NCBI GenBank assembly: GCA_009711785.1 | Contig: VENA01000030.1 | Coordinates: 1 to 64,000 of the forward strand | Reading direction: 5' to 3' | Source of the DNA: Bacillota bacterium | Lineage (GTDB): Bacteria; Bacillota; Clostridia; Tissierellales; MES13 | DNA length: 64,000 bases | Part shown: in pieces, positions 1-64,000 of the stretch | Layout: every line of letters begins with the position of its first letter | Numbering within the stretch: the first letter of the stretch is position 1 | Translations under genes and position numbers: made by a program | The notes under the pieces: generated by a model | Seen by the model: the letters and a program-made list of their open reading frames with translations, nothing else | Told to the model about the DNA's origin: nothing | The model's database searches: none

Positions 1-2
1 AT

Positions 3-1169
3 GGGGATAAAATTGAGGGGGAATATCAAGCTGATGACAAACAAGAAGTAATATCTATGTTAAGAGCTGAAAATTCCTATCCCCTAGAAATTAAGGAAAA
101 TGATAAAAAAAATAAAGATGTATTAGATATTTTTAATAAAGTTAAGATGAAAGATATTTCACTTTTCTGTAGACAAATTTATGCCATGTTAAATGCAGGG
201 GTAACAGTAAATACAAGTTTAGAGGTTTTAGAATCTCAAACTGAAAATAAAAAAATGAAAGAAACAATAGGAAATGTTAGTGATGATGTACAAAAGGGTG
301 AAACTTTAACAGATGCAATGAAAAAATATGGTGATGTTTTTCCAGATCTTTTAGTAAATATGATTGAAGTAGGAGAGATGAGTGGTAATTTAGATAATAT
401 AATGGCAAAAATGGCTGATTATTATGAAAGGGAAAATAAAATTAGAAATAAAGTTAAAGGTGCCATGGTTTATCCAGCTATTTTAAGTATTGTTACTATC
501 TTTGTAGTAATATTTTTATTAACTGCAGTTCTTCCTACATTTGTAGATATGTTTACTGGAAGTGGTGTTGTTTTACCATTACCAACTAGGATACTTTTAA
601 CAATAAGTAGTTTATTAAAAAATTATTGGTATCTTTTCATAATTATATTATCTGGTTTGTTTTTATTATTTAGAAGATATAAAAAAAGTGAAGTTGGAAA
701 GAAAAATATAGATAAGATTAAATTTAAAATACCTATATATAAAACTTTAATAAGGGATATGATGACCACAAGATTTTCAAGAACCTTAGCAATAATGATA
801 ACCAGTGGAATACCTTTAATGGATGCTTTAGATATAGTATCAAGGGTGGTTGGAAACAAAGTAGTAAAGGAAGGTATATCCGATACAATGGATAAAATGA
901 GACAAGGTTCTGATCTTTCAACTCCTATTAAAGATATAAAAATCTTTCCACCTATGCTTATATCAATGATAAAAATAGGTGAAGAATCCGGAGCTTTAGA
1001 TACTATTTTAGATAAAGCAGCTGATTATTATGATGAAGAATTAGAAACATCAACTAAAAAACTAACTACTATGATAGAACCAATAATGATAGTAATAATG
1101 GCTATAATAGTAGGATTTATAGTATTATCAATCGCACTTCCTATGTTTGATATGGTAAATACTATATAA
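3..1169 (+). CDS. pilC: Type IV pilus inner-membrane platform protein PilC (GspF family), 5' end cut by window
   Basis: Polytopic platform protein of the type IV pilus machine, on which pilin subunits are thought to be loaded under the drive of the PilB ATPase. The frame is open from base 3 and the residues before the first ATG (base 57), such as GDKIEGEYQAD, match the usual N-terminal strand of the family. The gene therefore starts upstream of the window and the ATG at 57 is internal. Two T2SSF repeats are visible, each with a conserved G-E-x-S-G motif (GEMSGNLD, GEESGALD). Hydrophobic segments follow each repeat, including a C-terminal one ending in LPMFDMV. It heads the pilus cluster as seen here; pilB and pilT are presumably upstream. 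Family assignment is secure. Confidence 0.95.
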   Translation, partial: GDKIEGEYQADDKQEVISMLRAENSYPLEIKENDKKNKDVLDIFNKVKMKDISLFCRQIYAMLNAGVTVNTSLEVLESQTENKKMKETIGNVSDDVQKGETLTDAMKKYGDVFPDLLVNMIEVGEMSGNLDNIMAKMADYYERENKIRNKVKGAMVYPAILSIVTIFVVIFLLTAVLPTFVDMFTGSGVVLPLPTRILLTISSLLKNYWYLFIIILSGLFLLFRRYKKSEVGKKNIDKIKFKIPIYKTLIRDMMTTRFSRTLAIMITSGIPLMDALDIVSRVVGNKVVKEGISDTMDKMRQGSDLSTPIKDIKIFPPMLISMIKIGEESGALDTILDKAADYYDEELETSTKKLTTMIEPIMIVIMAIIVGFIVLSIALPMFDMVNTI

Positions 1170-1253
1170 CTATTTTTAATTTTTATGTTTAAGGGGGTGA
1201 AAAAAGGGATAGAATTAAATTACTTTGTACAAAAATTTTAAGGAGGAATAAAA

Positions 1254-1694
1254 ATGATAAAATTATTTAGTAAGAGTTTGAAAAACAACAAAGGTTTTAC
1301 ATTAATTGAATTAGTTGTAGTTATTGCGGTATTAGGAATATTAGCAGCAGTAGCTGTACCAAGATTTGGAAACTTCCAAAGTGGAGCAAAGGAAACTGCT
1401 GATTTTGCAACTGCTAAAAGTTTAGCAAAAGCTACAGAATTAGCTATTGCTGAAGGTAATATTTCCCTACCTACAGATAGCTCACCTAAATCAGTGAATA
1501 TAGAAACTGATTTAGTAGATAACGGTTATTTAGATGGTAAACCCACCCCTCAATCTACTGATACTACAGGTAAAGCTTTTGAAATAGAAGTTGATGATGA
1601 CGGGACAATATCAGTTTATATTAATGATGATGGTAGCGGTGAAATAAACACTGGTGCAGATGGTAGTGATAAAAAAGTTTATCCTACAAATTAA
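1254..1694 (+). CDS. pilA: Type IV major pilin (class III prepilin)
   Basis: Probable main structural subunit of the pilus. A short basic leader ends in KNNKG, followed by FTLIELVVVIAVLGILAAVA, the canonical prepilin peptidase site (cleavage after Gly, N-methylated Phe, Glu at +5) and the hydrophobic N-terminal helix. Mature length is about 130 residues with a soluble, acidic C-terminal domain. It has the strongest ribosome binding site of the cluster (AGGAGG at 1242-1247, 6 nt before ATG) and an 84-nt gap upstream, fitting high expression. That it is the major rather than a minor pilin is inferred from its position, RBS and Ala/Gly-rich content. Confidence 0.93.
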   Translation: MIKLFSKSLKNNKGFTLIELVVVIAVLGILAAVAVPRFGNFQSGAKETADFATAKSLAKATELAIAEGNISLPTDSSPKSVNIETDLVDNGYLDGKPTPQSTDTTGKAFEIEVDDDGTISVYINDDGSGEINTGADGSDKKVYPTN

Positions 1695-1697
1695 AGG

Positions 1698-2456
1698 ATG
1701 TTGCTTTTGATTAGCTTGATTTTTGTAATGTCATTACTTTTAGGTTCCTTCCTTAACGTATGCATCCATCGCATACCAAGAAAGGAATCCATAGCACATC
1801 CACCATCACACTGTCCTAAGTGTGATACTAAATTAAAGTTTATAGATTTATTACCAGTAATAAGTTACTTAAGTACTAAGGGAAAATGTAGATACTGTGG
1901 GGAGAGAATATCTCCACAGTATCCAATAATAGAATTACTTACTGCTATTATAAGTATACTTATATATCTTAATTATGGTTTAAGTATTTTATTTGTTAAA
2001 TATGTAGTATTATCAATGATTTTAATTGTAGTATCTGTAATTGATTATAAGTATCAAATAATACCTAATAAAATTATTATATTTGGTTTTATTGTTGGTA
2101 TATCTTTACATCTATTATATAACGTAAGGACTAGTTTTATAAATGGGACTATAGGCCTATTGATAGGTGGAGGTATATTTTTACTTATAGCTATCGTAAC
2201 AAAAGGGGCAATGGGTGGAGGAGATATAAAATTAATGGGTATGATAGGTTTTTATTTAGGTTATAAGTCTATACTTTTAGTTACTTTTTTATCCTTTATT
2301 ATAGGAGCTTTTATATCTATTTTACTTTTAGTTACTAAGATAAAGTCAAGGAAGGATTTTATACCCTTTGGACCCTTTATATCGATAGCAACAATTATAG
2401 TAGTTTTATATGGAAAAGATTTAGTTGGGTTATATTTGAAATTGATACTGAATTAA
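1698..2456 (+). CDS. pilD: Prepilin peptidase / N-methyltransferase (A24 family)
   Basis: Membrane aspartyl protease that removes prepilin leaders and methylates the new N-terminus. The N-terminal GSFLNVCIHRIP motif is followed by a cytoplasmic zinc-binding loop with two CxxC pairs (CPKC, CRYC), typical of the bifunctional methylating type. Catalytic aspartates are in VSVIDYKYQIIPN and in the GGGDIKLM box, the GxGD signature. About seven or eight hydrophobic segments are present. It starts 3 nt after the pilin stop, so it is probably translationally coupled; the Shine-Dalgarno AAAGGA overlaps that stop. Its 3' end forms half of a strong hairpin. Confidence 0.95.
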   Translation: MLLLISLIFVMSLLLGSFLNVCIHRIPRKESIAHPPSHCPKCDTKLKFIDLLPVISYLSTKGKCRYCGERISPQYPIIELLTAIISILIYLNYGLSILFVKYVVLSMILIVVSVIDYKYQIIPNKIIIFGFIVGISLHLLYNVRTSFINGTIGLLIGGGIFLLIAIVTKGAMGGGDIKLMGMIGFYLGYKSILLVTFLSFIIGAFISILLLVTKIKSRKDFIPFGPFISIATIIVVLYGKDLVGLYLKLILN

Positions 2457-2476
2457 TCGGTATCAATTTCAAATAT
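2432..2476 (+). other. 17-bp perfect intercistronic hairpin between pilD and pilM
   Basis: The arms at 2432-2448 and 2460-2476 are exact reverse complements around an 11-nt loop containing the pilD stop codon. No T-run follows, so it is not a standard intrinsic terminator. It may stabilise or define mRNA segments within the pilus operon (inference). Confidence 0.75.
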
Positions 2477-2504
2477 TACTTAAAAAGATTGGGGTGAAAT
2501 ATAA

Positions 2505-3533
2505 ATGCTTAATAAAAACATATTATCTATGGATATAGGAACAAAGAATATAAAGTTAGTTGAGTGTAGAGAAAAAAATCAAAATATTAATATAGAGAAA
2601 GCTATTATAACTGAGACCCCAGAGGGAAGTATAAAAAATGGTAGAATAATAAGTCTTGATTCATTAAGAGAGGCTTTAAAAGAGACTTTAAGAAAAGAAA
2701 AAATAAAAGCACAAAAGACAGTTATAACAATACAAAGTAAATCAATAATTTCTAGAGAGTTAGAAATACCCTTTACTAAAAATAAAGAGGAAATGAATTC
2801 AATTGTTAAGTATGAGCTTAAAGAATATATTCCTATAGATATTGAAGATTATGTTTTACAGTATAAAATATTAGAAAAAAAGGAAAGAAAGGCTAAAGTA
2901 ATAGTAATAGCTTTATTAAAGACAATAGTTGAGGACTATCTAGATTTAATAAAAAAATTAAGACTTAAGCCTATAGCATTAGATATAAATACTAATTCCT
3001 TGATTAAGTTATTAAATAACAGCCCAGAAGATATAACTACTGAAAAAACAGTAGCCTTTGTTGATTTAGGTTATAGTAATATACATGTTACTATAATTAG
3101 TAATGGTAAATATATGTTTGATAGGTTAATAGAACTTGGATCTAAGGATATGGATAAAAATATTTGTGATTATTTAGGTCTTCCTATAAAAAAGGCTGAA
3201 AAGATGAAACTTAATATTAAAAATATTAATGATGATAGTGATGATTTTGAAGAGCAGAATAGCATAAATATGATCAGATCAGCTTTAGATATTTGGGTTA
3301 GCGAAATAGAAAGGGTATTAAAATATTACACAAGTAGGAAAAGAGAGAATAATATTGATGCAATATATATATATGGAGGAGCTTCAAATTTAAATGGAAT
3401 AGATATTTATTTTAAGGAATCATTTAATATTAATACCTTTATTTTAGATGATATATCTAGAGTAGAAAAAAAAGATAAAGACTTAAATATAGCTTCGTAT
3501 ATAAATTCATTAGGTGCTGTTATAAGAAAATAG
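2505..3533 (+). CDS. pilM: Type IV pilus assembly protein PilM (actin-like ATPase)
   Basis: Cytoplasmic actin-fold ATPase that links the PilN/PilO alignment complex to the assembly motor. The N-terminus MDIGTKNIKLVE is the phosphate-1 loop. A second nucleotide loop, VAFVDLGYSNIHVTII, lies near residues 184-200, and an adenosine loop IYIYGGASNLNGID lies near residue 290. The length of 342 aa is typical. The start follows a GGGGTGA ribosome site, and the gene sits directly before pilN and pilO as in other type IV pilus operons. Confidence 0.92.
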   Translation: MLNKNILSMDIGTKNIKLVECREKNQNINIEKAIITETPEGSIKNGRIISLDSLREALKETLRKEKIKAQKTVITIQSKSIISRELEIPFTKNKEEMNSIVKYELKEYIPIDIEDYVLQYKILEKKERKAKVIVIALLKTIVEDYLDLIKKLRLKPIALDINTNSLIKLLNNSPEDITTEKTVAFVDLGYSNIHVTIISNGKYMFDRLIELGSKDMDKNICDYLGLPIKKAEKMKLNIKNINDDSDDFEEQNSINMIRSALDIWVSEIERVLKYYTSRKRENNIDAIYIYGGASNLNGIDIYFKESFNINTFILDDISRVEKKDKDLNIASYINSLGAVIRK

Positions 3534-3543
3534 GAGGAATAGG

Positions 3544-4104
3544 ATGAAAGATCTTAATTTTTTTGAACCTTATGTACGAAAAAATAATAAAGATTATAAA
3601 GAAATAGCTTTATATACTACTTTAGGTATTATAGTAGGATTAATTATTTTATTTCCAATTATAAATACTATTAGGCTTAAAAGTATGAGTAAAGAAATTA
3701 CTGTTTTAAAGACTGAATTAAACTCTCCTAAATTACAAAATAAAATTAATACTTTAGAAACTAGAAAAAAGGAGATTAAGGATTTGAAAAATCATTTAAA
3801 GGATTTAAAAATAATAGATGAGAAGCTTTCAAATCTTAATGTAATAAATGATACTTTATTAAATAAAATTACCATGTTAACTCCCAAAAACATTAATTTT
3901 AAAGCATTAAATATTAATAAAGATTCTATTACAATTCAAGGAATAGCTGATAATCAAAACTCAATAGGTGCCTTTCAATATAATTTAAGAAATGATAAAA
4001 CTTTTGAAAATGTATATGTAGCATCTATAAATAAAGAAAGCAATAATTTTAATTTTAATATAACTTTTAATATAAAAGGTGTGAAAGAAAATGACTCTAA
4101 CTAA
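3544..4104 (+). CDS. pilN: PilN-like pilus assembly protein
   Basis: Bitopic inner-membrane alignment protein. A short cytoplasmic segment contains the PilM-binding-type motif LNFFEPY, a variant of the usual N-[LI]-L-P motif. It is followed by one transmembrane helix (about residues 22-44), a coiled coil (about 48-105) and a ferredoxin-like C-terminal domain. The start follows GGAGGAATAGG. The gene overlaps the next one by 14 nt, which suggests translational coupling with the PilO-like partner. The identity rests on order and architecture rather than strong sequence motifs. Confidence 0.85.
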   Translation: MKDLNFFEPYVRKNNKDYKEIALYTTLGIIVGLIILFPIINTIRLKSMSKEITVLKTELNSPKLQNKINTLETRKKEIKDLKNHLKDLKIIDEKLSNLNVINDTLLNKITMLTPKNINFKALNINKDSITIQGIADNQNSIGAFQYNLRNDKTFENVYVASINKESNNFNFNITFNIKGVKENDSN

Positions 4105-5386
4105 GAGGGAAAGAATATTAGTTTCAATACTTATAGTGATTATAGTTTTAGCTGGGTATTTTAAAGTTTTAATTCTTCCTCAGTTAGAAAAAATTGATGA
4201 ACTTAAAACTTCAGTAAAGGCATATAATGAGAAAATACCAGATATGAATGAACTTAATAACTCCATAAGTTCAGTAAATAAAGAATATGATAAATTAAGT
4301 TTAGAATTTGAAGGTTATAATAATAAATATTTCAGTGATCTACATCAAGACGAAATAATATTTATAATAAGTGAAATTTTAAATAAAACAGACCTTAATA
4401 TTCAATCTATAAACTTTTCTGAAAGTAAGGAAGAGAAGATAGATGAAAATAATATAAAAGTAGTAACAGTAAATTTACCTTACAGTGGTAAATATAACTC
4501 TTTGAAAAATTTATTACTAAACATAGAAAGTTACCATAAAATGATTATGGTAAACGATTTATCTATTAATAAAGACAAAGATAATGTAAATGGAAATATT
4601 TCATTAGATTTTAATTGTATTGATATATTAAATAAGGAAAAATTAGTTACTTGGAGTAATGAAAATGGAAATGTTAACCCCTTTGATTTTAATGATATTA
4701 CAATATCAAAGGAGTATGATATTCAAATAAGTTTAGGTCCTGATAGGGTAATATTAGAAAACTTTGAAGATAAGGATTTTGAGTATGATTCAGATAGGAA
4801 CGGAGAGGTTTGGTTAAGTAAGTATCCACTATCTAAAAAGGGTAAATATTCTCTTAAGACTGATTTAGTATTTGATAGAGATGAAGATAAAAGTGTTAAA
4901 ATATTAATGGATAATATAAATATAAATAAACCAGCTGAAAAGATAAAAATGTGGGTATATGCCTTTGAAAAGTCAAAGTCTAAATTAAGTATAACTATAG
5001 AAGATGAAGAAGGTAAAAATAATATTTTATTAGCTAATGAAATAGATTGGTTAGGATGGAAACAGTTAGAATATATACCGACTCAAGATGAGGATAGATA
5101 TCCTTTAATAGTTAAAGATATTAAGATTTCTAATACTGCAAATAATACTTTCTTAATAGACGATTTAGAAGCATATTATGGTAGTGAAAAAATAAATGAT
5201 TCGATAATAAAAGAAACTGAAGATTTTATTCATTATCAAGTTCAACCTAAGGATACATTAAAGACTATTAATGATAAGTTTTTTAGTTATGATATGACTA
5301 AGAAAATTATAAGATATAATGACTTAAAATCAAATTCTTTAAAAGTTGGACAAGTTCTAATAATACCTAAAAATGTTAGAGATTAA
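4091..5386 (+). CDS. PilO-like protein fused to a beta-sandwich domain and C-terminal LysM
   Basis: The first 200 residues look like PilO: one N-terminal transmembrane helix (about residues 9-30), a coiled coil and a small alpha/beta domain ending near VNGNISLDFNCID. Unlike ordinary PilO (about 200 aa), the protein continues to 431 aa. Residues about 220-375 form a probable beta-sandwich, carbohydrate-binding-like domain (starts ILENFEDKDFEY, aromatic and Asp-rich). Residues about 380-428 form a LysM repeat (HYQVQPKDTLKTIN ... LKVGQVLIIP). LysM binds peptidoglycan, so the pilus platform may be tethered to the wall of this Gram-positive cell (inference). The start overlaps pilN and is preceded by a weak GTGAAAG site. 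Confidence 0.82.
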   Translation: MTLTKRERILVSILIVIIVLAGYFKVLILPQLEKIDELKTSVKAYNEKIPDMNELNNSISSVNKEYDKLSLEFEGYNNKYFSDLHQDEIIFIISEILNKTDLNIQSINFSESKEEKIDENNIKVVTVNLPYSGKYNSLKNLLLNIESYHKMIMVNDLSINKDKDNVNGNISLDFNCIDILNKEKLVTWSNENGNVNPFDFNDITISKEYDIQISLGPDRVILENFEDKDFEYDSDRNGEVWLSKYPLSKKGKYSLKTDLVFDRDEDKSVKILMDNININKPAEKIKMWVYAFEKSKSKLSITIEDEEGKNNILLANEIDWLGWKQLEYIPTQDEDRYPLIVKDIKISNTANNTFLIDDLEAYYGSEKINDSIIKETEDFIHYQVQPKDTLKTINDKFFSYDMTKKIIRYNDLKSNSLKVGQVLIIPKNVRD

Positions 5387-5398
5387 GGAGGACAGGCC

Positions 5399-6475
5399 AT
5401 GTTTTTTAAAAATAAAAGGGGATCAACTTTAGTATTAGTTATTATGGTCATGGCTGTTCTTTCAATTTTAAGTTTCGCACTTTTAAATGTAGTTTATTCT
5501 GATGTAAAACAAGTATCATTTCTAGAAAAAGATACAAAAGCCTTTTATATAGCAAGGGCAGGGGCTTTAATTGTATCTGATTATATTTTAGAATCAGGAA
5601 ATATAGATTATATTAAAAACAATGCCCCAATAGAAGGTACTATAGATAAAGGAAGCTACGAAGTATATATTAATGGAGAAAATACAATTGTATCTACTGG
5701 AAAAGTAGATAATGTAACTGAAACGATTAAACTTTCTTTAACTATTAAAAAAAATAAGAATTTATCAGATTTATTTGAAGACGATCTTGCAATCGCTGTA
5801 AATGAAGATATAGATAGAAATAAAGTTGATGTTTATGGAAATATATATTCTTCAGGAAATATTTATAGTAAACAACAAAATGATAAAGATCAAACAGAAT
5901 TTAATTTTAAGTATACTTCACCTAAAATACCAAATTATGAAGGATTTGAAGAAATATATTTAAAAAATAAGGATGAATATACAATATATAACAGCAAGGG
6001 TTTTAATAAAATAGAAATAAAGAAAGGTAATTTAAAGATTGATACAACAAATCAGGAAACAATAAAAATCGTTGTAAATAATTTATCAATTAAAAATGGT
6101 GATATAGAGATAATGGGAGATGGAAATGTTGTATTTTATATAACAGAAAGTGGAGAATTTGAAAATGATTTTAATATACCTGAAATGGTATTCATTGTTG
6201 ATAAAAACGCTTCAATGAGTTTTAAAAATATAGATAGTGGTAAAAAGGATGGATTTAATGGATTTATTTATGGACCTGAAGCTACTGTCGATATTAACCA
6301 TCCTAATATAAGTATTCAAGGTGCTATTATTACTAAAAATCTTATTTATAAAGAAGATAATTCACCTGTCAACAATTCTCAAATTTATCATAAAAAATTT
6401 CCTAATGATTTAGATATGGAATTAGAAGTTGAAGGTGATAAAAGCTTTGAATTAGGTGACTGGGGAAGTGATTAA
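5399..6475 (+). CDS. PilX-like minor pilin / pilus assembly protein with beta-rich domain
   Basis: The N-terminus KNKRGSTLVLVIMVMAVLSI is a PilX-type pilin leader: Gly cleavage site and hydrophobic helix, but Leu instead of Glu at +5, as in class III or GspK-like tip pilins. A helix with aromatic and Ala residues (FYIARAGALIVSDYI) follows, matching the N-domain of PilX. From about residue 125 onward it is rich in Asn, Asp and Ile, with repeated short beta strands resembling a right-handed beta-helix (for example DVYGNIYSSGNIYS). The length of 358 aa is large for a minor pilin. It may act in initiation or at the pilus tip. A GGAGGA ribosome site precedes the start. Confidence 0.75.
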   Translation: MFFKNKRGSTLVLVIMVMAVLSILSFALLNVVYSDVKQVSFLEKDTKAFYIARAGALIVSDYILESGNIDYIKNNAPIEGTIDKGSYEVYINGENTIVSTGKVDNVTETIKLSLTIKKNKNLSDLFEDDLAIAVNEDIDRNKVDVYGNIYSSGNIYSKQQNDKDQTEFNFKYTSPKIPNYEGFEEIYLKNKDEYTIYNSKGFNKIEIKKGNLKIDTTNQETIKIVVNNLSIKNGDIEIMGDGNVVFYITESGEFENDFNIPEMVFIVDKNASMSFKNIDSGKKDGFNGFIYGPEATVDINHPNISIQGAIITKNLIYKEDNSPVNNSQIYHKKFPNDLDMELEVEGDKSFELGDWGSD

Positions 6476-6492
6476 TAAATTGAGGTGTTAAA

Positions 6493-6885
6493 ATGGAAAA
6501 CAATAAAGGTATAACATTAATAGAAATTATAGTTTCCATAGCAATAATAGGTATTATATCTTTAACTTTTCTAAGTATATTTTCAGATGGATTTATTAAT
6601 ATAATAGCCTCAGGAAAAAAGAGTAAAGCAGTGGCTAAAACAAGACTTGTAATGAATGATATGTTATCAGATAAAAATAAATTTAGTCTCGATGAAAATG
6701 GAGTTGAAAGCTATTTAGATTCAGTAATAGATAATTATGATAATACAAACTATACATTATCTAGTGATACAAAGGAAATTAACGAAAAGGAAATTAAAGT
6801 ATATAGACTTACTGTTAAGGTTACTTATTATAAAGATAGAAAAGTTTCTTTAACAACAGCTATACCTAAGGGGAGTAGTCAATGA
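6493..6885 (+). CDS. Minor pilin (prepilin N-terminal methylation motif)
   Basis: A leader of six residues ends in NNKG, followed by ITLIEIIVSIAIIGIISL with Glu at +5, a perfect class III prepilin signature. The soluble part is about 95 residues with no recognised domain. It lacks conserved cysteines. It overlaps the next pilin gene by 4 nt (ATGA), so the two minor pilins are probably made as a coupled pair, like PilV/PilW or GspI/GspJ. Assignment to a specific minor pilin is not possible from the sequence alone. Confidence 0.85.
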   Translation: MENNKGITLIEIIVSIAIIGIISLTFLSIFSDGFINIIASGKKSKAVAKTRLVMNDMLSDKNKFSLDENGVESYLDSVIDNYDNTNYTLSSDTKEINEKEIKVYRLTVKVTYYKDRKVSLTTAIPKGSSQ

Positions 6886-7379
6886 ATAACAAAGGCGTAA
6901 CTTTGATAGAACTTTTAGTTGTTTTAGCTTTAATAGGAATAGTTATAGTGACTGCATTTTCATTATTAAATTTTGGGTATAAAACTTTTAATAAAGGGAC
7001 AAGCCAAGAAGAAATACAAAGTAATTTAAGTTTAGCAAGTAATGTAATAGCAAGAAATATAAGATATGTTAAAGAAGATATTTTTATATTAGATAGTTTA
7101 TCTGAAGATGATATAGAAGATGGATATAATTATATATATATAGAAGGGGATTCTTTAAAGCATTTAATAAAAAATGAAGATAGTCCTAGGGATATAATAA
7201 AAAGGTATTGTGACAGTTTTATAGTTAGTAAAAAAAATAAAAATACATTAGAAATAAAAATAACTTCAAGTAAAGAAAATCAGGATTATGATATAAAAAC
7301 AAGGGTTTTACTTTTAAATAGTCCAAAAGTAAAAGGAAAAACAACTAATGGTGGAAGTGTAATAAAGTATAAACCTTAA
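6882..7379 (+). CDS. Minor pilin (PilW/GspJ-like)
   Basis: The leader MNNKG precedes VTLIELLVVLALIGIVIVTA, a canonical prepilin motif. The 165-aa length, the sequence NLSLASNVIARNIRYVKED after the helix and the strand-rich C-terminus are typical of GspJ/PilW-type pseudopilins. The gene overlaps the upstream minor pilin by 4 nt and ends 22 nt before the start of the S-layer-homology gene. A role near the pilus tip is inferred from the family. Confidence 0.83.
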   Translation: MNNKGVTLIELLVVLALIGIVIVTAFSLLNFGYKTFNKGTSQEEIQSNLSLASNVIARNIRYVKEDIFILDSLSEDDIEDGYNYIYIEGDSLKHLIKNEDSPRDIIKRYCDSFIVSKKNKNTLEIKITSSKENQDYDIKTRVLLLNSPKVKGKTTNGGSVIKYKP

Positions 7380-7401
7380 TCATTTTATGGAGGTGATAAT
7401 A

Positions 7402-9123
7402 TTGAAAAAGGTATTAATTTTTATAATTATATTTTTAATATCCTATCCAGTCTTTGGAGAAGATGAAAATGAAACTTTATTAGGAGAAGATGATGGATAT
7501 GATTCAGGATATACTATGGGTGAATTAGAAGGAAAAATTTATGGATATGAAGACTTTTTAGAAGGAAATGATAATGACTGGAGAGATGCTTGCCCTGATA
7601 ATGATGATATAGAGGATGACTATAATCTAGATGAAGAAGATAGAAGTTATGAAAGGGATTTTGAAGATGGTTTTAAAGATGGATTTGAAAAAGGATATGA
7701 AGAAACATATAGAAAATGGAATCTTAAGGATATAAAAAAATCCTATGAAGATGGAATTAAAAATGGTAATTACTTTGGTAATATAATGGGTGAAATGGCT
7801 GGAAAAAAGGATCAGTATTCAAATGATAGAAGTGATTGGGAAGAAGCTATTAAATCAGATTATGATATAAAAAAAGAATATTCATTATATGATACTGATG
7901 ATGAATATAGTGAAGGTTTTTTATATGGGTTTAAAGAAGCCTTTAAGGAAAGTTATAAAGATTCATTCAGAGATACTATATTAGAAACAAATAAAGTTTT
8001 AAAAAAAGAAGCTATAAAAAATGGACAAACTATCGGTAGAGATGAAGGAGAATTATTTGCAAAGATTTCTTATTTAAGGGGGAATGAAAATTCCTGGGAT
8101 GAAAGCATACCTACAGACTCTATGCTTAAGGAAAAATATGGGCTATTAAGGGAAGAAAAAGAATATAGAAATGGATTTTTAGTAGGTTATAAGGATGGAT
8201 TTAAAGAAAGCTATATAGAAACATTTAGGGATGAGAATTTAAAAAACGCTAAGGGTAATATGGAGTTTGAAAAGATATCTATGGATGGTGGTAAAGTAGA
8301 AAGTTTTGATGAAAATGTAACTTTAGATATAGATGAAGCTACCTTTTATAAAGAAGCTTATATAGGAATTGTTAAAGGGAATTTTCCATATAAAAATGAA
8401 TTAAATGCAGCTAGTAGAATGTATGATGTTAAAATTAATAATTCATACGATTCAATAAGTTTAAGAAAACCTATGAAACTTAAATTTAAATATGAAGGGA
8501 ATAAAAATGCAGGTATATATAAACTTAAAGATAATAAGTGGCTATATTTATCTAGTAAATTTGAGGATGGATACATATATACCATGATAGATAATCATTA
8601 TTATACAGGGGGAACTTATGCTGTATTTTTAGATGATAATTATTTAGAGTTAAAGGATATAAAAAATCATTGGGCAGAGGAAGAAATTAATATATTTGTA
8701 AGAAGAAATTATATATCAGGATATAAAGATAAAACCTTTAGACCTGAAAAAAATGTATCTAGAGGAGAATTTGTAACAATACTAGATAGAATATATAACT
8801 TAAGATATCCATGGAGTTATAATCAACATAAATTTAAGGATCATATGGTATTTGGTCCCTATAGAGATTCTATTAATAAGGCTGTAAGTAATGGTTATAT
8901 AAATGGATATACTGATAATACCTTTAGGCCTAATGTAGCTATATCGTATCAAGAGATAGAATGGATTATTCAAAGACTTCCTGGAAAAAGAAATTTTAAA
9001 TGGAAACAAATTGAAAGTAAAATTATAAAGGATAAAGGATATAGACCTGCTAGTAAAGATTCGATGAAAAAAAATATTACAAGGGCTGAGATAGTTTATC
9101 TTTTTTATAATTTAAATAGATAA
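7402..9123 (+). CDS. Secreted S-layer-homology protein with three GX3G-rich repeats
   Basis: A TTG start at 7402 is chosen because GGAGGTGAT at 7389-7397 is correctly spaced for it; the in-frame ATG at 7387 overlaps that site. A hydrophobic signal peptide (about residues 1-19, ending PVFG) leads to three acidic repeats of about 80 residues (near 32-105, 113-195 and 203-285). Each is built of G-x3-G steps, for example FEDGFKDGFEKGYEETY. A beta domain follows, then SLH modules at about 416-465 and 476-525 plus a degenerate third. SLH modules bind pyruvylated wall polymer. Its place inside a pilus operon suggests a surface anchor or pilus-associated wall protein (inference). The GX3 repeats resemble those of Yae1-type proteins only in pattern. 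Confidence 0.85.
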   Translation: MKKVLIFIIIFLISYPVFGEDENETLLGEDDGYDSGYTMGELEGKIYGYEDFLEGNDNDWRDACPDNDDIEDDYNLDEEDRSYERDFEDGFKDGFEKGYEETYRKWNLKDIKKSYEDGIKNGNYFGNIMGEMAGKKDQYSNDRSDWEEAIKSDYDIKKEYSLYDTDDEYSEGFLYGFKEAFKESYKDSFRDTILETNKVLKKEAIKNGQTIGRDEGELFAKISYLRGNENSWDESIPTDSMLKEKYGLLREEKEYRNGFLVGYKDGFKESYIETFRDENLKNAKGNMEFEKISMDGGKVESFDENVTLDIDEATFYKEAYIGIVKGNFPYKNELNAASRMYDVKINNSYDSISLRKPMKLKFKYEGNKNAGIYKLKDNKWLYLSSKFEDGYIYTMIDNHYYTGGTYAVFLDDNYLELKDIKNHWAEEEINIFVRRNYISGYKDKTFRPEKNVSRGEFVTILDRIYNLRYPWSYNQHKFKDHMVFGPYRDSINKAVSNGYINGYTDNTFRPNVAISYQEIEWIIQRLPGKRNFKWKQIESKIIKDKGYRPASKDSMKKNITRAEIVYLFYNLNR

Positions 9124-9138
9124 TAGGGAGTGTATCCT

Positions 9139-10140
9139 ATGAAAAATTTTAGAAACGTTTTTATAATTTTGTTTATGGTTTTATTATTAATGAAAACAGT
9201 ATCAGCAACTGAAAAAGAGAATATACCTATTGAACTTTCAGTTAATTATGGACAAGATTTAACTAAGGAAAACACTGTGATTTTAGGTTTAAATGTAGAT
9301 GAAGAAGTAAATAAAAAAGATCTTAAAGTACAATTTTCTATAGATAAAGAAAATTGGAAGGGTTATAATAATAAAAAAGATATCTGGAAATTTGGTATTA
9401 GTAGTGAATATCAGCCTTACTATCCTAAGTTTAATATAGGTACTGTAGCAGGAAAAAGAAATATTTATGTTAAAGTGACTGATTCTAAAGGACGGATAGG
9501 CTATGGAAAGACAAGTATAGTATATAGTCCTATAAGCAATGATCCAAAAATAGATAATATATATAATTTAACTAAGGGAAGTGGAAATGGGACTAAGACA
9601 GATCCTTATATAGTGAATGATAAAAATATTAGGATTAAAATTAATACGATAAATTCAAAGAAGGTTTCCTATTCAGTAAACGGTAAAGAATGGTCCAGTT
9701 GGAGAAGGATTAATGGAAATACTACTAATCTTAATATTGTACTAGATAAGACTAATTCAAAGGTATTTTTAAAGACTAAAAATGAGTATGGGGTAGAAAG
9801 CACATCGAAACTAATAAATTATATTATAGATGAAAGTTCTCCTGCATTAGATGTAGTAACTAAATATAATTCTTTTATAGCCACAAATGGTGTAGTGAAG
9901 TTTGATATAGCTACTAATGATGATAAATCAAAATATGTTGATTTTAATATAATGATTGATTTAAATGGTAACTTAGTAAAAAAATCAGGAAGGGTTAAAA
10001 ATTATATTAAAGATAAATTGACTTATAAAGAAATTACAATAAAGGGATTACCAGATGGGGTTTTTAATACAAAGATAGTAGCTAAAGATTCAGCAGGAAA
10101 TGAAAATATTAAATATATTAAAATAAAAAGTTTAGAATAA
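9139..10140 (+). CDS. Secreted protein with Ig-like repeats, function unknown
   Basis: The ATG at 9139 is chosen with GGGAG 8 nt upstream rather than a GTG at 9130. A signal peptide of about 20 residues (MKNFRNVFIILFMVLLLMKT, then VSA) is followed by at least three Ig-like beta-sandwich segments. These have recurring motifs of the form V-x-[FY]-S-[IV]-[DN]-[GK]-x-x-W (VQFSIDKENW, VSYSVNGKEWSSW) and a final VAKDSAGNENIKYIKIKS strand. No catalytic motif or sortase signal is visible. It lies between the SLH gene and the second pilin block, so a role as pilus-associated adhesin or tip protein is plausible but unproven. Confidence 0.7.
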   Translation: MKNFRNVFIILFMVLLLMKTVSATEKENIPIELSVNYGQDLTKENTVILGLNVDEEVNKKDLKVQFSIDKENWKGYNNKKDIWKFGISSEYQPYYPKFNIGTVAGKRNIYVKVTDSKGRIGYGKTSIVYSPISNDPKIDNIYNLTKGSGNGTKTDPYIVNDKNIRIKINTINSKKVSYSVNGKEWSSWRRINGNTTNLNIVLDKTNSKVFLKTKNEYGVESTSKLINYIIDESSPALDVVTKYNSFIATNGVVKFDIATNDDKSKYVDFNIMIDLNGNLVKKSGRVKNYIKDKLTYKEITIKGLPDGVFNTKIVAKDSAGNENIKYIKIKSLE

Positions 10141-10150
10141 TGAAATAAAA

Positions 10151-10188
10151 AGTGGTGAATAGGCTATAATCTATTCATCACTTTTTTT
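10151..10188 (+). terminator. Intrinsic terminator or attenuator inside the pilus operon
   Basis: AGTGGTGAATAG at 10151-10162 pairs with CTATTCATCACT at 10171-10182 (one G-U), followed by T7. The next pilin has its ribosome site only 3 nt beyond the T-run. This hairpin either ends the first pilus transcript or attenuates expression of the second minor-pilin block. Confidence 0.85.
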
Positions 10189-10200
10189 ATGGAGGATTTA

Positions 10201-10560
10201 ATGAAATATATAAAAAATAATAAAGGGGTTACATTAATAGAAATAATTTTAACTATAACTATCTTTAGTCTTTATTTTGTGTCATTATTTGCCTTCATAA
10301 GTTATTTTATAACTTTAAGTAAAGATTCAGATGAAAAAATGGAAGCTAATAATCTAGCCATAGATATAATTGAAAAAGAAAGATTATCAGATAATAAAGA
10401 AGATTTTTCTATAATGGTTGATGAATTTAAAGTAGAAGTTAATATTAAAGAAATACCAAAAGATGTTATTAATTTAAATAATTTATATCAAATAGTTGTT
10501 AAAATTAAGAAAGATAATATATTAGTTCATGAAATAGAAAGTATAAAAATAATTGATTAG
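10201..10560 (+). CDS. Minor pilin (PilV/GspI-like)
   Basis: The ATG at 10201 is preferred over the in-frame ATG at 10189 because GGAGG (10191-10195) lies between them. The leader KYIKNNKG precedes VTLIEIILTITIFSLYFVSL, with Glu at +5. The mature protein is only about 110 residues, with a conserved-looking NNLAIDIIEKERL segment typical of GspI/PilV. It is the first gene after the internal terminator and opens a four-gene block of pilins. Confidence 0.83.
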   Translation: MKYIKNNKGVTLIEIILTITIFSLYFVSLFAFISYFITLSKDSDEKMEANNLAIDIIEKERLSDNKEDFSIMVDEFKVEVNIKEIPKDVINLNNLYQIVVKIKKDNILVHEIESIKIID

Positions 10561-10568
10561 GAGAATTC

Positions 10569-11105
10569 ATGAAAAATAAAGGGTCAACTTTATTAATTCT
10601 GATTATTGTAATAGGTTTTGTTACTTTGATTGGAACTGTTGTTTATTCTATGTGCTTATTTAATTATAAAAATCAAGAAAATATAAATGAGTATCAAAAG
10701 AAATTTTATATAGTAGATTCAGCTTTAGATATATCATATGTTACAACAGAGGATGTAGTTAATAAGGCATTAAAACATTCTTTTAACTCAATTGAAACTT
10801 TAGAAGATGAATTAACTGATAAAGGATATTTATTTAAAAATAGTTATGAAAATTATATCTCTAAAAACTTAGAAAATAAAATAAAATCAAATATTAGTAA
10901 TTATAGTAGTTTAATAGATGAAAATTTAAAGATAGATATAAATATTTATAAAAACTATTCAGGGGATATTATTATAGATATTGATTCATTTTTAGAAAAC
11001 TCTACATTTACTAAGATAAGTGAAAAATTAATAGTAAAAATACCAAGGTATCCACCAGAGTCTTATAAATTAGTACTAAGGAAAAATTGGCATATTACTA
11101 ATTAA
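10569..11105 (+). CDS. PilX/GspK-like minor pilin
   Basis: The N-terminus MKNKGSTLLILIIVIGFVTL resembles that of the 5399 gene: Gly-Ser-Thr-Leu cleavage region and no Glu at +5. A helix NEYQKKFYIVDSALDISYVT, similar to the FYIARAGA segment of PilX proteins, follows. The rest is a 130-residue domain without known motifs. The two PilX-like genes, one in each pilin block, suggest two sets of tip or initiation pilins. A GGAG ribosome site precedes the start. Confidence 0.72.
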   Translation: MKNKGSTLLILIIVIGFVTLIGTVVYSMCLFNYKNQENINEYQKKFYIVDSALDISYVTTEDVVNKALKHSFNSIETLEDELTDKGYLFKNSYENYISKNLENKIKSNISNYSSLIDENLKIDINIYKNYSGDIIIDIDSFLENSTFTKISEKLIVKIPRYPPESYKLVLRKNWHITN

Positions 11106-11115
11106 GGGTGGTTTT

Positions 11116-11637
11116 ATGAAGAAAAATAAAGGTTTATCTTTGATAGAATTAATCTTAACTATTAATTTACTGATGATTATAATAGGTCTTTTGTTTTCTT
11201 TTTTAATAAATAATATCAATTACTTTAATATAATCTATAATAGAATTGAAATTAAAGAACAGGGAGAATTCGCTATTAATTATATGACTGAAAGATTAAT
11301 GACTTTAACTGAAATTACAGATATTACTGATAAATATAACTACACACTTAATCATATAAATAGAACTAATCCTGTAAATATAAGAAAAATAATTTTTAGC
11401 GGAATAAATACTTATAATGATTATGAAACTAATTATAAGTTTGAGTTAAAAACTAATAATAAACTTTTTGATAGAACAACTGAAGTAGCTTGTTATATTA
11501 CAGATATAATAGTTTGTCCTATGCCTAAGGAAGTTAGTTATAAGAATGCTAAGGGTATAAAAATAATACTTAAATTAAATAAGGGTAAAGAATATAGAGA
11601 AATTTCTAAAACAATATACTTTAGAAATAGGAGATAA
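11116..11637 (+). CDS. Minor pilin (PilW/GspJ-like)
   Basis: The leader MKKNKG is followed by LSLIELILTINLLMIIIGLL (Glu at +5). The segment EIKEQGEFAINYMTERLM after the helix is typical of the PilW/GspJ family. The length of 173 aa is similar to the 6882 gene, which holds the equivalent position in the first block. A GGGTGG ribosome site lies before ATG, and the gap to the next gene is 2 nt. Confidence 0.82.
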   Translation: MKKNKGLSLIELILTINLLMIIIGLLFSFLINNINYFNIIYNRIEIKEQGEFAINYMTERLMTLTEITDITDKYNYTLNHINRTNPVNIRKIIFSGINTYNDYETNYKFELKTNNKLFDRTTEVACYITDIIVCPMPKEVSYKNAKGIKIILKLNKGKEYREISKTIYFRNRR

Positions 11638-11639
11638 AT

Positions 11640-12068
11640 ATGAATAATAGTGGATTTACAATTATTGAATTAATATGTATAGTTGCAATATTAGGAATTA
11701 TTATAACTTTAACAATACCTAATATGAAATTTTCCTATGGAATAAAATTATACGCAGTTCAATTATGTAGTGATATTAGACATGTAAGGGTAAAAAAGAT
11801 GACAGAAGGAAAAGATTATAAAATTTATATAGATGATAACTTTTATGAGATTAGAAAAGGCATTAAAACAATAAAGAGAGTAGATCTACCTAAAGATATT
11901 AAGATTATAAGTAATTATAGAAAAAAATACATTAATTTTACTTATAGAGGGGCACCAGTGGTGTCTGGATCTATTAATATTTTTGATGAAAAACAAAATA
12001 GGTATTTTCAAATAACAATAGTACCTGCTTCTGGTAGAATTTTATTGAAAGATGAAATATTTGAATGA
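11640..12068 (+). CDS. Minor pilin (FimT/GspH or ComGD-like)
   Basis: The leader MNNSG precedes FTIIELICIVAILGIIITLT, a standard prepilin site with Glu at +5. A helix with LCSDIRHVRVKKMTEG and a beta-strand-rich C-terminus follow, the pattern of GspH/FimT and of competence pseudopilin ComGD. It is the last gene of the pilus cluster. The Shine-Dalgarno GGAGA is within the stop region of the previous gene. No clear terminator separates it from aroK. Confidence 0.82.
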   Translation: MNNSGFTIIELICIVAILGIIITLTIPNMKFSYGIKLYAVQLCSDIRHVRVKKMTEGKDYKIYIDDNFYEIRKGIKTIKRVDLPKDIKIISNYRKKYINFTYRGAPVVSGSINIFDEKQNRYFQITIVPASGRILLKDEIFE

Positions 12069-12121
12069 TTAGCCAATAAAAAGTATAATAGTTAATGAGA
12101 ATAATTTAAGTTGGTGATATT

Positions 12122-12640
12122 ATGAAATCAAACCTGGTAATTATAGGGTTTATGGGAGTTGGAAAAACGACAAATGGAAGAAGAGTAGCTAAAAAACTTA
12201 GAAAGGGTTTTATAGATACTGATTTTTTTATAGAATATAATTGTAATACAAAAATTAATAAAATATTCCAAAGATATGGAGAATCATATTTTAGAAAATT
12301 AGAAAAAAAGGCAGTTAAAGAGGTTTCTAAAAGAAAAAATGTAGTAATATCCACTGGAGGAGGGGTAGTATTAGACCCTTCTAATATAAGGGAATTAAAA
12401 AGAGAAGGTATCGTAATATTATTACAAGGTTCAGTAAAGCATATAACAAGGAATTTAGAAAACTCATATAAGAAAAGACCTCTACTTGAAAAGGAAAATT
12501 GGAAAATGGAATTAAGAAGTATTTTAGATAATAGAAAAAAAAGATATTTTAATAGTGCTGATTATATAATTAAAGTTGATGGTAAAAATCATGGACAAAT
12601 AGTAAATGAAATAGTTAAGGCTTATAAAAGAAGGAGATAG
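12122..12640 (+). CDS. aroK: Shikimate kinase
   Basis: Phosphorylates shikimate at the 3-hydroxyl with ATP in the chorismate pathway. The Walker A motif GFMGVGKTT is near residue 9; the shikimate-binding DTD is near residue 34, and the GGG motif (STGGGVVLDP) is near residue 80. The lid arginine region KKRPLLE and the C-terminal R-x-x-x-Y (NRKKRYFNSAD) are present. The length of 172 aa is typical. It is followed by aroQ, so two shikimate enzymes are neighbours. The start follows TTGGTGAT. Confidence 0.93.
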   Translation: MKSNLVIIGFMGVGKTTNGRRVAKKLRKGFIDTDFFIEYNCNTKINKIFQRYGESYFRKLEKKAVKEVSKRKNVVISTGGGVVLDPSNIRELKREGIVILLQGSVKHITRNLENSYKKRPLLEKENWKMELRSILDNRKKRYFNSADYIIKVDGKNHGQIVNEIVKAYKRRR

Positions 12641-12712
12641 GTATTTTTAGCTATTCAAAGTGAAAAAATTATGATAATATATAATAGGATGTCATAGAGA
12701 GGACAATAATTT

Positions 12713-13159
12713 ATGAATAAGTTATTAGTAATACATGGACCAAATTTAAATATGTTAGGTAAAAGGGAGCATAATCATTATGATAGTCTAACTCTAGAAG
12801 AAATTAATGAGAAGATTCTACATAAAGCAAAAGAAAATAATTTCAATGTAGATATTTATCAGTCTAATTCAGAAGGTGAAATAATAACAAAGTTACATTC
12901 TGCAATAGATAAGTATCAAGGAATTATTATTAATCCTGGGGCTTATACCCACTATAGTATAGCTATAAGGGATGCAATAAAGATTTTAACTATGCCAATA
13001 ATAGAAGTTCATTTATCTAATATATATTCTAGAGAAAAATTTAGACATAATTCTGTTATAGCACCTGTTTGTACTGGACAGATATCAGGTCTTGGACATG
13101 TAAGTTATTTAATAGCATTAGATGCTTTTAAAAATTTAATGGGGGGATATAATGAATAA
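12713..13159 (+). CDS. aroQ: 3-dehydroquinate dehydratase, type II
   Basis: Dodecameric type II enzyme that dehydrates 3-dehydroquinate. The N-terminal IHGPNLNMLGKRE and the catalytic Tyr within HNHYDSLTLEEIN are present, as are NPGAYTHYSIAIRDA (Asn and His) and EVHLSNIYSREKFR. The 148-aa length is typical. It overlaps the peptidase gene by 8 nt, as in the aroQ-pepQ-efp order of many Firmicutes. The upstream 72-nt gap from aroK holds no clear terminator. Confidence 0.95.
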   Translation: MNKLLVIHGPNLNMLGKREHNHYDSLTLEEINEKILHKAKENNFNVDIYQSNSEGEIITKLHSAIDKYQGIIINPGAYTHYSIAIRDAIKILTMPIIEVHLSNIYSREKFRHNSVIAPVCTGQISGLGHVSYLIALDAFKNLMGGYNE

Positions 13160-14225
13160 AAGGATATCTAAATTAAAAGAGAAATTAAGTAATAAAAATA
13201 TAGACTCATGTTTGATATTTAAACCTGAAAACAGAAGATATTTAAGTAAGTTTACGGGGACAACAGGCTATGTTTTAATTACTAAAAAAAGAAATATATT
13301 TGCTACAGATTTTAGATATGTACAACAAGCTAATGAGCAATGTAGTGAATTTGAGGTTAAAAAGTTAACTAAAGACTATACAATATTTAATCTTCTAAAT
13401 GAACTAGAAATAGAAAACTTAGGTATTGAAGAGGATTTTGTTACATATGGATTTGTAAATGAATTAAAAGAAAAATTAACTGATATTAATATTAAGACTT
13501 TAAATAGTTTATTAACAAAGATTAGAATGATTAAAGATGAAGAAGAAGTTAAGTTAATAAAAGAAGCTGCATTAATAACTGATAAAGCCTTTGAACATAT
13601 AATTTCTTATATAAAGCCAGGTATGAAGGAAAAAACAATATCTATAGAATTAGAACATTTCATGAAAAAACTAGGAGCAGAAGGACCGTCCTTTAATTTT
13701 ATAGTTGCTTCAGGGAAAAGATCATCTATGCCCCATGGAGTTGCTTCAGATAAAGTAATTGAAGAAGGTGACTTTGTTACTATAGATATGGGATGTAAAT
13801 ATAAAGGATATTGTTCTGATATGACTAGAACCTTCGTAATGGGTAAAGCTAGTGATAAGCAAAGGAAAATTTACAATACAGTATTAAAGGCTCAAACTAA
13901 AGTATTAGAAAATGTAAAACCAGGAATAACTGGTTTTGATCTTGATAAAATAGCTAGAGATGTTATTAAAAATGAAGGTTATGGTGAATACTTTGGACAT
14001 GGATTAGGTCATGGAGTTGGGCTTGAAATTCATGAATTACCTAGACTAGCAGAGCATAACTCAGCAAAAGTAGAAATGGAAGCTGGAATGGTTATAACTG
14101 ATGAACCGGGTATATATATACCTAGTTTTGGAGGAGTTAGAATTGAAGATCTAGCAGTTGTAACAAAGGATGGAGTAAATGTATTATCAGAATCTACTAA
14201 AGAACTATTAGAGATAAATAATTAA
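13152..14225 (+). CDS. Xaa-Pro aminopeptidase family (M24B)
   Basis: Metallopeptidase of the pita-bread fold expected to cleave N-terminal residues before proline. An N-terminal creatinase domain spans about residues 1-125. The C-terminal catalytic domain has the five metal ligands in [15 protein letters not shown] (two Asp), [13 protein letters not shown] (His), TDEPGIYIP (Glu) and GVRIEDLAV (Glu). The length of 357 aa matches the YqhT family. It precedes efp, a common pairing that may reflect processing of proline-rich products (inference). Confidence 0.93.
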
Positions 14226-14242
14226 TTAGGAGGTATATTAAT

Positions 14243-14800
14243 ATGATTACAGCAGGAGATTTTAGAAATGGATTAACTTTTGAGATGGATGGTGAAATAT
14301 ATCAAGTTGTTGATTTTCAACATGTAAAGCCAGGAAAAGGAGCAGCTTTTGTAAGAACTAAGTATAAGAATTTAAAAACTGGTTCTATCAAAGAAGATGC
14401 ATTTAATCCAAAGGATAAATTTAAAAAAGCTCATATAGAGACTAAGGAGATGCAATACTTATATAATGACGGACAACTTTATTACTTTATGGATCCTGAT
14501 ACTTATGAGCAACTTCCTTTAAATCATGAGCAAGTAAAAGATGCTATTAAATTTATTAAAGAAAATGATAATGCTACAATGAAGTTTTATGAAGGAAAGC
14601 CATTTGAAGTGGAGGCACCAAATTTTGTCGAACTTGTGATAACACATACAGAGCCAGGAGTAAAGGGTGATACTGCAACAGGTGCTACTAAGCCAGCAAC
14701 AGTTGAAACTGGAGCAGAAGTTCAAGTACCTTTATTTGTTAACATTGATGATAAAATTAAAATAGATACAAGAACTGGAGAGTATTTGTCTAGAGTTTAG
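14243..14800 (+). CDS. efp: Translation elongation factor P
   Basis: Ribosome-binding factor that relieves stalling at polyproline stretches. Three beta-barrel domains are expected within 185 aa. The modification loop [14 protein letters not shown] carries the Lys that is modified in other bacteria. The C-terminal signature region [13 protein letters not shown] is intact. The start has a good AGGAGGT site. Placement after the Xaa-Pro peptidase is conserved in Firmicutes. Confidence 0.97.
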
Positions 14801-14836
14801 GCAATAATAATCTAAAAATGATAAGGAGGAACTACA

Positions 14837-15094
14837 ATGGATTATTTATATGAAAAAATTTCTTATTTAAAAGGAATGGCAGAAGGTTTAAACATTGAAG
14901 AAGATTCTAAAGAAGGGAAACTACTTCTTCATATTGTGGATGTTTTAGATGATTTTGCTGATGCTTTAGAGGATATATACGAAGAACAAAATGAAATAGG
15001 TGAGTATTTAGATTTTATTGATGAAGACTTAACAGAGGTAGAAGAAGATATATATGGAGAATATGAAGTAGAAGATGATGAAAATTTAGAATAA
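14837..15094 (+). CDS. Small acidic protein with CD1247 N-terminal-type domain
   Basis: An 85-aa, strongly acidic protein beginning DYLYEKISYLKGMAEGLNIE, which resembles the short domain known from Clostridia as the CD1247 N-terminal domain. The middle (LLHIVDVLDDFADALEDIYE) is a probable amphipathic helix; the C-terminus is mostly Glu and Asp. No membrane segment or catalytic motif is seen. It has its own AAGGAGG site and is followed by a strong terminator, so it is the last gene of the aroK-efp unit. Its function is unknown. Confidence 0.8.
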   Translation: MDYLYEKISYLKGMAEGLNIEEDSKEGKLLLHIVDVLDDFADALEDIYEEQNEIGEYLDFIDEDLTEVEEDIYGEYEVEDDENLE

Positions 15095-15103
15095 TAAAGA
15101 TAA

Positions 15104-15141
15104 AAGGTTAGTATCCTAGGATACTAACCTTAAATTTTTTT
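15104..15141 (+). terminator. Intrinsic terminator
   Basis: A 28-base perfect palindrome (15104-15131), AAGGTTAGTATCC and its complement around TA, is followed by AAAT7. It closes the aroK-efp-CD1247 unit. Confidence 0.92.
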
Positions 15142-15260
15142 GATTATTTAATATTAATATAATTACTACATAGTATTAAAAGAATATATTTAGATTATAT
15201 AAAAAAATATGATAAAATTTAAACTATATTTTATATTAAAATGTAAAAGAGGTGTTTTCA

Positions 15261-16334
15261 TTGTATGATATTGCTATAGTAGGTGCTGGTCCAGCTGGAG
15301 CGATGTTAGCAAGGCTAGTGGCAAAAAAATATAAAGTCTTACTAATAGATAAAAGGGATTTAAGTAATGAAAATTTTAATAAATCTATAGTTAAATGTTG
15401 TGGTGGATTATTAGCTCCTGATGCTCAACAAATAATAGCTAGACTAGGTTTAGGATTACCAAAAAAGATATTGGTTGATCCCCAGCTTTTCACAGTAAGG
15501 ACTATGGATTTAACTAATAATTTAGAAAGATATTATCAGAGATTTTATTTCAATATGGATAGAGAAAAGTTTGATAGATGGTTAGTATCCCTAATTCCAG
15601 ATAATGTGGATAAAAGGTTTAATTCTATATATAAATCCTTTAAAAGAAATGGAGATTATTTTGATATTACATATACTAAAGAAAGAAAAAAATATACAGA
15701 AAAAGCTAAAATATTAATAGGAGCAGATGGAGGCAATTCAAAAATAAGAAAGTCTACCTTTAAAGATAATCTATTACCCGATAAATATATATCAATACAG
15801 GAATGGTTTAAAATAAAAGAGTCCTTACCATACTTTACTGCTATTTTCGATGAAGAAACAAGTGATTTTTATTCATGGATAATACCTAAGGGTGATTACA
15901 TTTTACTAGGAGCTGCCCTTGATATAGAAAATTCTCCTAATAAGAAATTTAATAATTTAAAAAACAAATTGAAAAATAAGGGATTTAATTTAGATAATAA
16001 AATAAAAAGGGAAGGAGCTTTTATTTATAGGCCAAAAAGTATAAGACAATTATTTACTGGTAAAGGAAATATTGCTTTTATAGGGGAAGCAGCTGGAGCA
16101 ATAAGTCCTAGTTCGGCTGAAGGATTTAGTTATGCATTAAAAAGTGCTTTATATTTATCAGAAAGCTTAGAACATGGATTAGATGGTTTTATGAACAGGT
16201 ATAAAAGAAAGATGAGAAAACTTAAATTTAATATATTATTAAAAAATTTAAAATCTCCAGGAATGTATAATCCTACTATTAGAAAAATGGTAATGAAATC
16301 AGGGTTAGAAAGTATGGGAGTTGAAAAATATTGA
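15261..16334 (+). CDS. FAD-dependent oxidoreductase, geranylgeranyl-reductase/FixC-like
   Basis: Flavoprotein with the N-terminal dinucleotide fold IAIVGAGPAGAMLARLV, a second GxDGxxS motif (IGADGGNSKIRKS) near residue 157 and the FAD phosphate motif IAFIGEAAGAISPSSAEG near residue 275, as in the geranylgeranyl reductase family. TTG at 15261 is chosen because AGAGGTG lies 6 nt upstream; GTG at 15252 would overlap that site. A CCGG segment (VKCCGGLLAPDA) near residue 50 may be structurally or catalytically important. It is a single-gene unit between two terminators. The substrate is unknown; reduction of an isoprenoid or a related hydrophobic compound is possible. Confidence 0.85.
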   Translation: MYDIAIVGAGPAGAMLARLVAKKYKVLLIDKRDLSNENFNKSIVKCCGGLLAPDAQQIIARLGLGLPKKILVDPQLFTVRTMDLTNNLERYYQRFYFNMDREKFDRWLVSLIPDNVDKRFNSIYKSFKRNGDYFDITYTKERKKYTEKAKILIGADGGNSKIRKSTFKDNLLPDKYISIQEWFKIKESLPYFTAIFDEETSDFYSWIIPKGDYILLGAALDIENSPNKKFNNLKNKLKNKGFNLDNKIKREGAFIYRPKSIRQLFTGKGNIAFIGEAAGAISPSSAEGFSYALKSALYLSESLEHGLDGFMNRYKRKMRKLKFNILLKNLKSPGMYNPTIRKMVMKSGLESMGVEKY

Positions 16335-16344
16335 AAATAAAGAT

Positions 16345-16378
16345 CAGTATTCTAGAAAATCTAGGATGCTGTTTTTTT
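16345..16378 (+). terminator. Intrinsic terminator
   Basis: CAGTATTCTAGA (16345-16356) pairs with TCTAGGATGCTG (16360-16371) with some G-U pairs, followed by T7. It ends the flavoprotein gene ahead of the spoIIIA operon. Confidence 0.85.
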
Positions 16379-16398
16379 ATTTATATTTAAATTTTATA

Positions 16399-16427
16399 GC
16401 ATATTATTGGACAAGACTTAATAGTAT
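16399..16427 (+). promoter_or_regulatory. Weak candidate sigma-E promoter for the spoIIIA operon
   Basis: GCATATT at 16399-16405 fits the sigma-E -35 pattern KMATATT. The -10 at 16420-16427 (AATAGTAT, 14-nt spacer) is only a poor match to CATACAAT. It is proposed because spoIIIAA is sigma-E dependent in B. subtilis. Confidence 0.3.
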
Positions 16428-16446
16428 ATATAAAGGAGGTAAAGTT

Positions 16447-17553
16447 ATGGAAAAACTTAAGACAAAGAATTTTAGAAAGTTTGATAGTACTATAAAAAAA
16501 GTATATAAAAAAGAAAATATAGATGACCAAGTAAAAATGGAAAATATATTTAATAATATATTATGTTTTTTAGATTCTGATCTAGAAAATATATTAAAAA
16601 ATATATCAGTAGAACATAAAAAAGTTATTGAAGAGATTAGACTTAGACTAAATAAACCCCTTATGATTTATATGAATGGAAAAGATTATTTTTTAGATCA
16701 AAAAGGAAAATTAAAAACTAATTATAATAATACTTTCTTTGTAAACAAAGAAAGTATTATTAATACATATCAAAAGTTATGTAATTATTCTATATATGCA
16801 GTTGAGGATGAAATAAGAAATGGATTTATTACAGTAAAGGGTGGTCATAGGATAGGAATAGCAGGAAGAATTGTATATGGTAAAAATGGAATAGAAACTA
16901 TTAAGGAAATATCATCTTTAAATATAAGGATAGCAAGGGAAAAATTAGATGTATCAAAAAAGATACTACCCTATCTTATAAAAAATAATAATATATATCA
17001 CACTTTAATAGTCTCACCTCCCCAATGTGGAAAGACTACACTTTTAAGAGATCTTATAAGAAATTTTTCTAATGGTATAGAGGAATTAGAATTTAAGGGA
17101 GTTAAAGTAGGGGTTGTTGATGAAAGATCAGAAATAGCAAGTAGTTACAAGGGAATAGCACAAAATGATATCGGGTTAAGAACAGATATTTTAGATGCCT
17201 GTCAAAAGTATGATGGTATAGTTATTTTAATAAGATCAATGTCACCTAATATAATAGCAACTGATGAATTAGGAGGCATAAAAGATATAAAAGCTATTCA
17301 TGAGGCATTAAAGGCAGGTGTTAAAATAATATCAACAGTTCATGGAGAAAACATTAATGATATAAAAAATAAACCTAATTTAAAACAAATCATGGAAGAA
17401 AAAATATTTGAAAGGATTGTTATTTTAGATAATTCTAAAGGGGTAGGAACTATAAAAGATATTGTAGATGGTAAAACCTTTAAATCATTATTAAAGGGGA
17501 GAAATGATGTTTATATTAAAAATTATGGGAAGTTTAATGATAATAATATCTAG
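16447..17553 (+). CDS. spoIIIAA: Stage III sporulation protein AA (secretion-type ATPase)
   Basis: Mother-cell ATPase of the SpoIIIA-SpoIIQ feeding-tube channel, related to type II/IV secretion ATPases. The Walker A motif SPPQCGKTTLLRDLIR is near residue 195, with VGVVDERSEIA and ATDELGG (Walker B region) downstream. The ATG at 16447 is chosen with AAAGGAGGT 6 nt upstream; an in-frame TTG at 16321 overlaps the previous gene and its terminator and is rejected. The N-terminal 35 residues are lysine-rich and longer than usual. The 3' end overlaps spoIIIAB by 50 nt. It is the first gene of the complete eight-gene operon. Confidence 0.95.
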   Translation: MEKLKTKNFRKFDSTIKKVYKKENIDDQVKMENIFNNILCFLDSDLENILKNISVEHKKVIEEIRLRLNKPLMIYMNGKDYFLDQKGKLKTNYNNTFFVNKESIINTYQKLCNYSIYAVEDEIRNGFITVKGGHRIGIAGRIVYGKNGIETIKEISSLNIRIAREKLDVSKKILPYLIKNNNIYHTLIVSPPQCGKTTLLRDLIRNFSNGIEELEFKGVKVGVVDERSEIASSYKGIAQNDIGLRTDILDACQKYDGIVILIRSMSPNIIATDELGGIKDIKAIHEALKAGVKIISTVHGENINDIKNKPNLKQIMEEKIFERIVILDNSKGVGTIKDIVDGKTFKSLLKGRNDVYIKNYGKFNDNNI

Positions 17554-18031
17554 TACCTTAATAGGAAATAATTTTGGAAGTAAGTATTCTTTAAGACTAA
17601 AAAATATAAAGGGATTAATTAACTGTATTAGGTTATTAGAAAGTGAAATTTTATACCTTTCAAATCCCTTACCAGAAGCCTTTGAGAATGTCTATAAAAA
17701 GGGAGGTAAAAATATTTCTTATATATTTAGGGATATAAGAAGATATCTATTAGAAAACGATGATAAAAATGTATTAGAAAGTTTTAAGTATATAATTAAT
17801 AAAAATAAAGTTAAATTATCCTTAACTAAAGATGATATAGAAATATTAGTTTCTTTAGGTAGTATTTTAGGAACATCAGACAAAACAGATCAACAAAAGC
17901 ATATAAAAGTAATTATAGAACAACTTAAAATTCAACAAAGGGATGCTTTTGAGAGGATGAAAAAAAATGAAGCCTTATATAAGAAATTAGGCATTCTTTT
18001 GGGATTAGCTCTGGTGATTATATTATTTTAA
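17504..18031 (+). CDS. spoIIIAB: Stage III sporulation protein AB
   Basis: Membrane protein of the SpoIIIA channel, distantly related to GspF/PilC platform proteins. The N-terminal hydrophobic segment MGSLMIIISSTLIG, a helical soluble middle and a C-terminal transmembrane helix LGILLGLALVIILF are visible. The start has an AAGGGGA site inside the end of spoIIIAA. The length of 175 aa is typical. Confidence 0.93.
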   Translation: MMFILKIMGSLMIIISSTLIGNNFGSKYSLRLKNIKGLINCIRLLESEILYLSNPLPEAFENVYKKGGKNISYIFRDIRRYLLENDDKNVLESFKYIINKNKVKLSLTKDDIEILVSLGSILGTSDKTDQQKHIKVIIEQLKIQQRDAFERMKKNEALYKKLGILLGLALVIILF

Positions 18032-18047
18032 TACGAGGTGAGGGTTA

Positions 18048-18245
18048 ATGAATGTAGATATGATATTTAAAATAGCCGGAATAGGCATTTTAGTTGCAGT
18101 ATTAAATCAAGTTTTAAAAAAGGCTGATAGAGAAGAACAGGCGACTATGACAAGTTTAGCGGGGATAGTAATAGTGTTAATGATGGTAATTAATATGATA
18201 AGTCAGTTATTTGAAAGTGTTAAAACTATATTTCATCTATATTAA
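18048..18245 (+). CDS. spoIIIAC: Stage III sporulation protein AC
   Basis: Small membrane protein of 65 aa with two hydrophobic helices (IAGIGILVAVLNQVLKKADR; TMTSLAGIVIVLMMVINMI). It is highly characteristic of SpoIIIAC, with the invariant-looking linker KKADREEQA. It sits in the operon between AB and AD, with GAGGTGAG before ATG. Confidence 0.96.
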   Translation: MNVDMIFKIAGIGILVAVLNQVLKKADREEQATMTSLAGIVIVLMMVINMISQLFESVKTIFHLY

Positions 18246-18256
18246 GAAGGGATAAC

Positions 18257-18643
18257 ATGGAGATATTACAGATAGTAGGTATAGGGCTAATTGCTACAGT
18301 TTTATCAGTTATATTAAGACAAGAAAAACCAGAATTTGCGTTACAAGTAAGTGTGGTAACTGGTATAATAATTTTTTTATTTGTAATAACAAAATTAACC
18401 TATGTTGTACAAGTATTAAATAATTTAGCTGAAAGAGTGGATATAGATTTTATATATTTTTCTACAATATTAAAGGTTATAGGTATTGCATATATAGCTG
18501 AATTTGGTGCTCAAATATCAAAAGATGCAGGAGAAGGGGCCATAGCAGCTAAAATTGAACTTGCAGGAAAGATATTAATATTAGTTCTTTCTATTCCAAT
18601 ACTTATTGCTTTATTAGATTTAATAATAAAAATAATGCCTTAA
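18257..18643 (+). CDS. spoIIIAD: Stage III sporulation protein AD
   Basis: Polytopic membrane protein of 128 aa, homologous over its first half to SpoIIIAC (LRQEKPEFALQVSVVTGIII). It has a conserved IAYIAEFGAQISKDAGEGAI segment and a final transmembrane helix. It is a component of the SpoIIIA channel in the outer forespore membrane. The gap after spoIIIAC is 11 nt. Confidence 0.96.
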   Translation: MEILQIVGIGLIATVLSVILRQEKPEFALQVSVVTGIIIFLFVITKLTYVVQVLNNLAERVDIDFIYFSTILKVIGIAYIAEFGAQISKDAGEGAIAAKIELAGKILILVLSIPILIALLDLIIKIMP

Positions 18644-18654
18644 GGGTGACTAAA

Positions 18655-19830
18655 ATGGCAAATAAATTACTTTTGATTTTGATGATACTTCTATTTTTAC
18701 CTACCTTTGCATTTGGTATGGAAGATGGAGATACAGTTAATAGTCAAACAGTTATTAAAGATCAGATAGATAACCTTCAAATTGATGAACTAGAAAGAAT
18801 AATAAAAGATATTAATAGTGAAAATAAACATTTACCTAAAATGAGACTTAAAGATACTTTATCTTCTTTAGTTAAAGGTAAGAGAGTTTTCGATGGTAAA
18901 GAAATAATAACTGGTATATTAAAGACTATTTTTGATGAGGTTATTAATAATCTAAATTTACTAAAAAAACTTTTAATATTATCGATTATTTCTGCAATTT
19001 TAATAAATTTACAGAATGCTTTTGAAGAAGATACTGTAGGGAAAATGGCACATTTTGTTGCTTACATAATATTAGTATCTATAGTTATAAAAAGTTTCTT
19101 AATGGGAATGGAGATAGGGAAAGATGCAATTAAAGATATGGTTTTGTTTATGCAAGCTTTATTACCTATTTTGATAACCCTATTAGTAGCCATGGGAGGT
19201 ATAACATCAGCTGCGTTATTTCAACCTATAATTTTAGGTGCTATAAGTGCTATAAGTACTATAATGAAAGATATTATTATACCATTAATATTTTTTTCGA
19301 TTTTGATTGGTATAATAAGTAAAATATCAGATAGAGTACAAATAAATAAAGTAGCTAGTTTATTAAGAGAGATAGCTGTAGTAATAATTGGAATTTCCTT
19401 AACTGTTTTTATGGGGATTATCTCTATCCAGGGGGTAACTGCATCTAAAGTAGACGGTGTTACTATTAGAACAGCAAAATTTGCAGTTGATAATTTTATT
19501 CCTATAGTAGGTAAATTTCTTTCAGATGCAATGGATACTGTTGTAGGATGTTCTATGTTATTAAAAAATGGTATTGGTGTAATAGGTGTTGTAACATTGT
19601 TTTTAATAAGTATAATGCCTGCTATAAAACTTATTTCTTTAATATTTGTATATAAAATAACAGCGGCAGTTATTGAACCTATATCCCATGGAAAAATTAT
19701 TGCATGCCTAAATGAAGTTAGTAAATCTTTAATTTTAGTTTTAGCAACTGTGTTATCAGTGGGATTGATGTTTTTTATAGCAATAACAATTATTGTAGCA
19801 GCTGGGAATTCAACTGTAATGCTAAGGTAG
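18655..19830 (+). CDS. spoIIIAE: Stage III sporulation protein AE
   Basis: Largest membrane subunit of the SpoIIIA channel, with a signal-like N-terminus (LLLILMILLFLPTFAFG), an external domain and about seven transmembrane helices. ATG at 18655 with AAGGGTGA upstream is preferred over GTG at 18646. The conserved motif QGVTASKVDGVTIRTAKFAV, near residue 262, is intact. The length of 391 aa is normal. Confidence 0.95.
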   Translation: MANKLLLILMILLFLPTFAFGMEDGDTVNSQTVIKDQIDNLQIDELERIIKDINSENKHLPKMRLKDTLSSLVKGKRVFDGKEIITGILKTIFDEVINNLNLLKKLLILSIISAILINLQNAFEEDTVGKMAHFVAYIILVSIVIKSFLMGMEIGKDAIKDMVLFMQALLPILITLLVAMGGITSAALFQPIILGAISAISTIMKDIIIPLIFFSILIGIISKISDRVQINKVASLLREIAVVIIGISLTVFMGIISIQGVTASKVDGVTIRTAKFAVDNFIPIVGKFLSDAMDTVVGCSMLLKNGIGVIGVVTLFLISIMPAIKLISLIFVYKITAAVIEPISHGKIIACLNEVSKSLILVLATVLSVGLMFFIAITIIVAAGNSTVMLR

Positions 19831-19838
19831 GTGTTTAA

Positions 19839-20438
19839 ATGATAAATTTTTTAAAGGATTGGTCTATAAATATAGCTATAATCGCTATCTTTATTACGAT
19901 TTTAGAAATAATAATACCAAAGGGTTCTTTAAAGGGATATATAAACGTAATAATCGGACTTATTTTAATTATTGTTTTAATAAATCCATTCATAAATTTG
20001 ATTAGTAATAACATAGATATAGAAAAAGAAGTTTTTGCAAATGTAAATAGTTATAATGAAGAAAACTCTGTAGTAAAGGAAAGTTTTAAAGAACTTCAAA
20101 AAGATCAAATTATAAAAACTTATAAAGAAAAGGTTAAGAAAAACATTATAAGTTTAGTAGAAAGTGAATCTAAATATAAGGTTGAAAATATTAATATTAC
20201 AATAAACTTAAATGAAAATGAAAAGGATTTTGGAAAACTAATGAAACTAAAATTAACTTTAAATAAGCACAGGGAAAAAAATAGATCTAATATTAAAATA
20301 GAGGATGTTGAAGTTAATATTAGCGAGACTTTTAATAATAAAAATTACAAATTAACTAATGATAAAAAAATTTTAAATATATTATCTGATAATTTAAATA
20401 TAGATTCAAATAATATTTTAATTTACATAAACCAATAA
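19839..20438 (+). CDS. spoIIIAF: Stage III sporulation protein AF
   Basis: Two N-terminal transmembrane helices (about residues 8-27 and 35-56) joined by IIPKGSLKGYINVIIGL, the typical SpoIIIAF signature. A soluble domain of about 140 residues resembles the ring-building motif of the channel proteins. The length of 199 aa fits. The gap after spoIIIAE is 8 nt, with a TAGGTG ribosome site. Confidence 0.92.
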   Translation: MINFLKDWSINIAIIAIFITILEIIIPKGSLKGYINVIIGLILIIVLINPFINLISNNIDIEKEVFANVNSYNEENSVVKESFKELQKDQIIKTYKEKVKKNIISLVESESKYKVENINITINLNENEKDFGKLMKLKLTLNKHREKNRSNIKIEDVEVNISETFNNKNYKLTNDKKILNILSDNLNIDSNNILIYINQ

Positions 20439-20457
20439 GATTAAGGGGGTAAGATAC

Positions 20458-21033
20458 GTGCTTGAAAAGATAAAGGAAATGTTTAGTAAGGAAAACTCAA
20501 AAAAATTTTTACTTAATATGTTCACAGTTTTGATTATAGGAATAGTTCTTTTAATTTTTAGTAGTTCATTTGAAACTGAAAATAATGAAAATGAGAATTT
20601 AAATAATGAAGAAAATAATATAGTAAAACAGGATAGTCTAATTAATGATTATGCTAATAAAGTAGAAGGAAAATTAGAAAATATTTTAAGTCAAATGAAG
20701 GGAGTGGGGCAGGTAAAAGTAATGGTAACTTTCAAGGATACAGCTGAAAGAATTCCAGCATTAAACACCACTAAAAGTGAAGAGATAAGCAATGAAGAGG
20801 ATGCACAGGGGGGAACTAGAAAAGTTACAAGGGAGGAATCTAGTAAACAAGTTGTTGTTAGTAATGAAAGTGAGTCATTAGTTATTATTAAAGAAGTAAA
20901 TCCAGAAGTAAGAGGAGTAATTGTTATTGCTGAGGGAGCAGAGAATATAAAAGTAAAAGAAAGGCTTTATTCGGCTGTGAAGACAGTATTAGGTATACCT
21001 GGAAATAGGGTAGAAATTTATTCAAAAAATTAA
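20458..21033 (+). CDS. spoIIIAG: Stage III sporulation protein AG
   Basis: Single-pass membrane protein that forms a large ring in the intermembrane space. One N-terminal transmembrane helix is present (about residues 19-39). The conserved region KVEGKLENILSQMKGVGQVK and VNPEVRGVIVIAEGAENIKV lie in the ring-building domain. The GTG start follows AAGGGGGTAAG. The middle insertion is rich in Glu and Ser. The length of 191 aa is typical. Confidence 0.95.
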   Translation: MLEKIKEMFSKENSKKFLLNMFTVLIIGIVLLIFSSSFETENNENENLNNEENNIVKQDSLINDYANKVEGKLENILSQMKGVGQVKVMVTFKDTAERIPALNTTKSEEISNEEDAQGGTRKVTREESSKQVVVSNESESLVIIKEVNPEVRGVIVIAEGAENIKVKERLYSAVKTVLGIPGNRVEIYSKN

Positions 21034-21048
21034 AAAAGGGGGATATAT

Positions 21049-21699
21049 ATGATTATTAAAAAAAGAACACTTTACTTAATATCTCTTGTTATATTACTAG
21101 TGGTTATTGGGTATATTAACCATCAGTTAAACAAACAATCAATGAAACAGGCCTCTACTGAATATCAGAAATATGAAGAGGACTTAGTAGATACATATAA
21201 TGGTGATGAAGATGCTATTGAAACAGCTAATGAAAGTGTTGAAAGTGAAATAAAAGTTGTAGATAGTAGAGAAAATCAAGTTTCAGATATAAAGAATGAA
21301 ACGAATGATGATATAGAAGAAACAATAAGTAAAGAGGAAAACAGGAAAAAATCAAATTATTTTATAGAATATAGATTATCAAGGGATAAATTAAGAGCTA
21401 CTTTAATTGAAAGATTAAATAAAATTATAAAAAATGATAAAACAGCAGAAAAGATAAGAACACAAGCACAGCAAGAAATTATAAGTATAGGTAATTTATC
21501 AGAAAAAGAACTTTATATAGAGGGGTTATTAAAATCAAAAGGATTTGAGGATGCCTTGGTATTTTTAAGAGAGGATAAAGTTAGGGTAGTTGTATCAGTC
21601 GATAAGCTAACTAAACAAGATGTAATGAAAATACTAGACATAGTTAAAGAGGAAACAAAACTTAATGCCTCGAATATAAAAATCATGGAAAAGTTTTAG
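21049..21699 (+). CDS. spoIIIAH: Stage III sporulation protein AH
   Basis: Mother-cell partner of SpoIIQ. One N-terminal transmembrane helix (about residues 7-24), a variable acidic linker (about 35-100) and a ring-building C-terminal domain with AQQEIISIGNLSEKELYIEG are visible. The length of 216 aa is normal. It is the last gene of the operon. spoIIQ itself is not in the window. Confidence 0.95.
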   Translation: MIIKKRTLYLISLVILLVVIGYINHQLNKQSMKQASTEYQKYEEDLVDTYNGDEDAIETANESVESEIKVVDSRENQVSDIKNETNDDIEETISKEENRKKSNYFIEYRLSRDKLRATLIERLNKIIKNDKTAEKIRTQAQQEIISIGNLSEKELYIEGLLKSKGFEDALVFLREDKVRVVVSVDKLTKQDVMKILDIVKEETKLNASNIKIMEKF

Positions 21700-21705
21700 T
21701 AATGT

Positions 21706-21734
21706 TTGTAAACTAGATGTTGATTTGATATAAT
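21706..21734 (+). promoter_or_regulatory. Sigma-A-type promoter for the Asp23 cluster
   Basis: TTGTAA at 21706-21711 and a perfect TATAAT at 21729-21734 are separated by 17 nt. The promoter lies just after spoIIIAH and 46 nt before the Asp23 gene, separating vegetative genes from the sporulation operon. Confidence 0.75.
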
Positions 21735-21780
21735 ATTTGTGTATGAATAGTTAAATCTGAATCTATTCGGAGGTGTGACA

Positions 21781-22194
21781 ATGACAGACTTAACAGATAA
21801 AGAGAATTTAGAGCATGGACAAATAAAAATAGCAGATGAAGTAGTAGGTATAATAGCTGGATTAGCTGCTACAGAAATAGAAGGAGTGGCCGGTATGAGT
21901 GGAGGTTTAGCCGGTGGTATTTCTGAAATGCTAGGCAGAAAAAGCCTATCAAAAGGAGTAAAAGTAGAAGTTGGAGAAAAAGAAGCTGCTATAGATCTAT
22001 ATATAATTGTAGATTATGGAGCAAAGATACCAGAAGTAGCATGGAAAATTCAAGAAAGTGTAAAAAACGCTGTTGAAACTATGACAGGCTTAAACGTGGT
22101 AGAGGTTAATATACATATTCAAGGAGTGAATATTGAAAAGGAAGAAGAAGAAGAAAGTGAAGAAGATATTTCACAACAACAAAGAGTAAAATAA
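21781..22194 (+). CDS. Asp23/Gls24 family envelope stress protein (YqhY-like)
   Basis: Cytoplasmic Asp23-domain protein. The domain spans about residues 12-120, with IKIADEVVGIIAGLAATEIE, a glycine-rich GMSGGLAGGI segment and VVDYGAKIPEVAWKIQE. The C-terminus is a poly-Glu tail. ATG at 21781 is used because GGAGGTG precedes it. In B. subtilis the equivalent gene follows accB and accC; here those are missing. Two membrane proteins that probably anchor it (AmaP and DUF2273) follow. Confidence 0.92.
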   Translation: MTDLTDKENLEHGQIKIADEVVGIIAGLAATEIEGVAGMSGGLAGGISEMLGRKSLSKGVKVEVGEKEAAIDLYIIVDYGAKIPEVAWKIQESVKNAVETMTGLNVVEVNIHIQGVNIEKEEEEESEEDISQQQRVK

Positions 22195-22199
22195 TTGAG

Positions 22200-22221
22200 A
22201 CCCTCTGATGATTCAGAGGGT
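22200..22221 (+). terminator. Hairpin after the Asp23 gene, weak terminator
   Basis: ACCCTCTGA (22200-22208) and TCAGAGGGT (22213-22221) form a perfect 9-bp stem with a TGAT loop. No T-run follows, so it probably reduces rather than stops readthrough into amaP. Confidence 0.6.
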
Positions 22222-22244
22222 TACTATATATTAGGGGGATTAGC

Positions 22245-22778
22245 ATGAAAATTATAGATAGGTTAGTATTAACAATTTATACATTTATACTTTCGCTATT
22301 TTCTATAATATTAATTTTAATGCCGTTTGATATCAACTTTCTTTCTATAAGAAAACTTAATATATATTTAAAAGTAGTAAAAAATAATTATTTTATTTCT
22401 ATTATCGGAGTAGCTCTATTAATAGTGAGTATAAGATTTTTAATTTCTGGAATAACTACTAATAAAAGAAATTATATAATAACTAATACAGAATTAGGGG
22501 AATTAGATATATCAATTAAAACGATAGAAGGATTAAGTAAAAAAGTTATTGAAGAATTTAAAGAAATAAATGAGACAAAGTCTTCTGTGAAAATACAAGA
22601 TAAAGGAATAACCTTAAAGATAAATGGTGTAGTCGATTATAATATAGATATTCCTTCAATTGGTTGTGAAATTCAAGAAAGAATAAAAAAACATATAGAA
22701 ACTTATACTGGAATTAACGTTTATGAAGTTAAAGTCATAATTGATGATATAAAAAGAAAAACTACGGCTTTAAAATAA
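22245..22778 (+). CDS. amaP: Alkaline shock response membrane anchor protein AmaP
   Basis: Two N-terminal transmembrane helices (about residues 5-27 and 46-68) are followed by a cytoplasmic Asp23-like domain of about 100 residues. This is the architecture of AmaP, which anchors Asp23 to the membrane in Staphylococcus. The C-terminal segment TGINVYEVKVIIDDIKR resembles the end of the Asp23 domain (TGLNVVEVNIHIQGV) of the upstream gene. The length is 177 aa. Cluster order supports the call. Confidence 0.88.
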   Translation: MKIIDRLVLTIYTFILSLFSIILILMPFDINFLSIRKLNIYLKVVKNNYFISIIGVALLIVSIRFLISGITTNKRNYIITNTELGELDISIKTIEGLSKKVIEEFKEINETKSSVKIQDKGITLKINGVVDYNIDIPSIGCEIQERIKKHIETYTGINVYEVKVIIDDIKRKTTALK

Positions 22779-22791
22779 AGAGGTGTTAGTT

Positions 22792-23028
22792 TTGTTAAAG
22801 GAGAACTTTAATGAGTTAAAAATATTATTTCAGAGAAATGAAGGTAAAATCATTGGAGGGTTAATTGGTTTTTTAATAGCTATCTTTATTTTAATTATAG
22901 GTATATTAAAAACCTTGTTTATAATAATTTTTATTAGTATTGGATGTTATTTTGGGAATATTATAGATAAAAAAGAAGATGTTACTGAATTATTAGATAG
23001 AATATTACCCCCGGGTAAATTCAAATAG
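22792..23028 (+). CDS. DUF2273 small membrane protein
   Basis: A 78-aa protein with NEGKIIGGLIGFLIAIFILI and a second hydrophobic helix, ending in a short basic tail. This matches the DUF2273 family found beside Asp23/AmaP genes. TTG at 22792 is chosen with AGAGGTG 6 nt upstream; GTG at 22783 lies inside that site. The C-terminus VTELLDRILPPGKFK is soluble. Its role in envelope stress is inferred from neighbours. Confidence 0.87.
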   Translation: MLKENFNELKILFQRNEGKIIGGLIGFLIAIFILIIGILKTLFIIIFISIGCYFGNIIDKKEDVTELLDRILPPGKFK

Positions 23029-23057
23029 ATGTTAACAAACTAAGGAGGATATAAGAT

Positions 23058-23468
23058 ATGGGAAGAAAAATTGAAAGAGAAGCAACTATGAAGTTATTAT
23101 TTGAGATGGAAATAAATGATGATTATACAAAGGGAAGAATAGAATCTTTCCTAGAGAATAATGAGATATCTGAAGATGAGAGTGAGTATATTGTAGATAT
23201 TTCTCAAAAGGTTATTGAAAATTTAAGTTTAATTGATTCAAAGATTGAGGAATATGCATCGGGTTGGAAAATAAAAAGGATAGCTAAAGTGGATCTTTCA
23301 ATATTAAGACTTGCAATATGTGAAATATTTTATAGAGAAGATATCCCTATTCAAGTATCTATTAATGAAGCCATAGAGGTAAGTAAAAAATATAGTTCTG
23401 ATGAGTCTAGAAAATTTATCAATGGTCTTTTAGGGAGTTTAGTAAGAGAGCTAAACAAAAATGACTAA
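23058..23468 (+). CDS. nusB: Transcription antitermination factor NusB
   Basis: All-helical RNA-binding protein that joins NusE on boxA RNA in rRNA antitermination. It begins GRKIEREATMKLLFEME and has WKIKRIAKVDLSILRLAICE and SINEAIEVSKKYSSDESRKF, the family signatures. The length of 136 aa is normal. An AAGGAGG site precedes ATG. It overlaps the TsaD-like gene by 8 nt. Confidence 0.96.
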   Translation: MGRKIEREATMKLLFEMEINDDYTKGRIESFLENNEISEDESEYIVDISQKVIENLSLIDSKIEEYASGWKIKRIAKVDLSILRLAICEIFYREDIPIQVSINEAIEVSKKYSSDESRKFINGLLGSLVRELNKND

Positions 23469-24405
23469 TTTTTTTTTAGGATTAGATAGTAGTGCATATA
23501 CTACTTCAGTAGCCGTTGTTGATGATAATAAGAAATTAGTATGCGATTATAGAAAAGTTTTAAAAGTAAAAAAAGGAAAAAGAGGATTAAGACAACAAGA
23601 AGCAGTCTTTCAACATATAAAAAACTTTCCTTTACTTTTTGATGAATTATCTAAAAAAATAGATTTATCACTTATAAAATCTGTAGCGGTAAGTACTAAA
23701 CCAAGAAACATAGAAAACTCTTATATGCCGGTATTTAAAGTTTCTGAAAGTATAGGAAGAGTATTCTCAAATTCTAGAAAGATACCTTTTTTAGAATATA
23801 GCCATCAGGATGGACATATAGCTTCTGGATACTTTGATAGTAATATAAAGGGAAGTAGAATTCTACTTATACATATTTCTGGTGGAACAACAGAATTATT
23901 ATTAATAACAAAGAAAAATAGTGGCTATAATATTGAAATAATAGGAGGAACAAAGGATATAAGTGCAGGTCAACTTATAGATAGAATAGGAGTAAAAATA
24001 GGAGCTTTATTTCCATGTGGGAAAAAGCTAGATGAAATTTCTAAAATGGGAAATATAATGAAAAAAATACCTGTAAGTACTAAAAAAGAATGGATAAATT
24101 TTTCAGGAGCAGAGACTTATTTTTTAAGATTACTAGAATCAAAGGATTATAGTCATAAGGATATATCTAGAAGTGTCTTTCACTTAATCACTTTATCATT
24201 GGCAAATATCATTAAATACTCAATAAAAAAATATGATATTGAAGATGTGATGATTGTAGGAGGAGTTGCTGCTAATAGTTATTTAAGAGAAAATTTAAAA
24301 AAACATATACAAGGGGGAAATGTTTATTTCCCTAAGAAAGAATTTTGTACAGATAATGCGATAGGACTTGCTTACTTAAGTTATTTAAATAACCATGAAA
24401 GGTAG
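23461..24405 (+). CDS. TsaD/Kae1-family paralog (peptidase M22-like)
   Basis: ASKHA-fold protein of the TsaD/Kae1 family (PF00814). The N-terminus FLGLDSSAYTTSVAVVDD is the phosphate-1 loop. The metal-binding H-x3-H is present as SHQDGH near residue 120, with HISGGTTELL near 140 and a late Asp in FCTDNAIGLAY. At 314 aa it is shorter than TsaD (about 340 aa) and divergent in the middle, so it is more likely the clostridial paralog than the tRNA t6A enzyme itself. Its function is unknown. It lies between nusB and folD. Confidence 0.82.
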   Translation: MTNFFLGLDSSAYTTSVAVVDDNKKLVCDYRKVLKVKKGKRGLRQQEAVFQHIKNFPLLFDELSKKIDLSLIKSVAVSTKPRNIENSYMPVFKVSESIGRVFSNSRKIPFLEYSHQDGHIASGYFDSNIKGSRILLIHISGGTTELLLITKKNSGYNIEIIGGTKDISAGQLIDRIGVKIGALFPCGKKLDEISKMGNIMKKIPVSTKKEWINFSGAETYFLRLLESKDYSHKDISRSVFHLITLSLANIIKYSIKKYDIEDVMIVGGVAANSYLRENLKKHIQGGNVYFPKKEFCTDNAIGLAYLSYLNNHER

Positions 24406-24413
24406 GTATACAA

Positions 24414-25268
24414 ATGAAAATATTAGATGGAAAAGGTTTATCGAAAAAAATAAAGAATAATATAAAAGAAGAAGTAAAAATAGCTAAAAAAAAATATAAA
24501 CGTGCTCCTGGACTTGCTGTAATATTAGTAGGAGAGGATAAAGCATCGGAGGTTTATGTAAATATGAAGGAAAAAGCATGTCAAAAAGCAGGGATTAATT
24601 CTAAAACTTATAAACTAGATAAAAATATAAGTCAAAAGGAATTGATAAAACATATAGATAGTTTAAATGAAAACGAAGAGATAGATGGAATTTTAGTTCA
24701 ATTACCCCTTCCTAAACATATGGATGAAAATTTGGTTAATTCTAAAATTTCTCCTAAAAAGGATATAGATGGATTTCATGCTGTGAACACAGGCAAACTT
24801 TTTTTAGGTGAGAAGGGTTTTATTCCTTGCACACCAAAGGGGATAGTTAGATTAATAAAGGAATATGATATAAAAATTGAAGGAAAGAATGTTGTAGTAG
24901 TAGGAAGAAGTAATATAGTTGGAAAACCTAGTGCTATGCTTTTACTTAATGAAAATGCAACAGTAGAGATATGTCATTCAAAAACTAGAAATCTAAAAGA
25001 GCATACTCTAAAAGCTGATATTATTATAGCAGCCTGCGGAAAAGCAGAACTGATTAAAGGGGATATGATAAAAGATAATGCAATTATTATAGATGCAGGA
25101 ACAAATAAGATTAATGGTAAATTAGTAGGGGATGTAGAATATGAAGCTTTAAAGGATAAGGCTGGTTTTATAACACCTGTTCCTGGAGGAGTTGGACCGA
25201 TGACAATTGCTATGCTGTTAGAAAATACATTGGAGGCGTATTATCAAAATGTCGTTAAAAGCAATTAA
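24414..25268 (+). CDS. folD: Bifunctional methylenetetrahydrofolate dehydrogenase/cyclohydrolase FolD
   Basis: Interconverts 5,10-methylene- and 10-formyl-tetrahydrofolate with NADP. The catalytic YVNMKEKACQKAGI (Tyr and Lys), QLPLPKHMDE, the Rossmann segment VVVVGRSNIVGKPSAMLL and the C-terminal TPVPGGVGPMTIAMLLENT are intact. The length is 284 aa. It overlaps xseA by 20 nt, which indicates coupling. Confidence 0.96.
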   Translation: MKILDGKGLSKKIKNNIKEEVKIAKKKYKRAPGLAVILVGEDKASEVYVNMKEKACQKAGINSKTYKLDKNISQKELIKHIDSLNENEEIDGILVQLPLPKHMDENLVNSKISPKKDIDGFHAVNTGKLFLGEKGFIPCTPKGIVRLIKEYDIKIEGKNVVVVGRSNIVGKPSAMLLLNENATVEICHSKTRNLKEHTLKADIIIAACGKAELIKGDMIKDNAIIIDAGTNKINGKLVGDVEYEALKDKAGFITPVPGGVGPMTIAMLLENTLEAYYQNVVKSN

Positions 25269-26466
25269 GGTTAGCGAAGTTAATAGATATATTAAAAGAA
25301 TTTTATCTACAGATCCATTATTATACAATATTAAAGTAGAAGGTGAAATATCAAACTTCAAACACCATACCTATAGCGGGCATATGTATTTCACATTAAA
25401 AGATGATAAGAGTAGATTAAGGTGTGTAATGTTTAATAGTGATAATAAAAAGCTTAATTTGAAATTAGAAGATGGAATGAATATTGTAGCTAAAGGTTAT
25501 ATATCAATATATGAAAGAGATGGTAGTTATCAATTATATGTAAAGGAATTAAACTTAAAAGGTACTGGAGATTTATATATAGCATTTGAAAAACTAAAAA
25601 AGAAGTTAAAACAAAAGGGCTATTTTGATGATAAATTCAAAAAACAAATACCCTACATACCAAAAAAGATTGGAGTTGTAACATCTTCAACTGGAGCTGC
25701 AGTTAGAGATATTATTACTGTCATAAAAAGAAGAATGCCCTGTACTGAAATAGTAATTTATCCAGTTTTAGTACAGGGTTTAAAGTCGCACATTGAAATA
25801 TGTGAGGGATTGAAATATTTTGATCAAAGAGAGGATATTGAACTTATTATAACAGGTAGGGGAGGAGGATCTTTAGAAGAATTATGGGCTTTTAATGAAG
25901 AAGATGTAGCAAATACTATTTTTAATTTAAAAACTCCAATAATATCAGCTGTTGGACATGAAACTGACTTTACTATAGCTGATTTTGTATCTGATTTAAG
26001 AGCTCCTACCCCATCTGCTGCGGGAGAATTAGCAGTTCCAAGATTTGATATATTAGATACAAAACTTAATGAATTTAATAAAAGGTTAACTTTTTCTATG
26101 AAAAATATAATTAAAGAGAAAAAAAGTAGTTTAGAACACATTAAAAGAAGTAAATTATTTGTAAAACCATTAGATATTATAGATGAGTATAAACAAAGAA
26201 ATGATTATAACTTAAAGGATTTATTAAATAGAATGGAAAATATCCTTACTGAAGATAAATCTAATTTAGAAAACTTAGGTGCAAAGTTACATTCTTTAAG
26301 TCCTTTAAAGGTGTTATCAAGGGGGTATTCTATCCCTATTGATGATAACGAAAATGTAATAAAATCTGTTGATGAGATAGAAAAAGAGGAAAAATTTAAT
26401 CTTTTAATGAAAGATGGTAAAATAAAAGCAAAAGTTTTAGGAATTAGCAAGGAAGAAGGGAGTTAA
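25249..26466 (+). CDS. xseA: Exodeoxyribonuclease VII large subunit
   Basis: Catalytic large subunit of the single-strand-specific exonuclease VII. An N-terminal OB-fold (about residues 1-100, KVEGEISNFKHHTYSGHMYF) precedes the catalytic domain with VTSSTGAAVRDI, GRGGGSLEELWAFNEE and AVGHETDFTIADFVSD. A C-terminal coiled coil and beta tail follow. GGAGGCG lies before ATG, within folD. The length of 405 aa is typical. Confidence 0.96.
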   Translation: MSLKAIKVSEVNRYIKRILSTDPLLYNIKVEGEISNFKHHTYSGHMYFTLKDDKSRLRCVMFNSDNKKLNLKLEDGMNIVAKGYISIYERDGSYQLYVKELNLKGTGDLYIAFEKLKKKLKQKGYFDDKFKKQIPYIPKKIGVVTSSTGAAVRDIITVIKRRMPCTEIVIYPVLVQGLKSHIEICEGLKYFDQREDIELIITGRGGGSLEELWAFNEEDVANTIFNLKTPIISAVGHETDFTIADFVSDLRAPTPSAAGELAVPRFDILDTKLNEFNKRLTFSMKNIIKEKKSSLEHIKRSKLFVKPLDIIDEYKQRNDYNLKDLLNRMENILTEDKSNLENLGAKLHSLSPLKVLSRGYSIPIDDNENVIKSVDEIEKEEKFNLLMKDGKIKAKVLGISKEEGS

Positions 26467-26469
26467 TTT

Positions 26470-26706
26470 ATGGATAATAAGTTAAAAGATATACCTTTTG
26501 AAAAAGCTATAGAGGATTTAGAATCTGTTGTTAAGAAATTAGAAGAAGGAAACTTGTCATTAGATGATTCTTTAAAATATTTTAAAAAGGGAATAGAACT
26601 TTATAAGCATTGTAACAATACTCTTGAGAATGCAGAAGGAAAAGTAAAATTAATATTAGAAAACGAAAATAAGGTAGAAGAAGTTCAATTTAAAGAAAGT
26701 GAATAG
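26470..26706 (+). CDS. xseB: Exodeoxyribonuclease VII small subunit
   Basis: Helical-hairpin subunit of exonuclease VII, 78 aa, with the family pattern PFEKAIEDLESVVKKLEEGN and LDDSLKYFKKGIELYKHC. It starts 3 nt after xseA and 9 nt before ispA. The acidic C-terminus is unremarkable. Confidence 0.95.
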   Translation: MDNKLKDIPFEKAIEDLESVVKKLEEGNLSLDDSLKYFKKGIELYKHCNNTLENAEGKVKLILENENKVEEVQFKESE

Positions 26707-26715
26707 GAGGAAACA

Positions 26716-27609
26716 ATGAATTTAAATAATGAATTAACTAGACTTAAAGAGTTAGTAGAAAAGGAATTAGACAAAACCTTACCTAAAGTAGAAGGAGAAC
26801 AAAAGAATGTAATTGAATCAATGAGATATAGCGCCTTTGCTGGAGGTAAAAGATTAAGACCAATTTTAGTATTAAAAAGCTGTGAGCTAGTAGGTGGAAA
26901 TATTAAAGATGCAATGCCCTTTGCCCTTGCATTAGAAATGATACATACATATTCTTTAATCCATGATGATTTACCTGCTATGGATGATGATGATTATAGA
27001 AGAGGAAAACCTACTAATCATAAGGTTTATGGTGAAAGCATTGCAATTTTAGCAGGAGATGGATTATTAAATTGTGCATATGAAACTATGATAAATCACA
27101 TTACAGAGAATATTGAAGATTCTAAAAAGTATATAAAAGCATTTACTGTTATTGCAAAGGCATCTGGAGTATATGGCATGATAGGAGGACAAGTTGTAGA
27201 TATAATGTCTGAGAGCAATAGTTTTAATGAAAAAACCCTAGATTTTATTCATAAACATAAAACATCAGCATTGATTGAAGCATCAATAATTGCAGGTGGG
27301 CTTATTGGAGATGCAAATAAAGAAGAGCTTAAAAGATTAAAGGAATATGGAAAAGCTATTGGATTAAGTTTTCAAATAAGAGATGATATTTTAGATATTA
27401 TAGGTAACAAGGAAAAGTTAGGAAAAGATATAGGAAGTGATCAGTCAAATAAAAAGGCAACATTTGTTAGTCTATATGGACTTGAAGAATCTGAAAGAAA
27501 AACTGAAAAACTTTGTAAAAAGGCAATTAATTCTTTAGATATATTTAAAGGAGATAATAAATTGTTTTTTAAAGACTTAGCCGAATACTTAGTTCTTAGA
27601 GATTATTAA
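26716..27609 (+). CDS. ispA: Geranyl/farnesyl diphosphate synthase
   Basis: Trans-prenyltransferase that condenses isopentenyl and allylic diphosphates. The first aspartate-rich motif DDLPAMDDDDYRRG is near residue 84 and the second, QIRDDILDIIG, near 226. FAGGKRLRPIL and KTSALIEASI are also present. The length of 297 aa fits IspA. GGAGGA precedes ATG. It is followed by the OLE RNA gene and, two genes on, by dxs, so isoprenoid synthesis flanks the RNA. Confidence 0.95.
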   Translation: MNLNNELTRLKELVEKELDKTLPKVEGEQKNVIESMRYSAFAGGKRLRPILVLKSCELVGGNIKDAMPFALALEMIHTYSLIHDDLPAMDDDDYRRGKPTNHKVYGESIAILAGDGLLNCAYETMINHITENIEDSKKYIKAFTVIAKASGVYGMIGGQVVDIMSESNSFNEKTLDFIHKHKTSALIEASIIAGGLIGDANKEELKRLKEYGKAIGLSFQIRDDILDIIGNKEKLGKDIGSDQSNKKATFVSLYGLEESERKTEKLCKKAINSLDIFKGDNKLFFKDLAEYLVLRDY

Positions 27610-27635
27610 TAAAATTTTACAAAAAATAATTAAAT

Positions 27636-27664
27636 TTGTATTTACAAATTGTATATGTTATAAT
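27636..27664 (+). promoter_or_regulatory. Candidate promoter of the OLE RNA
   Basis: TTGTAT (27636-27641), 17-nt spacer, then TATAAT (27659-27664). The -10 is perfect and the -35 weak. It would start transcription near 27671, close to the beginning of the GC-richer structured segment. Confidence 0.6.
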
Positions 27665-27670
27665 TGAGTT

Positions 27671-28270
27671 TACTTAGAATGGCGCAGTATTCTAGTCAGT
27701 ACAGCTAATTCTGAAGGCGGGGCTAAAAATCCGTCAAAGGGCACATCAATGAAGTTCCTGGTTGTGGCTGCCGACGCCCAGTTGGGGGTCATTTCTGGGA
27801 GTAAGGAGGATGGGGCGATCCACAATGGCATGTGGGCGTTGACCCTACCTCCGTGGAGACTCGTTTTTAAAACAAACGGGAATAACCTGTTATGTGGTGA
27901 AAGCTACAGACAGAGTAGCCTGCCTTGAGTGAGGTTGGTGGATAATGGTTGTGACTTTTAATTTTATGGGCCCATAAAAGGAGAGGTTTTGCTGTTGAAA
28001 CCAATTTTGCAAAAGAGGCTAGGACTTAGCATGACTGTTGGGGAAATCTCCTAGACTGTTCATGAAGAGATGAAATTTATTAGGGATTACAGTGCGGGCT
28101 AAGTGGTAATCTAGCCCTACCAAAGAGGTAGAGAAAAGAGTAAAGGGAAACCGCTGTTATGGCGACAGGCAGTTCTTTTCTGGGAAACCCTGCTAGACCT
28201 TAAGCCGTAAAATTTACCTAATATATTGCCATTTTAGTGTGCTGATAGCACTAGCTATCAGCTTTATTTT
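27671..28270 (+). ncRNA. ole: OLE RNA (ornate large extremophilic RNA)
   Basis: About 600 nt without any open frame of note, clearly richer in G and C than the flanking DNA, lying between ispA and the gene for the OLE-associated membrane protein upstream of dxs. This location, length and partner gene are the defining context of OLE RNA, known from Bacillus halodurans and anaerobic Firmicutes. Many local helices are visible. Examples are CGTTT/AAACG around 27863-27879, the TTTTATG-GGCC-CATAAAA hairpin at 27962-27979, and a 3' hairpin GCTGATAG/CTATCAGC at 28241-28262 followed by TTTATTTT as terminator. OLE forms a membrane ribonucleoprotein with OapA and is linked in other species to stress tolerance and Mg2+ homeostasis. 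The ends are estimated from a promoter and the terminal hairpin. Confidence 0.9.
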
Positions 28271-28303
28271 AATGTAAAAAAACAATTTCTGGAGGTATAT
28301 GTA

Positions 28304-28933
28304 TTGCCTAAAAAAAAGGTAGAAAAAACAAATAAAAGTCTTAATAAAAGATATAATATAAAATGGATAACCGTGATTTCTTTATGGACTTTTGTACTTG
28401 CAATATTATTTAGTTTAATATCAGAAAATTTACTTAGAAATTTCAATTCGACATTTGCGTTTATAATATTAATTTTTATTGTACTTCTTGGTGTTACTTT
28501 TGATACAATAGGAATAGCGGTAGCATCAGCTGATGAAAAACCTTTTCATTCTATGGCTGCTAATAAGATAGCAGAAGGAAGATATGCGGTAAAATTAGTG
28601 AGAAATGCAGGACCTGTATCAAATTTTTGTAATGATGTAGTTGGAGATATTTGTGGTATAATAAGTGGTGGTGCAGGAACTATTATAGTATTAAAGGTAG
28701 TAAATACTTACGGATTTAAAAAAGTAACTATTATAAGTGTAATAATGAGTGCTTTTATTGCCAGTTTAACAGTTGGAGGAAAGGCCTTTGGTAAAGAAAT
28801 AGCCCTTAAGAAAAATGAAGAAATTTTGTATTATACATCTAAGATATTAAAAGTATTAGATGAAAAATTGCAAATAAATATTTTACCAGATCTTAAAAAA
28901 AAGGTCAAAAAAAAAGATAAAGAAAGAGAGTGA
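28304..28933 (+). CDS. oapA: OLE-associated protein A (OapA), membrane protein
   Basis: A 209-aa integral membrane protein that binds OLE RNA in known systems. A lysine-rich N-terminus is followed by hydrophobic helices at about residues 22-42 and 50-72. Next comes the highly recognisable core TFDTIGIAVASADEKPFHSM and VRNAGPVSNFCNDVVGDICG, then another membrane helix pair near residues 115-165. The C-terminus is again very basic. The core resembles the DUF21/CNNM Mg2+ transporter domain. The TTG start follows CTGGAGGT. It is preceded by the OLE RNA and overlaps the dxs upstream region, which together make the identity firm. Confidence 0.92.
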   Translation: MPKKKVEKTNKSLNKRYNIKWITVISLWTFVLAILFSLISENLLRNFNSTFAFIILIFIVLLGVTFDTIGIAVASADEKPFHSMAANKIAEGRYAVKLVRNAGPVSNFCNDVVGDICGIISGGAGTIIVLKVVNTYGFKKVTIISVIMSAFIASLTVGGKAFGKEIALKKNEEILYYTSKILKVLDEKLQINILPDLKKKVKKKDKERE

Positions 28934-28938
28934 CTATT

Positions 28939-30813
28939 TTGAGTCAAATATTGTCTACTATTAATAATTTAGAAGACTTAAAAAAACTAAATAGTAATGA
29001 AATGAATTCTTTAGCAAAAGAATTAAGAGATTTTGTAATAGAAAATGTATCAACAACAGGAGGACATTTAGCATCTAATTTAGGGGTAGTAGAACTTACA
29101 TTAGCGCTTCACAGAAGTTTTAATAGTCCTAAAGATAAAATAATATGGGATGTTGGACATCAATCATATATTCATAAAATAATAACAGGAAGAAAAGATA
29201 AATTCCAATCCTTAAGACAAATTGATGGATTAAGTGGATTCCCAAAAAGGGATGAAAGTAAACATGATGCTTTTGAAACAGGACATAGTTCCACGTCAAT
29301 ATCAGCTGGAATAGGTATGGCTTTAGCTAGAGATGTAAAGAAAGAAAATAATCATGTTGTTTCAATAATCGGAGATGGAGCAATGACTGCTGGAATGGCC
29401 TTTGAAGCTTTAAATCATGCAGGAGATTTAGGAACTAATTTAATAGTAATATTAAACGATAATGAGATGTCTATATCGAAAAATGTTGGTGGAATGAGTC
29501 AATATCTAGACAGGATAAGAACAGCACCAACTTATTCTAGAATGAAAGGTGATGTAGAAAGCTTATTAAATAGAATTCCAGCTATAGGAAATAAAGTTTA
29601 TAAAACTGCCGAAAGAGCTAAAGACAGTGTTAAATACTTTTTAGTTCCTGGTGTTTTCTTTGAGGAATTAGGTTTTAAGTATTTAGGTCCAGTTGATGGA
29701 CATAATATAAATGAACTATTAAGTGTATTAAATCGCGCTAAAAAAGTTAAAGGCCCAGTAATAGTACATACAGTGACTAAAAAGGGTAAAGGTTATAAAC
29801 CTGCAGAGGATAACCCTGGGAAGTATCACTCATCTTCACCATTTGATATAGAAACGGGAAAGCCACTTAAAAAATCTAATAAAACGAAATATTCAAATGT
29901 TTTAGGAGAAAGTATAGTTGAATATGCAAAAAAAGATGAAAAAATAGTAGCTATAACTGCAGCTATGCCTGCGGGAACTGGATTAAGTAAATTTAAAGAG
30001 GAATTTCCAAATAGATTTTTTGACGTAGGTATCGCTGAACAACACGGAGTGACCCTTGCAGCTGGGATGGCTTCTCAAGGTATAAAACCAGTTTATGCAG
30101 TATATTCAACGTTTTTACAAAGAGGTTACGATCAGGTACTCCATGATGTATGTATTCAAAACCTTCCAGTTACTTTAGCTATAGACAGAGCAGGTTTAGT
30201 AGGTAATGATGGTGAAACTCACCATGGAGTTTTTGATTTTTCATATTTAAGTCATTTACCAAATATGACTATAATGGCTCCTAAGGATGGAGAAGAGTTA
30301 AATAAAATGATAGAATTTGCAGTTGAATATAATGGACCTGTAGCAGTTAGATATCCTAGAGGGTATTGCTATAATTATAAAGAAGATAAATTAAATGATA
30401 TAGAGTTAGGAAAGGGAGAAATTTTAAAAGAAGGTAAAGATATTGCAATATTAGCAATAGGTAAGATGGTTGAAAAAGGGGTTAATGTATACAAAAGTTT
30501 TAAAGAAAAAGGCCAAAATATAACACTTGTTAATGCTAGATTTGTAAAACCATTAGATAATGACATTCTAGATACTTTAATGAAAGATCATAAGATTATT
30601 GTAACATTAGAAGATAATTCTAAACTAGGTGGCTTTGGTAGCATGGTTAATAATTATCTTATTAATAATAATTACAATGGTCAAGTTCTTAATATTGGTT
30701 TACCAGATAACTTTGTTGAACATGGGGATGTAGAAGAATTATTTAAAAGATGTGGTATGGATGAAGCTAGCATAATTAAAGAGATTAAGAAAAAAATAAA
30801 TGGGAGCGATTAG
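28939..30813 (+). CDS. dxs: 1-deoxy-D-xylulose-5-phosphate synthase
   Basis: Thiamine-diphosphate enzyme that makes DXP from pyruvate and glyceraldehyde 3-phosphate, the entry to the MEP isoprenoid route. The TPP motif GDGAMTAGMAFEALNHAG lies near residue 148, the LAIDRAGLVGNDGETHHG region near 414, and DVGHQSYIHKI near 72. TTG at 28939 is preferred because the resulting start (SQILSTINNLEDLKKLN) aligns with homologs and GAGAGTGA lies 5 nt upstream. GTG at 28930, overlapping the oapA stop, is the alternative. The length of 624 aa is normal. Confidence 0.95.
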   Translation: MSQILSTINNLEDLKKLNSNEMNSLAKELRDFVIENVSTTGGHLASNLGVVELTLALHRSFNSPKDKIIWDVGHQSYIHKIITGRKDKFQSLRQIDGLSGFPKRDESKHDAFETGHSSTSISAGIGMALARDVKKENNHVVSIIGDGAMTAGMAFEALNHAGDLGTNLIVILNDNEMSISKNVGGMSQYLDRIRTAPTYSRMKGDVESLLNRIPAIGNKVYKTAERAKDSVKYFLVPGVFFEELGFKYLGPVDGHNINELLSVLNRAKKVKGPVIVHTVTKKGKGYKPAEDNPGKYHSSSPFDIETGKPLKKSNKTKYSNVLGESIVEYAKKDEKIVAITAAMPAGTGLSKFKEEFPNRFFDVGIAEQHGVTLAAGMASQGIKPVYAVYSTFLQRGYDQVLHDVCIQNLPVTLAIDRAGLVGNDGETHHGVFDFSYLSHLPNMTIMAPKDGEELNKMIEFAVEYNGPVAVRYPRGYCYNYKEDKLNDIELGKGEILKEGKDIAILAIGKMVEKGVNVYKSFKEKGQNITLVNARFVKPLDNDILDTLMKDHKIIVTLEDNSKLGGFGSMVNNYLINNNYNGQVLNIGLPDNFVEHGDVEELFKRCGMDEASIIKEIKKKINGSD

Positions 30814-31617
30814 ATGAGTAAGAAAGAACGCATAGATGTCTTACTAGTAAAAAAAGGATTAATTGAGAGCAGAGAAAAAGCAAAAAGATGTGTTATGGCT
30901 GGTTTAGTGTTTAATGATAATATGAGAATAGATAAACCTGGAACAAAGGTAGCTAAAGATGCAAATATAATACTTAAGGGTAATCCTATTCCTTATGTAA
31001 GTAGAGGAGGACTTAAGCTAGAAAAAGCACTAAAAGAGTTTCCTATTGATGTAAAGGGAAAAGTTTCATTAGATATAGGTGCTTCTACTGGTGGGTTTAC
31101 AGATTGTATGTTACAAAATGGTGCGAAAAAAGTATATGCAATAGATGTAGGATATGGACAATTAGCTTGGAAAATAAGAAATGATGATAGAGTTGTTACA
31201 ATGGAAAGAACTAATATTAGATATGTAAAGCCTGAGGATATTGGAGAATTAGCAGACTTTGCATCTATTGATGTATCCTTTATTTCATTAGAACTTGTTT
31301 TACCTGTAGCTAAAAAACTAACTAAAGATAATGTAGATATAATAGCATTGATTAAGCCACAATTTGAAGCTGGTAGAGAACAAGTAGGGAAAAAGGGTGT
31401 TGTAAGGGATAGTAATGTTCATAGAGAAGTATTAACAAAGATATATAATCTAGGTAAATCCTTAGGATTATATATACAAGACTTATCATATTCTCCTGTA
31501 AAAGGGGCAGAGGGGAATATCGAGTATTTAGCGCATCTAAAAAAGAAAAGAAATGAAAATATAGATGAAAAAATACTAATAGATAATATAGTCAATGCTT
31601 CACATGATGAATTGTAG
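30814..31617 (+). CDS. TlyA-family rRNA 2'-O-methyltransferase (YqxC)
   Basis: An N-terminal S4 RNA-binding domain (about residues 1-65, RIDVLLVKKGLIESREKAKR) is followed by an FtsJ-like methyltransferase fold. The latter has the SAM motif SLDIGASTGGFTDCMLQNGA near residue 88 and ALIKPQFEAGREQVGKKGVV near 180. Members modify ribosomal RNA. It starts directly after the dxs stop with GGGAGCGAT as ribosome site. The dxs-tlyA-argR-recN order is conserved in Firmicutes. Confidence 0.93.
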   Translation: MSKKERIDVLLVKKGLIESREKAKRCVMAGLVFNDNMRIDKPGTKVAKDANIILKGNPIPYVSRGGLKLEKALKEFPIDVKGKVSLDIGASTGGFTDCMLQNGAKKVYAIDVGYGQLAWKIRNDDRVVTMERTNIRYVKPEDIGELADFASIDVSFISLELVLPVAKKLTKDNVDIIALIKPQFEAGREQVGKKGVVRDSNVHREVLTKIYNLGKSLGLYIQDLSYSPVKGAEGNIEYLAHLKKKRNENIDEKILIDNIVNASHDEL

Positions 31618-31637
31618 ATGCTAAGGGGGTTTAATAT

Positions 31638-32090
31638 ATGAAAAAATATGCAAGACAAGGAAAGATATTAGATTTAATAGAAGAACATGAAGTAGAAACT
31701 CAGGAAGAATTAGCTAAATTATTAAAGGATAACGGAATAGATGTAACACAAGCTACTGTGTCAAGGGATATCAAAGAATTAAGACTTGTAAAAGTTTTAG
31801 CTAAAAGTGGTAAGTATAAATATGCTGCAATGGGACAAAATCCAGATGGTATAACTGATAGATTAGTCAATATTTTTAAGAATTCGATAATATCTATGAG
31901 TGAAGCAGGACATATATTAGTTATTAGTACATTACCAGGTGCAGCGCAAATATCGGCTTCGGCAATAGACTCATTAAATTTAGAAGAAATAGTGGGTACA
32001 ATTGCAGGTGATGATACAATTTTTGTAGCTATAAATAAAAGAGAAAAAGTTAAAGAGGTAATGGATATATTTTACAAACTACTTGATTAA
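31638..32090 (+). CDS. argR: Arginine repressor ArgR/AhrC
   Basis: A winged-helix N-terminal domain with VTQATVSRDIKELRLVKV and a C-terminal oligomerisation and arginine-binding domain with the GTIAGDDTIFVAI motif. The length of 150 aa is normal. It controls arginine metabolism in relatives; the neighbouring recN is not part of that pathway, but the position is conserved across spore formers. AAGGGGGT precedes ATG. Confidence 0.96.
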   Translation: MKKYARQGKILDLIEEHEVETQEELAKLLKDNGIDVTQATVSRDIKELRLVKVLAKSGKYKYAAMGQNPDGITDRLVNIFKNSIISMSEAGHILVISTLPGAAQISASAIDSLNLEEIVGTIAGDDTIFVAINKREKVKEVMDIFYKLLD

Positions 32091-32104
32091 TGGAGGTTAA
32101 ATAA

Positions 32105-33802
32105 ATGCTCCGAGAATTGAACATTAAGAATTTTGCTATAATCGATGAGCTTAATTTAAATTTTACAGAGGGTTTTAATGTTTTAACAGGAGAAACAGGG
32201 GCAGGAAAATCTATTATTATTGATGCAGTAGGTTTAGCATTAGGAGGAAGATCAACAAAGGAATTTGTTAGAACAGGAAGTGATAAAGCTGTTATAGAAG
32301 CTTTATTTGATTTAAAAGATAAAGTAGGTATTGACAAGATTTTAGTTGAATTCGGTATTGAGAGAGAACCAGATGGAGTAATCTTACTTACAAGAAAAAT
32401 ACATAACTCAGGAAGAAGCACATCAAGAATTAATGGACGTACTGTTACTTTAAATATGTTAAGAAAATTAACTAAAAAGCTTATTGATATTCATGGTCAA
32501 CATGAACACCAATCTTTATTATCATGGGAAAATCATATAAAATTTGTAGATTCTTTTGGAGATGGAGAGTTAAAAAAATTAAAACAAAGGATCAATGAAA
32601 AGTATACAAAATTTATAAACTTAGAAAAAAATATTAAAAAGTTATCCTATAATGATATGGAAAGAGAAAGAAAAATTGATTTATTAAAATTCCAGTTAGA
32701 AGAAATAAATGAAGCAAATTTAGAAATTGGTGAAGAAGAAAAGATAACTAAAAAATACAATGTTATTTCAAACACAGAAGAAATAATAAGTGTTTTAGAT
32801 AATATTACAAGGGAATTAAACTACAGTGATTTTAATCAGAATTCTATAATAGATAATTTGAATAACATAACTGTTTTATTAAATAAAATTGCAAACCATG
32901 ATGAATCCTTAAATGTATATTATGAAAATATTCAAACTATAGTTTATCAATTACAAGATATTGCTAGAGATTTAAGAAATTACTCAGAAAACATAGAATT
33001 CAATCCAGAAAAATTAAGTTTTTTAGATGAAAGAATTAATTTGATCAATAGATTAAAAAGAAAATATGGAACTAATATTGAAGAGATATTAATTTATAGA
33101 GATGAAATAGCTGAGGAATTAGATAATATAGAAAATAATGAAAAGGACTTAGAAAAATATAAAAAAGAAATTGAAATTGTAAAAAAAGAACTTAACGAAT
33201 TATGTGATAAGTTAACAGAAAATAGAAAAAAAGTAGCTAAGAAATTAGAAAAAAACATAATAAAAGAACTTAAGAGTTTAAATATGAAAAATGTAACTTT
33301 CAAAATTAATTTTGATGAATATGGATATTACACTAAAAATGGTAAAGATAAAATTGAATTTTTAATATCCACAAATCCAGGTGAACCATTAAAATCTTTA
33401 ACTAAGATAGTATCAGGCGGTGAGATGTCAAGAATAATGTTAGCATTAAAATCAATTTTAGCTGAAGTAGATGATATACCTAGTCTTATTTTTGATGAGA
33501 TAGATACTGGTATCAGTGGAAGAACGGCACTTATAGTTGGTGAAAAAATTGCAAAAATATCTTCTACTCATCAAATATTATGTATAACACATTTGCCTCA
33601 AATTGCAGCTATGGCGGATAATCATTTTCACATAGATAAAAGTATTAAAAAAGGTAAAACTATAACAGATGTAAAAATTTTAAATTATGAACAAAGAATA
33701 AATGAACTTTCAAGATTATTAGGCGGCGTAGATTTGACTTCAACAACAAAATTACATGCAAAAGAAATGATAGATTTGTCAAAAAAAATTAAAAGTAGTT
33801 AA
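32105..33802 (+). CDS. recN: DNA repair protein RecN
   Basis: SMC-like ATPase for double-strand break repair. Walker A GETGAGKSIIIDAVGLALGG is near residue 30, with a long central coiled coil (about 150-390). The ABC signature IVSGGEMSRIMLAL is near 437 and Walker B SLIFDEIDTGISGRTA near 463. The C-terminal ITHLPQIAAMADNHF is typical. The length of 565 aa is normal. A strong terminator follows, so recN ends the operon that begins near nusB or the Asp23 promoter. Confidence 0.96.
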   Translation: MLRELNIKNFAIIDELNLNFTEGFNVLTGETGAGKSIIIDAVGLALGGRSTKEFVRTGSDKAVIEALFDLKDKVGIDKILVEFGIEREPDGVILLTRKIHNSGRSTSRINGRTVTLNMLRKLTKKLIDIHGQHEHQSLLSWENHIKFVDSFGDGELKKLKQRINEKYTKFINLEKNIKKLSYNDMERERKIDLLKFQLEEINEANLEIGEEEKITKKYNVISNTEEIISVLDNITRELNYSDFNQNSIIDNLNNITVLLNKIANHDESLNVYYENIQTIVYQLQDIARDLRNYSENIEFNPEKLSFLDERINLINRLKRKYGTNIEEILIYRDEIAEELDNIENNEKDLEKYKKEIEIVKKELNELCDKLTENRKKVAKKLEKNIIKELKSLNMKNVTFKINFDEYGYYTKNGKDKIEFLISTNPGEPLKSLTKIVSGGEMSRIMLALKSILAEVDDIPSLIFDEIDTGISGRTALIVGEKIAKISSTHQILCITHLPQIAAMADNHFHIDKSIKKGKTITDVKILNYEQRINELSRLLGGVDLTSTTKLHAKEMIDLSKKIKSS

Positions 33803-33803
33803 A

Positions 33804-33841
33804 AAGATATTATTGCTAATGCGATAATATCTTTTTTTTTT
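33804..33841 (+). terminator. Intrinsic terminator after recN
   Basis: AAGATATTATTGC pairs with GCGATAATATCTT around a TAAT loop, followed by about ten T. It closes the long nusB-recN unit. Confidence 0.9.
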
Positions 33842-33894
33842 ACTAATTTTGTGCAACTAAGATTTTACTTTACAATTTACTAAATATTTATGTA

Positions 33895-33924
33895 GAATAA
33901 ATAAACATGAAAAAAGCCAAATTA
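33895..33924 (+). promoter_or_regulatory. Candidate sigma-F/G promoter for spoIVB
   Basis: GAATA at 33895-33899 and CAAATTA at 33918-33924 are separated by 18 nt. They fit the forespore sigma pattern (GHATR, CATWMTA) with two mismatches in the -10. spoIVB is sigma-F/G controlled in B. subtilis. Confidence 0.35.
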
Positions 33925-33987
33925 ATTATATAGAAGAAAGATTTTTGGAGGTGAAAGTTTTAGGAATTAGTAGGAGAGTGATATTAG

Positions 33988-35307
33988 TTGCACAATTTAA
34001 ATAAAAGAAAAAAAACAATATGTTTTCTTGCAGTAATTGTAGTATTAGCTTACGCAGTTCAGATATATAATATTATCCATTTTCCTTCCCAAATTGATAT
34101 AATAAAAGGAGAAAGTAAAAATATAGATGTTATCTTTCCATTCACGGCAGATATTTTAAACATGAAAAAAGATAATATATTAAAGTTAAGTGAAGAAGAT
34201 AGAGGGACATTAGGACTTAAAATAAAAAATTCTTATGATTTTGAAACTTTAGACAAAGGTATAGCAAAGATTGAATTTAAATTACTTGGTTTGATACCGG
34301 TAAAAGATATTAAAGTAAATATAATAGATAGGCTTTATCTAGTTCCTGGTGGTCACTCAATTGGTGTTAAATTAAATACAAAGGGAGTATTAGTTGTAGC
34401 TTTATCTCAAATAACAGGAGCAGATGGTAAAATATATAACCCTGCTAAATCTGCAGGTATAAAAATCGGAGATGCTATTTTAGAGATAAATGACATTAAA
34501 GTTAAAGATTCTAATCATGTTATAAAATTACTAAATGATTTAAAGAATAAAAAAATAAAAATCAAAGTACAGAGAAACAAAAAGAATTTTATAACTTTTA
34601 TAACACCAATAAAAAGCAAACAAGATAATTGCTATAGATTAGGACTTTGGGTTAGAGATAAGACAGCAGGTATAGGTACTTTAACATTTTATGATAAAGA
34701 TTCTAATTATTTTGGTGCTTTAGGACATGGAATAACAGATATAGATACAGCTCAATTAATGACTGTAGAACATGGTGAGATTATGGAAGCTAAAGTATCA
34801 TCTATAGAACAAGGAAAAAAAGGTTTGCCAGGTGAAATAAGAGGTATTTTCTTCGATACTGATGATATTTTAGGTAACATCGAGAGAAATACTTTATTCG
34901 GTATTTATGGTAAGATTAAAAAAGATATTAATAATAGCTTTTATAAAGAAGTTCCAATAGCTTTACAAAACGAAGTAAAAGAAGGTAAAGCTTATATTCT
35001 TACAACAGTAGAAGATAATAAAATTGAAAAATATAATATAGAGATAGTAAAAAAAGAATTACAAAAGACTCCAGATCAAAAGAGTATGGTAATTAAAGTA
35101 ACAGATAAAGAGTTATTAAAAAAGACAGGTGGCATTGTTCAAGGTATGAGTGGAAGCCCGATCATTCAAGATGGTAAATTAATAGGAGCAGTTACTCATG
35201 TATTCGTTTCAGATCCAACTAAAGGATATGGATTGTATATTGAATGGATGTTACGAGAAGCAGGAATACTTTTAAAAAATAATAGTGAATTTGCCGAGGC
35301 TAATTAA
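33988..35307 (+). CDS. spoIVB: SpoIVB signaling serine protease (S55)
   Basis: Forespore-secreted protease that cuts SpoIVFA and so triggers pro-sigma-K processing. An N-terminal transmembrane or signal helix spans about residues 8-25. A PDZ domain lies at about 120-200 (AGIKIGDAILEINDIKV). The S55 protease domain follows, with GHGITDID (catalytic His) near residue 249 and the nucleophile in VQGMSGSPIIQDGK near 386. The TTG start follows GGAGAGTGAT; a stop codon is directly upstream in frame, so no longer start exists. The length of 439 aa is normal. Confidence 0.95.
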   Translation: MHNLNKRKKTICFLAVIVVLAYAVQIYNIIHFPSQIDIIKGESKNIDVIFPFTADILNMKKDNILKLSEEDRGTLGLKIKNSYDFETLDKGIAKIEFKLLGLIPVKDIKVNIIDRLYLVPGGHSIGVKLNTKGVLVVALSQITGADGKIYNPAKSAGIKIGDAILEINDIKVKDSNHVIKLLNDLKNKKIKIKVQRNKKNFITFITPIKSKQDNCYRLGLWVRDKTAGIGTLTFYDKDSNYFGALGHGITDIDTAQLMTVEHGEIMEAKVSSIEQGKKGLPGEIRGIFFDTDDILGNIERNTLFGIYGKIKKDINNSFYKEVPIALQNEVKEGKAYILTTVEDNKIEKYNIEIVKKELQKTPDQKSMVIKVTDKELLKKTGGIVQGMSGSPIIQDGKLIGAVTHVFVSDPTKGYGLYIEWMLREAGILLKNNSEFAEAN

Positions 35308-35334
35308 GAGATGCGTTTGTGCATCTCTTTTTTT
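35307..35334 (+). terminator. Intrinsic terminator after spoIVB
   Basis: AGAGATGC (35307-35314) pairs with GCATCTCT (35321-35328), followed by T-run. The stop codon of spoIVB abuts the stem. Confidence 0.92.
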
Positions 35335-35443
35335 AGATAAAGCGAGCAATATAAAACACAAAACCTTAAATTCTTATAAATAATTGCTTATTAATATAAA
35401 AAGTAAAAAAATTTTAAAAAAAATATTAAAATTAGTAAATAAA

Positions 35444-35472
35444 GAAGGAAATAAATTTTCTTTGTCGAATTA
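35444..35472 (+). promoter_or_regulatory. Sigma-H-type promoter overlapping a Spo0A box
   Basis: GAAGGAAAT (35444-35452), 11-nt spacer, then GTCGAATTA (35464-35472) matches the sigma-H consensus RnAGGAwWW-N11/12-RnnGAATww at every defined position. TTGTCGAA at 35462-35469 is a perfect Spo0A box lying on the -10. This suggests sigma-H-driven expression with direct Spo0A feedback. Confidence 0.8.
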
Positions 35473-35529
35473 GTAATTTGAATAGAAAAATATAGAAATT
35501 GTTCTTTAATTTTTAGGGGGGTAATGTAA

Positions 35530-36336
35530 ATGAGTAAGAATATTGGTGTTTTAATAGCTGATGACAACAAAGACTTTTGTAATATTTTACAAGAGTATTT
35601 ATCAACACAAGAGGATGTAGAAGTAGTGGGGGTAGCAAAGGATGGATTTGAAGCTTTAGATTTAATCTGTGAGGAAAATCCAGATGTATTGGTATTAGAT
35701 ATAATAATGCCTCATCTTGATGGTTTAGGAGTATTAGAAAAGTTAAATACTATGGATTTAGAAGAATTTCCTAAAACTATAGTATTATCAGCCGTAGGTC
35801 AAGATAAAATAACTCAGAGAGCTATTAATTTAGGTGCAGACTATTATGTTGTAAAACCTTTTGACTTTGAAGTTTTCATGAAAAGAATAAGACAGTTAGT
35901 AGGGAATATGTCTTCATCTCAGCCGAGAAGAAAAATGAATTCTAGTAGTAGTTTAATTAAAAATAGAGAAGGTAATAAAGCAAAAAGTTTAGAAGCAAGA
36001 ATTACTAATATTATTCACGAAATAGGTGTTCCTGCCCATATCAAAGGTTATTTATATCTTAGGGAAGCGATAGGTATGGTAGTTGAAAATGTAGAATTAT
36101 TAAGTGCAGTTACTAAGGAATTATATCCTTCAATAGCTGAGAAATTTAACACAACACCTAGTAGAGTTGAAAGAGCTATAAGACATGCAATAGAAGTAGC
36201 TTGGAGTAGAGGTAAAATAGATACTATAAATAACTTATTTGGATATACAGTACATACTGATAAAGGAAAACCAACTAATAGTGAATTTATTGCTATGGTT
36301 GCAGATAAATTAAGACTTGAGAATATGGTTTCATAA
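35530..36336 (+). CDS. spo0A: Sporulation master regulator Spo0A
   Basis: Response regulator that commits the cell to sporulation. The receiver domain (about residues 1-125) has the acidic pair in IADDNKDF, the phosphorylated Asp near residue 56 in [15 protein letters not shown], and the Lys of [10 protein letters not shown]. After a Ser-rich linker, the DNA-binding domain contains [18 protein letters not shown] and [20 protein letters not shown], the recognition helix region. The length of 268 aa is normal. It is preceded by AGGGGGGT and by its own promoter. Confidence 0.98.
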
Positions 36337-36432
36337 TTGATGTATTTGAAATATCATTAGAAGTGAAAGTAAAATACTATATAATAACACTTTTTCAAAA
36401 CAATAAAATATTTGATTTATTACGATGAATTG

Positions 36433-36468
36433 CCCTTATTCGGTTTAATAGACGGATAAGGGTTTTTT
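36433..36468 (+). terminator. Intrinsic terminator after spo0A
   Basis: CCCTTATTCG (36433-36442) pairs with CGGATAAGGG (36453-36462), one G-U, followed by T6. The group II intron begins 10 nt later. Confidence 0.92.
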
Positions 36469-36478
36469 ATATGTTTGC

Positions 36479-38385
36479 GTGTCCAGCGAAGCTGTCATTC
36501 GCTAGTTGGTGAAAGTCCAACCCAAGTAATTGCCAAGAAGCTTGGTAGCTATGAGACTAATTATAGGCGAGAGCCTGTGGTTAAAGCGTCTTGAAAATGT
36601 GTCTATTATGATGCTAGCAAATATATAGACTGTAACGTTAAGTGAATTCTGCAGCACTGTAAGAAAACTCAAGATTGAGAGAAGAGATACTGACGAGCCT
36701 TTAGGCATAGGGCGAAGTCCGAAGGAAACTTAACTGGAACTTGGAGCATTAAGTGAAGAAGTATCCGGTGTATGGGAAGCGGTATGTATAGAAAGTGAAT
36801 GATGGAACTGGAGAGAGCCTAACCTACACATCTTAAGATGTAAAGCATGACCTTATAAGCGAAAGTGAAATAGGAAGTGGTAGGAAGGCAGTCGGAGGGG
36901 AGCATATTACCGATGATAGAATGCAGAAACCATTCTTAGGGAAGAGTCCCTACTTTGTTCAAGTTTTCTAAGGAGGTAAGAGTGAGTGAATGTCAAAAAG
37001 ACTAACAACATCATAGATAAAGTTCGACAACTTCAAAGGAAACTATACCAATCAGCCAAGAAAAGTAAGAGCCGAAGGTTCCATGCTTTATATGACAAAA
37101 TATATAGGAAAGACATTCTTTGGAGAGCATGGAGTCAAGTTAAAGCCAATAAAGGTAGTGCAGGAGTAGATGAACAAACTATAGTTGATATTGAAACTAT
37201 TGGTGTGGAAAAGGTACTTGAAGCAATACAAAAGCAAGTATCAGAAGGAAAATATAATCCACCGCCAGTATTGAGAACAGAAATTCCGAAGGAAAATGGA
37301 AAGAAAAGACCTTTGGGTATTCCCACTGTAAAGGATAGAATCATTCAAACAGCAACAAAGATAGTTATAGAACCTATTTTTGAAGCTAACTTTAAAGAAT
37401 GTTCCTACGGATTTAGACCCAAAAGAAATCAACACCAAGCCCTTGATGCAATTAGAAGAGCTTGTAATAATAAAGGAATGTGGGTATTAGATGCAGATAT
37501 ATCAGGATACTTCGATAACATAAATCATTCGAAACTACTATTGTTAGTTGAAAGACATATAAGCGATAGAAGAGTAATCAAATTAATACGGAAGTGGTTA
37601 GAAGCAGGAATTATGAAAGACGATGCTGTTATTGAAAGTAAGATAGGTAGTCCTCAAGGAGGAGTAATATCCCCATTGCTTGCAAATATTTATTTAGATT
37701 ATTTAGATACAGTTTGGGAGAAATATTACAAACATCTAGGTATACTAATAAGGTTTGCTGATGACTTTGTAGTTGTTTGTAAGAACTATAAAGCTGTTAA
37801 ACATGCCCTAAATGCCGTAAGGCTGATAATGCAGAAGTTAGAATTAAATCTAAATAAGGACAAAACTAAGGTTATTTTTTTATGGGATGGAAAAGAAGGG
37901 TTTGATTTTCTTGGATACCATAATCGAAAGATTAAAGCAAAGACTATAAATGGTAGAATCTACTATGTACTAAAACAATGGATTAGTAAGAAATCAATAA
38001 AGAAGATAAGTGATAAGGTGAAGAAAACTCTGAGTAGGAAAACCCTATGTGTATCTACTGAGGAAATGATTAAAACATTAAATCGTAAGATTGTAGGGTG
38101 GAGAAATTACTATGGCTTATCGCCATTTGATAAATTAGCAAAGATTGATAAGTATATAAGAATGCGATTAGTATTTTGGTTTAATAACAAAAGACAAGAA
38201 CGAAAAAGAAAAGAGTTTTATAACCTAGTATCTTTCTTTAATGATACTGGCTTGAAATATGTTGCTCAGAACTCGTAATGCAGATGGAAGAAGAACTTAG
38301 GAAAGCCGTATGAGGGAAAACTTCACGTACGGTTTGATGAGGAGGTGGTGGAAGAGATTAAATCAAATCCACCATTTCACTCTAC
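36479..38385 (+). mobile_element. Group II intron with encoded reverse transcriptase
   Basis: About 1.9 kb. The 5' end GTGTCCAGCG fits the group II GUGYG-like start, and GGTGAAAGTCCAACC shortly after is a common domain I element. A reverse transcriptase gene occupies domain IV. Domain V is visible at about 38303-38336 (AGCCGTA ... GAAA ... TACGGTT). Domain VI follows (GGTGGTGGA ... TCCACC), and the 3' end is placed at TCTAC. Insertion right after the spo0A terminator is the habit of class C and related bacterial introns. No gene is interrupted. The exact ends are inferred. Confidence 0.85.
36986..38278 (+). CDS. ltrA: Group II intron reverse transcriptase/maturase
   Basis: Intron-encoded protein for splicing and retrohoming. 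Reverse transcriptase blocks are present: PLGIPTVKDRIIQTA, YGFRPKRNQHQALDAI, VLDADISGYFDNINH (catalytic Asp), GSPQGGVISPLLANIYLDYL and IRFADDFVVVCKN (FADD in place of the more common YADD). A maturase domain with NRKIVGWRNYYG follows. No C-terminal HNH endonuclease is seen, as in class C-type proteins. A GTG start with AAGGAGG is used. The frame is intact at 430 aa, so the element may be active. Confidence 0.95.
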   Translation: MNVKKTNNIIDKVRQLQRKLYQSAKKSKSRRFHALYDKIYRKDILWRAWSQVKANKGSAGVDEQTIVDIETIGVEKVLEAIQKQVSEGKYNPPPVLRTEIPKENGKKRPLGIPTVKDRIIQTATKIVIEPIFEANFKECSYGFRPKRNQHQALDAIRRACNNKGMWVLDADISGYFDNINHSKLLLLVERHISDRRVIKLIRKWLEAGIMKDDAVIESKIGSPQGGVISPLLANIYLDYLDTVWEKYYKHLGILIRFADDFVVVCKNYKAVKHALNAVRLIMQKLELNLNKDKTKVIFLWDGKEGFDFLGYHNRKIKAKTINGRIYYVLKQWISKKSIKKISDKVKKTLSRKTLCVSTEEMIKTLNRKIVGWRNYYGLSPFDKLAKIDKYIRMRLVFWFNNKRQERKRKEFYNLVSFFNDTGLKYVAQNS

Positions 38386-38861
38386 AAAATAAAATAAAAA
38401 ATTATTTATTGAAATAAAAAATTAAGAAGATGATAAATACAGATTGATATAGCTATTATTTTTATAGTAATGGAAGTAGAGATTATAAGGTGATTAATTA
38501 AAAATTTTTAGGAGTACTATAATTTTAAATAAAGTAGTTAATTAAATTAATTTAATTTAATAATATTTGAATATAATAATCACTTAAATAAAAATATATT
38601 TAAATAGATGGTTTTATATAAAAAGGGTGTTGTTGTTTAATTATATAGAGCTTAAACAATAATGATATTTTAAAGTATTTGGAAATGTTGATTTCCAAGG
38701 CAATAGTAAAGATTCTCTTAATTTTTACAAAAATAAACAAGATACTATCTTTACAGTATCATAACGAAGCTTATCATAATTGATAAACAAATTTATTAAA
38801 ATTAAGTATTATTTACTATAAGTTACTAATAATAACTATAGATAAGTTTTGGAGGTAAAGT
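38386..38861 (+). other. AT-rich intergenic region between intron and steA
   Basis: About 475 nt with no credible open frame. Small hairpins are seen, such as TTGTTTAA/TTAAACAA near 38633-38660, GGAAA/TTTCC near 38681-38696 and GATACT/AGTATC near 38741-38761. The promoter of steA probably lies here, but no clear -35/-10 pair stands out. Confidence 0.5.
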
Positions 38862-39986
38862 ATGATAACTATTAAAGGAAATATTAAAAAAGATACGGTC
38901 ACAAAAAAATTAGTTAAAAAATTAAGGCCAGGAGATATTGCCCTAATTTCTCATAAAGATCTAGACGAAGTTGCAGCTATGTCTTTAGTAGAAGCAAAAG
39001 TTAAATGTGTTATTAATGTAAAAGAAACAGTAAGTGGCAAATACCCTAATCAAGGGCCCTATATTTTAATAAAAAGCAATATTCCTATTTATGAAGTAAA
39101 TAATAAAGATTTCTTTGATTTTATTACTGATAAAGATTATATTGAAATAAAAAATAGTAAAATTCATGTTAATAAGAAAAAAGTTTTTCAATGTAATTTA
39201 TTACATGAAGATACTATTTATGATTTACTAGATGAAGGGTATAAAAATATGGAAAAAGAATTAGATAAGTTTATAGAAAATACACTAAACTATGCAAAAT
39301 CAGAAAAAGATCTGATATTAGGTGAAATAAAAGCTCCTAAAATTATGACCAAAATTAAAAACAAACCAGTATTAGTTGTAGTTAGAGGGAAAGACTATAA
39401 AAAAGATCTAAAAACTATAACACATTATATAAAAGAAGAAAAACCAGTAATAATAGGAGTCGATGGTGGAGGAGACGCTTTATTAGATTGTGGATTGAAA
39501 CCAGATATTGTAATAGGTGATATGGATAGCGTTTCAGATAAATGTTTAAAGAAATCAAAGGAATTAATTGTTCATGCATATCCTGATGGCAAGGCACCTG
39601 GTTTAGATAGACTAAAAAAGTTAGGTCTTAATCCTTTGATTTTTCCATCTAAAGGAACTAGTGAAGATATTGCTTTATTATTAGCATATTGTAATGATGC
39701 TGATTTGATAGTAGCAGTAGGTAGCCATAATAATATGATTGAATTTCTTGAAAAAGGCAGAAAAGGCATGGCGAGTACTTTTCTTGTGAGATTAAAAATT
39801 GGTTTTAAATTAGTAGATGCTAAGGGTGTAAACAAACTTTATAGTAATAAAATTAAAGTTAGATATCTTATAGGATTAGCTACAGCTCCTTTAATTCCAG
39901 TTATAATTTTAAGTCTAATGTCAAATCCTATAAAAGAACTATTATTATTATTACAAATGAAGTTAAGATTGTTTTTAAATTTTTAA
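38862..39986 (+). CDS. steA: SteA-like cytokinetic/envelope protein
   Basis: A 374-aa protein with an N-terminal domain (RPGDIALISHKDLDEVAAMS) and a central region related to thiamine pyrophosphokinase (VIIGVDGGGDALLDCGLKPD, VIGDMDSVSDKC, TSEDIALLLAYC). One C-terminal transmembrane helix is present (about 335-356). This is the architecture of SteA of Actinobacteria, which acts with SteB in cell division; the catalytic role of the TPK-like fold is uncertain. The next gene is SteB-like, which supports the call. GGAGGT precedes ATG. Confidence 0.85.
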   Translation: MITIKGNIKKDTVTKKLVKKLRPGDIALISHKDLDEVAAMSLVEAKVKCVINVKETVSGKYPNQGPYILIKSNIPIYEVNNKDFFDFITDKDYIEIKNSKIHVNKKKVFQCNLLHEDTIYDLLDEGYKNMEKELDKFIENTLNYAKSEKDLILGEIKAPKIMTKIKNKPVLVVVRGKDYKKDLKTITHYIKEEKPVIIGVDGGGDALLDCGLKPDIVIGDMDSVSDKCLKKSKELIVHAYPDGKAPGLDRLKKLGLNPLIFPSKGTSEDIALLLAYCNDADLIVAVGSHNNMIEFLEKGRKGMASTFLVRLKIGFKLVDAKGVNKLYSNKIKVRYLIGLATAPLIPVIILSLMSNPIKELLLLLQMKLRLFLNF

Positions 39987-39999
39987 AAGGGGTGATAAA

Positions 40000-40800
40000 T
40001 TGTTTTTTAATATAAAATATTTTACCATTACAGTTATAGTAATTTTTATAGCACTTGGAGTAGGTATGTTTATTGGATTTATGTTTGAAGCACAGGAAAT
40101 AGTTGTTTCTACAAGGCACGATATAATTTCACAATTAGAATCAAGATTTACTTATCTCAATGAAGAAAATGAAAAATTGCAAAAAGAAATATCTTCACTA
40201 AAATCTAAAAATAATAATTATAAAAAATTTAGTAACTACTTACTCCCACATATAGTTAAAGATAAATTAAGTGGTAAAGATATAGCAATACTGAAATTTA
40301 GTAATGATTACCTCTTTAATGATATATATGATTTTTTAAAAAAAGCAGGGACAAATAATTTATCTATAACAACTGTCAATTTAAATAAAGCTAATGAAGA
40401 TATGTTACTAAGTGTAATAGATTCAATAATTTCAATTAATGATAAAAAAATAATGGATTATAGTGATAAAGAAATTATTACTACATATGGAGATTATAAT
40501 AAAAAAGTTGAATATATAATACTAGCATGTTCTTATGAAGAAATTGAGTTTAACAAATTTAAACGAGTATTAAAAAGAATTAACAATAAATGCAGTGAAT
40601 CATTAATTACAGTTATAGGTATTGAAAAAGAAGAATCAGAAAAAACTTATGTATCATTGTATAAAGAATTTAATATCTCTTCAGTGGATAATATCAATAG
40701 TATTATTGGAAAGATATCATTAATATCAATATTAAATGGAAAAAAAGGTAATTTTGGAATAAAAAAAGCATCTGATAGTTTAATGCCGGATTTTCCATAG
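40000..40800 (+). CDS. steB: SteB/MctB-like single-pass membrane protein
   Basis: The N-terminal transmembrane helix (about residues 8-30, IFIALGVGMFIGFMF) is preceded by only a few residues. A coiled coil (about 42-75) and an extracellular alpha/beta domain follow. This matches the copper-transporter MctB/SteB family named from Mycobacterium and Corynebacterium. A TTG start with AGGGGTGAT is used. It probably forms a complex with SteA at the membrane (inferred from other species). Confidence 0.8.
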   Translation: MFFNIKYFTITVIVIFIALGVGMFIGFMFEAQEIVVSTRHDIISQLESRFTYLNEENEKLQKEISSLKSKNNNYKKFSNYLLPHIVKDKLSGKDIAILKFSNDYLFNDIYDFLKKAGTNNLSITTVNLNKANEDMLLSVIDSIISINDKKIMDYSDKEIITTYGDYNKKVEYIILACSYEEIEFNKFKRVLKRINNKCSESLITVIGIEKEESEKTYVSLYKEFNISSVDNINSIIGKISLISILNGKKGNFGIKKASDSLMPDFP

Positions 40801-40815
40801 GATTAGGAGATAATT

Positions 40816-41487
40816 ATGAGTATAGTTTTAACTATTATACCAGTATATAACGAGGAAAGTAATATTATTAGTACAATTAATGCATTAAAAAAAATTAAAT
40901 TGATTGATGAAATTTTAGTAGTTGACGATGGTTCAACAGATGATACTTATCTAAAGGCAATATCTACTGGTGTTAACGTTTTATCCTTTAAAAAAAACCA
41001 TGGGAAAGGCTACGCAATAAAAGAGGGTTTTAAGAAAAGAACTTTTGATTATTTAGTATTATTAGATGGAGATTTAAAAGAAACAAGTAAGGAAATCATT
41101 AAACTTATAGATCCTGTGATAAATGGTAAGGCTGACTTTACAGTAGCTAAATTTCCAAAAGCAAAGAAAAAAGGAGGATTTGGATTAGTCAAAAAACTAG
41201 CTAAGATAGGAGTTTATTTCTATACAAAAGAAAATATAGAATCCTCCCTATCTGGACAAAGAGTTTATAAAAAAGATGTTATAGAATGTATAAGTTATAT
41301 ACCTAATAGATTCGGTATTGAAGTTGCTATGACTGTACAGGCTTTAAAAAATGATTTCAAAATTAAAGAAGTTAACGTACATATGAAGCATCGTGAAACA
41401 ACTAGAAATTTAAAAGGTTTTATACATAGAGGAAAACAATTTATGGATATACTAGTAACATTTTTGATGTTAAATTTTAGAAGGTGA
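40816..41487 (+). CDS. Family 2 glycosyltransferase
   Basis: GT-A fold transferase of the polyprenyl-phosphate or dolichol-phosphate-sugar synthase type. LTIIPVYNEESNIISTI is at the N-terminus, VVDDGSTDDT near residue 37 and LVLLDGDLKE (DxD-like) near 78. No transmembrane helix is evident, so it is cytoplasmic or peripheral. The length is 223 aa. It starts 15 nt after steB and ends 4 nt before a phosphosugar-transferase gene, suggesting joint work on an envelope glycan lipid. The sugar is unknown. Confidence 0.87.
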   Translation: MSIVLTIIPVYNEESNIISTINALKKIKLIDEILVVDDGSTDDTYLKAISTGVNVLSFKKNHGKGYAIKEGFKKRTFDYLVLLDGDLKETSKEIIKLIDPVINGKADFTVAKFPKAKKKGGFGLVKKLAKIGVYFYTKENIESSLSGQRVYKKDVIECISYIPNRFGIEVAMTVQALKNDFKIKEVNVHMKHRETTRNLKGFIHRGKQFMDILVTFLMLNFRR

Positions 41488-41491
41488 ATAT

Positions 41492-42307
41492 ATGAAGGCT
41501 GTTGATATAATATCTTTTTTAAGCGGCTTAATTTTATGTAGATTATTAACTCCATATATATATATGTTATTAAAGGAGAATAAATGTGTTTCTAATAATT
41601 ATCAAAATAAAATTATTCCTATTGGAATAGGAATAGTTTTCTTATTTGTACAAAGCATTATATGTTTTGGCGTTATATTTATTGTTTATAATGATAATAT
41701 TAATATTTACGCATATATATTTTGTATAACAATTATGGGATTTGTAGGTTTTATTGATGATGTAATAGGAAATAATGTAATTAAAGGGTTTAAAGGACAT
41801 ATAAAAGCACTGATAGTTGGTAGATTGACAACAGGTGGATTAAAGGCGGTTAGTGGTTTAGTATGTTCTATTATATATTCAATAATAATTTCTGAAAACA
41901 TCTATAATTTACTTATAAACATAATAATAATATCATTATTTACTAATTTAATTAATCTACTAGATTTAAGACCAGGTCGAGCAATAAAAGCTTTTTTTAT
42001 TATAAGTGTATTATTACTGTGTACTTCTTTAAAATTAAGATACAATTTTTTAATTTTTTCAGCAATAGGGATAATTTTAGTTGTTTTTCCATTGGATTTA
42101 AGGGGAAAAGTTATGCTAGGGGATGTAGGTTCTAACTCTTTAGGAATGACCCTAGGGATCTTTTGTGTAACAACACAAAGCATTAATTACAAAATTATAA
42201 TATTGATAATTTTAGTTTTTCTACATGTTTTCTCTGAGTATTATTCTTTTAGTAAAGTAATATCTAAACTAAAAGTACTTAATTTTATAGATTCATTAGG
42301 AAGATAA
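41492..42307 (+). CDS. MraY/WecA-like phospho-sugar transferase (GT4)
   Basis: Polytopic membrane protein with about eight helices and the motifs of polyprenyl-phosphate phosphosugar transferases: GFIDDVIGN (DD pair), NLINLLDLRPGRA and VMLGDVGSNSLG. At 271 aa it is shorter than MraY or WecA (about 320-360 aa). Together with the adjacent family 2 enzyme it probably makes a lipid-linked sugar. The exact substrate cannot be read from the sequence. Confidence 0.83.
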   Translation: MKAVDIISFLSGLILCRLLTPYIYMLLKENKCVSNNYQNKIIPIGIGIVFLFVQSIICFGVIFIVYNDNINIYAYIFCITIMGFVGFIDDVIGNNVIKGFKGHIKALIVGRLTTGGLKAVSGLVCSIIYSIIISENIYNLLINIIIISLFTNLINLLDLRPGRAIKAFFIISVLLLCTSLKLRYNFLIFSAIGIILVVFPLDLRGKVMLGDVGSNSLGMTLGIFCVTTQSINYKIIILIILVFLHVFSEYYSFSKVISKLKVLNFIDSLGR

Positions 42308-42320
42308 AGAGGGTGATATT

Positions 42321-43403
42321 CTGATAAGTATTAAAGAAGGATTAGTAAATAAAATTATTGAAAGTGATGAAAATATTACTTTAATAGAAGTATTAATAGA
42401 TGGATTTAAAGAAAGAGCAATAAATTATAATAAGATAACTGGAAATGTTAATAAAAATGATATAGTTATTTTAAATTGTATAGCATTAGAACTTTCACTA
42501 GGTACAGGTGGTTTGCATTTTGTTATGGGTAATAAAAGTAAAAAAACTAAGAAATCTAAACAAAAAGGACATATAATAAAAATGCGATATACACCTTTTC
42601 AAGTTAGATGTTTAGCTAGTGAAGAGCAAAATAGCCCTTATCATAAAACAATTAAAAATTTTAAATCTTTAGAAAATAATATATTTGCAATTGGTACTTT
42701 ACATAGTATGTTAGCCCCTTTAGCTTCAATGATTAAGTGGTTAAAACCAAATGCTAAAATTAATTATATAATGACAGATGGTGGGGCATTACCTATATAT
42801 TTTAGTAACACTGTTAAAGAATTAAAGAAAAAAAATATTATTGATAATACTATAACTATAGGTCATGCTTTTGGAGGGGATTATGAATGCGTTAACATCT
42901 ATAGTGGTCTAATAGTTTCAAAAGAAATACTGAAAAGTGATGTAACAATTGTTTCTATGGGGCCTGGTATAGTTGGTACAGGAACTAAGTACGGATTTAG
43001 TGGAATAGAACAGGGTTATATAATTGATGCTGTGAATAATTTAGAGGGCATAAGTTATGCTATACCAAGAATAATATTTAATGATGAAAGAAAAAGACAC
43101 ATAGGTATTAGTCATCATACAATAACAAATTTATCAAAAGTAACTTGTACAAAGTCAAATGTAGTATTACCACTACTAGAAACGAAAAAATTAGATAAAA
43201 TAAAAAAATTAATAGAAGAAAATAAAATAGATTGTAAACATAATATTTATTTTGAAAATGGTTCAGACATTAAAAAAGCTATGGACCATTTTAATATAAG
43301 TGTTAATACTATGAATAAAAGTTACAAACAGCAAAAAGAATTTTTCATTGGTTTAGGTGCAGTTGCAAGTCACATTGTTAAGAATTTGAAATGTCTTCTA
43401 TAG
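42321..43403 (+). CDS. DUF3866 family protein, apparent CTG start
   Basis: Soluble protein of unknown function conserved in Clostridia. The first ATG is at 42513, but the frame is open from 42300 and the upstream codons give ISIKEGLVNKIIESDENITL and LNCIALELSLGTGGLHFVMG, which match the expected DUF3866 N-terminus. Between the upstream stop and 42500 there is no in-frame ATG, GTG or TTG. CTG at 42321 is the best start, with GAGGGTGAT ending 3 nt before it; ATT at 42318 is an alternative. Conserved-looking motifs include TLHSMLAPLAS, MTDGGALPI, SMGPGIVGTGT and ISHHTITNLS. The length is about 360 aa. Confidence 0.82.
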   Translation: MISIKEGLVNKIIESDENITLIEVLIDGFKERAINYNKITGNVNKNDIVILNCIALELSLGTGGLHFVMGNKSKKTKKSKQKGHIIKMRYTPFQVRCLASEEQNSPYHKTIKNFKSLENNIFAIGTLHSMLAPLASMIKWLKPNAKINYIMTDGGALPIYFSNTVKELKKKNIIDNTITIGHAFGGDYECVNIYSGLIVSKEILKSDVTIVSMGPGIVGTGTKYGFSGIEQGYIIDAVNNLEGISYAIPRIIFNDERKRHIGISHHTITNLSKVTCTKSNVVLPLLETKKLDKIKKLIEENKIDCKHNIYFENGSDIKKAMDHFNISVNTMNKSYKQQKEFFIGLGAVASHIVKNLKCLL

Positions 43404-43503
43404 CTTCTTTTACTGTATTATATTCAGTATTTAATTCTTCTAATATACTACAAAGATCTTTGATTTTACAGCTGATAGAAAGTTTATTTAGCTTTTTTTT
43501 CAT
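43378..43503 (-). CDS. Small 41-aa protein on the minus strand
   Basis: A 41-codon frame read right to left with a perfect AAGGAGG ribosome site (43511-43517 on the + strand as its complement) 7 nt before ATG. It begins MKKKLNKLSISCKIKDLC and contains a probable amphipathic helix (SILEELNTEYNTVKEAIED) with two Cys. Its 3' end overlaps the end of the DUF3866 gene by 26 nt. It has the size of a Spo0E-type phosphatase, but the SQELD-type motif of that family is not seen, so no function is assigned. Confidence 0.6.
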   Translation of the reverse strand: MKKKLNKLSISCKIKDLCSILEELNTEYNTVKEAIEDISNS

Positions 43504-43523
43504 TATATAACCTCCTTAATCAC

Positions 43524-43551
43524 TTTACATTTTTTTTGTTAGTACTATAAT
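43524..43551 (+). promoter_or_regulatory. Sigma-A-type promoter for the NUDIX gene
   Basis: TTTACA (43524-43529), 16-nt spacer, TATAAT (43546-43551). It lies 72 nt before the NUDIX start and divergent from the small minus-strand gene. Confidence 0.7.
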
Positions 43552-43622
43552 ATAAAGAAGACAGGCTTTGTTTATATAATATGAAGTTAGATTTTTAAAT
43601 ATGCTTTTAGGAGGTAAATTTT

Positions 43623-44159
43623 ATGAGTTATGTTGAGAAAACAATGAAATCAGATAAAATATATGAAGGAAAGATATTAAATTTAAGAATAGATACAGTT
43701 GAATTACCTGATAAGAAATATTCTAAACGAGAGATAGTAGAACATTCAGGTGCTGTAGCTATAGTGCCAATAACTGATGATGGTTATGTAACTTTGGTAA
43801 AACAATATAGAAAAGCTATTGACAAAGAATTGTTAGAAATACCAGCAGGAAAAATTGAAGTGGGTGAAGAGCCTAAGTCCTGTGCTATAAGAGAATTAAA
43901 AGAAGAAACAGGAATAACGGCTGAGAACTTAGAATACATGTTTGAGTTTTATACTTCACCAGGATTTAGTAATGAAAAACTATATTTATTCATGGCAAAA
44001 AATTTGGATGTAGGAGAAGCTAATCCAGATACAGATGAATATATAGAAGTTGTTAAAGTTAAATTAGAAGAATTAGTAGAAAAAGTTAATAAAGGAGAAA
44101 TACAAGATAGCAAAACAATAGTAGGCATTTTAACAGCTTATCAACTGACTAACAAATAA
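43623..44159 (+). CDS. nudF: NUDIX hydrolase, ADP-ribose pyrophosphatase
   Basis: Hydrolyses ADP-ribose to AMP and ribose 5-phosphate in relatives. The NUDIX box GKIEVGEEPKSCAIRELKEE (continuing TGI) is complete near residues 80-102, preceded by LVKQYRKAIDKELLEIPAG, the ADP-ribose subfamily signature. Tyr and Phe of EFYTSPGFSNEKLYLF are also typical. The length is 178 aa. A GGAGGT site precedes ATG. The location near spoIIM and xerD is shared with other Clostridia. Confidence 0.93.
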   Translation: MSYVEKTMKSDKIYEGKILNLRIDTVELPDKKYSKREIVEHSGAVAIVPITDDGYVTLVKQYRKAIDKELLEIPAGKIEVGEEPKSCAIRELKEETGITAENLEYMFEFYTSPGFSNEKLYLFMAKNLDVGEANPDTDEYIEVVKVKLEELVEKVNKGEIQDSKTIVGILTAYQLTNK

Positions 44160-44230
44160 ATTTTATTAGTAATATTATTCCTCTTTTATACATACATTTT
44201 TGTAAGGGCTTGTATGAAAGGGGGATTTTT

Positions 44231-44866
44231 ATGAAAAAAAATTCTAATAGTATAATAAGGAATCACTTTCATAAAAATATTTTCTTGTATTTTATTATAG
44301 TGATTTTTTTGATAGTAGGAATTTCAGCTGGTGCAATTACTACTAAGGTATTAAACACTTCTCAAAAAAAAGAAATTATTATTTTTATGGATTCATTTTT
44401 TAAGATATTAAATGAAGAGAGTATAAATTCAGGGATTTTACTTAAACATTCTATAATTAATAATATTAAAACAGTAGGTCTTTTATGGTTTTTAGGTTTA
44501 ATAATTATAGGTATTCCTTTGGTGTTTATTGTTGTTGTTTTAAGGGGTTTTATAATAGGTTTTACTGTAGGATTTTTATATGTTGAGCTAGGATTTAAAG
44601 GTTTCTTATTTGCAATTTTAGCAATATTACCACAAAATTTATTTTTAATACCAGGTATGGTAATTATCTCAGTAATGTCTCTAAGTTTTTCGATTAGGAT
44701 AATAAAAAATAAATTCAAAAGAAGTTTGAAATTTAATTTTCTATCAGAAATCATAAGATTTTCTTTAAGTGTAATATTACTGTTTATATTGATGCTTTTA
44801 GGCAGTTTAGTAGAAGCTTATATAACACCTGTATTTATGAAATTAGTTTTAGGTTATGTGGCATAG
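44231..44866 (+). CDS. spoIIM: Stage II sporulation protein M
   Basis: Polytopic membrane protein of the SpoIIDMP machine that drives septal peptidoglycan thinning and engulfment. ATG at 44231 is chosen with AGGGGGAT upstream; TTG at 44210 is rejected. Five hydrophobic segments are visible. The motif LRGFIIGFTVGFLYVELGFK and LPQNLFLIPGMVII are characteristic. The length is 211 aa. spoIID and spoIIP are not in the window. Confidence 0.93.
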   Translation: MKKNSNSIIRNHFHKNIFLYFIIVIFLIVGISAGAITTKVLNTSQKKEIIIFMDSFFKILNEESINSGILLKHSIINNIKTVGLLWFLGLIIIGIPLVFIVVVLRGFIIGFTVGFLYVELGFKGFLFAILAILPQNLFLIPGMVIISVMSLSFSIRIIKNKFKRSLKFNFLSEIIRFSLSVILLFILMLLGSLVEAYITPVFMKLVLGYVA

Positions 44867-45110
44867 ACTCGGGGTGAGAATATTTAAAAATATATTTGAT
44901 TTTTTAATTTTATTTTTAAGGATTTTCATTATTTTAGTAATATTAGGTTTTGTATTACCTTATTTAGTCGAAAAATTTTTTTTATTATTAGAATTGAAAA
45001 AGATCAAAGAACCACCAAGTAATAATTCAACTTTTGTTATTTCATATAATTTTTTAAAAGAAAATTTCATTTACTATATAAAAAAGCTATTTTTTTCATA
45101 TCTTATGTAA
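44856..45110 (+). CDS. Small membrane protein of unknown function
   Basis: An 84-aa frame overlapping the end of spoIIM by 11 nt. One strong hydrophobic helix (about residues 15-37, FLILFLRIFIILVILGFVLP) precedes a basic soluble tail. No family is recognised. The start is uncertain: ATG at 44856 has a weak site, while GTG at 44874 lies in GGGGTGAG. It precedes xerD, where Clostridia often have a small membrane protein. Confidence 0.5.
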   Translation: MWHRLGVRIFKNIFDFLILFLRIFIILVILGFVLPYLVEKFFLLLELKKIKEPPSNNSTFVISYNFLKENFIYYIKKLFFSYLM

Positions 45111-45198
45111 ATTTAACAGAAAAAAAAAGGAATTTTGTAGTTTATGTTGAATTGTTAGAAAGTAAGCTATTAAAATAAGTAATAAAAGGAGTAATAGA

Positions 45199-46086
45199 AT
45201 GCAACATAATCATATAGAGAGTTTTATTACATATTTAAAAGAAGATAGAGAGTTATCAAATAATACAATAGAATCATATAGAAGAGATTTAAATCAGTTC
45301 AATAGTTTTCTAACAGAAAATAATAATAAAGTAATTAATGCTAATAAAACAATTATCATTACTTATTTAATGTATTTAAAAAGAAAAGGAAGAGCTACGT
45401 CTACTGTATCTAGAAGTTTAGCTTCAATTAGATCTTTTTATCAATATCTACTTAATGAAAATTTGATAAAAAAAGATCCAACAATAAATTTAAAATCACC
45501 TAAACAAGAGAAAAAGCTACCTGAAATACTTACACCAAAAGAGGTAGAGATATTATTAGATCAACCTAATTCTAATGATGCTAAAGGTGTAAGAGATAGA
45601 GCTATGTTAGAGTTATTATATGCAGCAGGGGTTAGAGTATCCGAGCTAGTAGCTTTAGATATAGGTGATATTAATCTTAAAATGGGTTTTATATCATGTT
45701 CTAAAGATACATCAAATGAAAGGGTTATTCCTATAGGAAGTGTATCTATAAAAACTTTATCCCTTTATATAAAAGAATATAGAGAAAAGTTTGTTAAACA
45801 AAAAGATGAAAATGCATTATTTGTAAACTATTATGGTACAAGATTGTCAAGACAAGGTTTTTGGAAAATAATTAAAAATTACACAACAAAGGTAAATATA
45901 AACAAAAAAATAACGCCACATACTTTAAGACATTCATTTGCTGTTCATTTACTTCAAAATGGGGCTGATTTAAAATCAGTACAAGAGATGCTTGGTCACT
46001 CTGATATCTCAACCACACAAATTTATACTCATATAAACAAGAATCGCATTAAGAAAGTATATGAAAAAGCACATCCTAGAGCATAA
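45199..46086 (+). CDS. xerD: Tyrosine site-specific recombinase XerD
   Basis: Resolves chromosome dimers at dif with XerC or a paralog. An N-terminal SAM-like core-binding domain (about residues 1-90) is followed by the catalytic domain with R (LLYAAGVRVSELVAL), HTLRHSFAVHLLQNG (H-x-x-R), LGHSDISTTQIY (His and nucleophilic Tyr). All catalytic residues are present. The length of 295 aa is typical. AAAGGAG precedes ATG. Confidence 0.94.
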   Translation: MQHNHIESFITYLKEDRELSNNTIESYRRDLNQFNSFLTENNNKVINANKTIIITYLMYLKRKGRATSTVSRSLASIRSFYQYLLNENLIKKDPTINLKSPKQEKKLPEILTPKEVEILLDQPNSNDAKGVRDRAMLELLYAAGVRVSELVALDIGDINLKMGFISCSKDTSNERVIPIGSVSIKTLSLYIKEYREKFVKQKDENALFVNYYGTRLSRQGFWKIIKNYTTKVNINKKITPHTLRHSFAVHLLQNGADLKSVQEMLGHSDISTTQIYTHINKNRIKKVYEKAHPRA

Positions 46087-46117
46087 AATCCGTCTTAAGA
46101 GATGGGTTTTATTTTTT
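46083..46117 (+). terminator. Probable intrinsic terminator after xerD
   Basis: AAAATCCGTCTT pairs imperfectly, with G-U pairs, to GAGATGGGTTTT, followed by ATTTTTT. It separates xerD from the nucleoside salvage operon. Confidence 0.6.
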
Positions 46118-46174
46118 CTATTAAAACACAAAATACAGGGTATAATACATATAACTAAAAGGAGGTAGGCAGAA

Positions 46175-47353
46175 ATGAAAATAAATAGGGTTACTTTAAT
46201 AGTATTAGATAGCGTAGGCATAGGAGAATTGCCGGATGCTAAAGACTATGGAGATGAGGGGAGTAACACACTTAATAATATAGTAAAGGAAATTGGTGAT
46301 TTAAAAATACCAAATTTAGTACAGCTTGGTATAGGAAATATTGAAGGTGTAAATAAAATTGAAAAAACTAATAAAGCATGGGGAGCTTATGGTAGAAGCA
46401 AAGAAAAATCTGCGGGAAAAGACACTACCACCGGACATTGGGAAATTGCAGGTATACTTATGGATAAGCCTTTTCCTACATATCCTAATGGTTTTCCAAA
46501 AGAAGTTATTGATAAATTTGAAAAGACGATAGGAACTAAGATTCTTGGAAACAAGCCTGCTTCAGGAACTAAAATTATAGAGGAGTTAGGTAATAAACAT
46601 ATGGAAACCGGCTATCCTATAGTTTATACATCTGCTGATAGCGTATTTCAAATAGCTGCCCATGAAGAAGTGATTTCAGTTAAGAAATTATATGAAATGT
46701 GCGAAGTAGCAAGAGAAATTCTAAAAGGAAAACATGGCGTTGGAAGAGTAATAGCCAGACCCTTTATTGGCGAATCCGGTAATTTTAAAAGAACATCTAG
46801 ACGTCATGATTATTCTTTAAAACCAAAACATGAAACGATGCTTGATAGTATTAAAAACAAAAACTATGAAGTTAAAGCTGTAGGTAAAATAGTTGACATA
46901 TATAGTGGTCAAGGAATTACACAAAGTGTACACACAGAGAACAATATGGATGGTGTAGATAAAACAATTAAGTATATGAAAGAAAGCTTTAATGGTTTAA
47001 TATTTACAAATTTAGTTGATTTTGATATGAAATATGGTCATAGAAATAATCCTAAGGGTTATGGTCAAGCTTTAGAAAATTTTGATAAAAGACTACCTGA
47101 AATTATGGAAAACCTAAGAGAAGATGAAGTTTTAATAATTACTGCTGATCATGGTTGTGATCCTACTACAGAGAGTACTGATCATTCTAGGGAGTATATT
47201 CCTATATTACTTTATGGTAAAGCTATAAAGTCACATACAAATATTGGTACTAGAGAAACTTTTTCAGATATAGGTGCAACTGTAGTTGACATGTTAAATG
47301 CAACAGAAATTAAAAATGGTAAAAGTTTTTTAAAAAATATATTAAAGGAGTAG
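46175..47353 (+). CDS. deoB: Phosphopentomutase
   Basis: Interconverts (deoxy)ribose 1- and 5-phosphate in nucleoside salvage. This alkaline-phosphatase-fold enzyme shows [20 protein letters not shown] with metal-binding Asp, [12 protein letters not shown] (nucleophilic Thr region), and [20 protein letters not shown] (His and Asp ligands). The length of 392 aa is typical. AAGGAGGT precedes ATG. It opens the deoB-pnp-pnp-pdp unit. Confidence 0.97.
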
Positions 47354-47358
47354 TTTAT

Positions 47359-48177
47359 ATGGATTTTATAACTAAAATTAAGCAATCTAGTAACTATTTA
47401 AAAAAGAAAATAAATATAAAACCTGATATAGGACTAGTATTAGGTTCTGGTTTAGGTATATTAGCAGATGAAATTAAGAATAAAACAACAATTAAATATA
47501 GTGAGATACCTAATTTCCCTAAATCAACAGTAAAGGGCCATAAAGGACAATTAGTCATTGGAGAATTAGAAGGTAAGAAAGTAATAGCTATGCAAGGAAG
47601 ATTTCATTACTACGAAGGATATCCATTAAGGGATGTAACATTTCCTATAAGGGTTATGAAAGAACTAGGGATTGAGAAGTTAATAGTTACCAATGCAGCC
47701 GGTGGAGCTAATAAAACATTTAAGCCAGGAGATTTAATGATTATAAAAGATCATATCAATTTTGGTTTTGACAATCCATTAATAGGTGAGAATTATAATG
47801 AATTAGGACCTAGGTTTCCAGATATGTCAAATGCTTATTCAAAGGATTTAATAAAAACAGCATATGATGTTTCTAAAGAACTTAATATTGACATAAAAGA
47901 AGGTAATTACATGTTTTTAACAGGACCTTCTTATGAAACACCTGCTGAAATTAAAATGGTTAGCTATTTAGGGGCTGATGCAGTGGGAATGTCAACTGTA
48001 CCTGAGGTTATAGTGGCTGTTCATTCTGGTATAGAAGTGTTAGGAATATCATGTATCACTAATATGGCAGCAGGTATATTAGAACAACCATTAAGTCATA
48101 AAGAAGTAATAGAGACAACAGAAAAGGTAAAAGATAAATTTATTATCTTAATTAGAAAGATCTTGTTTAATATATAA
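47359..48177 (+). CDS. Purine nucleoside phosphorylase, canonical copy
   Basis: Trimeric PNP that splits purine nucleosides with phosphate. The phosphate loop LVLGSGLG is near residue 29, GRFHYYEGYPLRDVTFP near 84 and VTNAAGGANK near 112. The base-site Glu is in TGPSYETPAEIKM (the Glu201 position of human PNP) and Asn in GISCITNMAAGI (the Asn243 position). Both key residues fit 6-oxopurine (inosine, guanosine) use. The length is 272 aa. The gene ends 14 nt before a divergent copy. Confidence 0.94.
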   Translation: MDFITKIKQSSNYLKKKINIKPDIGLVLGSGLGILADEIKNKTTIKYSEIPNFPKSTVKGHKGQLVIGELEGKKVIAMQGRFHYYEGYPLRDVTFPIRVMKELGIEKLIVTNAAGGANKTFKPGDLMIIKDHINFGFDNPLIGENYNELGPRFPDMSNAYSKDLIKTAYDVSKELNIDIKEGNYMFLTGPSYETPAEIKMVSYLGADAVGMSTVPEVIVAVHSGIEVLGISCITNMAAGILEQPLSHKEVIETTEKVKDKFIILIRKILFNI

Positions 48178-48191
48178 TAGGGGGTAATACA

Positions 48192-49019
48192 GTGAAAAAT
48201 TTATTAGAAAGAATTAATGATAGTAGTAATTACATAAAAAAGAAAATAGATATAGAACCAAAAATAGGTTTAATATTAGGTTCTGGATTAGGAACACTTG
48301 CTAATGAAGTAAAGAATCCAACCAGTATAAATTATGAAGACATACCTAATTTTCCAGTTTCTACAGTTGAAGGACATGAAGGTAAGCTTGTCATTGGTGA
48401 ATTAGAAGGTAAAAAAGTTATTGCCATGCAGGGAAGATTTCATTATTATGAAGGCTACTCTATGGAAGATATTACATTTCCAGTAAGAGTTATGAAAAAA
48501 TTAGGAGTTGAATTAATACTTGTAACAAATGCATGTGGAGGAATGAATAAAGAATTATATCCTGGTGCTTTAATGATAATAGAAGATCATATCAATTTTA
48601 CAGGAGATAACCCATTAATAGGTTCAAATTTTGAAGAACTAGGGCCTAGATTTCCTGATATGTCTAGGGCTTATGATAAAGAAATGATAGAACTTGCTGA
48701 AAATGTAAGTGAAAAATTAGAAATCAAAACTGAAAAAGGTGTATATGCAGCAATTAGTGGACCTAATTATTTATCAAGGGCAGAATTAAAAATGTTAAGA
48801 AAAGTAGGTGGAGACACTGTAGGAATGTCAACAGTTCCTGAAGTTATAGTTGCTAATCATTCAGGCTTAAAGGTCTTAGGAATATCATGTGTAACTGACA
48901 TGGCCATAGCTGAAGAAATTGAATCAATAAGTCATGAACAAGTAGTAGAGGTTGCTAATAAAACTAGACCAAAGTTTATTAAGTTAGTAAAGGGAATAAT
49001 TAATGAGGTGACCCTTTAA
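48192..49019 (+). CDS. Purine nucleoside phosphorylase paralog with altered base site
   Basis: Tandem paralog of the preceding gene (275 aa, GTG start with GGGGGTAA). The phosphate site (LILGSGLGTLA) and GRFHYYEGYSMEDITFP are kept. The base-recognition Glu is replaced by Leu in SGPNYLSRAELKM, and the Asn that marks 6-oxopurine specificity is Asp in GISCVTDMAIAEE. In human PNP an Asn-to-Asp change at this position allows adenosine. A shifted substrate range, perhaps 6-aminopurines, is therefore predicted. The GG motif is VTNACGGMNK (Cys for Ala). Confidence 0.92.
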   Translation: MKNLLERINDSSNYIKKKIDIEPKIGLILGSGLGTLANEVKNPTSINYEDIPNFPVSTVEGHEGKLVIGELEGKKVIAMQGRFHYYEGYSMEDITFPVRVMKKLGVELILVTNACGGMNKELYPGALMIIEDHINFTGDNPLIGSNFEELGPRFPDMSRAYDKEMIELAENVSEKLEIKTEKGVYAAISGPNYLSRAELKMLRKVGGDTVGMSTVPEVIVANHSGLKVLGISCVTDMAIAEEIESISHEQVVEVANKTRPKFIKLVKGIINEVTL

Positions 49020-50347
49020 TGAATATGTACGATATCATTAAGAAAAAAAGAGATGGTAAAATACTAACAGAAAATGAAATAAATTATTTTATTGATAGAT
49101 ATACAGAAGGTAAAATACCAGATTACCAAGCATCAGCTTTATTAATGGCAATATTTTTTAATAAGATGAACAAAGATGAAACAATCAATTTAACAAAGGC
49201 TATGCTTAACTCCGGTGATATAATTGATTTATCACAAATTGATGGAATAAAGGTAGATAAACACAGTACAGGCGGTGTAGGCGATAAAACAACATTGGTA
49301 TTAGCACCTATGGTAGCAGCTTGCGGACTGCCTGTAGCTAAAATGTCAGGGCGAGGACTTGGACATACAGGTGGAACTCTAGATAAATTAGAATCTATAA
49401 AGAATTTTAACATTGAATTAACTAAAAAAGAATTTATTAATAATGTTAATAAGATTAATCTAGCTGTTGCTGGACAAACTGCAGATATTACCCCTGCAGA
49501 TAAAAAATTATATGCCTTAAGAGATGTAACTGCGACAGTAGATAATATTTCTTTAATTGCTAGTAGCATAATGAGTAAAAAATTAGCCTCTGGTTCAGAT
49601 GCTATTGTGTTAGATGTTAAAGTTGGTAGTGGAGCATTTATGAAAGATGTAGACAATGCTTTTCAACTAGCGAAAGAAATGGTTGATATTGGTATTGACA
49701 TGGGAAAGGATACAGTTGCTGTGTTATCGAATATGGAAGAACCATTAGGAAGGGCAGTAGGTAATTCACTTGAGGTTAAAGAAGCTATAAATACATTAAA
49801 AAATAATGGACCAAAGGATTTATTAGAATTATGTTTAACTTTAGGTTCAAGGTTATTAGTATTAGGTAAAAAAGCAACTGATATAAAACATGGACGTAAA
49901 ATGCTATTAGATGTTATAAACAATGGTAAGGCTCTTGAAAAGTTTAGTGAATTTGTAAAAGCTCAAAATGGTGAAACAAAATATATAAAAGATACATCTC
50001 TTTTACCTAAAGCTAATTATGTAGTCGAATATAAAAGTAATAAAAATGGATACATAAGAAAAATAGATGCAGAAGGTATTGGTAGATGTGCTTTAACTTT
50101 AGGAGCTGGACGTGAAACTAAAGAAAGTAAAATAGATTTATCAACAGGAATTGTACTTAACAAAAAGGTTATGGAAAAAGTAACTAAAAAGGAAACTTTA
50201 GTTTATATACATGGCAACGACTTAACAAAGATAAATAAAGTAAAAGAGATGTTGAATGATATAATTATCATAGATGAAAAAATAGATAAAAAGAAAAAAC
50301 TTATATATGGAGTAGTAGATAAATCAGGTATTGAGAGATTATCATAA
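49019..50347 (+). CDS. pdp: Pyrimidine-nucleoside phosphorylase
   Basis: Cleaves uridine, deoxyuridine and thymidine with phosphate. Signature motif MSGRGLGHTGGTLDKLESI is near residue 113, with KHSTGGVGDKTTLVLAP near 81 and the C-terminal anticodon-fold-like domain about 345-435. The length of 442 aa is typical. Its ATG shares one base with the stop of the second pnp gene. The stop codon lies in the loop of the terminator. Confidence 0.95.
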   Translation: MNMYDIIKKKRDGKILTENEINYFIDRYTEGKIPDYQASALLMAIFFNKMNKDETINLTKAMLNSGDIIDLSQIDGIKVDKHSTGGVGDKTTLVLAPMVAACGLPVAKMSGRGLGHTGGTLDKLESIKNFNIELTKKEFINNVNKINLAVAGQTADITPADKKLYALRDVTATVDNISLIASSIMSKKLASGSDAIVLDVKVGSGAFMKDVDNAFQLAKEMVDIGIDMGKDTVAVLSNMEEPLGRAVGNSLEVKEAINTLKNNGPKDLLELCLTLGSRLLVLGKKATDIKHGRKMLLDVINNGKALEKFSEFVKAQNGETKYIKDTSLLPKANYVVEYKSNKNGYIRKIDAEGIGRCALTLGAGRETKESKIDLSTGIVLNKKVMEKVTKKETLVYIHGNDLTKINKVKEMLNDIIIIDEKIDKKKKLIYGVVDKSGIERLS

Positions 50348-50365
50348 TGATAATCTCTTTTTTAT
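50334..50365 (+). terminator. Intrinsic terminator after pdp
   Basis: AGAGATTATCA (50334-50344) pairs with TGATAATCTCT (50348-50358), T-run follows. The TAA stop forms the loop. Confidence 0.92.
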
Positions 50366-50428
50366 TTTTAATTGAATAATTAAAGAATTGCTGGTTAACC
50401 TAAAATTATAAAAGAAGGGAGGATTATT

Positions 50429-51595
50429 ATGAAAAGATATAAAAAATTTCTAAGTATATTTACGATTGTTTGTTTTCTGGCAACTATTATACCTTATAAT
50501 TATGTAAACGCAGATAATTTATTTGATTTAAAAAGTGAATCAGCGATTTTGGTTGATGCTGGAACTGGAAAAATAATTTATGAAAAAGATCCACATAAGA
50601 AGTTAGAGCCTGCTAGTATAACAAAAATTATGGTCCTTTTACTCGCTATGGAAAGTTTAGAATCTAATAGAATTAATCTAAATGATAAAGTAGTGGTAAG
50701 TGAAAATGCATCTAGTATGGGTGGAAGCCAAGTTTATCTTGAGACAGGTGAGACTAAAACAGTAGAGAATCTATTAAAAGCTATTTCAGTAAGATCAGCT
50801 AACGATGCAGCAGTTGCCTTAAGTGAACATATAGCGGGTTCTGAAGAATTATTTATTAAAATGATGAATGAAAGGGCAAAGGCATTAGGTATGGATAACA
50901 CTAATTTTATGAATCCAACGGGATTACCTGATGATAATCATTATACAACAGCCTATGATATTAGTATAATGTCTAGAGAATTATTAAAATACCCTAAAAT
51001 ACATCAATGGTTAACTATATGGATGACAACTATGATGGTAGGAAAAGAAAATGATGTAGAACAAACATTAGTTAATACTAATAAATTAGTTAGATTTTAT
51101 AAGGGAGCAAATGGAATAAAAACTGGTTATACTAGTACTGCTGGTTTTTGTTTATCAGCATCAGCCACAAGAAATAGATTAACTCTAATAAGTGTAGTTT
51201 TAGGTTGCAAAACTTCAAATAACAGATTTTCAGAATCAAGGAAATTGCTCGATTATGGATTTGCTACGTATGATTCTTTACCAATCTGTAAAAAAGGAGA
51301 TATAATTAAGAATTTACCTGTATCTAAGGGAAAAATAGAAAATATTGATGTTGTAGCTAAAAAGGATCTTAATTTACTTATTAAAAAGGGGAAACCTAAA
51401 AAGATAGAAAAAAATTATATTTTACCAAAATATTTAATGCCTCCTCTAAGTAAGAACGAAAAGATCGGTGAATTAGTAATTAAATTAGAAGGAAAAGAAG
51501 TAGGAAGGGTAGATTTAATAGTTACAAAAGATATAGAGAAAGCATCATTCTTTACGATGATTAAGAAAATGTTTTCAAAATTAGTAAGTAATTAA
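50429..51595 (+). CDS. D-alanyl-D-alanine carboxypeptidase (PBP5-like, DacF-type)
   Basis: Secreted low-molecular-weight penicillin-binding protein that trims peptidoglycan stem peptides. A signal peptide covers about residues 1-28 (ending NYVNA). Active-site motifs: SITKIM (SxxK) near 61, SAND near 125, and KTGYTS near 232. A beta-rich C-terminal domain and an amphipathic end (ASFFTMIKKMFSKLVSN) for membrane attachment follow. The length is 388 aa. It lies directly after the nucleoside operon, as dacF does in relatives. Confidence 0.93.
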   Translation: MKRYKKFLSIFTIVCFLATIIPYNYVNADNLFDLKSESAILVDAGTGKIIYEKDPHKKLEPASITKIMVLLLAMESLESNRINLNDKVVVSENASSMGGSQVYLETGETKTVENLLKAISVRSANDAAVALSEHIAGSEELFIKMMNERAKALGMDNTNFMNPTGLPDDNHYTTAYDISIMSRELLKYPKIHQWLTIWMTTMMVGKENDVEQTLVNTNKLVRFYKGANGIKTGYTSTAGFCLSASATRNRLTLISVVLGCKTSNNRFSESRKLLDYGFATYDSLPICKKGDIIKNLPVSKGKIENIDVVAKKDLNLLIKKGKPKKIEKNYILPKYLMPPLSKNEKIGELVIKLEGKEVGRVDLIVTKDIEKASFFTMIKKMFSKLVSN

Positions 51596-51605
51596 AATTA
51601 TATTA

Positions 51606-51670
51606 AACATGCTTATTATATTTGTAATTTGAATTATAAAATTATAAAATATATATAGCATGTTTTTTTA
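51606..51670 (+). terminator. Long-loop terminator
   Basis: AACATGCT (51606-51613) pairs with AGCATGTT (51657-51664); AT-rich complementary stretches lie inside, and T7 follows. Confidence 0.65.
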
Positions 51671-51680
51671 TGTTTAAAAA

Positions 51681-51709
51681 TTGTAAAATGATATAATTTG
51701 TAATATAAT
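51681..51709 (+). promoter_or_regulatory. Sigma-A-type promoter for M50 protease/scpAB
   Basis: TTGTAA (51681-51686), 17-nt spacer, TATAAT (51704-51709), 34 nt before the TTG start. Confidence 0.75.
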
Positions 51710-51743
51710 ATTATAGTTATAAAAATTGGAAGGATTTGATAGA

Positions 51744-52364
51744 TTGGAAACAATAATAGCTCAATTATTTGACAAACTTTTATTTATGCCTGCCATATTA
51801 ATAGCAATAACATTGCATGAGTTAGCCCATGGGTATATGGCATATCAGCTAGGTGATCCTACAGCCTACGAAAATGGAAGACTTACATTAAACCCAATTT
51901 CTCATATTGATATAGTAGGTTTTTTGTTATTATTTATAGTAGGTTTTGGTTGGGCTAAACCAGTACCTATTAATCCTAGGTACTTTAAAAAACGTAAAAT
52001 GGGTACTCTTTTAGTATCCTTAGCAGGACCTGTAACTAATTTTATATTAGCTTTATTTTCAGCAATTATTTTTGTAAGCGGAATTATAGAAAATAATATT
52101 ATCTTAAGTATGTTAAGACCTCTGATATTTATTAATATAGCTTTAGGTGTGTTTAACTTACTTCCATTTCCGCCATTAGATGGATCAAAAATTGTTGCAA
52201 GCTTATTACCTAATAATTTAGAATACTTATTTTATAAATATGAAAAGTATTTGTATTTAATATTAATATTATTAGTTTTAACAAATAATATAGAAAGAAT
52301 ACTTGGTCCATTAGTACAAATTGGTTTTAATACTTTAAATGATATTCTTAATATGATTTTTTAA
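51744..52364 (+). CDS. Site-2 protease family membrane metallopeptidase (M50)
   Basis: Intramembrane zinc protease with HELAHGYMAYQLGDPTA (HExxH) in the first helix and NLLPFPPLDGSKI (Asp ligand) near residue 145. About six hydrophobic segments are present. The TTG at 51744 is preferred, with GGAAGGAT upstream, over TTG at 51726. The length of 206 aa matches the short YwhC-like group without a PDZ domain. Substrates are unknown. It precedes scpA by 31 nt. Confidence 0.9.
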   Translation: METIIAQLFDKLLFMPAILIAITLHELAHGYMAYQLGDPTAYENGRLTLNPISHIDIVGFLLLFIVGFGWAKPVPINPRYFKKRKMGTLLVSLAGPVTNFILALFSAIIFVSGIIENNIILSMLRPLIFINIALGVFNLLPFPPLDGSKIVASLLPNNLEYLFYKYEKYLYLILILLVLTNNIERILGPLVQIGFNTLNDILNMIF

Positions 52365-52395
52365 TCACAAAACTAAAATAAATAGGGGTAGTAAT

Positions 52396-53142
52396 ATGAA
52401 ATATACAGTAGTTTTAGAATCTTTTGAAGGACCGTTTGATTTATTGTATCATCTAATAGAGAAGTCTGAAGTGGATATTTATGACATACCAATTTCTGAT
52501 ATTGCAGATCAATATATTAATTATCTAGAAAAAATGGAAGAACTAGATTTAGACATTACAAGTGAATTTTTAGTAATGGCTGCTACGCTTTTAGAAATTA
52601 AGTCTAAAATGCTTCTTCCAAAGGAAAAAAATGAAGGTGAGCAATTAGAATTTGAAGAAACTGACCCAAGGGAAGAATTAGTTAGAAGGTTAATTGAATA
52701 CAAAAAGTATAAAATTGCAGCTGAAAAACTTAAAGAAAAAGAATTAATACATAGTAAAGTTTTTTATAAGCCAAAGGAAGAAATAGAGCATTTTTATGAA
52801 AGCAAAGATGACATTTTAGAGGGATTAGAATTATCAGATTTAATAAAAGCATTAGACAAGGTTATTAAGAAAAACAAAACAGCAAATGAAAACTTTGATA
52901 TGAAAAATATAGAGAGAGAAGAAATTACGATAGAACAAGCTATGGATAATATTTTAGGTCTAATTTCTGAAAATGATAAAATCGAATTTGATGACTTATT
53001 TATTAATAAAGTAAATAGATCTAATATAGTAGTTATCTTTTTAGCACTTTTAGAATTAATTAAACTAGAAAACATTACAATAGTACAAACAAACAATTTT
53101 GGTGATATTATAATAAAAAAATATACTAAAGACAATGTTTAA
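52396..53142 (+). CDS. scpA: Segregation and condensation protein A
   Basis: Kleisin subunit of the SMC-ScpAB condensin. An N-terminal SMC-binding domain (ESFEGPFDLLYHLIEKSEVD, DIPISDIADQYINYLEKM) is followed by a helical linker and a C-terminal winged helix (IVVIFLALLELIKLENITIV). The length is 248 aa. The gap to scpB is 11 nt. Confidence 0.95.
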   Translation: MKYTVVLESFEGPFDLLYHLIEKSEVDIYDIPISDIADQYINYLEKMEELDLDITSEFLVMAATLLEIKSKMLLPKEKNEGEQLEFEETDPREELVRRLIEYKKYKIAAEKLKEKELIHSKVFYKPKEEIEHFYESKDDILEGLELSDLIKALDKVIKKNKTANENFDMKNIEREEITIEQAMDNILGLISENDKIEFDDLFINKVNRSNIVVIFLALLELIKLENITIVQTNNFGDIIIKKYTKDNV

Positions 53143-53153
53143 GGAGGGCATAT

Positions 53154-53699
53154 ATGGATCAAAGGGAAATTAAATCCATAATAGAATCTTTATTATTTAT
53201 TTGGGGTGAGCCCTTATCTATTAAAGATATAAGTAAAGTAATACAGAGGGACAAAAAAGAAACAGAACAAATAATTAAAGATATGAAAGATGATTTTGAC
53301 TATAATAGACGTGGTCTTCAAATAATTCAAATAAATGATAGTTTTCAATTAAGTACACGGCCAGAACATTATGAATGGATAGAAAAATTATGTTTACCTA
53401 AGAATAGTAAAACTTTATCTAATGCAGCATTAGAAACACTTTCAATTATAGCGTATAAACAACCAATAACAAGGGTAGAAGTAGAATCTGTAAGGGGAGT
53501 GAAGTGTGATAAGTCAATAATTACTTTAATAGAGAAAAATATGGTTAAAGAAATTGGTAGATTAGATAAGACAGGACGTCCAATAATATACGGGACTACA
53601 GAATACTTTTTAAAATATTTCGGATTAGAAAATTTAGAAGAATTACCAAAAATTAAAGAACTAAACGAAATTAATAAAGAGGAAAATAACACAGTGTAA
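53154..53699 (+). CDS. scpB: Segregation and condensation protein B
   Basis: Dimeric winged-helix partner of ScpA, 181 aa. IIESLLFIWGEPLSIKDI and ETLSIIAYKQPITRVEVESV are family signatures, as is GRPIIYGTTEYFLKYFGL near the end. GGAGGG precedes ATG. The stop codon lies in the loop of the terminator. Confidence 0.96.
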   Translation: MDQREIKSIIESLLFIWGEPLSIKDISKVIQRDKKETEQIIKDMKDDFDYNRRGLQIIQINDSFQLSTRPEHYEWIEKLCLPKNSKTLSNAALETLSIIAYKQPITRVEVESVRGVKCDKSIITLIEKNMVKEIGRLDKTGRPIIYGTTEYFLKYFGLENLEELPKIKELNEINKEENNTV

Positions 53700-53716
53700 A
53701 CTGTGTTATTTTTTCT
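53684..53716 (+). terminator. Intrinsic terminator after scpB
   Basis: AAATAACACAGT pairs with ACTGTGTTATTT around GTAA, followed by T-rich sequence. It overlaps the scpB stop. Confidence 0.9.
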
Positions 53717-53771
53717 TTTATTGGGAAAAATATCTAATATAACCTATGTCTACTACTTTGGAGTGTGATAA

Positions 53772-54371
53772 ATGATTATTTTAGGTATAATTAGTATAAT
53801 ATTGATGATTATATTATTAATTCCATTTCATATAAGTTTAAAATTAGAAAGAAAGAAAGACCATGATAATATACAAATAAAATTTATATTTGTAAAAGGC
53901 TATATTAACTTTAAAATTGATATACCTTTTATTGATATAACTGAGAAGAATAATAACTTTTTTATAAAAATATTTAGCAAAAAAAAGAATAAGAAGAAAG
54001 AAAAAATAATTTCTGTAGAAAACATTATAGAAAAAGCTTATGAATATAAAAAATATTCTTATATTTTGATAAAAGTTCATAATTATTTTACTCAAAGGAT
54101 AAAAATAAAAAGAATAATTTGGAAAACTAAATTAGGATTGGAGGATGCTGCAATAACTGGGATGCTTACTGGCACTTTATGGTCTATTAAGTCAAATATT
54201 TTATTTTTCATAACCAATAATTATAAAACAAAGGAAGTAAAATTAGATGTAACTCCGTTTTTTAATGAAAATGTATTTGAAATATATTTTAACTGTATAA
54301 TTAGGTTTAAAATGGTTTATATTATAGTTGCAGGGTTAAAAGGTCTAATTGCTAAAATTGAAAGGCGGTGA
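53772..54371 (+). CDS. DUF2953 membrane-associated protein
   Basis: A 199-aa protein with one N-terminal transmembrane helix (about residues 2-20) and an alternating strand region (IQIKFIFVKGYINFKIDIPF). A lysine-rich stretch (KKKNKKKEK) and a central segment LGLEDAAITGMLTGTLWSI, diagnostic for DUF2953, follow. It lies 2-6 nt upstream of ytfJ, the usual partner in Clostridia and Bacilli. Its function is unknown; a link to sporulation is inferred from that partner. Confidence 0.85.
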   Translation: MIILGIISIILMIILLIPFHISLKLERKKDHDNIQIKFIFVKGYINFKIDIPFIDITEKNNNFFIKIFSKKKNKKKEKIISVENIIEKAYEYKKYSYILIKVHNYFTQRIKIKRIIWKTKLGLEDAAITGMLTGTLWSIKSNILFFITNNYKTKEVKLDVTPFFNENVFEIYFNCIIRFKMVYIIVAGLKGLIAKIERR

Positions 54372-54376
54372 GTTTA

Positions 54377-54811
54377 ATGTCTGATCATCCAATTGAAGGA
54401 CTTATGACTACAACTATGGAAAATCTAAAGGAAATGGTTGATGTTAATACGATAGTAGGGGATCCAGTTGAATCTGCTGATGGTTTAGTTATCATACCTA
54501 TATCAAAGGTTTCCTTTGGATTTGCATCTGGAGGTGCTGAGTTCGATAAGAGAAAGTCTAAAGAAGAAGAAAATAAAGAAAATAAAATACCTTTTGGTGG
54601 AGGTTCTGGCGCAGGGGTTTCTGTTCAGCCTGTAGCTTTTATAGTAGCTGGAAATGGTCAAATGAAATTGTTACCGGTAGATCAAGGAACTAATATATTG
54701 AATAATCTATTAGAGTTTATACCTAAGCTATCAAATAGTATTCAATCTAAAATGAAAAATAATAAAAATGAAGAGAAAGAAAAAAGACATAGCGAAGAAG
54801 TAGAAAAATGA
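54377..54811 (+). CDS. ytfJ: Sporulation protein YtfJ (GerW family)
   Basis: Spore protein family GerW. It begins DHPIEGLMTTTMENLKEMVD, contains TIVGDPVESADGLVIIPISK and a Gly-rich PFGGGSGAGVSVQPVAFIV core, and ends in a charged tail. ATG at 54377 is preferred, with GGCGGTGAG upstream, over GTG at 54368. The length is 144 aa. In B. subtilis the homolog is needed for germination in some conditions. Confidence 0.93.
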   Translation: MSDHPIEGLMTTTMENLKEMVDVNTIVGDPVESADGLVIIPISKVSFGFASGGAEFDKRKSKEEENKENKIPFGGGSGAGVSVQPVAFIVAGNGQMKLLPVDQGTNILNNLLEFIPKLSNSIQSKMKNNKNEEKEKRHSEEVEK

Positions 54812-54830
54812 TGGAGTATTTCTCCATCAT
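54808..54830 (+). terminator. Hairpin overlapping ytfJ stop
   Basis: ATGATGGAG (54808-54816) pairs with CTCCATCAT (54822-54830) around TATTT. The following sequence has few T, so termination strength is doubtful. Confidence 0.6.
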
Positions 54831-54942
54831 TTAATTATGTAAAAATATTACTTTATTAGTATAACTTATAAAGGTATTTAAAGTATCTTTAAATATATAA
54901 ATGCAAATAATACATCATAAAGATTAAGCTGAGGTGAATAAT

Positions 54943-56055
54943 TTGTATAAAATGAAAAGATTAATTTTTTTAATAATATTGATAGTATTTCTAAGTACAA
55001 ACTTTTGTTTTGCTGATACTCCAAGCATCAATGGACAAAGTGGTGTATTAATGGAAAGAGATTCAGGTAGAATATTATATTCACATAATATAAATAAGAA
55101 ATTACCTATGGCAAGCACAACTAAAATAATGACAGCTCTATTAGCCTTAGAAAAAGGCAATCTAGCTGATGAAGTAAAGATTTCAAGTAAAAGTGTAGGG
55201 ATTGAAGGGTCGAGTATTTATCTATACAATGGAGAAATAATAAAATTAGAAGACTTAATTTATGGTTTAATGTTAAGGTCAGGTAATGATGCTGCCGTAG
55301 CAATTGCAAATCATATTAGCGGGTCTGTTGAAGAATTCGCAAACTTAATGAATAAAAGAGCTAAAGAGATAGGAGCAATAAATACTAATTTTACTAATCC
55401 CCATGGATTACACAATAGTAATCATTATACTACTGCGTATGATTTAGCATTAATAACTAGAGTTGCATTAAAAAATAGAAAGTTTAGAGAAATAGTAAGT
55501 GAAAATTTATGGGTATCTAAAAGAAATCAAAATCAGTACTTTTTCAATAAAAACAAAACTATTTCACAGTATAAGTATGGAGATGGTGTGAAAATTGGAT
55601 ATACTACTAAAGCGGGGAGATGTTTAGTTGCAAGTGCTACTAAGGATAAAATGCAACTTATAGCAGTAGTTTTAAATGACTATAGTTGGTTTAATGATTG
55701 TTATAGACTATTTGATTATGGATTTAATAATTATGATTCATTAGTAGTATATGATAATAAACAGTTTATTAAAAATGTGACTGTTTTAAATGGGAAAAAG
55801 AGTAAAATTCCCATAGTAACAGAATCTAATTTAATATTGCCAGTAACAGAAAAAGAAAAAAATAAAATTAAAATATTTATTGATGCACCAAAAGAAATTA
55901 AAGCCCCAATTAATAAAGGACAAAAAATAGGAAAAGTAAAGGTTTATTTAGAAGGTGAATTAATTACAACCTCTGATTTATTAGCAAATAAAGACGTTAA
56001 AGAAAAACAATTTCTAGATAAAGTAATAGGTTATGTTTTAAATATATTTAATTAA
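54943..56055 (+). CDS. D-alanyl-D-alanine carboxypeptidase (DacB-type) with KIG motif
   Basis: Second low-molecular-weight PBP. TTG at 54943 is used, with GAGGTGA 5 nt upstream. A signal peptide ends near FCFA (residue 25). Motifs: STTKIM (SxxK) near 60, SGND near 114, and VKIGYTTKAG near 225, where the usual KTG is KIG. The C-terminal beta domain and amphipathic end (FLDKVIGYVLNIFN) are present. Location next to ytfJ and DUF2953 suggests a sporulation carboxypeptidase for cortex (inference). The length is 370 aa. Confidence 0.9.
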   Translation: MYKMKRLIFLIILIVFLSTNFCFADTPSINGQSGVLMERDSGRILYSHNINKKLPMASTTKIMTALLALEKGNLADEVKISSKSVGIEGSSIYLYNGEIIKLEDLIYGLMLRSGNDAAVAIANHISGSVEEFANLMNKRAKEIGAINTNFTNPHGLHNSNHYTTAYDLALITRVALKNRKFREIVSENLWVSKRNQNQYFFNKNKTISQYKYGDGVKIGYTTKAGRCLVASATKDKMQLIAVVLNDYSWFNDCYRLFDYGFNNYDSLVVYDNKQFIKNVTVLNGKKSKIPIVTESNLILPVTEKEKNKIKIFIDAPKEIKAPINKGQKIGKVKVYLEGELITTSDLLANKDVKEKQFLDKVIGYVLNIFN

Positions 56056-56084
56056 AATCTAAGGATTCTTCCTTAGATTTTTTT
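56055..56084 (+). terminator. Intrinsic terminator
   Basis: AAATCTAAGG (56055-56064) pairs with CCTTAGATTT (56071-56080), followed by T-run, directly after the carboxypeptidase stop. Confidence 0.92.
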
Positions 56085-56146
56085 ATGTAACAAATTATAG
56101 TGTAATTAATAACTTAATAATATAGGGATGAAAGGGGTGAAGCAAG

Positions 56147-57115
56147 GTGAAAAAAAGGCTACAATGTGTAGATGCAGGAAGTGAATATTGTCCTTGTTAT
56201 TTAGCAGAAACTAATGATTGCATAACTTGTTCTATTTTGCAAGGCAAAGATTTCTGTGATTGTAATTGGCGAGGGACATGCATTTATCAAGAATATGTAT
56301 GGAATGGTAATAAAAGAAAAGAAAGTCGTGATTATCTTAAATGTAAAATTGAAAGTACTACACAAATAAGTAATAATTCCTTTATTCTTAAAATAAAAGT
56401 AACTAAAACTTTAGCTAGGTTATTGAAAGAACCAGGTTCCTATGTTTTTTTAAGAGGGATTAATTTACCACAACATTTTGATATGCCAATGTCAGTTCTA
56501 GATGCTGATGATATAAAAGGTTACATTAAAATAGCATACCAAATTCTTGGTCCTAAGACCAAAAGACTAAATATGTCACAAAACGAAGTGATGGTTAAAG
56601 GTCCTTATTGGAATGGATTATTAGGTGTTAAGAACATAAAGGTTACGAAAAATTCAAATTGCTTGCTTATAGCTAGAGGTATAGCACAAGCACCTATATC
56701 TCTACTAGCCAAGAAATTATTAAAAAGAAATAATAAAATTACATTCATTTTAGATGAAGGAAATCTTAAAAGTAACTTTATAGAAAAAGAACTAAAAAAT
56801 TATGATATCAAAATTATTAAAAAGGATTTAATGAAAGAGGAAAATAATAAATTCATTAAAAAACAGTTGCTAAATAATAATTATCAGTTAATATCCATAG
56901 GAGGGTCTGATTTATTGCAATCCTACATTATTAAAATAATAGATGATTTTAAATTGAATGCCGATATTGTTGTGACTAATAATAACGAAATCTGTTGTGG
57001 CGAAGGAGTATGTGGAGCATGTACTACCTATTTAGAAGATGGTACTCCTGTTAAGACCTGTAAAACACAATTAGAAGCTAGAAAGACTATTGAGAGGAGG
57101 ATTCACATTGACTAA
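56147..57115 (+). CDS. PyrK-like FAD/NAD and iron-sulfur electron transfer protein with Cys-rich N-terminus
   Basis: An N-terminal cysteine cluster (about residues 6-45: VDAGSEYCPCYLAE, CITCSILQGKDFCDC, GTCIYQ) is followed by a ferredoxin-reductase-like FAD domain. A weakly conserved NAD domain (LLIARGIAQAPISLLAKKLL) and a C-terminal 2Fe-2S motif, CCGEGVCGACTTY plus a distal Cys in VKTCKTQ, complete it. This matches the dihydroorotate/sulfide dehydrogenase-like FAD/NAD-binding family. A GTG start follows AGGGGTGA. It overlaps the next flavoprotein gene by 8 nt, so the two likely form one complex. The substrate is unknown. Confidence 0.83.
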   Translation: MKKRLQCVDAGSEYCPCYLAETNDCITCSILQGKDFCDCNWRGTCIYQEYVWNGNKRKESRDYLKCKIESTTQISNNSFILKIKVTKTLARLLKEPGSYVFLRGINLPQHFDMPMSVLDADDIKGYIKIAYQILGPKTKRLNMSQNEVMVKGPYWNGLLGVKNIKVTKNSNCLLIARGIAQAPISLLAKKLLKRNNKITFILDEGNLKSNFIEKELKNYDIKIIKKDLMKEENNKFIKKQLLNNNYQLISIGGSDLLQSYIIKIIDDFKLNADIVVTNNNEICCGEGVCGACTTYLEDGTPVKTCKTQLEARKTIERRIHID

Positions 57116-58388
57116 GGTAATTATAATTGGAGGGGGCTGGGCAGGATGTTCAGCAGCTTTAACAGCAAAAAAAGCTGGTGCAGATGTTTTACTTATAGAA
57201 AAAACAGATATGCTTCTAGGATTAGGAAATGTTGGAGGTATAATGAGGAATAATGGAAGATTTACAGCTGCAGAAGAGAGTATCCATTTAGGAGCTAGTG
57301 AATTATTTAAAATAACAGATTCTACTTCTAGACATATAAATATTGATTTTCCAGGACATAAACATGCATCTTTATATGATGTTACTAAAATAGAGCCAAA
57401 GGTAAGAAAATTAATTAAAGAAAAGAATATCGATTTTATGACACAAACTAGAGTAGTTGATGTAAAAAAGATTAATAATAAAATAAAGAGTATAGTTTTA
57501 TCTGACGATAAAACTATTAAAGGGGATATTTTCATTGAAACAACTGGTTCTACAGGACCTATGGGAAATTGCTTAAAGTATGGTAATGGATGTGCTATGT
57601 GCATATTAAGATGTCCTTCATTTGGGCCTAGGGTTAGTATAAGTCAAAGAGCAGGAATTGAAGATTTGTTAGGACAAAGGCAAGATGGTGCTTATGGAGC
57701 ATTTAGTGGCTCTTGTAAACTAAATAAAGATTCTTTAAGTAAAGAAATTAGAGAAAAATTAAATAGTGATGGTGTTGTTATAATTAAATTACCAAAAGAG
57801 GACATTAATCTTGATAAATTAAATATGAAAGTTTGTCAACAATATGCCTTAAAAGAATTTGCAGAAAACATTGTTTTACTAGATACAGGTCATGCTAAAC
57901 TTATGACTCCATTTTATCCCTTAGATAAACTAAGGAAAATTAAAGGGTTAGAAAATGCTAGATTTGAAGATCCTTATGCCGGAAGTAAAGGTAACTCTGT
58001 TAGATATTTATCCATGGCACCAAGGAATAATTCAATGAAAGTAGAAGGGATTGATAATTTATTATGTGCAGGTGAAAAGTCAGGGTTATTTGTAGGCCAT
58101 ACCGAGGCTATAGTAACAGGAGCATTGGCTGGACATAATAGTGTAAGACTTAGTCTAGGAATGCCTCTTTTAGAGTTGCCTAGAAATCTAGCAAGTGGAG
58201 ATATTATTGCTTATGCTAATGAACAAATCAAATCTAAAACAGGTTTGAAAAAAAGATATACTTTCGCAGGGTCTTTATATTTTGAAAGAATGAAAGAAAA
58301 TAATCTATATACTATTGAAACAGAAATTATAAAAAGAAAAATAAAAAGACTTGATCTATATAATATATATAATGAAAAAATTATCTAA
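57108..58388 (+). CDS. FAD-dependent oxidoreductase, partner of the PyrK-like protein
   Basis: Starts at TTG 57108, with GAGGAGG 7 nt upstream, giving VIIIGGGWAGCSAALTAKKA, a dinucleotide-binding fold. A GidA-like layout is suggested by GNVGGIMRNNGRF and the late FAD motif LLCAGEKSGLFVGHTEAIVT. A cysteine-rich stretch NGCAMCILRCPSFGPRVS near residue 165 may bind a metal or cluster. The length is 426 aa. Translation is coupled to the upstream reductase. It is annotated widely only as an oxidoreductase; its function is unknown. Confidence 0.82.
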   Translation: MTKVIIIGGGWAGCSAALTAKKAGADVLLIEKTDMLLGLGNVGGIMRNNGRFTAAEESIHLGASELFKITDSTSRHINIDFPGHKHASLYDVTKIEPKVRKLIKEKNIDFMTQTRVVDVKKINNKIKSIVLSDDKTIKGDIFIETTGSTGPMGNCLKYGNGCAMCILRCPSFGPRVSISQRAGIEDLLGQRQDGAYGAFSGSCKLNKDSLSKEIREKLNSDGVVIIKLPKEDINLDKLNMKVCQQYALKEFAENIVLLDTGHAKLMTPFYPLDKLRKIKGLENARFEDPYAGSKGNSVRYLSMAPRNNSMKVEGIDNLLCAGEKSGLFVGHTEAIVTGALAGHNSVRLSLGMPLLELPRNLASGDIIAYANEQIKSKTGLKKRYTFAGSLYFERMKENNLYTIETEIIKRKIKRLDLYNIYNEKII

Positions 58389-58452
58389 TATTTGATAATA
58401 CTACTAATATCGTTTATCATATTAATATAAACAAATTAAGAGGAGAAATGTT

Positions 58453-59160
58453 ATGAGATTACAAAAGTATATGGCAAAATGTGGTGTAGCATCTAGAAGA
58501 AAATCTGAAAAACTAATATCTAAAGGAGTAGTTAAGGTTAATGATTCAACTATTACAGAATTAGGATTTAAAATAAACCCTGAAAAAGATATTGTAAAAG
58601 TAAATAACAAAAAAATAAAGATGGAACAAAAATCTGTATATATAATATTAAATAAACCTGATGGATATATAACAACAGTCTCTGACCAATTTGATAGACC
58701 TACTGTTTTAGATCTTATTAAAAATGTAAAACAGAGGGTATATCCTGTAGGAAGATTAGATTACGATACATCTGGCCTTTTGTTAATTACAAATGATGGC
58801 AATTTAACCTATAAACTAACTCACCCTAAGCATGAAATTAATAAAACTTATATAGCAAAAATAAAAGGTATTCCTAAAGAGAATGAATTAACACAATTTA
58901 GAAATGGTTTGAAAATTGAAAATTATATAACTTCTAAGGCAAAAATAAAGATTTTAAATCGATATAAGGATAGCTCACTTGTAGAAATAATAATACATGA
59001 AGGGAAAAACAGACAAGTAAGAAAAATGTGTGATAAAATAGGTCATCCTGTAATATGGTTAAAAAGGATTGCTTTGGGAAAAATAACAATAGATAATTTA
59101 GAAAAAGGTAAATGGAGATATTTAAATGATAAAGAAATCAATTATTTGAAAAATATTTAA
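58453..59160 (+). CDS. rRNA pseudouridine synthase (RsuA/RluB family)
   Basis: An N-terminal S4 domain (RLQKYMAKCGVASRRKSEKL) is followed by the pseudouridine synthase domain with catalytic Asp in YPVGRLDYDTSGLLLITNDG near residue 100, and EGKNRQVRKMCDKIGHPV near 185. The length of 235 aa is typical. Near scpB the RluB type is usual in Firmicutes; here several genes intervene. GAGGAG precedes ATG. Confidence 0.94.
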   Translation: MRLQKYMAKCGVASRRKSEKLISKGVVKVNDSTITELGFKINPEKDIVKVNNKKIKMEQKSVYIILNKPDGYITTVSDQFDRPTVLDLIKNVKQRVYPVGRLDYDTSGLLLITNDGNLTYKLTHPKHEINKTYIAKIKGIPKENELTQFRNGLKIENYITSKAKIKILNRYKDSSLVEIIIHEGKNRQVRKMCDKIGHPVIWLKRIALGKITIDNLEKGKWRYLNDKEINYLKNI

Positions 59161-59193
59161 TCATTATGGCTATCCCATAATGATTTCTTTTTT
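59159..59193 (+). terminator. Intrinsic terminator
   Basis: AATCATTATGG (59159-59169) pairs with CCATAATGATT (59175-59185), followed by TCT7. It overlaps the stop of the pseudouridine synthase gene. Confidence 0.9.
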
Positions 59194-59244
59194 AATGATT
59201 TTATTATTATATAATTGTTTTAAATAGAACATTGGAGGTATAAA

Positions 59245-59685
59245 ATGATAATAGCTAAAGAATTAAATAAAGAAAAAGATATACAGAAATTAGAAACTTT
59301 CGTGAAAAATTCTAAGAGTAAATTAACAATAGATGATATTTTATCAAACGACCTAATTTATATTATGCTAATTGGAGAAAAAATAATTGGTGTAACTGGA
59401 GCTATGATGTATGATGATAAATCTTTATTAAATTTAATAATAATAATAAAAGAAGAACGTAATGGTAAATTAGGTGATGCTTTACTAAGATCTATTTTAA
59501 ATAAGTTAGAAAAAGAAGGTATAAAAAAAGTGTATTCAAAAGTTATAAGCAAATTTTTAATTAAAGAAGGTTTTAAAAAGATAAAACCAACGACTAAGTT
59601 ATTAAATGAATTAAGCATTAAAGAAAATACAGATATTTTAGAATGTAACTTAGAAACATTTTTCTCTAAATGTTGTAATGAATAG
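59245..59685 (+). CDS. GNAT-like acetyltransferase domain protein
   Basis: A 146-aa protein whose central part resembles a GNAT core: strand KIIGVTGAMMYDDKSLLNLI, acetyl-CoA loop-like KEERNGKLGDALLRSILNKL, then YSKVISKFLIKEGFKKI. The acyl-CoA motif is degenerate, so activity is uncertain. GGAGGT precedes ATG. It lies 11 nt before mnmM and is probably co-transcribed. Confidence 0.65.
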   Translation: MIIAKELNKEKDIQKLETFVKNSKSKLTIDDILSNDLIYIMLIGEKIIGVTGAMMYDDKSLLNLIIIIKEERNGKLGDALLRSILNKLEKEGIKKVYSKVISKFLIKEGFKKIKPTTKLLNELSIKENTDILECNLETFFSKCCNE

Positions 59686-59696
59686 GAGATGAAAAG

Positions 59697-60269
59697 ATGA
59701 AATTTAAATATTTAGTTAATGCTATGGATTTAGCAAAAAACTTAATAGAAGAAAAAGTTAAAAGAGCAAATGTTGTTTTAGATGCAACCGTAGGTAATGG
59801 TAATGACACATTGTTTTTAGCTAAATTAGTGGGAGAAAAGGGAAAAGTTTATGGATTTGATATACAAAGGCAAGCTATTAATAGTACTAAAGAAATATTA
59901 ATTGAAAATAATGTATTTGACAGAGTGAAATTAATAGAAGATAGTCATGCTAATATTGATATTTATGTAAAAGAAGGCTTAGATTTAATTATATTCAATT
60001 TAGGTTATCTACCAGGGGGAAATCATAATATTATAACTAAACCTAAGTCTACTTTAGCGGCAATTGAAAAAGGTTTAAATAAATTAAATGATAATGGAAT
60101 ATTATTAATAGTAGGTTATCCAGGTCATAAAGGGGGAAATAAAGAAATCATAGCAGTAAAAGATTATCTTAAAGGATTAAATCAAAAGCATTTTACTGTA
60201 ATAAGAACTGATTTTATTAATCAAGTTAATAATCCACCAATTCTTTTTGCTATAGAAAAAAAGAATTAA
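59697..60269 (+). CDS. mnmM: tRNA 5-aminomethyl-2-thiouridine methyltransferase MnmM (YtqB family)
   Basis: Class I SAM methyltransferase of 190 aa. The SAM motif VLDATVGNGNDTLFLA is near residue 29, GKVYGFDIQ near 53 and the catalytic-type motif IIFNLGYLPGGNH near 101. This matches YtqB, shown in B. subtilis to methylate nm5s2U34 of tRNA. The GGAGATG site precedes ATG. Confidence 0.88.
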   Translation: MKFKYLVNAMDLAKNLIEEKVKRANVVLDATVGNGNDTLFLAKLVGEKGKVYGFDIQRQAINSTKEILIENNVFDRVKLIEDSHANIDIYVKEGLDLIIFNLGYLPGGNHNIITKPKSTLAAIEKGLNKLNDNGILLIVGYPGHKGGNKEIIAVKDYLKGLNQKHFTVIRTDFINQVNNPPILFAIEKKN

Positions 60270-60285
60270 AATAGGAGGGGTTTAG

Positions 60286-61683
60286 ATGGGAAAAGTAAAA
60301 ATTACAGAAACAATTTTTAGGGATGCTCATCAATCTTTAATGGCAACTAGAATGAAAACAGAAGAAATGTTACCTATAGCAGAAAAATTAGATGAAGTAG
60401 GCTATCATTCTTTAGAAGTATGGGGAGGAGCTACTTTTGATGCTTGTCTTAGGTTTTTAAATGAAGACCCTTGGGAAAGATTAAGAAAACTAAGAAAAGT
60501 AATAAAAAATACTAAACTCCAAATGCTGTTGAGAGGACAAAACCTACTAGGCTATAAAAATTATCCCGATGATGTAGTTAAAGAGTTTGTAAAAAAAGCT
60601 ATCGAGAATGGTATAGATATAATTAGGATCTTTGATGCTCTAAATGATGTAAGAAATTTAAAAACAGCTATAAAAGCTACTAAAAAGGCTGGAGGACATG
60701 CTCAAGCTGCAATATCCTATACTACAAGCCCAGTACATAATATTGATTATTATATTAACGTAGCTAAGGATATGGAAAAAATAGGAGCAGATTCTATATG
60801 TATCAAAGATATGTCAGGAATTTTATTACCTTATACAGCTGTAAAACTAATAAAGAAGCTTAAACAGAATATCAAAATTCCTATTCAACTACATTCTCAT
60901 TTTACCAGTGGAATTGCTAACCAAACTTACCTTAAAGCTATAGAATCTGGAGTAGATATAGTTGATACTGCATTATCACCCTTAGGGATGGGAACAAGTC
61001 AACCTGCAACTGAGCCTATGGTAGCATCTTTACAAAATTCCCCATATGACCCAAATTTAGATTTGAATTTATTAAATGAAATAGCTGAATATTTTAGACC
61101 AATAAAAGATAAATATATGAAAGAAGGTATTATAAATCCTAAAGTACTTGGTGTAAATGCAAAAACACTAATATATCAAGTACCCGGAGGCATGCTTTCT
61201 AATTTAGTTTCTCAACTTGAGCAGCAAGGCTCTTTAGATAAATATGAAAAAGTCTTAGATGAGGTGCCTAAAGTAAGAAAAGATTTGGGATATCCACCAT
61301 TAGTAACCCCTATGAGTCAAATGGTAGGAACACAAGCTGTTTTTAATGTGATTTTAGAAGAAAGATATAAAATGGTTCCTTCAGAGATTAAAAATTATGT
61401 TAAAGGTCTTTATGGAAAGCCTACAGTAGATATAAAAGAAGACATTAAAAAGAAAATAATAGGTGATAAAGAAATATATACAGGGAGACCAGCTGATTTA
61501 TTAAAACCAAAATTAGAAGAATACGAAAAAGAAATTAAAGAATATATAGAACAGGATGAAGATATTTTATCCTACGCATTATTTCCACAGGTTGCTATGA
61601 AATTTTTTAAATATAGGCAAGCTGAAAAATATAAAATTGATAATACTTTACTTGATCAAGAAGATAAAACATATCCTATTTAA
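60286..61683 (+). CDS. Oxaloacetate decarboxylase alpha / pyruvate carboxylase B carboxyltransferase domain
   Basis: TIM-barrel carboxyltransferase with ITETIFRDAHQSLMATRM (metal-binding Asp), GGATFDACLRFLNEDPW, IRIFDALNDVRN, ICIKDMSG (Lys) and QLHSHFTSG (His ligands), plus the conserved-carboxylase tail PGGMLSNLVSQLEQQG. The length of 465 aa ends before a biotinyl domain, so a separate biotin carrier protein would be needed. No other decarboxylase or carboxylase subunit is nearby. GGAGGGG precedes ATG. Confidence 0.9.
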   Translation: MGKVKITETIFRDAHQSLMATRMKTEEMLPIAEKLDEVGYHSLEVWGGATFDACLRFLNEDPWERLRKLRKVIKNTKLQMLLRGQNLLGYKNYPDDVVKEFVKKAIENGIDIIRIFDALNDVRNLKTAIKATKKAGGHAQAAISYTTSPVHNIDYYINVAKDMEKIGADSICIKDMSGILLPYTAVKLIKKLKQNIKIPIQLHSHFTSGIANQTYLKAIESGVDIVDTALSPLGMGTSQPATEPMVASLQNSPYDPNLDLNLLNEIAEYFRPIKDKYMKEGIINPKVLGVNAKTLIYQVPGGMLSNLVSQLEQQGSLDKYEKVLDEVPKVRKDLGYPPLVTPMSQMVGTQAVFNVILEERYKMVPSEIKNYVKGLYGKPTVDIKEDIKKKIIGDKEIYTGRPADLLKPKLEEYEKEIKEYIEQDEDILSYALFPQVAMKFFKYRQAEKYKIDNTLLDQEDKTYPI

Positions 61684-61716
61684 AAGAAAAGCTCCTTACA
61701 AGGGGTCTATTTCTTT

Positions 61717-62355
61717 TCAACAGGTCTCATGAAGATATATTTTAGTATATCTGTTACTTTTATAAGAGATAACTTTAACTTTAGTATTATTAGGGATTGA
61801 TAATCCACATTTTAAACAAACAAAATTTGATTTTTTCACAACATCATAAGAGGATTTAGTTTCTAGATTTCCATATTTAGACCAACTTTTCCATCCAGTT
61901 TTACATAATTTTTTACGATTTTGATAATCGGCATAAACCCATTTTAAAATACTATGAAAATGAAAAGGATACTTAGTATATCTTATAAAATCTACTGGTA
62001 AACCTAAAGAAATTGTGTATTCTTCAAAGGAATTTTCGATTTTAGTTTGTAGTGGTTCTCCTATTTTTGTACTTTTAAAATCGTAATTTTCACTTTTAAG
62101 CCATTTTCTTAATTTATCAAACATATAACCTCTACAAACATAAATTTTTTCATTTTTATTAACTTTAAGTTTATTAAATAATTCTTTTACAATTGTAACA
62201 ACACAATCTAAATAAACCTTATTTTTAAAATTTTTTTTATTATACAGTTTAAGCGGAATTATTTTATAGTAAAAGTCATTGGTTTCAGTTCTTATAACAC
62301 CAATACAAGTACCACCTACTAAACTTCCGCTTCCTGCATCATCTATTTGGATCAA
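61717..62355 (-). CDS. RNase H-like protein with C-terminal zinc-binding motif, unknown function
   Basis: Minus-strand gene. TTG at 62355 is chosen because GAGGTGAT lies 4 nt upstream; GTG at 62364 overlaps it. The start IQIDDAGSGSLVGGTCIGVI resembles the first strand of RNase H-like folds, with acidic residues. A middle segment VCRGYMFDKLRKWLKSENYD is recognisable as conserved in Clostridia. The C-terminus has CLKCG and, 23 residues later, HETC, a probable zinc site. The length is 212 aa. No function is known. Confidence 0.8.
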   Translation of the reverse strand: MIQIDDAGSGSLVGGTCIGVIRTETNDFYYKIIPLKLYNKKNFKNKVYLDCVVTIVKELFNKLKVNKNEKIYVCRGYMFDKLRKWLKSENYDFKSTKIGEPLQTKIENSFEEYTISLGLPVDFIRYTKYPFHFHSILKWVYADYQNRKKLCKTGWKSWSKYGNLETKSSYDVVKKSNFVCLKCGLSIPNNTKVKVISYKSNRYTKIYLHETC

Positions 62356-62433
62356 ATTGATCACCTCAAATAATTAAATATAGACTTATTATTTGCAATA
62401 TTATACTTATATATTAATAAGGAGGAATATTTT

Positions 62434-63207
62434 ATGAAAATTTTAATAACTAACGACGATGGCATTAATGCTTTAGGGATAAAAAGATTAGCAGAGGAAT
62501 TAATAAAAATTGCTGAAATAACAATTATAGCACCTGATAGAGAAAGAAGTGCCTCTGGTCATTCGATAACTATGCATAATCCATTAAGAATTGAAAAATC
62601 AGAATTATATGGTGAAAATATTGATGCGTGGCAAATAAATGGTACACCTAGTGATTGTATAAAAATAGGAATAGAATCTATTCTGAAAGAAAAACCTGAC
62701 TTAGTGGTTTCAGGAATTAACAATGGGCCTAATTTGGGAACTGATGTTTTATATTCTGGAACTGTATCAGCAGCAATAGAAGGAGCAATCCACGAAGTAC
62801 CTTCGGTAGCAATTTCCATATCAGGAATTAATAGAAAAATTAACTATGAAGGTGCTGCTTTATATTCTTGCAAATTAGTTAAGGATATTTTAGATAATTA
62901 TTCTGAAAATAATATGGTATTTAATATTAATGTTCCATCATTATTACCAGAGGAAATAAAAGGGATTAGGCCGACAGAACTTAGTAATAGACGTTATAAT
63001 AACACATATGAAAAAAGAAGGGATCCAATGGGCAGATATTATTATTGGTTATCTGGTGAATTAAAGCAATTAGAAAACAATAATAATAGCGATATAAAGG
63101 CTATAGAAGATAGCATGATTTCAATAACTCCTCTTCATTTTGATTTAACTGACTATAATTTATTAACTAAAATGAAAAAATGGAAATTTAAAAACACAAA
63201 TTCGTAA
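62434..63207 (+). CDS. surE: 5'/3'-nucleotidase SurE
   Basis: Metal-dependent nucleoside monophosphatase. ILITNDDGINALGIKRLA (metal-binding Asp pair) is at the N-terminus, with APDRERSASGHSIT near residue 34 and VVSGINNGPNLGTDVLYSGT near 90. The length of 257 aa is typical. AAGGAGG precedes ATG. It is divergent from the minus-strand gene. Confidence 0.95.
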   Translation: MKILITNDDGINALGIKRLAEELIKIAEITIIAPDRERSASGHSITMHNPLRIEKSELYGENIDAWQINGTPSDCIKIGIESILKEKPDLVVSGINNGPNLGTDVLYSGTVSAAIEGAIHEVPSVAISISGINRKINYEGAALYSCKLVKDILDNYSENNMVFNINVPSLLPEEIKGIRPTELSNRRYNNTYEKRRDPMGRYYYWLSGELKQLENNNNSDIKAIEDSMISITPLHFDLTDYNLLTKMKKWKFKNTNS

Positions 63208-63282
63208 CGAAATATGAAATGTTGCATAAAATGAAATCAAACTTGCAAAAATAAAAAAATATTTAAGAATTTGAAATATAAA

Positions 63283-63311
63283 TTGCAATACTAGTACGCT
63301 TTTGGTATGAT
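63283..63311 (+). promoter_or_regulatory. Sigma-A-type promoter for the kor operon
   Basis: TTGCAA (63283-63288), 17-nt spacer, TATGAT (63306-63311), 40 nt before the ferredoxin gene. The spacer holds the palindrome TACTAGTA, a possible operator core. Confidence 0.75.
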
Positions 63312-63350
63312 TTAGTTAAAGAATTATAAGAAAATAAGGGGGGCTATTTT

Positions 63351-63566
63351 ATGGCCACAGTTATGGAAAAGGAACTTATAATTAATAAAGAATGGTGTAA
63401 AGGTTGTGGAATTTGTGTAAACTTTTGCCCAAAGGATGTACTAGAACTAAAAAATGGGATTATTAATGTCAAGGATGAATCCGCATGTATAAAATGTGGA
63501 CTTTGTGAATTAAGATGTCCTGACTATGCAATATACTTAGGGGGATTAGAAGATGAAGAAGAATAA
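63351..63566 (+). CDS. korD: 2-oxoacid:ferredoxin oxidoreductase delta subunit (2x4Fe-4S ferredoxin)
   Basis: A 71-aa ferredoxin with two clusters, CKGCGICVNFCP and CIKCGLCELRCP, near residues 16-58. It carries electrons for the oxidoreductase whose alpha subunit follows and overlaps it by 14 nt. AGGGGGG precedes ATG. It opens the kor (2-oxoglutarate-type) operon. Confidence 0.92.
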   Translation: MATVMEKELIINKEWCKGCGICVNFCPKDVLELKNGIINVKDESACIKCGLCELRCPDYAIYLGGLEDEEE

Positions 63567-64000
63567 TATTAAATTAATGCAAGGAAATGAAGCATGTGTT
63601 GAAGGTGCTTTAGCTGCAGGGATGAATTTTTTTGCAGGTTATCCTATAACTCCCTCTACTGAAATTGCTGAGATATCTTCACAAAGGCTACCAAGATTTG
63701 GTGGTAAATTTATTCAAATGGAAGATGAAATTGCAAGTATGGCAGCAACAATTGGTGGAGCTTTAACAGGAGCTAAAGCAATGACTGCTACAAGTGGACC
63801 AGGATTTTCACTTAAACAAGAAAATATAGGATATGCTTCAATGGCAGAGATACCGTGTGTTATAGTTAATGTTCAAAGGGGAGGTCCAAGTACAGGGTTA
63901 CCAACTTCTCCTGCTCAGGGAGATGTAATGCAGGCTAAATGGGGGACTCATGGAGATCATCCCATAATTGCATTAACACCATCCTCTGTAAAAGAAACGT
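63553..64000 (+). CDS. korA: 2-oxoacid:ferredoxin oxidoreductase alpha subunit, 3' end cut by window
   Basis: The first 149 codons are visible from ATG 63553, with GGGGGATT upstream, overlapping korD. The N-terminus LMQGNEACVEGALAAGMNFF, then GYPITPSTEIAEISSQRLP, MEDEIASMAATIGGALTGAK and TSGPGFSLKQENIGYA are typical of KorA/VorB alpha subunits. Pyruvate-type enzymes have a different order, so a 2-oxoglutarate or branched-chain 2-oxoacid substrate is likely. Confidence 0.93.
   Translation, partial: MKKNNIKLMQGNEACVEGALAAGMNFFAGYPITPSTEIAEISSQRLPRFGGKFIQMEDEIASMAATIGGALTGAKAMTATSGPGFSLKQENIGYASMAEIPCVIVNVQRGGPSTGLPTSPAQGDVMQAKWGTHGDHPIIALTPSSVKET

Follow-up and report, generated by a model that had tools for sequence, protein, structure and literature searches.

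To our knowledge, OLE RNAs are among the largest bacterial RNAs without a known biochemical activity. In total, 2,822 OLE RNAs have been reported from Bacillota, and anaerobic, non-extreme hosts are already among the published ones (PMC11332333). The OLE ribonucleoprotein (RNP) of Halalkalibacterium halodurans contains OapA, OapB, OapC and bS21. In this species, the gene cluster is reported to yield one polycistronic RNA (PMC12265935) and OLE to undergo 3' processing (PMC11332333). In the published cryo-EM structure, loop L4 forms dimer bridge B1 and loop L9.3 forms bridge B3, a symmetric kissing loop based on the palindromes GGCC, GAUC or AGCU (PMC12286853), while loops L5 and L6 are intermolecular partners (PMC12265935).

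The window analysed here is a stretch of 64,000 nucleotides from a Bacillota bacterium whose genome encodes homologues of all four proteins of the H. halodurans RNP. Comparison with all Rfam families by cmscan returned a match to the OLE model RF01071 at 27663-28248 of the forward strand with 500.1 bits (gathering threshold 50, E 9.9e-144). It spans positions 1-616 of the 616 model positions, that is the full length, and is the single OLE copy in the genome. The OLE gene (ole) is part of the cluster xseB-ispA-ole-oapA-dxs-tlyA-argR-recN-spoIVB-spo0A, in which argR is a reported OLE-linked gene (PMC12265935):

26716-27609, forward strand: ispA, polyprenyl (farnesyl) diphosphate synthase (FPP synthase), upstream neighbour (PF00348, NF045485)
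27671-28270, forward strand: OLE RNA, predicted transcript
28304-28933, forward strand: oapA, OLE-associated membrane protein A of 209 aa, TTG start preceded by a GGAGG Shine-Dalgarno sequence
28930-30813, forward strand: dxs, downstream neighbour (TIGR00204, 876.7 bits)
30814-31617, forward strand: tlyA-type methyltransferase (S4+FtsJ)
31638-32090, forward strand: argR (Arg_repressor)
following argR: recN, named from its translation

An earlier note on this DNA had described the segment as non-coding, GC-richer than its surroundings and heavily paired, and had placed it after ispA and before a 209-aa OapA-type protein and dxs. All of this is borne out. Open reading frames of more than 59 aa are missing from the interval on both strands, its G+C content is 0.42-0.52 as compared to about 0.22-0.33 in the flanks, and its predicted fold of -211 kcal/mol (z = -6.8) is matched in stability by none of 20 shuffles; the position is confirmed by the coordinates and domains of the neighbouring genes. 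The check that the note had proposed, an OLE covariance match over most of the model, gave the full-length match described above. We also prefer its bounds, 27671-28270, over those of Rfam because the -10 element at 27659-27664 and the hairpin at 28241-28262 with its U tract delimit the predicted promoter-to-hairpin transcript.

With P7, P8 and P9 present, and being neither variant 1 nor variant 2, this OLE belongs to the full-length class (Fernando and Breaker 2024). It resembles this class over the whole RF01071 model, in the conserved P4/P5/P6/P9 loops, in its single-copy location between ispA and oapA-dxs and in the presence of genes for the partner proteins. It differs from RF01071 in three respects: the P7 hairpin is short, lacking ~23 model positions in the RF01071 alignment, while P8 and P9 are full; a 3' hairpin, GCUGAUAGC/GCUAUCAGC, is absent from the Rfam structure; and the L9.3 palindrome is lengthened to GGGCCC, which is frequent in the order. 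Judged by these sequence features, the segment is a genuine and complete OLE RNA.

The OapA of the window has no match in Pfam or NCBIfam and none in the PDB; since a Pfam match is lacking, we identify it by homology and by its place next to OLE. Among 20 aligned OapA homologues, which share 36 invariant columns, 18 match the CNNM domain PF01595 (best 3.7e-07), whereas the window copy taken alone does not; the relation of OapA to the CNNM membrane domain has been published (PMC11332333). A profile built from these 20 homologues detected OapA in 45 of 60 genomes sampled from the order. OLE and OapA occur together in 44 of these genomes, with oapA directly 3' of OLE in 44/44, which corroborates the OapA assignment of the earlier note; both are missing from 15, and the remaining one has OapA only. 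The latter (G059) was rejected as an instance of OapA without OLE, because its oapA is truncated where the contig stops. Thus, no OapA-bearing genome in the sample is demonstrably without OLE. About half of the oapA genes (42/88 loci, with the start choice of this analysis) combine a TTG start with a strong Shine-Dalgarno sequence, and this start codon possibly limits OapA synthesis.

As to the further partners, OapB is a 93-aa ORF between map and infA that matches PDB entry 7k9b, 'OLE-associated protein B', by phmmer (E 5e-14). It was located by this position, the KOW model of Pfam having been discarded as a finder as it returned NusG only. OapC/YbxF (82 aa; 4lck/3v7e at E 6e-13) is encoded between rpoC and rpsL, and bS21 (60 aa) is encoded in the genome as well. 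OapB and OapC were found in 57/60 and 52/60 relatives, respectively, irrespective of the presence of OLE, as reported in the literature for wider sets. Proteins of the MpfA-type CorC/HlyC family are usually anticorrelated with OLE, and the one encoded in this genome therefore speaks somewhat against the assignment, although a single copy is inside the published range. In our sample, their mean number is 0.84 per OLE genome versus 1.8 per genome lacking OLE (G059 excluded), in line with the published anticorrelation.

The earlier note had placed OLE in an apparently Tissierellales-like, spore-forming genome with type IV pili. Support for this description of the host comes from an OapA search, in which the nearest named relatives are Sporosalibacterium, Thermohalobacter, Caloranaerobacter, Anaeromonas, Anaerosalibacter, Tissierella, Soehngenia and Alkaliphilus, from spoIIIAE/AF, spoIVB, spo0A and spoIIM, and from pilus genes in the window; the nearest OapA of all, 98% identical, comes from the metagenome-assembled genome 'Bacillota bacterium MES16'. 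The presence of OLE is nevertheless ordinary, because 2,822 Bacillota OLEs had already been reported; within the order, OLE was found in 44/60 genomes and 28/37 genera, although such counts come from samples of related genomes and do not equal independent events. Likewise, with anaerobic, non-extreme hosts already published (PMC11332333), roles outside extremophiles are no new suggestion. The RNA is a further example of a known RNA, ordinary for its clade, and one additional sequence contributes little by itself. OLE and OapA of the Bacilli/Clostridia type were also encountered in records labelled Pseudomonas sp. ISL-84 (locus L124) and Lutibacter sp. B2 (locus L100), which are probably mislabelled genomes.

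The loops through which OLE dimerises, L4, L5-L6 and L9.3, are all present in the window:

27723-27730, forward strand: A-rich L4 loop CUAAAAAU, exact Rfam consensus
27776-27780, forward strand: L5 loop GCCCA, identical to the Rfam consensus
27826-27829, forward strand: L6 loop UGGC, identical to the Rfam consensus
27968-27973, forward strand: palindromic L9.3 kissing loop GGGCCC, core GGCC at 27969-27972

Hence, the contact sequences of the Clostridium acetobutylicum / C. botulinum cryo-EM dimers are kept here. Comparison of 97 distinct P9 regions revealed a self-complementary L9.3 tetranucleotide in 93 of them. Most of these have GGCC and seven have AGCU; GUAC occurs once (L044, family f14) and is not among the palindromes in the main text of PMC12286853. 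Double changes from GGCC to AGCU and from GGCC to GUAC were thus seen, and locus L029 carries GGCU, which is self-complementary through two G-U pairs and, as an intermediate would, occurs in a family (f3) alongside GGCC and AGCU members; it may represent a wobble intermediate between these two. In three loci (L019, L100, L103), P9 is truncated and the L9.3 loop lost, while the rest of OLE and OapA are retained. The states of L9.3 change eight times on the OapA tree, a quick tree with weak forks and some long branches. These natural variants (GUAC, GGCU and the three loop-less OLEs) bear on the published RNA-dimer contact: at the level of sequence, they support it and show that its loss is possible.

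Comparison of the loci further supplies two handles on the RNA, namely a predicted start and a predicted end of the transcript:

27636-27664, forward strand: predicted sigma-A promoter of ole, TTGTAT at 27636-27641, 17-nt spacer ending in TGT, extended -10 element TATAAT at 27659-27664
28241-28262, forward strand: terminator-like 3' hairpin GCUGAUAGC-ACUA-GCUAUCAGC followed by UUUAUUUU, conserved in sequence and outside the Rfam structure

At the 3' end, a G+C-rich 9-bp stem is followed by TTTATTTT (28241-28270), which is the layout of an intrinsic terminator. The RF01071 match stops within the 5' arm of this hairpin, the model having no helix there. Within 110 nt downstream of OLE, 64/89 loci have a hairpin with a T tract behind it, as compared to 7% in mononucleotide shuffles, and the distance from the hairpin end to the oapA start (median 43 nt) contains an extended -10 element in only 4/61 loci. 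The hairpin thus looks like a terminator that would make oapA depend on read-through.

However, termination requires that the stem pairs and that a U tract follows, whatever the sequence of the stem, and ordinary terminators are not expected to conserve it. The drift that this would allow was not seen here. The GCUGAUAGC-loop-GCUAUCAGC form recurs with few changes at 62 of 89 distinct OLE loci, at equivalent places in L002-L044 and L163-L173, and in these 62 the stem has a pairwise identity of 0.957 (95.7%) versus 0.35 for the 8 nt upstream, placing the stem among the highest-ranking 11% of the nine-column windows within OLE, while the loops vary from 2 to 16 nt with 42 different sequences. 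Six of the nine pairs are invariant (1-4, 8 and, save for one compensated change from A-U to G-C, 7), pairs 5 and 6 vary by G-U wobbles only, and it is the innermost pair that varies; across the other eight pairs, we count two changes to G-U wobbles plus a single compensated pair. Of the 44 OLE genomes, 27 have the strict form of the hairpin at the 3' end of OLE, and only four other sites in all 60 genomes have it, so that most genomes with the hairpin have their sole copy at OLE; with 4 off-OLE copies against 27 at OLE, a generic terminator of these genomes was rejected as its identity. A class-wide sample of 391 genomes added seven from outside the order, and there, too, the hairpin lies 3' of a full OLE; the other loci with the pattern are at unrelated sites and occur at about the rate expected by chance.

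As terminators need no fixed stem sequence, a sequence-specific role of the hairpin is possible. Rather than serving merely as a terminator, the hairpin could belong to OLE, or to the leader of oapA, as an additional sequence-specific element that, for instance, binds a protein or pairs in trans; to this reading we assign somewhat less than an even chance. Beyond the stem identity and the near confinement to OLE, it is favoured by the persistence of the hairpin over deep branches of OapA, with six changes in presence over long branches of the same weakly resolved tree, as well as by poor U tracts in L063, L067, L071 and L093. Against it, 58 of 62 copies have at least five T in the first eight bases past the stem, as a terminator would, and we found no conserved alternative partner within OLE. 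Pairing of a hairpin arm with upstream OLE sequence, that is attenuation, was considered and discarded, the one weak match (27991-27997) already being a strand of P9. In addition, none of the Clostridium, Bacilli, Dethiosulfatibacter and Thermosediminibacter loci of the data set has the conserved hairpin, and this includes the Clostridium-type loci L097 and L107, which are not the structured species themselves; its contribution would therefore be clade-specific and no general requirement for OLE function. We tentatively propose, as a suggestion slightly more doubtful than not, that in Tissierellales and related Clostridia the GCUGAUAGC-loop-GCUAUCAGC hairpin is recognised by its sequence and sets oapA read-through or the mature 3' end, beyond acting as a terminator. 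Through an element nearly specific for OLE in this place, cells could adjust how much OLE RNA they have relative to OapA, or receive a signal. We found no mention of the hairpin in those open-access OLE papers that were searched; an earlier description is possible and its novelty uncertain, but this conserved hairpin is the part of the locus that deserves specialist attention.

At the 5' end, an extended -10 element (TGnTATAAT-like) is present at the corresponding site of 80/88 distinct OLE loci versus 4% in mononucleotide shuffles, the usual form being TTGAAA/T-17-TATAAT. The ole promoter escaped a simple sigma-70 scan, its -35 element matching at 3/6 positions. The predicted start of ole is near 27671, and it is not certain that this promoter was previously undescribed. 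On sequence criteria, all features of an independent transcription unit appear to be present at ole. Nevertheless, considering the polycistronic RNA and the 3' processing in H. halodurans (PMC12265935, PMC11332333), processing could here take the place of initiation or termination. In the extreme case, a long ispA-ole-oapA-dxs transcript would be the sole source of OLE and would have to be processed to yield it, with the promoter- and terminator-like sequences being incidental, which would also suit cluster genes that are closely spaced and all on the same strand. We consider this rather improbable, as a -10 element that is nearly fixed and a conserved hairpin with a U tract are hardly incidental.

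Our preferred account is that ole has a promoter of its own within the isoprenoid/sporulation cluster, from which an RNA of ~600 nt is made, and that the 28241-28262 hairpin is where the majority of transcripts stop. Without room for a promoter of its own, oapA would be expressed by read-through, in which case OLE RNA should greatly exceed OapA mRNA. The RNA would dimerise via L4, L5-L6 and L9.3 and bind OapA in a membrane-located stress-response RNP as in H. halodurans. The covariance model, the adjoining OapA, OapB/OapC/bS21, the dimer loops, the promoter-like sequence and the hairpin with its U-rich tail show in sequence that this is a complete OLE gene of the full-length class, whereas its transcription from that promoter, the hairpin end, oapA read-through and the dimeric membrane RNP are inferred; for the account as a whole, we estimate a probability of roughly 0.97. 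That the hairpin is instead a DNA operator is unlikely, given a spacer of variable length (2 to 16 nt) and changes that are G-U wobbles. Finally, a decayed OLE or a structured RNA of another kind, to which the short P7 with its ~23 missing positions might point, is refuted almost beyond doubt by the 500-bit full-length match with every conserved loop intact, by retention of OLE in a congener (G001) and by intact genes for OapA, OapB, OapC and bS21.

Other hairpin arrangements were observed next to OLE. The Bacilli loci of the data set differ from the window in having another hairpin (GAGGGGUUUGCCCCUC) after OLE, or none that resembles the one in the window; three of them (L111, L118, L124) have in common a hairpin unlike that of the window, GAGGGGTTTGCCCCTC, possibly another clade-specific conserved terminator. 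In four Anaeromonas-like loci (L027, L030, L031, L037; family f18), a second complementary copy follows the 3' arm and the U tract, in a layout of about GCTGATAGC...GCTGTCAGCTTTATTTAAATA...TATTTAAATAAAGCTGACAG, which allows two mutually exclusive hairpins, attenuator-like, before oapA.

Elsewhere in the window, a group II intron (36503-38385) with a D1-D4 match, a D5 region and a reverse transcriptase/maturase ORF (36986-38278) lies immediately behind a terminator-like hairpin that follows spo0A. Bacterial class C introns are known for sitting after such hairpins, and the placement looks like an instance of this habit. The type IV pilus cluster (57-7379) of this Gram-positive spore former encodes PilC/T2SSF, a PilD peptidase, PilM, PilN, several pilins with N-methylation motifs and a LysM protein, and adjoins a gene for an SLH-domain protein (7387-9123).
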